Source: Myxococcales bacterium (lineage in GTDB: Bacteria > Myxococcota_A > UBA9042). From it: a stretch of DNA of 32,406 nucleotides. Position numbers and translations under genes: made by a program. The notes under the pieces were generated by a model that saw only the letters and a list, made by a program, of their open reading frames with translations, did not search any database and was not told the DNA's origin. This document shows positions 1 through 32,406 of this stretch, piece by piece. The DNA lies in the NCBI GenBank assembly GCA_009692425.1, contig SHZF01000050.1, positions 1-32,406 of the forward strand, in the 5' to 3' direction. Numbering within the stretch: position 1 is the stretch's first letter; every line of letters begins with the position of its first letter.

Positions 1-404
1 CCGCCTCCGCCGGCAGTGGGCCAGCACGAACTGGGGGATATCCGGAGAAACGCCTAGCCATCAGGTAGATGCGCAAGAGATCGTCACCGCGTCTGCGACG
101 CAGACACGCGCACGGCGGCACCCTGTGGTGGCAATGCTGCGGGGCGGTCACCGTGATCGTGCTCCGCTCCGTGCGCCGGGCATGACCGCGGAGTAGAGCG
201 CGGTCCGCGCGGCGGATGCGCCATGGGTGCGATTGTCTGGCTTGTGGGGCGGGGTGGTTGTCCCGGGGGGCGCCCTCGATCCGATCTGCGCCCAGGCCCC
301 CAGGCAACTGGCTGCCCGCTGATCGGAGTGGTAGCTTGCGGCGCCGCGCGGGCGCTCCCGGACCAGTGACCAAGAGCACCAGCCGCCGACCGCGAGGAGC
401 GCCC
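1..404. other. Left-edge stretch without a supportable gene
   Basis: No reading frame here combines a start, a ribosome binding site and convincing protein-like sequence. One plus-strand frame entering from the left edge stops at 55-57 and another runs to about 195, so the 3' end of a truncated gene could be present, but neither frame is recognisable. The open frames on both strands across 148-404 look like by-products of high GC. The last 10-15 bases carry the GAGGAG ribosome binding site of the next gene. Confidence 0.4.
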
Positions 405-1316
405 ATGCCAATGCGACGCCTTTTGGTCACCGCCCTGATCGGCGCGGCTGCGCTCGGCTGTTCGGCGCCCATCACCTACGGCCAGTCGGCCGAAGTCCTC
501 GGCAAGGGCAAAGTCCAGGTCGCTCTCGGAGTCGGCATGTCGGCCTCCACGAGCGCAGTCACCTTGTTGGACGAAGCCGTCTCGCAGATGAAGGTGCTGC
601 ACGGGCGGGCCCAATCCCCGGACTGCAAGGCGGACAAGACGAAGTGCGTGCAGGCGTCGCAACTCGATGGCATCGTTCGCGCCGCGTACACCGCGGGATT
701 TGCGGGTCTGGTCGAGCCGGTCTTGGACCTGTCTGCCAAGTACGGCATCGCGCAAGACCTCGCCATCGGTGGCCGCCTGACGACGGGCGCCAAGCGACTC
801 GATGTCGATTGGCAGGCCTTCCGCACCGACGGCTGGGCCGGCGCCTTGACGCTGTCGTACACCTACCAGAAAGGCGAAGCGCCGTTCGTGCAGAGCATCC
901 TCGACAAGATCATGCTCGATGATTTTACGCGGCACTACGTGGAAGCCGTGTTCGCCGCCGGCAAGCGCTTCAGCGACTGGGGCTGGCTGTCCTTCGGGCC
1001 GCGCCTCGGCATGTCGAAGTACCACATCGACATGAAGACCGGGATCGACCTGCCTTTCTTCGACGATCTCGGGATCCGCGACCCGGCCTCGCAGGCCATG
1101 CAGGGCGCCATCAATTCGCTGCCGCAGACCGACGCCGACGGCACCGCACTGGCCGCCGGCGGATTCGTCAATTTCTTCGCGGGTTGGAAATACGTGTGGC
1201 TGGGTGCTGAGCTGTCGGGCGTCTACCACCGCTCCACGGCGACGGTGCTCGGCAAGAAGGAAACGATGGGGGCGCTGCAGTTGCAGCCGTCGCTCCTTCT
1301 GTTGACGCGGTTCTAG
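405..1316 (+). CDS. Putative outer-membrane beta-barrel protein
   Basis: I do not recognise a named family. The start at 405 is chosen because GAGGAG lies 5 bases upstream and the protein then opens with a basic n-region (MPMRR) and a hydrophobic stretch ending ALGCS, an export signal that could be a weak lipobox. The open frame extends 63 codons further upstream, but that part has no protein-like character. The 303-residue product has alternating polar/hydrophobic strands rich in Gly, Tyr and Trp and ends in Leu-Thr-Arg-Phe. A C-terminal Phe is typical of BAM-assembled outer-membrane proteins. The next gene starts about 80 bases on, has the same strand and also ends in Phe, so co-transcription is possible. 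Function unknown; barrel assignment is inference. Confidence 0.6.
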   Translation: MPMRRLLVTALIGAAALGCSAPITYGQSAEVLGKGKVQVALGVGMSASTSAVTLLDEAVSQMKVLHGRAQSPDCKADKTKCVQASQLDGIVRAAYTAGFAGLVEPVLDLSAKYGIAQDLAIGGRLTTGAKRLDVDWQAFRTDGWAGALTLSYTYQKGEAPFVQSILDKIMLDDFTRHYVEAVFAAGKRFSDWGWLSFGPRLGMSKYHIDMKTGIDLPFFDDLGIRDPASQAMQGAINSLPQTDADGTALAAGGFVNFFAGWKYVWLGAELSGVYHRSTATVLGKKETMGALQLQPSLLLLTRF

Positions 1317-1395
1317 CCCGCCCGCGCCTTCGATTCCTGCGGTCCAGACCTCCACGTTCACGCCGCGCGTCCTTGCCAGGGACCCCTAGGACCCC

Positions 1396-2442
1396 ATGAC
1401 CACGCCGAACTTGCGTGCCAGCGGCCCTGCTCTCGTCGTCGCGGTCCTCGTGTCCGCGCCAGCGGCAGTCGCCTTCGGTCAGGCGGTCGAACCGGCAGGG
1501 GCCACGACCCCGACGGCGGCCATTCCACAACCAGCCCCTGTCGCGTCAACGGGGTGGTGGTCGACCCGCGATCTCGTCGATTACGGGATTGTGGCGGGCT
1601 CGCTTGGCGGCTTCTACGCGATCCACTCGCTGACCCCGTCGGCGCAGTCAGGCATCGGCCCGTCATTCGACGCCGCCCACCCGGCCGCCATCTTGAAGGC
1701 CGAGTTCGCCGATCAAACCGGCCGCAAGCACTTGATCGAAGACAAAGGCGAAACTGTACCCGCCGCCTATGTGGGAGCCGCCTTGCCGCTGGTGGCCGCC
1801 TGGCTCGGCCTGCAAGAAGGTCTCGCCGCGAACTCCGATGCGCGCCATTTGCACGACGTGCTGGTCGGCCTGGGCGACAGCATGGCGACGACGCTCTTCG
1901 TCACCGAAATCCTCAAGTACGAGTTTGGCAGGCTGCGGCCCGACTTTCAGGACCGGGTGCGCCGGCACTACTGCACGACCCAGAAAAGCGTAGAAATCTC
2001 GTGTACCGGTGCCGAAGTGCCGCTCGACGCCGACCCCGCCAAGGCCGACAAGGTCTTTGCCGATGGCAGACGCAGTTTCCCGTCTGGCCACAGTTCGACG
2101 TCGTTCGTGCTGGCGACCTACGCCGGCCTGGTTACGGGTGGCCACCTCGTGTGGGGCGAGCGCGCCACGCCGACCACGCGCATGGTGGGCATCGCGTTGC
2201 AAGCCACGGTCTTGGGCCTCGCTGGCTTCGTGGTGTGGTCGAGGGTGGACGACGGGCGCCACAATCCGACCGACGTGCTGGCGGGATCATTGATCGGGGT
2301 TGCCATGGCCAATGTTGCGTATTGGCGGCGGTTTACTTCGAGCGGAACGTCGCGCCGTGCAGTGCGCGGCGAGCCCGGCGTGCAGGTCAGCTTGGCGCCA
2401 GGTCCAGTTCCGGCCGGGATGGGCTTCACGGTGCGGTTTTGA
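1396..2442 (+). CDS. PAP2-family phosphatase, exported
   Basis: This is a 348-residue member of the PAP2/vanadium-haloperoxidase phosphatase superfamily, which removes phosphate from lipid phosphates (phosphatidate, phosphatidylglycerol phosphate, undecaprenyl or lipid A phosphates). The three motifs are all present: K-x6-RP at about 174-182 (KYEFGRLRP), PSGH at 229-232 with the catalytic His, and SR-x5-H at 282-289. A signal peptide covers roughly residues 8-29 and hydrophobic segments lie around 60-80, 124-140 and 265-282. An insertion of about 40 residues separates motifs 1 and 2. The chain ends in VRF, as an outer-membrane protein would, which is unusual for a PAP2 enzyme. Substrate cannot be assigned; lipid A or phosphatidylglycerophosphate are the likely options. 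Confidence 0.85.
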   Translation: MTTPNLRASGPALVVAVLVSAPAAVAFGQAVEPAGATTPTAAIPQPAPVASTGWWSTRDLVDYGIVAGSLGGFYAIHSLTPSAQSGIGPSFDAAHPAAILKAEFADQTGRKHLIEDKGETVPAAYVGAALPLVAAWLGLQEGLAANSDARHLHDVLVGLGDSMATTLFVTEILKYEFGRLRPDFQDRVRRHYCTTQKSVEISCTGAEVPLDADPAKADKVFADGRRSFPSGHSSTSFVLATYAGLVTGGHLVWGERATPTTRMVGIALQATVLGLAGFVVWSRVDDGRHNPTDVLAGSLIGVAMANVAYWRRFTSSGTSRRAVRGEPGVQVSLAPGPVPAGMGFTVRF

Positions 2443-2449
2443 CGTTGAT

Positions 2450-2609
2450 CCAGCAATCCGGGCACCGCAAGCCTTCCGCGTGGCGTCGGGCTCGTCTGCG
2501 CCACCCTGTGCGTCGCGCCCGTCGGGGCCAGCAAACCCTGGACTGATTCGGAGACTTGTCGGAACGGCCTGTTCTGCAAGTCCGCCGCCAACCTGGCAAT
2601 GGGCTCCAA
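2450..2609 (+). other. Intergenic tract with a coding-like fragment
   Basis: This gap lies between the convergent PAP2 and uvrA genes. I see no clear terminator hairpin. One plus-strand frame beginning after a TGA at 2446-2448 has strong G/C third-position bias and reads like an exported protein start (LVCATLCVAPVGAS, then PWTDSETCRNGLFC), but it contains no usable start codon before that stretch and runs on antisense into uvrA. It may be a relic of a lost secreted protein or chance in a GC-rich genome. Confidence 0.25.
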
Positions 2610-5477
2610 TCAACGGGCGACGCGCGCCAACGCCGCCGCCAGCACCCGCCCTGTGTGGCTCGCTGCGACGGTCGCCACCTGCTCCGGTGTGCCAGCCGCC
2701 ACGACGCGACCGCCGCCGCCGCCGCCCTCTGGTCCCAGGTCGACCACCCAGTCCGCCGCGCGCACCAGGTCCATGTGGTGCTCGATGACCAGCACCGTGT
2801 TGCCCTTGTCGACCAACCGCTGCAGCACCTCGAGCAGCTTGCCCACGTCGTCGAAGTGCAGGCCCGTCGTCGGCTCGTCGAGCACGTACAGCGTCCGCCC
2901 CGTGCCGGGCCGCGCGAGTTCCTTGGCCAACTTGATGCGCTGGGCCTCGCCACCGGACAGCGTTGTCGAGGGCTGGCCGAGCGCGATGTAGCCCAGGCCG
3001 ACCTCGGCGAGCGTCTTCAGCACCCGGCCGATCGGCGGGTAGGCCGCAAACAGCGCGCGCGCCTCGTCGACGGTGGTGTCGAGCACGTCGGCGATGCTCT
3101 TGCCCTTCCAGCGCACGGCGAGCGTCGCCTCGTTGAAGCGGCGGCCCTTGCACACCTCGCACGGCACGTAGACGTCAGCGAGGAAGTGCATCTCGATTTT
3201 CAGCACGCCGTCGCCCGAACAGTGCTCGCAGCGGCCACCCTTGACGTTGAAACTGAAGCGCCCGGGACCATAGCCCGCCATGCGCGCGTCCGGTAGCCCC
3301 GCGAACACCTCGCGGATCAGGTCCCACAGCTTGGTGTACGTGGCCGGATTCGAGCGCGGCGTGCGGCCGATCGGTTGCTGGTCGACCTCGATGACCTTGT
3401 CGAACGCTGCGACGCCCTCGACGCCGTCATGGGCGCCGACGGTGTGGGTGGCCCGATGCAGCCGGTTTTGCAGCGTCGGCAGCAAGATGTCGTGCACGAG
3501 TGTCGACTTGCCTGCGCCGGACACGCCGGTGATCGCTGTCAGGCAGCCCACCGCGAGCGCCACGTCGTCGCCGCACAGGTTGTGGGTACGCGGGCCGCGC
3601 ACAGTGAGCCAGCCCTTGGGCGTGCGCCGCCGCTTCGGCACGGGGAGGTGCGCCCGGCCGGACAGGTAGGCGCCTGTGCGCGACACGGGGTGAGCCATCA
3701 CGGTCGCCACGCTGCCCGCCGCCACGACCTCGCCGCCATGCACGCCAGCGCCGGGGCCGAAATCGACCAGCCAATCCGCGGCCAGCAGCGTGTCTTCGTC
3801 ATGTTCGACGACCAGCACGGTATTGCCCAGGTCGCGCAGGCGCTGCAAGGTCTGCACCAGTCGCTGGCTGTCGCGCGGGTGCAGGCCGATGCTCGGCTCG
3901 TCGAGGATGTAGAGCACGCCCGTCAGTTCCGAGCCGACCTGCGATGCCAGCCGGATGCGCTGCGCCTCGCCGCCCGACAGCGTGGCGCCGCCCCGATCCA
4001 GCGTCAGGTAGCCGAGGCCGACGTGGACGAGGAAGCCGAGGCGCCCCAAGATTTCCTTGCGCATCTCGGCGGCAATCAGCGCCTGCGTGGGCGGCAGTTC
4101 GACATCGCGCAGCCAGTCGCGTGCCGTCTCGACTGCGAGCGCCGTGAATTCGCTCAGCGTGCGCTGGCCCACCTTGACCGCGCGCACCTCCGGCTTGAGC
4201 CGGGCACCACCGCACGCATCGCACGCCGCAACCACGAAGAACTTCTGGTACTGCTCGCGCATGTAGTCCGATTGCGTCTCCTTCCAGCGCCGCTCCAATT
4301 GCGGGATCGCGCCCTCGAATTTCGTCGCCCACGAGCCGGCGCCGTGCTTGCCCTCCCACTTGATCTGCACGCGCTCGTCGGTGCCGTACAGCACCAACCG
4401 GCGGTGCGCGGCCGTCATGGCCTGCCACGGCTGGTCGAGGTCGATACCGTGCGAGGCCACCAGGCCGTCGAGGATGCGTCCGGTCCACGAGCCGACATCG
4501 GCCACCGTGTTCCACGCCTCGATCGCGCCCTGCCGCAGCGACTTCGACTCGTCGGGGACGACTGCGCGCGCGTCGATCTTCATCGCAAAACCGAGCCCCT
4601 TGCAGTCGGGGCACGCGCCGAGCGGGCTGTTGAACGAAAAGCTCAGGGGCACCAACGCCTCGAAGCTGCGGTCGCATGCGGTGCAGTAAAGCGCCTCGCT
4701 GAACGCCTTTTCGGTCCACGGCAGGGCGTCGGGGTCGTCGCCGTCGCGCACCACCACGGCGACATCGAGGCGCCCCTTGCCGAGCCGCAGCGCCGTCTCG
4801 ATGGAGTCGATCAGCCGGCGCCGCTCGTCGGGCCGCACGACTGCGCGATCGACCACGAGATCGACGTCGTGCTTCTTGTTCTTGTCGAGCGCGAGGCCCG
4901 CCGCGAGTTCGACGACGGCGCCATCGATGCGGGCGCGCGGCAGGCCCTGTTGCAGAGCGTCTTCGAAGGTGTCCTGGAACGTGCCCTTGCGCTGGCGGGC
5001 CACAGGCGCGAGCACGAGCACGCGGGTGCCGCTGGGCAGTTCCATCAGGGCGTCGGCGATCTGGGCCGGCTCCTGCTTGCCGACCGCCGCACCGCACCCC
5101 GGACAGTGCTGCTGGCCGACGCGCGCCCACAGCACGCGCAGGTAGTCGTAGACCTCGGTGATCGTGCCGACGGTAGAGCGCGGATTGGAGCCGGCCGATT
5201 TCTGCTCGATGGCGATCGTCGGCGACAGGCCGCTGAGCCGATCGTAGACGGGCTTGTCCATCTGGCCGAGGAACTGGCGCGCATACGCCGACAGCGACTC
5301 GACGTAGCGGCGCTGGCCTTCGGCGTACAGCGTGTCGAAGGCGAGCGACGACTTGCCAGACCCCGACGGCCCGGAGAACACGATCAGCTTGTGTTTGGGC
5401 AGCGTGAGGTTGACGTGCTTGAGGTTGTGCTGGGCGGCGCCCGAGATCGTGATGGCGTCGCGCGGGTGGGCGCTCAT
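2610..5477 (-). CDS. uvrA: UvrABC excinuclease subunit A
   Basis: UvrA is the ATPase that scans DNA for bulky lesions and loads UvrB in nucleotide excision repair. Both ABC modules are intact. Walker A boxes are GPSGSGKSS at about residue 36 and GVSGAGKST near 650. Signature motifs LSGGEAQR occur near 500 and 840, followed by Walker B segments ILDEPSIGLH and VLDEPTTGLH. A zinc-finger cysteine set (CTAC...CPDC) lies near 270-295, and the C-terminal zinc module (CEHC...CEVC) near 745-778. The open frame continues 98 codons upstream of 5477, but the family begins just before the ISGAAQHNLK segment and the resulting 955 residues match usual UvrA length, so 5477 is preferred; 5534 is an alternative. 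No strong ribosome binding site is visible. It stands alone on its strand. Confidence 0.95.
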   Translation of the reverse strand: MSAHPRDAITISGAAQHNLKHVNLTLPKHKLIVFSGPSGSGKSSLAFDTLYAEGQRRYVESLSAYARQFLGQMDKPVYDRLSGLSPTIAIEQKSAGSNPRSTVGTITEVYDYLRVLWARVGQQHCPGCGAAVGKQEPAQIADALMELPSGTRVLVLAPVARQRKGTFQDTFEDALQQGLPRARIDGAVVELAAGLALDKNKKHDVDLVVDRAVVRPDERRRLIDSIETALRLGKGRLDVAVVVRDGDDPDALPWTEKAFSEALYCTACDRSFEALVPLSFSFNSPLGACPDCKGLGFAMKIDARAVVPDESKSLRQGAIEAWNTVADVGSWTGRILDGLVASHGIDLDQPWQAMTAAHRRLVLYGTDERVQIKWEGKHGAGSWATKFEGAIPQLERRWKETQSDYMREQYQKFFVVAACDACGGARLKPEVRAVKVGQRTLSEFTALAVETARDWLRDVELPPTQALIAAEMRKEILGRLGFLVHVGLGYLTLDRGGATLSGGEAQRIRLASQVGSELTGVLYILDEPSIGLHPRDSQRLVQTLQRLRDLGNTVLVVEHDEDTLLAADWLVDFGPGAGVHGGEVVAAGSVATVMAHPVSRTGAYLSGRAHLPVPKRRRTPKGWLTVRGPRTHNLCGDDVALAVGCLTAITGVSGAGKSTLVHDILLPTLQNRLHRATHTVGAHDGVEGVAAFDKVIEVDQQPIGRTPRSNPATYTKLWDLIREVFAGLPDARMAGYGPGRFSFNVKGGRCEHCSGDGVLKIEMHFLADVYVPCEVCKGRRFNEATLAVRWKGKSIADVLDTTVDEARALFAAYPPIGRVLKTLAEVGLGYIALGQPSTTLSGGEAQRIKLAKELARPGTGRTLYVLDEPTTGLHFDDVGKLLEVLQRLVDKGNTVLVIEHHMDLVRAADWVVDLGPEGGGGGGRVVAAGTPEQVATVAASHTGRVLAAALARVAR

Positions 5478-5918
5478 CGGTTCGGGCCCAGTTGCGGGAA
5501 AGGCGGAGACGGCGGTGGCGGGCGGCGTCGGCATGGCGAGATCGGGCCGGCACAGGCCGGGGCGGGCGGGCGGAGTGTGCGTGGATACTGAACGGATGTC
5601 CAGTGTGATCGGCGCGTCGCAGTGATCGACCGACGCAATGGAGAACACCGTGAGCGTCATGTCGTGGCACTCTGGATCACCCCAGAACACCTTCGTATTG
5701 TTGTTTTTTCCGACAAGGAGCGCGGCGCCGGGCCGTGCCTCCGGGATGAAGACTTGCGCGCCGCCGAAGACGGTCTACCCGGTCACGAACAGGACGTACG
5801 TTCCCGCGTCCAGGCAGACGAAGTCGAGCTTCGACGCAAGCGGCGCAACAGCCAAGTTGCCGTCGTCGCCGATGCCGCGCGGGGTTGACGCCGCGCCGCC
5901 GGGTTGGTGGGATGAGCC
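5478..5918. other. Divergent intergenic region between uvrA and arfB
   Basis: This 441-base gap separates divergent genes and must hold the promoters for uvrA (leftward) and for arfB and the helicase (rightward). I could not find convincing -10/-35 pairs or an SOS (LexA) box. Most of the interval is occupied by the minus-strand relic described separately. A plus-strand frame from about 5622 to 5888 is also open but has poorer codon bias and a very charged, unrecognisable product. Confidence 0.5.
5583..5840 (-). pseudogene. Coding-like relic with in-frame TAG upstream of uvrA
   Basis: On the minus strand, sequence from about 5840 to 5583 reads as one frame with strong G/C third-position bias and beta-sandwich-like text: LDFVCLDAGTYVLFVTG, then a TAG at 5775-5777, then TVFGGAQVFIPEARPGAAP, VGKNNNTKVFWGDPECHD and LTVFSIASVDHCDAPITLD. 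The frame has no stop of its own and merges into the uvrA frame. The simplest reading is the remains of a secreted protein broken by a nonsense mutation and trimmed at both ends. A chance open frame, or a leader of uvrA, cannot be excluded. The family is not recognised. Confidence 0.4.
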
Positions 5919-6344
5919 ATGACCGACCTCCCCATCCGCCCCGGCCTGACCCTGCCCGCCGCGCTGCTGGAATGGACCGCCGTGCGCGCTTCTGGGCCCG
6001 GTGGCCAGCACGTCAACCGCACATCGACCCGCGTCGAACTGCGCTTCGACCTCGCCAACTGCGCCGAACTGGACGACGGCGCCAAGGCCCGCGTGCGCCG
6101 CTTGGCCGGCCGCCGCCTCGATGCCGACGGCAAGGTGCTGCTGACGAGCCAGTTGACGCGCAGCCAGGACCGCAACCTCGATGACGCGCGGACCCGGTTG
6201 GCCGAACTGGTGGCGCGCGCGTTGGAGCCACCGGTCAAGCGGGTGGCGACGCGGCCGGGCAAGGCGGCAAAGCGGCGCCGGGTCGAGGACAAGCGGCGCC
6301 AAGGCGAGCGGAAGCGGGAGCGCGGCAGTGCCGACGAGCCATGA
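5919..6344 (+). CDS. arfB: Alternative ribosome-rescue factor ArfB (YaeJ/ICT1-like peptidyl-tRNA hydrolase)
   Basis: ArfB enters the A site of ribosomes stalled on non-stop mRNA and hydrolyses the peptidyl-tRNA without a stop codon. The 141-residue protein has the class I release-factor catalytic core with the GGQ tripeptide in ASGPGGQHVNR near residues 28-38. It lacks the codon-recognition domains of RF1/RF2, and it ends in a long Lys/Arg-rich tail (about 108-137). In the family that tail lies in the empty mRNA channel. Length matches the family (about 140). The ATG at 5919 directly follows a plus-strand stop region and needs no extension. The helicase gene starts 25 bases downstream on the same strand, suggesting co-transcription of two RNA/translation genes. 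Confidence 0.9.
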   Translation: MTDLPIRPGLTLPAALLEWTAVRASGPGGQHVNRTSTRVELRFDLANCAELDDGAKARVRRLAGRRLDADGKVLLTSQLTRSQDRNLDDARTRLAELVARALEPPVKRVATRPGKAAKRRRVEDKRRQGERKRERGSADEP

Positions 6345-6369
6345 CCCCACCGCCGCGCGCGAGCCCGTC

Positions 6370-9042
6370 ATGACTGCTCCACCCGACGTGAGCACCGCGC
6401 TTGGCCCGACCCCCACGCCGGCCTCGGCCACGCTTGCCGAACTCCTGCCCGCCACTTGCACGCCATCGACGCTGCTCGACGCCTTTCTCACCTGGACCAC
6501 CGCGCGCGGCCTGACCCTGCATACGCACCAGGAAGAGGCTCTGCTCGCGCTCGCCGAAGGCCATCATCTCGTGCTGGCGACGCCCACGGGCTCGGGCAAG
6601 TCGTTGGTCGCCACAGCCCTGCACTTCTTCGCGCTCGGCCGCCGCGAGCGCAGCGTGTACACGTCGCCGGTCAAGGCGCTCGTCAACGAGAAGTTCTTCC
6701 AACTCTGTCACGACTTCGGCCCGGCATGCGTGGGGCTCGCCACCGGCGACGCGAGCGTGAACCGCGACGCCCCCATCTTGTGCTGCACCGCCGAAATCCT
6801 GGCGAACGACTGCCTGCGCCGCGGGGCCGACGCCGACTTCGACCAGGTCGTGATGGACGAGTTCCACTGGTACGCCGACAGGGACCGCGGCATGGCGTGG
6901 CAGGTGCCGCTGCTCGTGCTGGAGCACGCGACGTTCCTGCTGATGTCGGCGACGCTGGGCGACACCACGACGCTGCAAGCCGACCTCGCCCGCCGCAGCG
7001 GTCGCCCGGTGGCCGTGGTCACATCTGCCCACCGGCCGGTGCCCTTGCACTTCTCGTACAGCGACGTGCCGCTGCTCGATCAGGTGCAGGACCTGCTCAA
7101 AGAAGGCAAGGCGCCCGCCTACGTCGTACACTTCAGCCAGCGCGAGGCGACGGAGACGGCCGCCGCCCTGCTGTCCGTGCCGGTCGCCGACAAGGAGGGC
7201 AAGCGCGCGATTGCGGCCGCCCTGCGCGAAGAACGCTGGCCGACGCCCTACGGCAAGGACTTGCGCCGCCTGCTGCTGCACGGCGTCGGCGTGCACCACG
7301 GCGGCCTGCTGCCGCGCTACCGCCGCACAGTCGAGCGCCTCGGGCAACAGGGACTGCTGCCAGTAATTTGCGGCACCGACACGCTCGGCGTCGGCGTCAA
7401 CCTGCCCCTGCGCACGGTGTTGCTGACGAAGCTGTGCAAGTTCGACGGCGAGCACGCCCGCCTGCTGCAGGTGCGCGAACTGCTCCAGATCGCGGGCCGC
7501 GCGGGGCGCATGGGTTTCGACACCGAGGGCTTCGTCGTCTCGCAAGCGCCCGAGCACGTCATCTGGAACCGCCGGCAGGAAGCGAAGACCGCCAAGGACG
7601 GCCGCCCCAAAGCCTTCGTGCGTCAGAAGCCGCCTGAGCGCGGCTTCGTGCTGTGGACGCGCGACACGTTCGACAAACTCGTCACCGGCAAGCCCGAAGT
7701 GCTGGCGTCGGTGTTCCGCATCGAGGCCGGCCACTTGATGACGGTGCTGCACCGCGGCCAAGGCGTGGGACCGCTGTGCCAGTTGATCGGCAAGAGCCAC
7801 GAGCGGCCCTACGTGCAACTGCAACTGCGCCGAGACCTGGCGCGCCTGTTCCGCTCGCTGCGGCTGGCGGGCGTCGTGACCTTGGTGCCCCGCGCGCACA
7901 AGCCGGGGCGCGACGTCGAGGTGGCCGGCGGCCTACAGCGCGACTTTTCGCTGCACCACACGCTGTCGCTGTGGCTGGTGGACGCGCTGCAACGGTTGCA
8001 GCACGAGTACGCCGCCGCCGCCCGCCTCGACATGGACGAGTCGTACGCGCTCGACGTGGTCGGCCTGTGCGAGGCGATCCTGGAGAATCCGACGGCGATC
8101 CTGTTGCGCCAGCAGAGCCGCGCGAAGGGCGAACTGGTGGCGGCGCTGAAGGCCGACGGCGTGCCCTATGAGGAGCGTATGGAGCGCCTGGAGCACGTGA
8201 CCTGGCCGAAACCGAACGCCGACTGGATCTACGCGACCTTCGAGGACTTCTGTGTGCGCCACCCCTGGGTCGCGCACGAGGCGATCCGGCCCAAGGCGGT
8301 CGCGCGCGAGATGGCCGACGTGTTCACCACGTTCGAGGACTACGTCAAGGACCTCGACCTCGAGCCGATGGAGGGCGTGCTGCTGCGCCACTTGTCACAA
8401 GTCTGGCGCACGCTGCAGCAGAACGTGCCGGAAGCGCGCAAGACCGAGGCCGTGCACGCCATCATCGGCTGGCTGCGGGCGCTGATCGGCCGGGTCGACA
8501 GTTCGCTGGTGCAGGAATGGGAAGCGCTGGCGGACCCCGAGGCGGCGGCGCAACGGCTGCTGGCATTGCAGACCGGCCCTGTGCAAACGGTCGCGGTCGA
8601 TGTGGCGCGCGACGTCAAGGCCTTTCACGCCCGGCTGCGCGCCGAATTGCGGCTGGTGATGCGGGCATTGGCGCTGGGCCAGTGGGAACAAGCCGCCGCC
8701 GGGTTCTGGCAAGGAGGCCCGGCCGCAACCGATGCCGAATCTGCCGGAGAGGCGGGCGACGGTGCGACGTGGGCCGGCGGCATCGACCCCGACACGTTGC
8801 GGGCGGCGGTGGCGCGTTTCGTGGCGGAGCACGGGCCGCTGACGTTCGCGGCGCAGGCCAGGCTGGGCGACGCCGTGCAGATCGCAGGGCAGGGGCGGCG
8901 CCGCTGGCGAGTGCTGCAGACGTTGTATGCCGGCGGCGACGACACCGGCTGGCGACTGGAGGCGGGGGTGGACTTGACGGGCGACGCGGGCGGCGATGGT
9001 CCGCTGTTGCGGTGGGTGGGGCTGGGTCCGGGCGGTACTTGA
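6370..9042 (+). CDS. Ski2-like DEAD/DEAH-box RNA helicase, DUF3516 type
   Basis: This 890-residue protein is an SF2 helicase. Motif I is ATPTGSGKS near residue 75, motif II is the DEFH variant (VVMDEFHWYADRDRG), and motif III is LLMSATL. The second RecA domain carries the arginine motif IAGRAGRMGFDTEG preceded by CGTDTLGVGVNLP. The DEFHWYAD...AWQVPL block and the long C-terminal half resemble the DUF3516 RNA-helicase family, best known from actinobacteria; that assignment is from memory of the family. The C-terminal end (RRRWRVLQTLYAGG...VDLTG) matches where such proteins finish, so it looks complete. The start at 6370 is the first ATG; a GTG at 6328 within arfB is an alternative. RNA unwinding or remodelling is likely; substrate unknown. 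Confidence 0.85.
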   Translation: MTAPPDVSTALGPTPTPASATLAELLPATCTPSTLLDAFLTWTTARGLTLHTHQEEALLALAEGHHLVLATPTGSGKSLVATALHFFALGRRERSVYTSPVKALVNEKFFQLCHDFGPACVGLATGDASVNRDAPILCCTAEILANDCLRRGADADFDQVVMDEFHWYADRDRGMAWQVPLLVLEHATFLLMSATLGDTTTLQADLARRSGRPVAVVTSAHRPVPLHFSYSDVPLLDQVQDLLKEGKAPAYVVHFSQREATETAAALLSVPVADKEGKRAIAAALREERWPTPYGKDLRRLLLHGVGVHHGGLLPRYRRTVERLGQQGLLPVICGTDTLGVGVNLPLRTVLLTKLCKFDGEHARLLQVRELLQIAGRAGRMGFDTEGFVVSQAPEHVIWNRRQEAKTAKDGRPKAFVRQKPPERGFVLWTRDTFDKLVTGKPEVLASVFRIEAGHLMTVLHRGQGVGPLCQLIGKSHERPYVQLQLRRDLARLFRSLRLAGVVTLVPRAHKPGRDVEVAGGLQRDFSLHHTLSLWLVDALQRLQHEYAAAARLDMDESYALDVVGLCEAILENPTAILLRQQSRAKGELVAALKADGVPYEERMERLEHVTWPKPNADWIYATFEDFCVRHPWVAHEAIRPKAVAREMADVFTTFEDYVKDLDLEPMEGVLLRHLSQVWRTLQQNVPEARKTEAVHAIIGWLRALIGRVDSSLVQEWEALADPEAAAQRLLALQTGPVQTVAVDVARDVKAFHARLRAELRLVMRALALGQWEQAAAGFWQGGPAATDAESAGEAGDGATWAGGIDPDTLRAAVARFVAEHGPLTFAAQARLGDAVQIAGQGRRRWRVLQTLYAGGDDTGWRLEAGVDLTGDAGGDGPLLRWVGLGPGGT

Positions 9043-9096
9043 GGAACTGCCCTGGGTCGCAGAGCATCTCTCCTGCACACTGAGTTGCGCGTGGTG

Positions 9097-9228
9097 ATGC
9101 CGGTGTCGGGCTATTGGATGCTGCTGCCGCCCGGCATGGTGCTGGGGCGCGGCCAGGTGGCGGCGTTTGCGCGGCGCTACTGGTACGTGGAGGAACGCGA
9201 GCGTCGGCCGGGGTTGCCGCCCGAGTAG
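9097..9228 (+). CDS. Small hypothetical ORF, 43 residues
   Basis: A short frame with strong G/C third-position bias reads MPVSGYWMLLPPGMVLGRG followed by a Trp/Tyr/Arg-rich end and a TAG. It lies in the same frame as the helicase, 54 bases after its TGA, and the interval between them is also open. GTG codons at 9091 and 9094 are alternative starts; no good ribosome binding site is seen. It may be a real small protein, a readthrough tail of the helicase, or chance. No family is recognised. Confidence 0.3.
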   Translation: MPVSGYWMLLPPGMVLGRGQVAAFARRYWYVEERERRPGLPPE

Positions 9229-9299
9229 GGGCGCGCGCAAGATTCAACCGCTCGTCTTTGCCTCGATCTTGCTGCGCAATCCCGCCAGGGTCTTCGCGG

Positions 9300-11611
<2,312 letters not shown>

Positions 11612-11615
<4 letters not shown>

Positions 11616-12562
11616 GACAGGTTGTCCTCTTGGCGCGGCGCGGCGGGCCCACGGCGGTCGTGCGGCGGCACGGCGTGCGCGACGGCCAGCCGTTCGCAGC
11701 GAAACAGGTGGGCCAGCCGGGCCGAGCCGCCTTGGGCGCGGGCCCAGTCGACGTTGCAGCCGTCCTGCGCCACATCGAAGCCGTGCTGGCCCAGGCGGCC
11801 GCGCATCTGGGTGGCGGTCACGGCCCCGAGCAGGGGCTCGCCGATCGCGACGAACAGGCGGCGGGTGGCGGCAGCGGCTGAGGCGTGCAAGGGCAGCAGG
11901 CGCGGCGTCACGTACGTCACCGCAAGCCGGCTTGCCGCCGCAGAGCGTGCCCGCAAGGTCGCTACGGTGGCCAGCGTCGCCTCGACCGGCAGGTACATCG
12001 TCACGCCTTCCCACACCCACAGTGTCGGCAGGTCCGGGTCATGGCCGGCCGCATCCAGTGCGTCGGCCAGCGAATCCTTGGCGAAGTCCACCGGTGCGAA
12101 GACGACGTTGGTGGCCAACGGAGCGCGTGCCTGCAACTGCCGGCGCTTGGCCGCTTGCGTCGCAGGGTGGTCGACTTCGATGACCGTGGCGCCGCGCATT
12201 GCCTCGAGCCGCCACGCCCGCGCATCGAAACCAGCGCCGAGCAGCACGATCTGGCGCACGCCGTCGGCGACGGCTTCGGCCACGACACGATCGATCGCGG
12301 CCGTGCGCAGGTGCAGGTGATCGACAAGCCCCGCGCTGCCGAATCGGGCCGCCCACGCCAGCGCTGGCGTGCGGCCGAACGCCCGCAGGCTCGCCGCCAG
12401 GCCACTGCCGATGAGGTCCACGGCCAACGGATCGGGAATGCGTGCACGGGCACTTGCCGCACCCGGCAGCGCCTCCGGGGGGCGTCCGGTCACCGTCACC
12501 ATCGGCACGCCGCGCGCCCAACTGACCAGCCGCGCGGTGAAGCTCGTCTTGCCGTCTTGCAC
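11612..12562 (-). CDS. SAM-dependent methyltransferase, LCMT/PPM1 family
   Basis: The 316-residue product has the class I SAM-methyltransferase fold of the leucine carboxyl methyltransferase (PPM1/TIGR00027-like) group. Motif I is [13 protein letters not shown] at about 106-118, the acidic end of strand 2 is VIEVDHP near 127-133, and the post-motif [10 protein letters not shown] lies near 182-191. Bacterial members methylate small carboxylic acids or polyketide-type substrates or are uncharacterised. GTG at 12562 is the start, one base after the upstream TGA, and the stop overlaps the malic enzyme start. This middle-of-operon position suggests a role linked to pyruvate/malate metabolism, but nothing in the sequence proves it; it may simply be transcribed there. 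Confidence 0.8.
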
Positions 12563-12563
12563 G

Positions 12564-13592
12564 TCAGCCCTTTGCCGCCGCCCTGCGCACGGCAGCGATC
12601 GCCTCGACGGGATGGTCGCCGACCGAGGTCTCCGCCGTGAGCAGATAGCCGACGACGCCGGCGCGCAGGTAGTCGCCCAACGCCTCGAGTTCGGCCTCGG
12701 TGGGTGCCGTGGCCGACCGCATCGACTCGAGCAACTTCGTGCCGACGTGGCAGGTGCGCCGTAGGCCTACGACCTTGCGGGCGATCGACAGCGCGGCGTC
12801 GTGCACGTCGTCTTCATCGCCGCCGAGTTCGGCCGCAAGATCACCGCGACCGATGAGCACGGCATCACACGCCGCCGTAATCTCCTCGAGCGCGGCGATC
12901 GCTTCACGGCATTCGACTTTCGCCCAGAATTCCGGCTTCCAGTCCGGGGCCACCTGTGCCGCGAGTTCGCGCACGGCATCGAGTTCCGCGCGGCCCGTGA
13001 CGAACGACGCGCACACCGCATCGAAACGCAGGCGGGCGCCCAGCTTGAGGTCAATGATGTCCTTGGCCTGCAAACCCAGGCCGCTCCGGTCGACGCCCGG
13101 CGCGTTCATGCCCTTTTCGCTGCGCACGACGCCGCCTGAGACGACATCGCACACGACCAGTTGCTCCTCGGCGATGTGGCGCTCGACGCGCAACTCCATC
13201 TCGCCGTCCTTCAGGCGGATCACGGGCACGGTGCCGAGGCGCTCGAACGGGAACGGCGTACTGACCGGCACGACCTTCTGCCGCTCCCGGTCGCGCGGGC
13301 TGACCTTGTCGTACACGGGCTGCGGGCACAGCACGAGTTCGTCGCCGCCCTTGACTCGAACCTCGGTGCGCATCTTGCCGACGCGCATCTTCGGGCCCTG
13401 CAGGTCCTGCAACAGCTTCACCTTGGGAAAGCGCCGGCGCACCCAGCCGACGACATCTTCGGCCTCTTCGGCGTTTGTGTGCGACATGTTGACGCGCAAC
13501 CAGTCGGCGCCGCCGTCGCACAACCTTGCGAGTTCCTTGACGCTTTCGACGTGTCGGCGGCCCAGCGTGGCGATGACGACGGGGGTAGGCAT
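12564..13592 (-). CDS. Pyruvate kinase-like protein lacking the C-terminal domain
   Basis: Pyruvate kinase converts phosphoenolpyruvate and ADP to pyruvate and ATP. This 342-residue protein has the A (barrel) and B (lid) domains: WLRVNMSH with the Arg and Asn ligands (33, 35), LLQDLQGPKMRVG at 60-72, lid around 75-150, AKVEC with catalytic Lys225 and metal-ligand Glu227, GRGDL with Asp251, and THR285 in GTKLLESM. The C-terminal allosteric domain of ordinary pyruvate kinases (about 470 residues) is absent; the chain stops soon after TAETSVGDHPVEAI. ATLGRRHVES replaces the usual TLGPAS segment. The start at 13592 fits the family; the frame extends 38 codons upstream with no protein character. 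It is first in an operon with a methyltransferase and the malic enzyme. Catalysis is plausible but unproven. Confidence 0.8.
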   Translation of the reverse strand: MPTPVVIATLGRRHVESVKELARLCDGGADWLRVNMSHTNAEEAEDVVGWVRRRFPKVKLLQDLQGPKMRVGKMRTEVRVKGGDELVLCPQPVYDKVSPRDRERQKVVPVSTPFPFERLGTVPVIRLKDGEMELRVERHIAEEQLVVCDVVSGGVVRSEKGMNAPGVDRSGLGLQAKDIIDLKLGARLRFDAVCASFVTGRAELDAVRELAAQVAPDWKPEFWAKVECREAIAALEEITAACDAVLIGRGDLAAELGGDEDDVHDAALSIARKVVGLRRTCHVGTKLLESMRSATAPTEAELEALGDYLRAGVVGYLLTAETSVGDHPVEAIAAVRRAAAKG

Positions 13593-13861
13593 GGCAAACT
13601 CAGAATAGCCGCACCGGGCGGCGAAGGGCCGGGAACCTAGCCCTGCGCTGCGGGGCTGTCGAGAGCTTTTTTGCGGGTGGGCAGCGTCGCGTACGGCCAG
13701 GCCCATGTGCGTCGCGTCGGGCCCGCGGCGACTGCCGGTGCCGCGCCCACGCCAGCACGCTAGGGCAGGCAGGTGGCTTCGGCAAGTGTCTCGTCAAGTT
13801 CTGATTCGTCCGGCTCCTGCGCTTGCCGGTCGCCCCCATCGCCCCTAGCCTGTCGCTGCCC
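13593..13861. other. Divergent intergenic region, pyruvate kinase-like operon / permease fusion
   Basis: This 269-base gap separates divergent transcripts and should carry both promoters. Reading leftward, TATTCT lies about 10 bases before the 13592 ATG, which would put transcription almost at the start codon if it is a -10 box; no matching -35 is clear. A T-run at 13667-13672 follows a short AGCCC/GGGCT inverted repeat, but no plus-strand gene ends here. Confidence 0.3.
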
Positions 13862-16159
13862 ATGACGCCCTTCGAACCCGCCGCCATCCGAACCGCCGCT
13901 GCCAGCCCAGCCCGCGATGCCCCAGCCCCCCGTGGCCTGTCGCGGTGGGGGGCGCTCGCGTTCGTCATGGGCTCGATGGTGGGCGGCGGCATCTTCCTGA
14001 CGCCAGACAGCGTGGCCGGTGCGGTCGGGCGCGGCGGCCTGTACTTCTCGCTGTGGGGCCTGGGCGCGGTGACGGCGCTGCTGGGCGCCCTGAGTCTGGC
14101 AGAACTGGGCGCCATGTTCCCGCGCGTCGGTGGGGAGTACGTGTACCTGCGCGAGGCGTATGGAGACTTCCCCGCGTTTCTGTACGGCTGGCTGTCGCTG
14201 GTCGGCTCGTTTTCGGGCGCCATCGCGATGCTGTGCCTGACGGCGGCGACGACGCTGGTGCCAGCCGGCCGCGTGCCCGGCGGGGCCAAGGTCGCCGCGC
14301 TCGCGTTCGTGTGGGGCCTGACCGCGCTGGCGTGCCTGCGCATCGCGGTCGCTGCCCGCGCCCAACTGGCCTTGACCGGTGGGTTGATGGCCATCTTGCT
14401 GGGCGGCGCCCTCTGGGCCTTGCTGGCGGGCGCGCCCGACGTGCCGGTGGCCGTGGCCGCGCGCATCGACCGCGGCGAACCGTTGGCCGTGCTGACGGCA
14501 TTCACGGGCATCTTTTTTGCGTACTCCGGCTGGAATGGCGCGACCTATGTGGCCGGCGAACTGGAGCGTCCCCAGCGCGACCTGCCGTGGGCACTGGTGG
14601 CGGGCACGGGCCTCGTCGCAGGGCTCTACCTCGCGCTGAATGCGGCGTTCGTGCTGCTGGCTCCCCGGTTGGGTAGTGGGGCGGCCGGATACCTGCTCAT
14701 CGACGACCTGCGCCTGCCCGTTGCTGGGCTCGTGCCGGTGCTGCGCGCATTGACCGGGCTGTGCATGGTCGGCGCCGCGCTGGCGGCCATCGTCACCGGG
14801 GCCCGCATCGTGCAGGCGATGGCCCACGACGGCCTGTTCGTGCGCGCCGTCGCCCCCGTGGACCCGCGCCTGGGCACGCCGGTGCGGGCGCTGGTGGTGC
14901 AGGCCGCGTGGTCGTCGGTGCTGGTCGTCGCCGCCGACTCGTTCGGTACGCTGATGCTGCTGTCGTCGTCGGCGATGATGCTGCTGTCGATGGGCACGGT
15001 CGCGGCCGTGCCCTGGCTGCGCTGGCGGCGGCCCGAACTCGCGCGCCCGTTTGCCCTGCCAGGCTATCCGTGGACCGCCCTCGCCTACCTGACCGTGACG
15101 GCCGCGGTACTGGTGGCGCTCGCCATCGAGGACGTGCAGTCGCTGGCCTACGGGCTCGGCACCGTGGCGGCGGGATGGTGCGTCTTTGCGCTGCGGGCGC
15201 GGATCGTGGCACGGGCGGCCCACCTCGCCGGCACCGCCGTTCTCGTGACGGCCGCCGTTCTCGTCGCATCTCCCGCCGAGGCTACGGCCGGCACCCCGCT
15301 GCGCGCACCCGCCATTGCGCTCGCTGCGGTTCCGACTCCGACGGCCATGCCGATGCTGCGCTGGGTCGACCGCCCCGCTGGCCACGAGCACCTCGACACG
15401 CCGGTGATCCGAATGCGCGGCCCCAACGGTGTCCAGCTTGAACTCGTCGGCGCCCTGCACATCGCGGACCGGGCCTACTATCGGGCGCTGCAACAGCGCT
15501 TTGCCTCGTATGACCGGTTGCTCTACGAGATGGTCAAGCCACCCGAACTCGACATGGCCCGCGCACGCGGACCCGCCGACGCCAGCGCGCTGTCCGGCCT
15601 GCAACGGATGCTGAAGGATGCGCTGGCCCTCGAATTCCAGCTCGACGCGATCGACTACGGTCGGGCCAACTTCGTCCACGCCGACGTCGATCCGGAGCGG
15701 CTGGGCGCCCTGTTGCTGGAGCATGCTGGCGCGATGGTGGGCGCGCTCGTGCGGTTCGCGATCCTCGACGCCAGCCGCACCGTGTACGCCGACGGCACGC
15801 CCCGGTTGGGAGGCCTGGGCCTGATCGGAGCGCTGCTGGCCGGCGGCACTGCACCGCAGCGCGCCCGCGAACTCAAACGGGCATTGGCCCGCGAACTGGC
15901 TGAGATGGACGGCGGCATGGCCGAACTCGGTGGGTTCGCTGGTCTTGCGGGCCTCGGGCCGGCGCTGATTGGTGAACGCAACCAGGTCGCGGTGGACGTG
16001 CTGAAGCAGGTGCTGGCTGCCGGCGGAGTGCGCAAGGTGGGGATTTTCTACGGCGCCGCGCACCTGGGCGACCTGGAGCGGAGAGTGCGCGGGCTTGGGT
16101 TCGTGCGGGTGGGGGCCCAGTGGATGGCGGCTTGGCGGTTGGGGGCTGGCGCACGCTGA
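13862..16159 (+). CDS. APC-family amino-acid permease fused to a TraB/GumN-like domain
   Basis: A single 765-residue frame carries two unrelated modules. Residues about 28-445 form an amino acid-polyamine-organocation permease with roughly 12 membrane segments: the unwound TM1 signature GSMVGGGIFLTP at 37-48, FFAYSGWNGATYVAGE in TM6, and basic/acidic inter-helix loops. Residues 453-470 form a thirteenth hydrophobic segment ending PAEATAG, like a signal sequence or cleavage site. Residues about 500-760 match TraB/GumN-type proteins: VQLELVGALHIADRAYY with the first GxxH, LLYEMVKPP, IGERNQVAVDVL and IFYGAAHLGDLE with the second GxxH. Thirteen segments would place this domain outside the membrane. 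The ATG at 13862 is preferred over TTG at 13823. No stop lies between modules; an in-frame GTG at 15206 could also start a separate secreted protein. Substrate unknown. Confidence 0.85.
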   Translation: MTPFEPAAIRTAAASPARDAPAPRGLSRWGALAFVMGSMVGGGIFLTPDSVAGAVGRGGLYFSLWGLGAVTALLGALSLAELGAMFPRVGGEYVYLREAYGDFPAFLYGWLSLVGSFSGAIAMLCLTAATTLVPAGRVPGGAKVAALAFVWGLTALACLRIAVAARAQLALTGGLMAILLGGALWALLAGAPDVPVAVAARIDRGEPLAVLTAFTGIFFAYSGWNGATYVAGELERPQRDLPWALVAGTGLVAGLYLALNAAFVLLAPRLGSGAAGYLLIDDLRLPVAGLVPVLRALTGLCMVGAALAAIVTGARIVQAMAHDGLFVRAVAPVDPRLGTPVRALVVQAAWSSVLVVAADSFGTLMLLSSSAMMLLSMGTVAAVPWLRWRRPELARPFALPGYPWTALAYLTVTAAVLVALAIEDVQSLAYGLGTVAAGWCVFALRARIVARAAHLAGTAVLVTAAVLVASPAEATAGTPLRAPAIALAAVPTPTAMPMLRWVDRPAGHEHLDTPVIRMRGPNGVQLELVGALHIADRAYYRALQQRFASYDRLLYEMVKPPELDMARARGPADASALSGLQRMLKDALALEFQLDAIDYGRANFVHADVDPERLGALLLEHAGAMVGALVRFAILDASRTVYADGTPRLGGLGLIGALLAGGTAPQRARELKRALARELAEMDGGMAELGGFAGLAGLGPALIGERNQVAVDVLKQVLAAGGVRKVGIFYGAAHLGDLERRVRGLGFVRVGAQWMAAWRLGAGAR

Positions 16160-16308
16160 AATCAGAATCCACCACCCAAGTCCTTCCCGGTCCGTCGAGA
16201 TGGGCCCATATCGGCGGATCCGGGGAAATAAACACCCTTGCCACCCCACCGGAGCCGCGCCACCATCCGCCGCTCGCGGACCCCCACGTTCTCCGCGCGG
16301 GAGGTCCC

Positions 16309-18432
16309 GTGGCCCGTTTCATCGCCCCGCACCCGCTCGTCTGCTGTACCCGGCTGACGACGCTGGCCGTGCTGCTCGTGAGCGCACCTGCCGCCGCCGC
16401 CGCCCCGCCGGTGTCCGCCGCCACCCAACCGCTGGCCACGCCACCGCCCACGGGGCCCGGCCCCTTCTGCCTGAACGTGCCGCGCGCGGCCTTCAACCGC
16501 GGGGCCGTCGCGCTCGACCTGCCGATTTTCTGGATCGCGGACGCCGACAACGACGGCAAGCTCGGGCCCGCCGAACTCGTCGTGCTGTGGCGCGCGGGAG
16601 AACCGGCCGGGCAATGGAAGCGAGCAGACGACGGCAAGGGGAGCGCCGCGGCGTTCGGCCCCGACTTCCAGCGCGCCTGCGACGACCCACGCTGGCTGGC
16701 CGTCGACGCCAACGCCAAGGCCGTGCTCTCGCCCGAATCCAAGCGTCAGGCCGCGCTCTCGCCCGAATCCAAGCGCCAGGCCGCGCTGCGCCGCGAACTG
16801 GACCAGGGCCGGCCGACCGTCGTGCTCACCGACCTCAGCCAGGCCAGCGCAGTCGACCGGGCGTTTGTAGGCCACATGCTCCAAGCCGCGGGCCTCGTCG
16901 AGCGATTGCACGCGCGCCAGAACGGTGTATTGGGCGTGGCAGACCGCATCGGCGGCGACGACATGCTGAGCCGCGCCGTGTTCCGCCGCAACCAGGGCCC
17001 GCAGTGCGAGGCGCCGGCCACCGAACGCGACAAGGACTGCTCGGCGCTGCCGGAGCGCCCGGCCCGCACGTCGGGGCTGTATCCGGCCAAGCTCCTGACC
17101 GACAAGAAGTTCTGCGACAAGCTCGCCGAGCGCAAGGACGGTGCCGAACTCCTGCACCAATTCCACGTGGTCATCGAGGCCCGCAACGGCGAGCCCAGCG
17201 CCGTGCCGTACCACGAGGCGTTCAAGGACGACATGCAGGCCGTCGCCCAAGCGCTGCAAGCCGCCATCGCAGCCCAGACCGACCCGAAGGAAGAGGCGCT
17301 GCGCACCTATCTGCGCGCCGCCGCCAAGGCTTTTCGCGACGACACGTGGTTCCAGGCCGACGAGGCGTGGGCGAAGATGAACGCCGACAACTCGCGCTGG
17401 TACCTGCGCATCGGCCCCGACGAGACCTACTTCGAGCCGTGCAGCCGCAAGGCGGGTTTTCACGTCAGCTTTGCCCGCATCGACCCGTCGGCGCTGCACT
17501 GGCAGCGGTTGCTCGACCCGCTCAAGAACGAGATGGAGCAGGCGATCGCCGCCCTGGCTGGGCCGCCGTATGCCGCGCGCACGGTCGCGTTCCACCTGCC
17601 GGACTTCATCCACATCGTCGTCAACGCCGGCGATTCGCGGTCGGCGCTGGGCGCCACGGTCGGCCAGAGCCTGCCGAACTGGGGTCCGGTCGCCAACGAG
17701 GGCCGCGGCCGCACCGTCGCGATGACGAACCTGTACACCGATGCCGACAGCCGCTTGGCCCTGCGCGGCCAGGCGCAGTCGCTTTTCTGCCCGCAGGCCA
17801 TGGAGACGTTTGTCGACGCTGTCGGCCCGCAGGTGATGTCGACCGTGCTGCACGAAGCCGCCCACAACCTCGGACCGGCGCACGAATACCAGGCGTTCGG
17901 CAAGACCGACGACGCGGCGTTCGGCGGTCCGCTGGCGTCGACGCTCGAAGAACTGAAGGCGCAGACGGCGGCGCTGTGGTTGACCGACTGGCTCGAGCAG
18001 AAGGGCAAGCTGACCGATGTCGAACGCCGCCGCGCGCACACCGCCGACTTCGCGTGGGCGATGGGACACATCTCGAATGGGATGTGGTCGAAGGAGGGCA
18101 AGCCGAAGCCCTACAGCCAACTCGCGGCGATCCAGATCGGCTTCCTGCGGCGGGAAAAGGCCATGATCTGGTTCGAAGAGGCGGCGGCGAACGGCAAGGA
18201 CTTCGGGTGCTTTGAAATCCGCCACGAAGCGATGCCGGCCGCGCTCGAGAAGCTGATGCGGCTGGTGGCGGGCATCAAGGCGCGCGGGGACAGGAAGGGG
18301 GCGGAGGCCTTGGTGGCTGCGTTCGTCAAGGGCGGCGACGCGACGTGGAAGAAGGTGCGCGACAAGGTGATCGTGGAGCGGTGGCAGCGGGTGCCAAAGT
18401 CGGCGTTTGTTTATGGGGTCGAGGGGTTGTAG
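16309..18432 (+). CDS. Exported M49-like (DPP III family) zinc metallopeptidase with EF-hand loop
   Basis: GTG at 16309 is the start: GGGAGG lies about 4 bases upstream and the protein opens with a basic then hydrophobic signal peptide ending near VSAPAAAAAPP. A perfect EF-hand calcium loop, DADNDGKLGPAE, spans residues 78-89. The zinc site is HEAAHN at 515-520 (HExxH) with a second Glu pair in LEELKAQ at 546-552, as in gluzincins; the arrangement LHEAAHNLGP...TLEELKA resembles peptidase M49-like bacterial proteins, which usually have EEAKAD. The Asp is Gln here. The chain is 707 residues, similar to DPP III. A 10-residue unit is duplicated near 138-157. Likely periplasmic or surface peptidase; substrate unknown. 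No operon partner. Confidence 0.72.
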   Translation: MARFIAPHPLVCCTRLTTLAVLLVSAPAAAAAPPVSAATQPLATPPPTGPGPFCLNVPRAAFNRGAVALDLPIFWIADADNDGKLGPAELVVLWRAGEPAGQWKRADDGKGSAAAFGPDFQRACDDPRWLAVDANAKAVLSPESKRQAALSPESKRQAALRRELDQGRPTVVLTDLSQASAVDRAFVGHMLQAAGLVERLHARQNGVLGVADRIGGDDMLSRAVFRRNQGPQCEAPATERDKDCSALPERPARTSGLYPAKLLTDKKFCDKLAERKDGAELLHQFHVVIEARNGEPSAVPYHEAFKDDMQAVAQALQAAIAAQTDPKEEALRTYLRAAAKAFRDDTWFQADEAWAKMNADNSRWYLRIGPDETYFEPCSRKAGFHVSFARIDPSALHWQRLLDPLKNEMEQAIAALAGPPYAARTVAFHLPDFIHIVVNAGDSRSALGATVGQSLPNWGPVANEGRGRTVAMTNLYTDADSRLALRGQAQSLFCPQAMETFVDAVGPQVMSTVLHEAAHNLGPAHEYQAFGKTDDAAFGGPLASTLEELKAQTAALWLTDWLEQKGKLTDVERRRAHTADFAWAMGHISNGMWSKEGKPKPYSQLAAIQIGFLRREKAMIWFEEAAANGKDFGCFEIRHEAMPAALEKLMRLVAGIKARGDRKGAEALVAAFVKGGDATWKKVRDKVIVERWQRVPKSAFVYGVEGL
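16721..16780 (+). repeat. 30-bp tandem duplication inside the M49-like gene
   Basis: Two adjacent 30-bp units (16721-16750 and 16751-16780) differ at only two positions and encode AVLSPESKRQ and AALSPESKRQ. The unit preserves frame. This looks like a recent in-frame slippage duplication in a linker between the EF-hand region and the catalytic part. Confidence 0.95.
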
Positions 18433-18435
18433 GGT

Positions 18436-18606
18436 TGCCGCGGCAAGGACTTCATGCAACGCAAGGGTGATCGGCGTCGCCGCATCCGGCGTGGCGAAGC
18501 CGTTCTTGTCGTGCCATCCCTTCAACGACACGGCGTCATTACCATTCACGATCAAGTAGTTGTGTGGACCTGTCTGACCCTGGCCCAAGACTTCAACACC
18601 GGGCGG
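18436..18606 (-). pseudogene. Coding-like fragment between convergent genes
   Basis: On the minus strand, this gap downstream of the transsulfuration gene reads VEVLGQGQTGPHNYLIVNG, then NDAVSLKGWHDKNGFATPD and AATPITLALHEVLAAAT, with moderate G/C third-position bias and no start codon of its own. The frame then enters the antisense of the peptidase gene. It could be a leftover of a deleted gene. A plus-strand frame over the same bases is also open but with weaker codon bias. No family is recognised. A perfect 12-bp palindrome (18435-18446) sits at its end. Confidence 0.3.
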
Positions 18607-18634
18607 CGGTCGATGGTGGTTTACAGTTCCCGCG

Positions 18635-19798
18635 TTACCCGAATGCCACCCGCAACCCCGCCTCCAAGTCCCCAACCTGATCATCGACATGCTCGACCCC
18701 CACGCTCAACCGCACCAGCGTGTCGTCGATGCCGATGGCCCTGCGCCGCTCGGGCGGAATGCTCGCGTGCGTCATGATCGCCGGGTGTTCGATGAGGCTC
18801 TCGACGCCCCCCAGCGACTCCGCCAGCGTGAACACCTTGACCGCTGACAAGAAGCGCCGCGCGTGGGCCAGATCGCCGTCCAGGAACGCGGTGATCATCC
18901 CGCCGCCCGCCTTCATCTGGCGCTGGGCCAGTTCACGTTGGGCAAAGCTGGCGAGTCCCGGGTAGATCACTTGGCGCACGCGCGGATGCTGTTCGAGCCA
19001 GGTGGCGACGGCGAGTGCATTCTGGCAGTGGCGCTCCATCCGCAGCGGCAGCGTCTTGAGCCCGCGCAGCGTCAGCCACGAATCGAACGGCCCCGGCGTG
19101 CCCCCGTTGGCGTTCTGCACGAAGGCGATGCGCGCACCGAGGTCTGCATCCTTGACCACCACCGCGCCGCCGACCACGTCCGAGTGGCCACCGATGTACT
19201 TCGTCGTCGAGTGCAGCGCGATGTCGGCGCCAAGGTCGAGCGGCCGCTGCAGCCACGGCGTCGCGAACGTGTTGTCGACCACGACCAGCAGGCCGTGGGC
19301 GTGGGCACGCCGGCTCAACTCGGCGATGTCGACCAGCTTGAGCAGCGGGTTCGTCGGCGTTTCGAGCCACAGCAGCTTCGTGTTCGGTTGGACGGCGGCA
19401 TCGAACGCGGCGGGGTCGCGCAGGTCGATGTAGGTGAACTGCAGCCCGTGGCGGCGCCACACCTTGTCGAACTGGCGAAAGGTGCCGCCGTACATGTCGT
19501 CCATCGCGACCACGTGGTCACCCGCATCGAGCAGGGCGATCACCGCGTGGGTCGCGGCCAGCCCCGACGAGAACGCCAGCCCGCGCGAGCCCCCTTCAAG
19601 CGCGGCGAGGCACGTTTGCAAGGCGTCGCGGGTCGGATTCGAGGTGCGACTGTACTCGTGGCCGAGGTGCTCGCCAGGCGCGGGCTGGGCAAACGTCGAG
19701 GTCTGGTAGATCGGCACGACCACGGCGCCGGTGCGCGCTTCGGGGTCCTGGCCGGCGTGAATCGCCATCGTCTCGAAGCGGGATCGGGTCCAGTCCAT
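18635..19798 (-). CDS. Cys/Met metabolism PLP-dependent enzyme (cystathionine gamma-synthase/lyase type)
   Basis: This 387-residue enzyme belongs to the PLP fold-type I transsulfuration family, which makes or cleaves cystathionine or forms homocysteine or methanethiol. Key features are YSRTSNPTRDALQ at 49-61 (phosphate-binding Tyr/Arg), SSGLAATHA near 77-84, DNTFATPWLQRP near 175-186, and the Schiff-base lysine K200 in HSTTKYIGGHSD. SLGGVESLIEHPAIMTHA near the C-terminus is typical of the gamma-synthase/gamma-lyase branch. The ATG at 19798 has GGAGG about 7 bases upstream. Sequence alone does not separate gamma-synthase, gamma-lyase or beta-lyase activity, so no symbol is given. It stands alone, divergent from a lipoprotein gene. 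Confidence 0.9.
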   Translation of the reverse strand: MDWTRSRFETMAIHAGQDPEARTGAVVVPIYQTSTFAQPAPGEHLGHEYSRTSNPTRDALQTCLAALEGGSRGLAFSSGLAATHAVIALLDAGDHVVAMDDMYGGTFRQFDKVWRRHGLQFTYIDLRDPAAFDAAVQPNTKLLWLETPTNPLLKLVDIAELSRRAHAHGLLVVVDNTFATPWLQRPLDLGADIALHSTTKYIGGHSDVVGGAVVVKDADLGARIAFVQNANGGTPGPFDSWLTLRGLKTLPLRMERHCQNALAVATWLEQHPRVRQVIYPGLASFAQRELAQRQMKAGGGMITAFLDGDLAHARRFLSAVKVFTLAESLGGVESLIEHPAIMTHASIPPERRRAIGIDDTLVRLSVGVEHVDDQVGDLEAGLRVAFG

Positions 19799-19921
19799 CG
19801 TCGGCCTCCGCGGAGTCCCCGCACTCCGGTCGGCGCTGCCGGCCAGTGTCGCGTGGGGCGCGCTACCTATCCGATGCGGGCGGACTTGTCACGGTGGGCG
19901 GGCGCGCCACAATCCCGCGCG

Positions 19922-20884
19922 ATGCTGACACCGCCTGCACTCCGTCGCTTCGCTCCCTGGGCCCGCGTGGCCAGCCTGCTGCTCGGCACGACCGCCGCCT
20001 GTCGCGAGCCGGCCCTACCGGAACGTGTGCCCGCCGTTGCCCGTCCTTCGTCGCGCCAAGCCGCGCCGGTACGCCGCGCTGCCGTCACCCTGCGCTTCTC
20101 GAGCGGTCGGCTCGCCAGCCCGACCGACCCCGACGCCGCCGACCGCCTCCAGGTGGCGGCCGTTTTTGGGCAACTCGATGCCCGCGATGCCGGCCTGCTC
20201 GACGACCTCGTCGGCCGCGAGCGCCCAGCCGGGGCAATGGCGATTGATGGCTGCGTGGCGGACCTGGGACCGACGGCGGCCGGTACCCGCGCGGCGGCGC
20301 AGCGGCCCCACGCTTGGGTGCAGTTGCTCGATGTCGGCAACGTGACCCTGCGCGCCGGAGCGGACGAACTGCCGCTGCGGGTGCAGATGGTGCCGAGCCT
20401 GACCGAGGCCACCCGCGGCGTGCGCTACGACGCCGACCGCGCGATGAGTCGGGTCTGGCTCGCGGCGGGGTCACTGTTGCTGGCTGGCACGGGTGGCGAT
20501 GGCGTCGAGCCGTTCACGGTCACGATCGACGTGCCACGGCCGGTGCGCCTGACGCATGTGGGCCCGAATGCCGTCCGCCTGGGTCGCGTGCCCGGGCCGG
20601 TCGCTGGCGAGGAGCTGTCGGTGCGGTGGGGCTCGGTAGATGGCGCGGCCGAACTCACGTTGCAGGTCGGTGCCGAGGTCGACGGCCGACCGGGCTGGCT
20701 GCGCTGCCGGTTGCGCGACGACGGCGCCTTCACCGTGCCGGCCGAACTGGCTGCACAGTTGCCCGCCCGGACCGAAGCGCGGCCGTGGCTGGCGCGGTTG
20801 ACGCGGGCGCGCAGCAAACCGATGCCGGGGTTCGCGGGGGACGGAATGCGCCTCGAGTTGAGCGACGCGGTGCACGTGTTTTGA
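19922..20884 (+). CDS. Putative lipoprotein, hypothetical
   Basis: The product (320 residues) has a basic start (MLTPPALRRF), a hydrophobic stretch RVASLLLGTTAAC that resembles a lipoprotein signal peptide with Cys as the modified residue, and then a long proline/arginine-rich linker. The rest is rich in short beta-strand-like segments (VTLRAGADELPLRVQM, FTVTIDVPRPVRLTHVG, AELTLQVGAEV), suggesting a beta-sandwich envelope protein. The start at 19922 gives this signal sequence; the open frame upstream is antisense to the neighbouring PLP-enzyme gene. No family or function is recognised. It converges on the J-domain gene with only 58 bases between the stops. Confidence 0.65.
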   Translation: MLTPPALRRFAPWARVASLLLGTTAACREPALPERVPAVARPSSRQAAPVRRAAVTLRFSSGRLASPTDPDAADRLQVAAVFGQLDARDAGLLDDLVGRERPAGAMAIDGCVADLGPTAAGTRAAAQRPHAWVQLLDVGNVTLRAGADELPLRVQMVPSLTEATRGVRYDADRAMSRVWLAAGSLLLAGTGGDGVEPFTVTIDVPRPVRLTHVGPNAVRLGRVPGPVAGEELSVRWGSVDGAAELTLQVGAEVDGRPGWLRCRLRDDGAFTVPAELAAQLPARTEARPWLARLTRARSKPMPGFAGDGMRLELSDAVHVF

Positions 20885-20942
20885 CAGCGGCTTGTCGTGC
20901 GCAGCCGGCGGTGAGCGGTGGGCAGTTGCAGGGCGTCGACGC

Positions 20943-21956
20943 CTACCTCTTGCCAAACAGCCGCTCGAAAAACCCCACCTTCTTCGCCAACGGAATCCGC
21001 GTCAGCCCCGCCGGCGCGCTGACATGCGTCCCCGACCGGCGCCCCTTGCCGGCTGCAGCGGCGACATCGGCCGCGAGCTTGTCGGGAACCGACCCGGCCC
21101 CGGCGACGGACGGCTTCTGCACCTCGCCCGACGGCTTCGAGCGCGGGGCGATGGTCCCCTTGCGCATGTCGAGCAACCGCTTCTCCCGCAGCGCCTCCAC
21201 ATGGCGCTGATCGCGGCGCAGGCACTCGGACAGGAACTTGGAGACGGACTTCATGTCGCCGTGCTGCTTGTTCCACATCGCCAGGTAATAGGCGGCTTGC
21301 GCCTGCAGCGCTTGGTCTGCCGACTTTTCCAGCACCTCGCTCCACAATGCCTTGGGGCGGTCGATGCGCTCGCGTTCGCCCGTCTGGCCGTTGTTCAGGG
21401 TCGCCCAGCCGAGCGCCACCTTGCACTCGCCCAACTGGGGCTCTTGCAGCACCGTGACCGCGAGAGCGAGGGCCTCCTGCGCGCCAGCCCAATCGCGCCG
21501 CGCCAACTGCTGGCGGCCGCGGTGCAGGTAGATTTTTGCGACGTCGAGATTCGGTGGCACCTCGAGACCGAGCGCCCCTTCGTGCATGGGCGCCCCGTCG
21601 GGTCCCGTCTGTTTCCCGTTGGCGCCCCCCGCCACGCCCGTCGCGACCTTCTGCGCCTGGGCCTGCGTCACGTACTGCGTGCGCCTCGTCGGGTCCGCCA
21701 GCGTCGCATGCGCCGTCGTGATGGCCTGGAACGCGCGCGTCGCGTCGAGCCGCAACTTTGGCTGGTGCATGAACACCGGCAGGTCAGGATGCACGAGCTT
21801 GGCCAAACGAAAGTACGCGTCACGCACCTCGGCGGGTGACGCGTCGGGCTTGAGGCCGAGCAAGGCGAAGTGGTCGCCACCGGCATCGAGCATTTGCAAG
21901 ATGCGCGTGCAGGACTGCAGCGGATCGACGGGGGCGACGGAGGGCGAAATCGGCAT
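20943..21956 (-). CDS. J-domain protein with TPR-like repeats
   Basis: J-domain proteins stimulate the ATPase of a DnaK/Hsp70 partner. Residues about 28-95 form the J domain (HFALLGLKPDASPAEVRDAYFRLAKLV with the HPD motif at 56-58, then FQAITTAHATLADPTRR). A Gly-rich spacer follows, then two or three TPR-like helical pairs (about 140-260: IYLHRGRQQLARRDWAGAQEAL, AYYLAMWNKQHGD, FLSECLRRDQRHVEAL). The 337-residue chain ends in a basic FFERLFGKR tail preceded by a disordered Ser/Lys-rich linker. No zinc-finger or client-binding domains of classical DnaJ are present. ATG 21956 is chosen because the J domain follows directly; ATG at 22040 is in frame. Gene order gives no clue to the partner. Confidence 0.85.
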   Translation of the reverse strand: MPISPSVAPVDPLQSCTRILQMLDAGGDHFALLGLKPDASPAEVRDAYFRLAKLVHPDLPVFMHQPKLRLDATRAFQAITTAHATLADPTRRTQYVTQAQAQKVATGVAGGANGKQTGPDGAPMHEGALGLEVPPNLDVAKIYLHRGRQQLARRDWAGAQEALALAVTVLQEPQLGECKVALGWATLNNGQTGERERIDRPKALWSEVLEKSADQALQAQAAYYLAMWNKQHGDMKSVSKFLSECLRRDQRHVEALREKRLLDMRKGTIAPRSKPSGEVQKPSVAGAGSVPDKLAADVAAAAGKGRRSGTHVSAPAGLTRIPLAKKVGFFERLFGKR

Positions 21957-22154
21957 GGGGGCGTTGCGCGGTCGGCCTGGGGTGGGGGCGCAACGGGGCG
22001 CGCCGGCCGCGGCACGATGTTCATCAAGATAGGGGAGCATTCCGAGGGGCGCAATGGGAAATGTACCTAGAATTGTGTGCGCCGCATATCGAGCCAAGCA
22101 TCGAGCCAAGCCGCCGCCGTTGACCGCGCGTGCCAAGTGGAGTACCTCGCGCCC
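21957..22154. promoter_or_regulatory. Divergent promoter region, J-domain gene / purM
   Basis: This 198-base gap is the only place for both promoters. Leftward, TTGCGC and TATCTT are 17 bases apart (around 22054-22026 on the minus strand), a weak sigma-70-like pair. Rightward, TAGAAT at 22068-22073 could be a -10 box with no clear -35. It has lower GC than its surroundings. A perfect 12-bp direct repeat lies at 22088-22111. Confidence 0.3.
22088..22111 (+). repeat. Perfect 12-bp tandem repeat upstream of purM
   Basis: The unit ATCGAGCCAAGC occurs twice in immediate succession (22088-22099 and 22100-22111), 44-67 bases before the purM start. It lies in the probable 5' leader. It could be a slippage product or a repeated binding site; nothing further supports either. 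Confidence 0.9.
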
Positions 22155-23213
22155 ATGCCCAGCGCCCGCCCGCTCACGTACGCCGATTCTGGGGTCGACA
22201 TCGAGCGCGGAGACGAGTTCGTCAAACGCATCGCTCCCCTGGCCCGCGCGACGCACCGCGCGGAGGTCTTGGCGGGCGTCGGTGGGTTTGCCGGCCTGTT
22301 CGCGCTGGGCGGGCGCTTTCGCGACCCCGTGCTGGTGTCGGGCACCGACGGCGTCGGCACGAAACTGAAGCTCGCATTCGAGACCGGGCGCCACGGCACC
22401 ATCGGTCGCGATCTGGTTGCGATGTGCGTCAACGATGTGCTGTGCACGGGCGCAGAACCTTTATTTTTTCTTGACTACTTCGCGACGAACCGGCTGGACC
22501 CTGAGGCGGCCACCGCGGTCATTGCCGGCATCGCCGACGGGTGCCGCGAGGCCGGCTGCGCGCTGCTGGGTGGAGAAACCGCCGAACTGCCTGGTTTCTA
22601 TGGAGATGGCGAGTATGATCTGGCGGGCTTTGCCGTCGGGGTGGTCGAGCGCGCCGCCATCCTCGACGGGCGCCGCGTGGAACCGGGCGATCGCGTCCTC
22701 GGCGTGGCGGCGTCGGGCTTGCACAGCAATGGATTCTCGTTGGCCCGCAAGGCACTGCTCGAGGTGCTCCACCTGCCGCTCGCCGGGCCGTCGCTCGGCG
22801 GTGCCCACCTTGACCTGGCCGCGGAATTGCTCGAACCGACGCGCATCTATGTACGCCCCGTGCTCGCGCTGCTGGCGGCGCATCCGGTGCACGCGATTGC
22901 GCACATCACGGGCGGGGGCCTGCCGGGCAACGTGCCGCGCGTGCTGCCGCCGGGCACCCGCGCCGTGCTCGATCGGTCGGCGTGGCGCGAACCTGTGGTG
23001 TACGGCGCGCTGCGGGACGCGGGCGTCGGCGAGGTGGAACTCGCCCGCACCTTCAACCTCGGTCTCGGCCTCGTGATCGTCGTGCCGGCCCACGCGGAGG
23101 CCGCCGCGCTTGCCCACCTGAACGGTGCCGGTTTCGCCGCGCAACGAGTCGGCCGCATCGAAGCGTCGGCGGCCCCAGAACCCGACTGCGAACTCGTCGG
23201 TCGCCCGGCTTGA
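22155..23213 (+). CDS. purM: Phosphoribosylformylglycinamidine cyclo-ligase (AIR synthetase)
   Basis: PurM performs the fifth step of de novo purine synthesis, the ATP-dependent closure of FGAM to aminoimidazole ribonucleotide. Family landmarks are the SGVDIERGDEFVKRI start, the glycine-rich SGTDGVGTKLKLA near residues 63-75, MCVNDVLCTGAEPLFFLDY, LLGGETAELPGFY, GDRVLGVAASGLHSNGFSL, and HITGGGLPGNVPRVLP. The 352 residues match the usual 345-350. ATG 22155 is chosen because the frame's 26 upstream codons, which start inside the promoter region, are not PurM-like. A phytoene-dehydrogenase-like gene starts 31 bases downstream. No purN or other purine gene is adjacent. Confidence 0.95.
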   Translation: MPSARPLTYADSGVDIERGDEFVKRIAPLARATHRAEVLAGVGGFAGLFALGGRFRDPVLVSGTDGVGTKLKLAFETGRHGTIGRDLVAMCVNDVLCTGAEPLFFLDYFATNRLDPEAATAVIAGIADGCREAGCALLGGETAELPGFYGDGEYDLAGFAVGVVERAAILDGRRVEPGDRVLGVAASGLHSNGFSLARKALLEVLHLPLAGPSLGGAHLDLAAELLEPTRIYVRPVLALLAAHPVHAIAHITGGGLPGNVPRVLPPGTRAVLDRSAWREPVVYGALRDAGVGEVELARTFNLGLGLVIVVPAHAEAAALAHLNGAGFAAQRVGRIEASAAPEPDCELVGRPA

Positions 23214-23244
23214 CGGCGCGAGCCGCCCGACCGACAACGCCGCC

Positions 23245-24729
23245 GTGACGTCTCCCTCCGCGCACTACCACGTAGCCATCGTCGGCATGGACCTCGCGGG
23301 CCTCGTGGCCGGCGCGCTGCTCTCCAAGAAGGGCTACCGCGTGGTCGTACTGGGCCAGGGCGCGCAGCCGTTGGTCTACGAGCACCGCGGCCTGCCGATG
23401 TGCCGTCGGGTCGAGTTGGCGTACGGGATGCAGGCGCCTTCGATTCGCCGCGTCTTCGACGAACTCGCCCTCGGCCTCGAACTGCGCAACCTGCCCAAGC
23501 CGCTCGAACCGGCGTTTCAGGTGGCGCTACCGCACGCGCGCATCCACGTGTCGGCAGACCCGCGCAAGGTGGAGAAGGAGTTGCAGCGCGAGTTCCCCGG
23601 CTGCATCGAAGACGCCCGCCGCTTTTTCGCGCAACTCCAGGCGAACGATGCGCGCGTGCTCGAAATCCTCGAACTGCGGCCCACGCTGCCGCCGCAAGGC
23701 ATGGTGGAAACCTACAAGTTCAGCCGTCTCGTCAAGCGCTTTCCGATGCTCGACGACGAGTGGGCGAGCGAGGACCCGCTGCAGCACTTCGTGCACGGCC
23801 ACCCGTTCCGGGCGTTCATGCAGGCGCCGTTCCGATTTCTTTCCGGGCTGTTGCCGGCGCGTCCGTACCCGGCCGCATTTGCGCGCAACGTGACGGAGTT
23901 GATGAAGGGCACGTTCGGTTTCGACCGTGGCCCGTGGGCGTTGCGTTCGCTGTTCACCGACCTCATCGCCCAGGGCGGCGACATCTGGCCGCGCGCCGCC
24001 GTTGTCGAGGTGCAGATGCGGCGTGGCAAGGCCGAGGCGCTGGTGTTGCGCGACCGGCGCCAGACCATCGGCATCGACTGCGTGGTGTGCAACACGGACC
24101 CGAAGCGCTTCTTCCAACTCGTGCCGCCTGAACAGCAAGACGAGCGTTTTCATCACGCGATCCACACCTTGCAGCCGGTGTACTATACGTTCGTCGGCAA
24201 CTTCGCCGTGCGTGCGCGCGCCGTGCCCGAAGCGATGGGGCGCCATGTCTTCCTGGTCGGCGACGTCGATCAGCCGCTCGACGAAGACAACCTCGTCCAC
24301 CTCGCGCGCGACCTCGACGCGCCGACCCACACCGACAGCCGCGACGTGCGCCTGCTCACCGGTGCCATGCGCGTGCCGCTCTCGGCCGCATCCGGTGGGG
24401 TCGACGGGGCGCGCACGTTGCTGGCTCGGATGCAGCGGCGCATCGAAGACGTCGTGCCGTTCCTGCCCGAGCACCTGCTCGCTAGCCATACGCCCTGGCT
24501 GCAGACGAGCGCAGACGGAGACCCCGATGCGTTCGATGCCAGCGAACTCCAGCCGGCCTATGGCGAGGCGCTGGGCAATACGCTGGGCCTGTCTCCGGTA
24601 GCGACCGCGACGGCCTACCGCAACGTGCTGCTGGGGTCCGACGCCGCGTTCTGTGGGCTCGGCCACGACGGGCCCTACACCGCAGCGCTGCACCTGGTCG
24701 AGCAGGCGGCGGCGATCGTCGGGCGATAG
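23245..24729 (+). CDS. Phytoene dehydrogenase-like NAD/FAD-binding protein (degenerate fingerprint)
   Basis: This 494-residue protein resembles the phytoene desaturase/amine oxidase-like flavoprotein group. It has an N-terminal Rossmann beta-alpha-beta (AIVGMDLAGLVAGALLSKKG, VVVLGQG), a central region with CVVCNTDPKRFFQL, and a C-terminal segment (LLGSDAAFCGLGHDGPYTAA) typical of the FAD cap. The dinucleotide fingerprint is altered: GMDLAG where GxGxxG is expected (the middle Gly is Asp), and Gly where the end of beta-2 usually has Glu. It may bind FAD atypically or have lost catalysis. GTG 23245 is the preferred start; the frame opens at GTG 23125 inside purM. It probably shares a transcript with purM. 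Substrate unknown. Confidence 0.7.
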   Translation: MTSPSAHYHVAIVGMDLAGLVAGALLSKKGYRVVVLGQGAQPLVYEHRGLPMCRRVELAYGMQAPSIRRVFDELALGLELRNLPKPLEPAFQVALPHARIHVSADPRKVEKELQREFPGCIEDARRFFAQLQANDARVLEILELRPTLPPQGMVETYKFSRLVKRFPMLDDEWASEDPLQHFVHGHPFRAFMQAPFRFLSGLLPARPYPAAFARNVTELMKGTFGFDRGPWALRSLFTDLIAQGGDIWPRAAVVEVQMRRGKAEALVLRDRRQTIGIDCVVCNTDPKRFFQLVPPEQQDERFHHAIHTLQPVYYTFVGNFAVRARAVPEAMGRHVFLVGDVDQPLDEDNLVHLARDLDAPTHTDSRDVRLLTGAMRVPLSAASGGVDGARTLLARMQRRIEDVVPFLPEHLLASHTPWLQTSADGDPDAFDASELQPAYGEALGNTLGLSPVATATAYRNVLLGSDAAFCGLGHDGPYTAALHLVEQAAAIVGR

Positions 24730-24748
24730 CACTCCGCGCACGGCAGGG

Positions 24749-25840
24749 CTACGTGAGGTCCAAGCGCCCCCGCCGCACCAGTTCGTCGACCACCGCGCGC
24801 ACGTCCTGCGAGCGCTCCACGGGCAGCACGAGCACGGCATCGCGGGTGGCCACCACCGCCACGCCACGCAACCCGACCGCCGCCACCAGCGGGCCGGCGC
24901 TGACCAGCACGGAGTCGGCACAGTCGATCGCAACGACCTCGCCGCGCACGACGTTCGCCGCATCGGCGGCGCGCAGGCCCAGCAGGCTCTGCCACGTGCC
25001 GACATCGGACCAGCCCGCGTCGAGCCGCACCACGGCGATGTCGGCCTCGTGCTCGGCGAGCCCGTGGTCGATGCTGATCGCGGGGCAGGTCTGGTAGGCC
25101 AGTTCGACCACCGCGAGCCACGCCGGCGACCCCGGCGGCAGCCCGCGCAGGGGGGCCAGGGCAGCGCTCCACGCGGGCTGGTGGCGGGCCAGCGCGGCCA
25201 GAGCGCGATCGGCGCGCACGACGAACACGCCCGCGTTCCACAGGTGGCGCCCCCCTTGCAGGTACGCGACGGCGCGCGCGAGGTCCGGCTTCTCGACGAA
25301 GCGCTCGACGGCGAAGACGTCTGGCGCCACCACGCCGCCACGCTCGATCCAGCCATAGCCCATCTCCGGCTGCGTCGGCTGCACGCCCAAGGTGACGAGG
25401 TGGCCGGCATCGGCGTGGGCGGCGGCCGTTGCCAGCGCGGCGCGGAAGGCGTCAGCGTCGGCAATCCAGTGGTCGGCCGGCAACAGGCACAAGATTGCGT
25501 CCGGGTCCACTGTCTGTGCCGCGTGGGCCGCCAATGCCATGCAGGGCAGCGTGTTGCGCGGCACCGGCTCCGCCAGCACATGGGCCGGCGGCACGTCCGG
25601 CAGTTCGCGCTGCACAGCGTCGGTCAGGCGCGCGGCCGTCACGACGAACTGGCGCGGCGGCGGGCACAGCGGGGCCACACGCTCCGAGGTCGCCCGCAGC
25701 AGGGTCCTGTCGTCAAAGAAGGTCAGCAATTGCTTGGGCGTATCCCGGCGCGACAAGGGCCAGAAACGAGTGCCCGCCCCGCCTGCCAGGATGGTGCACA
25801 CCAGGCGGGCGGCGGCGGCGGTAGGCGTTGGTGTCGGCAT
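24749..25840 (-). CDS. Mannose-1-phosphate guanylyltransferase
   Basis: This enzyme makes GDP-mannose from mannose 1-phosphate and GTP for polysaccharide or glycan synthesis. The nucleotidyltransferase signature LAGGAGTRFWPLSR sits at 18-31, with DTPKQLL directly after. Further landmarks are AEPVPRNTLPC, LLPADHWI, EMGYGWIERG, VERFVEKP and LWNAGVFV. The protein is 363 residues, the short one-domain form without the phosphomannose isomerase domain of longer ManC. The ATG at 25840 has no strong ribosome binding site. It lies 37 bases downstream of the CoA-transferase subunit gene on the same strand, probably one transcript, though the two functions are not related. Its stop is 20 bases from the flavoprotein gene's stop on the other strand. 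Confidence 0.9.
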   Translation of the reverse strand: MPTPTPTAAAARLVCTILAGGAGTRFWPLSRRDTPKQLLTFFDDRTLLRATSERVAPLCPPPRQFVVTAARLTDAVQRELPDVPPAHVLAEPVPRNTLPCMALAAHAAQTVDPDAILCLLPADHWIADADAFRAALATAAAHADAGHLVTLGVQPTQPEMGYGWIERGGVVAPDVFAVERFVEKPDLARAVAYLQGGRHLWNAGVFVVRADRALAALARHQPAWSAALAPLRGLPPGSPAWLAVVELAYQTCPAISIDHGLAEHEADIAVVRLDAGWSDVGTWQSLLGLRAADAANVVRGEVVAIDCADSVLVSAGPLVAAVGLRGVAVVATRDAVLVLPVERSQDVRAVVDELVRRGRLDLT

Positions 25841-25877
25841 GGGGCTCAGCGGCGCAGTCAGCAGGGCAGCGGCTGGC

Positions 25878-26540
25878 TCAGGCCGTCACGGGCAGTACGC
25901 GCACGTCGTGTGCAATCCGCAGCGGTGCGCCCGTCAGTCGCACGACCTCGGCCACCGTCGTGTCCGCCGCGATCTCGCGCAGCAGCAGGCCTTCGGGCGT
26001 CACGTCGATCACGGCGAGATCGGTCACGATCCGGTGGACGCACGCCCTGCCCGTCAGGGGCAGCGTACATTCGGGGAGGAGCTTCGGCTCGCCGCCTTTC
26101 TCCGTGTGCGTCATCGTCACGATAACGCGGCGTGCGCCGGCGACGAGGTCCATCGCCCCGCCCATGCCCTTGACCATCTTGCCTGGCACCATCCAGTTGG
26201 CGAGGTCGCCGCCGGCCGATACCTGGAGGGCGCCCAGAATCGTGAGGTCGACGTGGCCACCGCGAATCATCGCAAACGAGTCGGCCGAACTGAAATAGCT
26301 CGCGCCCGGCAACTCCGTGATCGTCTGCTTGCCGGCGTTGATGAGGTCGGGGTCCTCGTCGCCTTCGAACGGGAACGGACCCACGCCGAGCATCCCGTTC
26401 TCCGACTGCAGCACGACGTCGATGCCGGGCGGGATGTGGTTGGCCACCAGCGTCGGGATGCCGATGCCGAGGTTGACGTAGTAGCCGTCGCGCAGTTCTT
26501 CGGCCACGCGGGCGGCGATGTCGGTGCGGGAGAGCGGCAT
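25878..26540 (-). CDS. 3-oxoacid CoA-transferase subunit B
   Basis: The B subunit of the class I CoA-transferase heterodimer moves CoA between succinyl- or acetyl-CoA and 3-oxoacids. Signs are the start [15 protein letters not shown], the [15 protein letters not shown] nucleotide-type loop, and [15 protein letters not shown], which carries the catalytic Glu; the [19 protein letters not shown] and [18 protein letters not shown] segments also fit. Its 220 residues equal the usual size. ATG 26540 is chosen over the frame's earlier start at 26600. The A subunit normally lies immediately upstream on the same strand, but here the upstream neighbour is a HEAT-repeat gene behind a terminator, so the partner must be encoded elsewhere or is missing. 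Substrate cannot be given (acetoacetate, 3-oxoadipate or other). Confidence 0.9.
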
Positions 26541-26690
26541 GGGCAGGAACCTCGCCAGCGGGAGCGCGCGGCTTGTCGCGCAAACGGCGGGTCGGGTCAA
26601 GCGGCGGCGTTAGGACGGCGCCAGAAACAAGTCGATCCTCTTGCCGTTGCCACGAGTCGGCGTCAGCCGCGAGCTTGGCAACCCAGCAAC

Positions 26691-26748
26691 GAAAAGGGGC
26701 GCCGGCTCAAGACCTCGGGCATGTCGAGTTGTTTTCGTCGGCGCCCTT
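26691..26748 (-). terminator. Intrinsic terminator of the HEAT-repeat gene
   Basis: On the minus strand, immediately after the stop codon of the HEAT-repeat gene, GGGCGCCG (26747-26739) pairs perfectly with CGGCGCCC and is followed by C and TTTT near 26695-26692. The loop is 34 bases and includes a small CTCG/CGAG inner stem. The stem begins at the TAA stop. It should separate this gene from the CoA-transferase subunit gene downstream. Confidence 0.6.
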
Positions 26749-27985
26749 ACGGCACATTGTCCAGTGGCTTTGCCTCACGCGGGTCTGGTGCCTTGGCCTT
26801 GGACGGCACCGCCTCGGCACCGTCGGCAAACTTGCGCCACAGGCGTTCGTCGGGGCCGAGGTTTTCGCCCGTGAGCCGCTCCAGTGCGGTGACCACGTGG
26901 TCGGTCAAGAGCTTGTCCGGGTCGCGCAGCAGAGGCAGCAGCGCCGGTACGACGGTGCGGTCCCCAACTTCAGCCAGGCTGCGCAGCGCCGCCAGCTTGC
27001 GTGGGCCGTTCGGTTCGGCCTGGAACGCCTTGAGTAGCGCCGGACCGGCTCCCGCAGGCTTGATCGCGGCGAGCGCCTGCCACAGCCACAGCCGGTCGTC
27101 GTCGCTGAGGTCGGGCATGGTCATCACGTGGACGAGTTTGGCGCCGAGGGCCTTGACGTGCCCGGCCGCCACTGCTCGGCACGCTTCGGCCCGCAGCCCA
27201 GGCGTATCGAGCGCAAAATCCAACGCGGGCAGGGCCCACGCGGTCGGCATGGCCCGCAGCACACGCAGGGCCGCGCGCCCGATGTCGCGCTTCGGTGCGT
27301 CGATCGAGAGCGTCGCCACGACGACGGCGGTGGGATCGCCAATTGCGGCCAGGGCGTCGAGGGCGTGGACACGTGCCATGCCGTAGGCCTCCGGCGCACC
27401 GGCGAGTTCGATGAGCGGCGCCAGCGCGGCCTTGTCGCCGAGAAAACCGAGCGCTTGCGCGGCCGCCGCCGTGACGCGTGGGGCGGTGGGCGCCTTCAGC
27501 TTCGCGAGGAGCCGCGGGGTGGCGTCCTTGGCACGCAGCAGGCCGAGGTTGGAGGCGGCCAGCGACTGGGCGCGCTCGTCCGGGCCATCGAGCAGGACCA
27601 ACAGGCGGGGAACGGCCCCGGCATCGCCCAGCCGCGCCATCGCGGCGAGCACATCGACCTCCTCGGGCAGGCCGATGACTGCCTTGGCGGCCGTGGCGAA
27701 CGCGTCCAAGTGGTCGCGCGCGTCGAGCAACAGCAGGGCCTGGGCCGCCCGCGCCCTCACGTCGGGGGCACTGGCGGGGGCGGCGAGCGCCTGGGCGAGC
27801 GTGGCTACGGCGCCCTGGCGGTCGGCGCCCATCAGAAGCAGGGCGGGGCAGTTCTTGAAGTCGATGGTCTTGCACTGCAGCACGTCGTCGGCAGGCGTGG
27901 CGGCCGCGATCGCGGGCCAGGCGCCGCACGCAAACAGGGCCAGCGCGGCGGGGCCAGACAGGCGAGGAGTCGAGGGTGCGGTCAC
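26747..27985 (-). CDS. Exported HEAT-repeat protein
   Basis: The 412-residue product starts with a signal peptide (GPAALALFACGAWPAIAAATPAD) and then consists of alpha-helical HEAT-like repeats with the pattern A-A-LG-LGD-A-P-L--L: for example VDVLAAMARLGDAGAVPRLL, AASNLGLLRAKDATPRLLAK, AAQALGFLGDKAALAPLIE, VHALDALAAIGDPTAVV and LRSLAEVGDRTVVPALLP. About eight or nine repeats fill residues 60-370. The C-terminal 30 residues are charged and probably disordered. Start is GTG 27985, with GGAGG 5 bases upstream. HEAT solenoids act as protein scaffolds; no partner is suggested by gene order. It lies downstream of the PilR-like gene on the same strand and ends in a good terminator. Confidence 0.8.
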   Translation of the reverse strand: MTAPSTPRLSGPAALALFACGAWPAIAAATPADDVLQCKTIDFKNCPALLLMGADRQGAVATLAQALAAPASAPDVRARAAQALLLLDARDHLDAFATAAKAVIGLPEEVDVLAAMARLGDAGAVPRLLVLLDGPDERAQSLAASNLGLLRAKDATPRLLAKLKAPTAPRVTAAAAQALGFLGDKAALAPLIELAGAPEAYGMARVHALDALAAIGDPTAVVVATLSIDAPKRDIGRAALRVLRAMPTAWALPALDFALDTPGLRAEACRAVAAGHVKALGAKLVHVMTMPDLSDDDRLWLWQALAAIKPAGAGPALLKAFQAEPNGPRKLAALRSLAEVGDRTVVPALLPLLRDPDKLLTDHVVTALERLTGENLGPDERLWRKFADGAEAVPSKAKAPDPREAKPLDNVP

Positions 27986-28079
27986 GGGGCCTCCGGGGCG
28001 GTCCAGGCTAAGGATGCGCTGAAAGGCAAAGTGGCGTCCAGCTTCCCCTGCACCCGACGCAGACCGAGGCGTCCGCCGC

Positions 28080-29546
<1,467 letters not shown>

Positions 29547-29687
29547 CGACCCCTCGCGGCCGAACCGGGGGACTGGGCAAGTCCGGTCGGCGCGCGGGCG
29601 ACATTGCAGCGCACGCTGGCGCCCGACGCAAGCTCGCAGCCGCGGATTCGGGCGCCTGCGTCGTTCTGCCGCAACGCGGAACTGCGT

Positions 29688-30833
29688 TCAGGGCGACGCT
29701 GGCGCTCCATGCACGCGCCCACCCGGCCAGCGCCGCCCGGCCGTCACCACCCGCATCCGGCCATCGGCCTCGGCCTCGACGACGACCGTGCCGTCCCACG
29801 CGCTGGCATACAGCGCCGCGTCGACGCGCTGGGCCGTGAAAGTTTGGCTGCGCACGCCGACCAGCACGTCAATGGGCCGCCGCCGCCGCGCGATGCCGGC
29901 TTGCAGCATGGCGACGACCTCCTGGCGCGGGTGGCCGAACTTCCACGCCGACCACATCACCTGCCACTCGGGCGGCCCGCAGGAGAACACGGCGAGCTCC
30001 GGTGTCATCGCGGCCACGAGTTCGGGCAGCGTGCCATTGATCGAGCCGTGGTGGCCGACCTGGTAGACATCGACGTCGAGCGCACCGGTCGGGCCGGAGC
30101 GGGCCAGCAGGTCGCGGATGGCGGGCTCTTCGAGGTCGCCGGTGTGCAGCATGGCCGCGCGCCCGTACGACAAGCGCAGCACGACGGAGTGGTTGTTCGC
30201 ATTCTGGAACGGGGTCTTGCCGTAGCGCACTCCCGGCCAGCCGGGGTCCTGGGCGACCTGGCCCCACAGCGCGACGATGCGCGGGTCGATGCCGTCGCAG
30301 CGCACGGGGTCGATGACGGTGTCCGTAAGGCCGTGCGCATCCACCACGTCGTCGCGGAGGATGGCCCGGTAGCCGACCTTGCCCTGCTGCTGCTGGACCC
30401 AACGCTGCAGCGCCACCTGACCCTCGGCACCGGAACCGGTCGTGAGGCCGTCGTCGATCGCGTTTCGCACGGCGTAGCGCGCCAGCACGAGCGCGACGCC
30501 GCGGGTGTGGTCGAGGTGGGGATGCGTCAGCGCGAGCAGATCGAGCGTGCCGTGCAGGTCCGTGCGGCGGGCGAAGAACGCGTCGAGGTAGGCCTGTAAC
30601 GCCGCCGTGGAGTCGAAGCGCTCGTCGAGTTCGCCACCCGTATCGACCAGCACCGCGCCGCACGGGAACTCGTGCAGCACCGCGAGCCCCTGGCCGACGT
30701 CGATGAAGTGGATGCGCCACAGGTCGTCGCGCGGCGCCAGTTCCGGCACGATCGCCAGCGCCACCGGGGCGCGCACGTCGGCAGGGCGGCAGCCGGCCAG
30801 CAGCGCGACGCCCAGCACGATGACGACTTGCAT
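29688..30833 (-). CDS. ComEC-like metallo-beta-lactamase-fold lipoprotein
   Basis: The mature protein resembles the C-terminal metallo-beta-lactamase domain of ComEC/Rec2 proteins. The order is IHFIDVGQGLAVL near 41-53, VDTGG, the metal-ligand block LTHPHLDHTRG (H104, H106, D108, H109), LHTGDLE and VGHHGSINGTLPEL. It has no ComEC membrane domain. The N-terminus is MQVVIVLGVALLAGC, a clear lipoprotein signal with lipobox LAGC (Cys15), so the enzyme probably sits anchored in the envelope. ATG 30833 is chosen for this reason; ATG 30899, overlapping the stop of the upstream miaE, is a plausible alternative and would couple translation. A hydrolase acting on phosphodiester or sugar-phosphate substrates outside the cytoplasm is likely; which one is unknown. 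381 residues. Confidence 0.75.
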   Translation of the reverse strand: MQVVIVLGVALLAGCRPADVRAPVALAIVPELAPRDDLWRIHFIDVGQGLAVLHEFPCGAVLVDTGGELDERFDSTAALQAYLDAFFARRTDLHGTLDLLALTHPHLDHTRGVALVLARYAVRNAIDDGLTTGSGAEGQVALQRWVQQQQGKVGYRAILRDDVVDAHGLTDTVIDPVRCDGIDPRIVALWGQVAQDPGWPGVRYGKTPFQNANNHSVVLRLSYGRAAMLHTGDLEEPAIRDLLARSGPTGALDVDVYQVGHHGSINGTLPELVAAMTPELAVFSCGPPEWQVMWSAWKFGHPRQEVVAMLQAGIARRRRPIDVLVGVRSQTFTAQRVDAALYASAWDGTVVVEAEADGRMRVVTAGRRWPGGRVHGAPASP

Positions 30834-30891
30834 CGGCAGCCGCCGAACCCCACGCCAGGCGAGGCCAGCCGACCACGGAATTGTCACGGCT

Positions 30892-31470
30892 CTAGGCATG
30901 GATGCGCGCCACCTTCGCACCGAGTTTTTCCAGCACGGCACACTCGGCCTCGGCGAGTTCCTGCAGGCGGGCGCGCACCCCGTCACGGGCGCCCGCTTCG
31001 TGTTCGGCCAGCCGCACAAACACGCCGTGGTGGCGCGCTTCCGCTTCGAGCAACCCACGGTACAGCGCGGCCAGGTCCGGCTCCGGGTGGTGTTCCGCCA
31101 GCAGCCGGAAGCGCTCGCACGAGCGTGCCTCGATGAGCGCGGCCACCAGCAGCAGGTCGAGCAGCTTGGCGGCGCCCGGTCGCACGTGCGCAAACAAGTG
31201 GGCCTGGTAGCCCGTCGGGGCCTGCGCCGTCAGGGCGATGCCACGCCGGTCGAGTTCGGCGAGCACCTGTTCGAAGTGCTCGAGTTCTTCGCGGGCCAGC
31301 GCGAGCAGGGGCGCACGCAGGAAGGTGCGGTCGGGGTAGCGGGCCAGCAGATTGAGCGCGTTGGCGGCGGCCTTGCGCTCGCAGTGGGCGTGGTCGATGA
31401 GGATGTCGGGCGTGTGTGCGATCGCGCGGGCGAGCCAGGCGGGTTGGGTCGAAGTGTGCAGGCAGAGCAT
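30892..31470 (-). CDS. miaE: tRNA-(ms2io6A37) hydroxylase
   Basis: MiaE is a non-heme diiron monooxygenase that hydroxylates the isopentenyl side chain of 2-methylthio-N6-isopentenyl-adenosine at tRNA position 37. The protein is a ferritin-like four-helix bundle. Diiron ligand candidates are E31 in HAHCERKAA, E62/H65 in REELEHFEQV, E114 in ALIEARSCERF and E144/H147 in LLEAEARHHGVF. The 192-residue length matches the family. ATG 31470 is chosen because the protein text begins there; the track upstream is low-complexity. The stop lies inside the possible start of the downstream lipoprotein gene, so the two are probably co-transcribed. No miaA or miaB is present in the window. Confidence 0.9.
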   Translation of the reverse strand: MLCLHTSTQPAWLARAIAHTPDILIDHAHCERKAAANALNLLARYPDRTFLRAPLLALAREELEHFEQVLAELDRRGIALTAQAPTGYQAHLFAHVRPGAAKLLDLLLVAALIEARSCERFRLLAEHHPEPDLAALYRGLLEAEARHHGVFVRLAEHEAGARDGVRARLQELAEAECAVLEKLGAKVARIHA

Positions 31471-31647
31471 CAGGTGCCCGTGCGGGCGAGGGGCGTGGAG
31501 CGTGCGGTGCGGCCCGGTGAACGCGTGCCCGCCACGCTGCACCTGGCGCCGATGGTGCACGCACGACCCACGTCGCACGGGTCTGCGTGGCGCGGGCACG
31601 TCGCGTTCGCTGGATTGTACTCCCCACTGTCGGCGACCCCTGGCGGG

Positions 31648-32406
31648 CTATTCATGGTTGGTGCACCGCACATACGGTCGTGGCCCGCCGTTCGACCACC
31701 CATCGAGGTGTGCCCCGGTGGCCTGGCGGTCGCCGCTGAACCACACGACGTTGTTGTCCGAGTAGCACTGGATGTGATTGTGGTTGCTTGTGATTTTTTG
31801 GAACTTGGAGAACTCCAGGGCGCCGTTGCACACCAGTTTCGCCTTGGCCGCTGGCATCACTTCGGCTGTCGCGTCGTAGTACACCCCAGCCGCCGACGCC
31901 GACGCGTAGCCGCACAGTGCGTACGGCTTCAAGGCCTGGTTGCTCCAGTCGCCGCACCAGACCTGCGCGCCGACGTAGACGCAGTGGGCCGGGATGGCCT
32001 TGATCAGCATGGCGCTGAGGGGCAGGACGCCGCTGCCGCCCACGCTCGACGTTGCGATGCCGAGCCCGCTGCGCGCGCCGGCAAGCCCGAGCGCGGCGGA
32101 ACTGGTGAAGGTCGCCGTGCAGCTCTGGCCCGCGGCGAGTGGGCCGCTGCAAGAGCCTGCGACCGTGAACGGGCCCGTCGCAATCACCGCCACATTGACT
32201 GCCGCGGCGCCGCCGAGGTTGGTCAACGTGGCAGACTTGCTGACATCGCCCGCCGAGAATGCGCCGAGGTCGAGGGCGTTGCTGGTCCACTGCAACAGGG
32301 CCGGCAGACCGACCACACAGAGCGGCGCGAACCCGGCGTCATAGCCTGCCAACACCTTGCCCGCCGGACATGCGCTGGCCAGCCCGGCCAGCCCCGTGAC
32401 CTTGGA
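31648..32406 (-). CDS. Choice-of-anchor-D-like surface protein, 5' end missing
   Basis: Reading leftward from the window edge, this frame is open through 32406, so the gene's 5' part lies outside. The visible 252 residues start with a CPAGKVLAGYDAGFAPLC segment, then an Ig-like choice-of-anchor-D (ASH/DUF1573-type) domain (LDLGAFSAGDVSKSATLTN, GSCSGPLAAGQSCTATF), then a distinct Cys/Trp/Asn-rich end (VYVGAQVWCGDWSNQALKP, QCYSDNNVVWFSGDRQATG, CTNHE). Surface or secreted proteins of this kind are common in large-genome bacteria. The C-terminal tail has lower GC than the rest of the window. MiaE follows 177 bases downstream on the same strand. Function unknown. Confidence 0.65.
   Translation of the reverse strand, partial: SKVTGLAGLASACPAGKVLAGYDAGFAPLCVVGLPALLQWTSNALDLGAFSAGDVSKSATLTNLGGAAAVNVAVIATGPFTVAGSCSGPLAAGQSCTATFTSSAALGLAGARSGLGIATSSVGGSGVLPLSAMLIKAIPAHCVYVGAQVWCGDWSNQALKPYALCGYASASAAGVYYDATAEVMPAAKAKLVCNGALEFSKFQKITSNHNHIQCYSDNNVVWFSGDRQATGAHLDGWSNGGPRPYVRCTNHE

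Follow-up and report, generated by a model that had tools for sequence, protein, structure and literature searches.

An amino-acid permease fused in frame to a TraB/TIKI-type module, next to an M49 peptidase gene, in a Myxococcota_A bacterium

Introduction

Among the closest described counterparts of the locus presented here are the heteromeric amino-acid transporters of animals, in which an SLC7 light chain is paired with a heavy chain of the SLC3 family, as in LAT1-CD98hc. APC transporters in general have their C-terminus inside. SLC3 heavy chains first appear in metazoans, and a lysine in TM5 (Lys154 in the bacterial transporter BasC) is conserved in human LATs and BasC (PMC6472337).

The TraB/TIKI proteins are the second family involved. 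They range from bacteria to animals, and only a minority of the bacterial members have a known substrate; TIKI superfamily members of known activity cut peptide or ester bonds, and TraB members can also act in ways other than as proteases. PrgY and TraB are thought to degrade a pheromone peptide outside the cell (PMC7117660), whereas Tiki and RRSP are endopeptidases, the site of RRSP being 2His/2Glu and metal-independent (PMC6254334). The M49 dipeptidyl-peptidases III with PDB entries 5zum and 6eom, which concern the neighbouring gene, come from Corallococcus and Caldithrix, respectively (PMC9820243, PMC5805324).

Here we describe a gene in which an APC-type permease and a TraB/TIKI-like module form one polypeptide. 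It lies in a window (the whole stretch of DNA analysed) of 32,406 nucleotides, contig SHZF01000050.1 of assembly GCA_009692425.1, from a Myxococcales bacterium (Myxococcota_A; UBA9042). The domains themselves are known; neither their combination nor its way of arising was found described in the literature searched, where no earlier report of an APC-TraB fusion turned up either; to an initial reading of the window from sequence only the domain combination had likewise been unfamiliar.

Results and discussion

The fused gene

The gene occupies positions 13862-16159 of the window on the + strand as a single open frame of 765 codons plus a stop, with no stop codon between the modules. In the 765-residue protein the permease comes first, followed by a thirteenth hydrophobic segment, a linker and the TraB/TIKI-like module:

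13862..15208, + strand: APC/AA_permease_2 amino-acid permease module, residues 1-449, 12 predicted TM helices (Pfam, PDB sequence and fold matches)
15215..15271, + strand: thirteenth hydrophobic segment, residues 452-470, after RARIVAR on the cytoplasmic side (hydropathy; alignment with 13 stand-alone signal peptides)
15275..15283, + strand: A472-E473-A474, an AxA motif where signal-peptidase I might cut ahead of T475 (AxA counts in fused and stand-alone relatives)
15284..15346, + strand: Ala/Pro-rich linker (low confidence in the model, residues 470-491 with pLDDT <50)
15347..16156, + strand: predicted periplasmic TraB/TIKI-like module, residues 496-765 (identity to 14 homologous modules; fold matches)
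15458..15460, + strand: H533 of the first GxxH motif, GALH (invariant, 15 sequences)
15527..15529, + strand: E556, in YEM (invariant, 15 sequences)
15977..15982, + strand: R706-N707, in ERN (invariant, 15 sequences)
16061..16063, + strand: H734 of the second GxxH motif, GAAH (invariant, 15 sequences)

That one frame joins a whole permease to a complete TraB/GumN-like module, as the sequence-only reading had claimed, was borne out by the 765 open codons, by the recovery of the permease with Pfam and by that of both domains with alignment and AlphaFold. The AlphaFold model of the full protein (mean pLDDT 83, pTM 0.66) shows the 12 permease helices, then a long helix that ends at residue 469 and, starting near residue 500, an alpha/beta domain of its own; the linker falls below pLDDT 50, so that the relative placement of the two domains in this model is unreliable. 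An 829-codon open frame also runs antisense to the whole fusion gene (13760-16249, - strand), as expected of a high-GC coding sequence.

Openness of the frame was considered as proof of fusion and rejected: the window has 70% GC, its six-frame stop density is 0.0103 per codon, and the chance of 60 stop-free codons is about 0.54. The case is built instead on the total lack of stop codons between the modules together with a second fused genome. A member of a second genus of the same family (G004) carries an equivalent in-frame fusion, with 49% identity along the full protein. There, one frame on contig C92 alone covers the permease from about residue 360 onwards and all of TraB; the remainder of the permease is on C118, whose final 141 bp are identical to the first 141 bp of C92. 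With no stop between the modules, ribosomes that complete the permease must run into the second module. Moreover, GC3 remains high, as is typical of coding DNA, across the junction both in the source genome of the window (G000) and in G004. Since both are draft assemblies of many contigs, one could suspect that an assembly or base-calling artefact removed a stop codon; however, the independent occurrence of the same fusion in another genus and the unbroken coding signal make such an artefact extremely improbable, and an assembly slip was rejected because G004 has the equivalent fusion. We conclude that a permease, presumably of the inner membrane, and a TraB/TIKI-type module are truly joined in frame in this gene.

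The permease module

Pfam AA_permease_2 (PF13520) matches residues 26-425 with E 1.6e-43 (149.7 bits, cut-off 27). The closest PDB sequence matches are LAT1, b0,+AT and BasC, and the AlphaFold model of the permease, when compared with y+LAT1, displays the 12-TM LeuT/APC fold (y+LAT1, Z 48.6, 3.0 A over 432 residues; LAT1, Z 46.7). BasC shares the APC fold: 6F2G aligns over 416 residues at 24% identity (Z 38.8), and 9H76, with L-Ala, gives Z 40.1. It differs in having no ectodomain.

The TM7 tyrosine of LATs (BasC Tyr236) is present as Y256, an equivalence assigned via alignment with LAT1 and b0,+AT, and is Tyr in 36 of 38 aligned permeases. The TM5 lysine is absent: the window permease has Leu175 at this position, where 28 of the 38 permeases have Pro and just 3 have Lys. 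The window permease is thus not a standard LAT and, because the TM5 lysine is replaced, it may couple to ions or exchange its substrates in a different way.

No second AA_permease_2 gene was found in the source genome, which is 96% complete. In the permease tree the sequences of G000, G002, G003 and G004 form one supported clade, in which only those of G000 and G004 are fused. The unfused permease gene of G002 (L052, 6579-7919) is interrupted by a TAA in frame where a Tyr is conserved (GGDYVYL) and may be a pseudogene or contain a base error.

The TraB/TIKI-like module

The Pfam profile TraB_PrgY_gumN (PF01963) matches the window protein weakly (15.6-19 bits, below the gathering cut-off of 26.8; E 0.015 at 15.6 bits). 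L055, a relative with about 51% identity to the module, scores 29.6 bits, above that cut-off, and E<=0.1 is reached by 9 of 15 relatives. Identity between the module and its 14 homologues, 13 of them stand-alone and one fused, is 42-53%. H533, E556, R706, N707 and H734 are invariant across the 15 sequences, in fused and free forms, so that the two GxxH motifs, the conserved Glu and the Arg by which TraB/PrgY/GumN proteins are recognised are all found; the two GxxH, YEM and ERN motifs were those already picked out from the sequence, and their invariance, the score of L055 and the modest TIKI-type fold matches agree with the TraB/GumN-like identity proposed at that time.

A model of the isolated domain (pLDDT 82) matches ChaN (Z 6.2), EreC (5.0), BcR135 (4.9) and RRSP (4.5), all modest values below Z 8, its best fold match being a Tetrahymena complex IV subunit (Z 8.7-9.3). 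We base the TIKI assignment on the high rank that several genuine TIKI members reach and on the invariant H533, E556, R706-N707 and H734, which together support the second module as a putative TraB/TIKI-type peptidase-like domain. A sequence search of the PDB with the TraB profile gave nothing relevant and no TIKI member, and hhalign against E. coli YbaP gave only a short weak match near the first GxxH motif. With TraB/PrgY of the Enterococcus pheromone plasmids, Tiki, RRSP, EreC and ChaN the module shares the H...E...H core motifs and, to judge from the modest matches, a similar fold, at very low sequence similarity, and none of these proteins is described as fused to a transporter. The earlier suggestion that TraB/GumN proteins are metal-dependent need not hold, one TIKI-family enzyme being metal-independent (PMC6254334).

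A signal peptide within the chain

Hydropathy places the thirteenth segment at residues 452-470, practically where it had been proposed (453-470). In 13 relatives the module is a separate secreted protein of ~280-330 residues with a clear Sec signal peptide, and the fused segment aligns in position with these 13 signal peptides. Arginines stand before it, and the sequence after it is S-P-A-E-A in the window and L-P-D-A-A-L-A in G004. Because the stand-alone relatives carry their own signal peptide at the matching position, the alignment identifies the segment as the retained signal peptide of a once-separate TraB protein, an origin that the sequence-only reading missed. Since the permease C-terminus would be inside, the second module should lie in the periplasm, in support of the outer-face placement already suggested.

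All four fused proteins known in the class have an AxA motif behind the segment, and 11 of 13 stand-alone forms have one behind the signal peptide, compared with 24% of 991 permease hydrophobic segments. With this site kept, the module may be released by signal peptidase rather than tethered. The chain would then be a polyprotein from which signal peptidase I, cutting after A474, frees a soluble periplasmic TraB protein as in the relatives, and the fusion would merely secure a 1:1 supply and shared expression. Besides the counts just given, both diverged fusions retain the AxA and a Pro/Ser-containing c-region. On the other hand, AxA comes cheaply in alanine-rich sequence, the fused cases are just four, and internal signal peptides behind 12 TM helices are not commonly cleaved; we consider such processing possible, for the chain as well as for the supply role of the fusion, though we would rather expect that it does not occur.

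A free secreted TraB could also be produced in addition to the fusion from an internal start in the same frame (GTG 15206 in the window, TTG in G004). These in-frame start codons sit before complete signal-peptide-like sequences, with a GGGGGG stretch upstream of the TTG of G004, but no good ribosome-binding site precedes 15206 and the start codon positions do not correspond between the two genomes, which leaves this second product very unlikely.

Distribution and origin

The TraB subfamily is present in 15 of the 22 genomes of the family, one copy per positive genome, with 2 of the 15 copies fused. It was not found in the remainder of the class; three weak matches appeared elsewhere in the phylum sample, and no copies of the module were found on plasmids. 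Across 379 genomes of the phylum, with two candidates scored per genome, no further such fusion was seen among the matches listed, and a contig scan with fusion-derived patterns returned permeases only (including some from Myxococcota and Deltaproteobacteria MAGs) and no TraB module.

In G000 and G004 the sole TraB-subfamily copy found is the fused one, and because no other copy was found in either, the fusion replaces the separate TraB gene, as judged from these assemblies. The PF01963 profile at E<=0.001 had no match in G000, the fused module itself included, so that a very divergent second TraB could have escaped it. Homologues encoded as two separate genes, which the sequence-only reading had named as a result that would count against the fusion, do occur in relatives, though the two loci are not linked there and no stop stands at the junction. 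As neither the order within the permease clade nor the TraB tree is resolved, the two fused genes may stem either from a single ancestral fusion, followed by separation, or from two fusion events.

Fusions to an unrelated secreted domain

Two other genomes of the same class encode permeases fused to a different domain, which we named YPFSGxD in the present analysis, since it has no name of its own; it has ~350-400 residues and no match above the Pfam cut-off. In G043 (L086:82-2739) an APC permease continues in frame via a signal-peptide-like segment into YPFSGxD, and in G034 (L126:3266-5926, - strand) an APC permease is likewise fused to a YPFSGxD ectodomain, with a lipobox-like IGGC at the junction. 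These permeases fall on two different branches of the permease tree. Kinship of YPFSGxD with the TraB module is not supported, no relation being detectable.

Free copies of YPFSGxD are, by their sequence, secreted proteins. Their genes adjoin related permease genes on the same strand in G039 (L127), G201 (L108) and G333 (L196), abutting in G039 and G201; the two genes are divergent in G332 (L166) and G281 (L193) and convergent in G098 (L198) and G225 (L197), and a free YPFSGxD gene also adjoins a permease in G378 (L171). From this arrangement the family looks like a permease partner. Because the fusions of G043 and G034 involve an unrelated domain, the joining of permeases to secreted proteins has, on the gene structures, happened more than once in the class. 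A wider proposal, which we put forward with doubt, is that the class has a recurrent way of making amino-acid permeases with an ectodomain on the same chain, in which the signal peptides of neighbouring secreted proteins serve to capture these proteins (TraB/TIKI-like in one family, YPFSGxD in two others), as functional counterparts of animal heteromeric transporters in which periplasmic peptide processing is handed directly to the transporter.

The same data bear on whether the TraB fusion could be a neutral accident, two unrelated genes joined by chance loss of a stop, with modules that work as before and are uncoupled. The patchy distribution (2 of 15 TraB copies) and trees that leave a shared origin of the two fusions unresolved would suit such an event; nevertheless, two genera at 49% identity retain the fusion with all key residues intact, parallel fusions exist within the class and the fused gene is the only TraB-subfamily copy found, and we regard mere accident as quite unlikely.

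The adjoining peptidase gene and a proposed mechanism

One further feature of the window lies directly downstream of the fusion:

16309..18432, + strand: predicted secreted M49 dipeptidyl-peptidase III-like metallopeptidase gene, with HEAAH ... EELKAQ (5zum and 6eom matches; adjoins TraB in relatives)

This gene begins 150 bp after the fusion on the same strand and encodes 707 residues with a signal-peptide-like N-terminus. The protein matches the DPP III of Corallococcus (5zum, 3.6e-15) and Caldithrix (6eom, 5.6e-13), and both the HExxH zinc and the EExxA motifs are found, HEAAH aligning with HELMH and EELKA with EEAKA of 5zum. It is homologous to the Corallococcus enzyme, with the same pentapeptide HExxH motif, and differs from it by the signal-peptide-like sequence and an extra N-terminal region. 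As a conserved partner of TraB, an M49 gene follows the separate TraB gene in seven relatives (G002, G003, G005, G009, G013, G016 and G020), and is on other contigs in G004 and in genus g8. The upstream neighbour of the fusion encodes a pyruvate-kinase-barrel protein on the opposite strand; elsewhere in the window are a DEAD-box helicase gene with DUF3516 (6181-9042) and, on the strand opposite to it, UvrA (2610-5690).

Given the activities known in the TIKI superfamily, an amino-acid permease and a secreted dipeptidyl-peptidase, periplasmic breakdown of peptides with uptake of the products is the simplest account, and the adjacency of M49 suggests a one-piece device for peptide trimming and product uptake. 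The reading that we prefer, tentatively and with somewhat less than even confidence, is that of a permease with a periplasmic peptidase-like ectodomain that trims or binds peptides, with M49 aiding and the permease importing amino acids. A permease gene would have landed upstream of a secreted TraB gene and the stop and start between them would have been lost, the TraB signal peptide thereby turning into the thirteenth membrane segment. Tethered in the periplasm at the mouth of the permease, the ectodomain would trim or bind peptides, its presumed substrates, the secreted M49 enzyme from the next gene would break these down further and the permease would take in the released amino acids, which amounts to peptide scavenging. 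The idea of a transporter coupled to peptide cleavage, raised from the sequence, gains support in this way from the adjoining secreted M49 gene, while catalysis and coupling stay conjectural. Against our preferred reading stand the resemblance of the thirteenth segment to a cleavable signal peptide, the location of M49 on another contig in G004 and the fact that 2 of the 4 permeases of the clade are unfused.

Alternatively the ectodomain, like the animal heavy chains CD98hc and rBAT, might stabilise, position or regulate the permease, or sense peptides, with no need of catalysis. The permease does match SLC7 light chains best, in sequence and fold, and an unrelated domain is fused at the equivalent place in G043 and G034 and found beside permeases elsewhere, so that the common factor may be the permease; yet the TraB active-site residues are invariant in fused and free proteins, and the free TraB forms are secreted with no permease nearby, and we hold a purely ancillary role to be unlikely.

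Comparison with described systems

The fusion together with the adjoining dipeptidyl-peptidase gene is a concrete lead that the TraB subfamily may act on peptides bound for uptake. The fused protein resembles the animal heteromeric transporters in combining a 12-TM APC module with an extra TM segment that would hold a large ectodomain on the outer face, and SLC7 proteins are the closest in the PDB to its permease module. It differs from them in being one polypeptide and in having a TraB/TIKI-like ectodomain instead of the amylase-like one of SLC3; the resemblance is one of layout and not of kinship between the ectodomains. The parallel YPFSGxD fusions suggest that APC permeases of bacteria are able to bear periplasmic partners of their own; otherwise this layout is known from the heteromeric transporters of animals.
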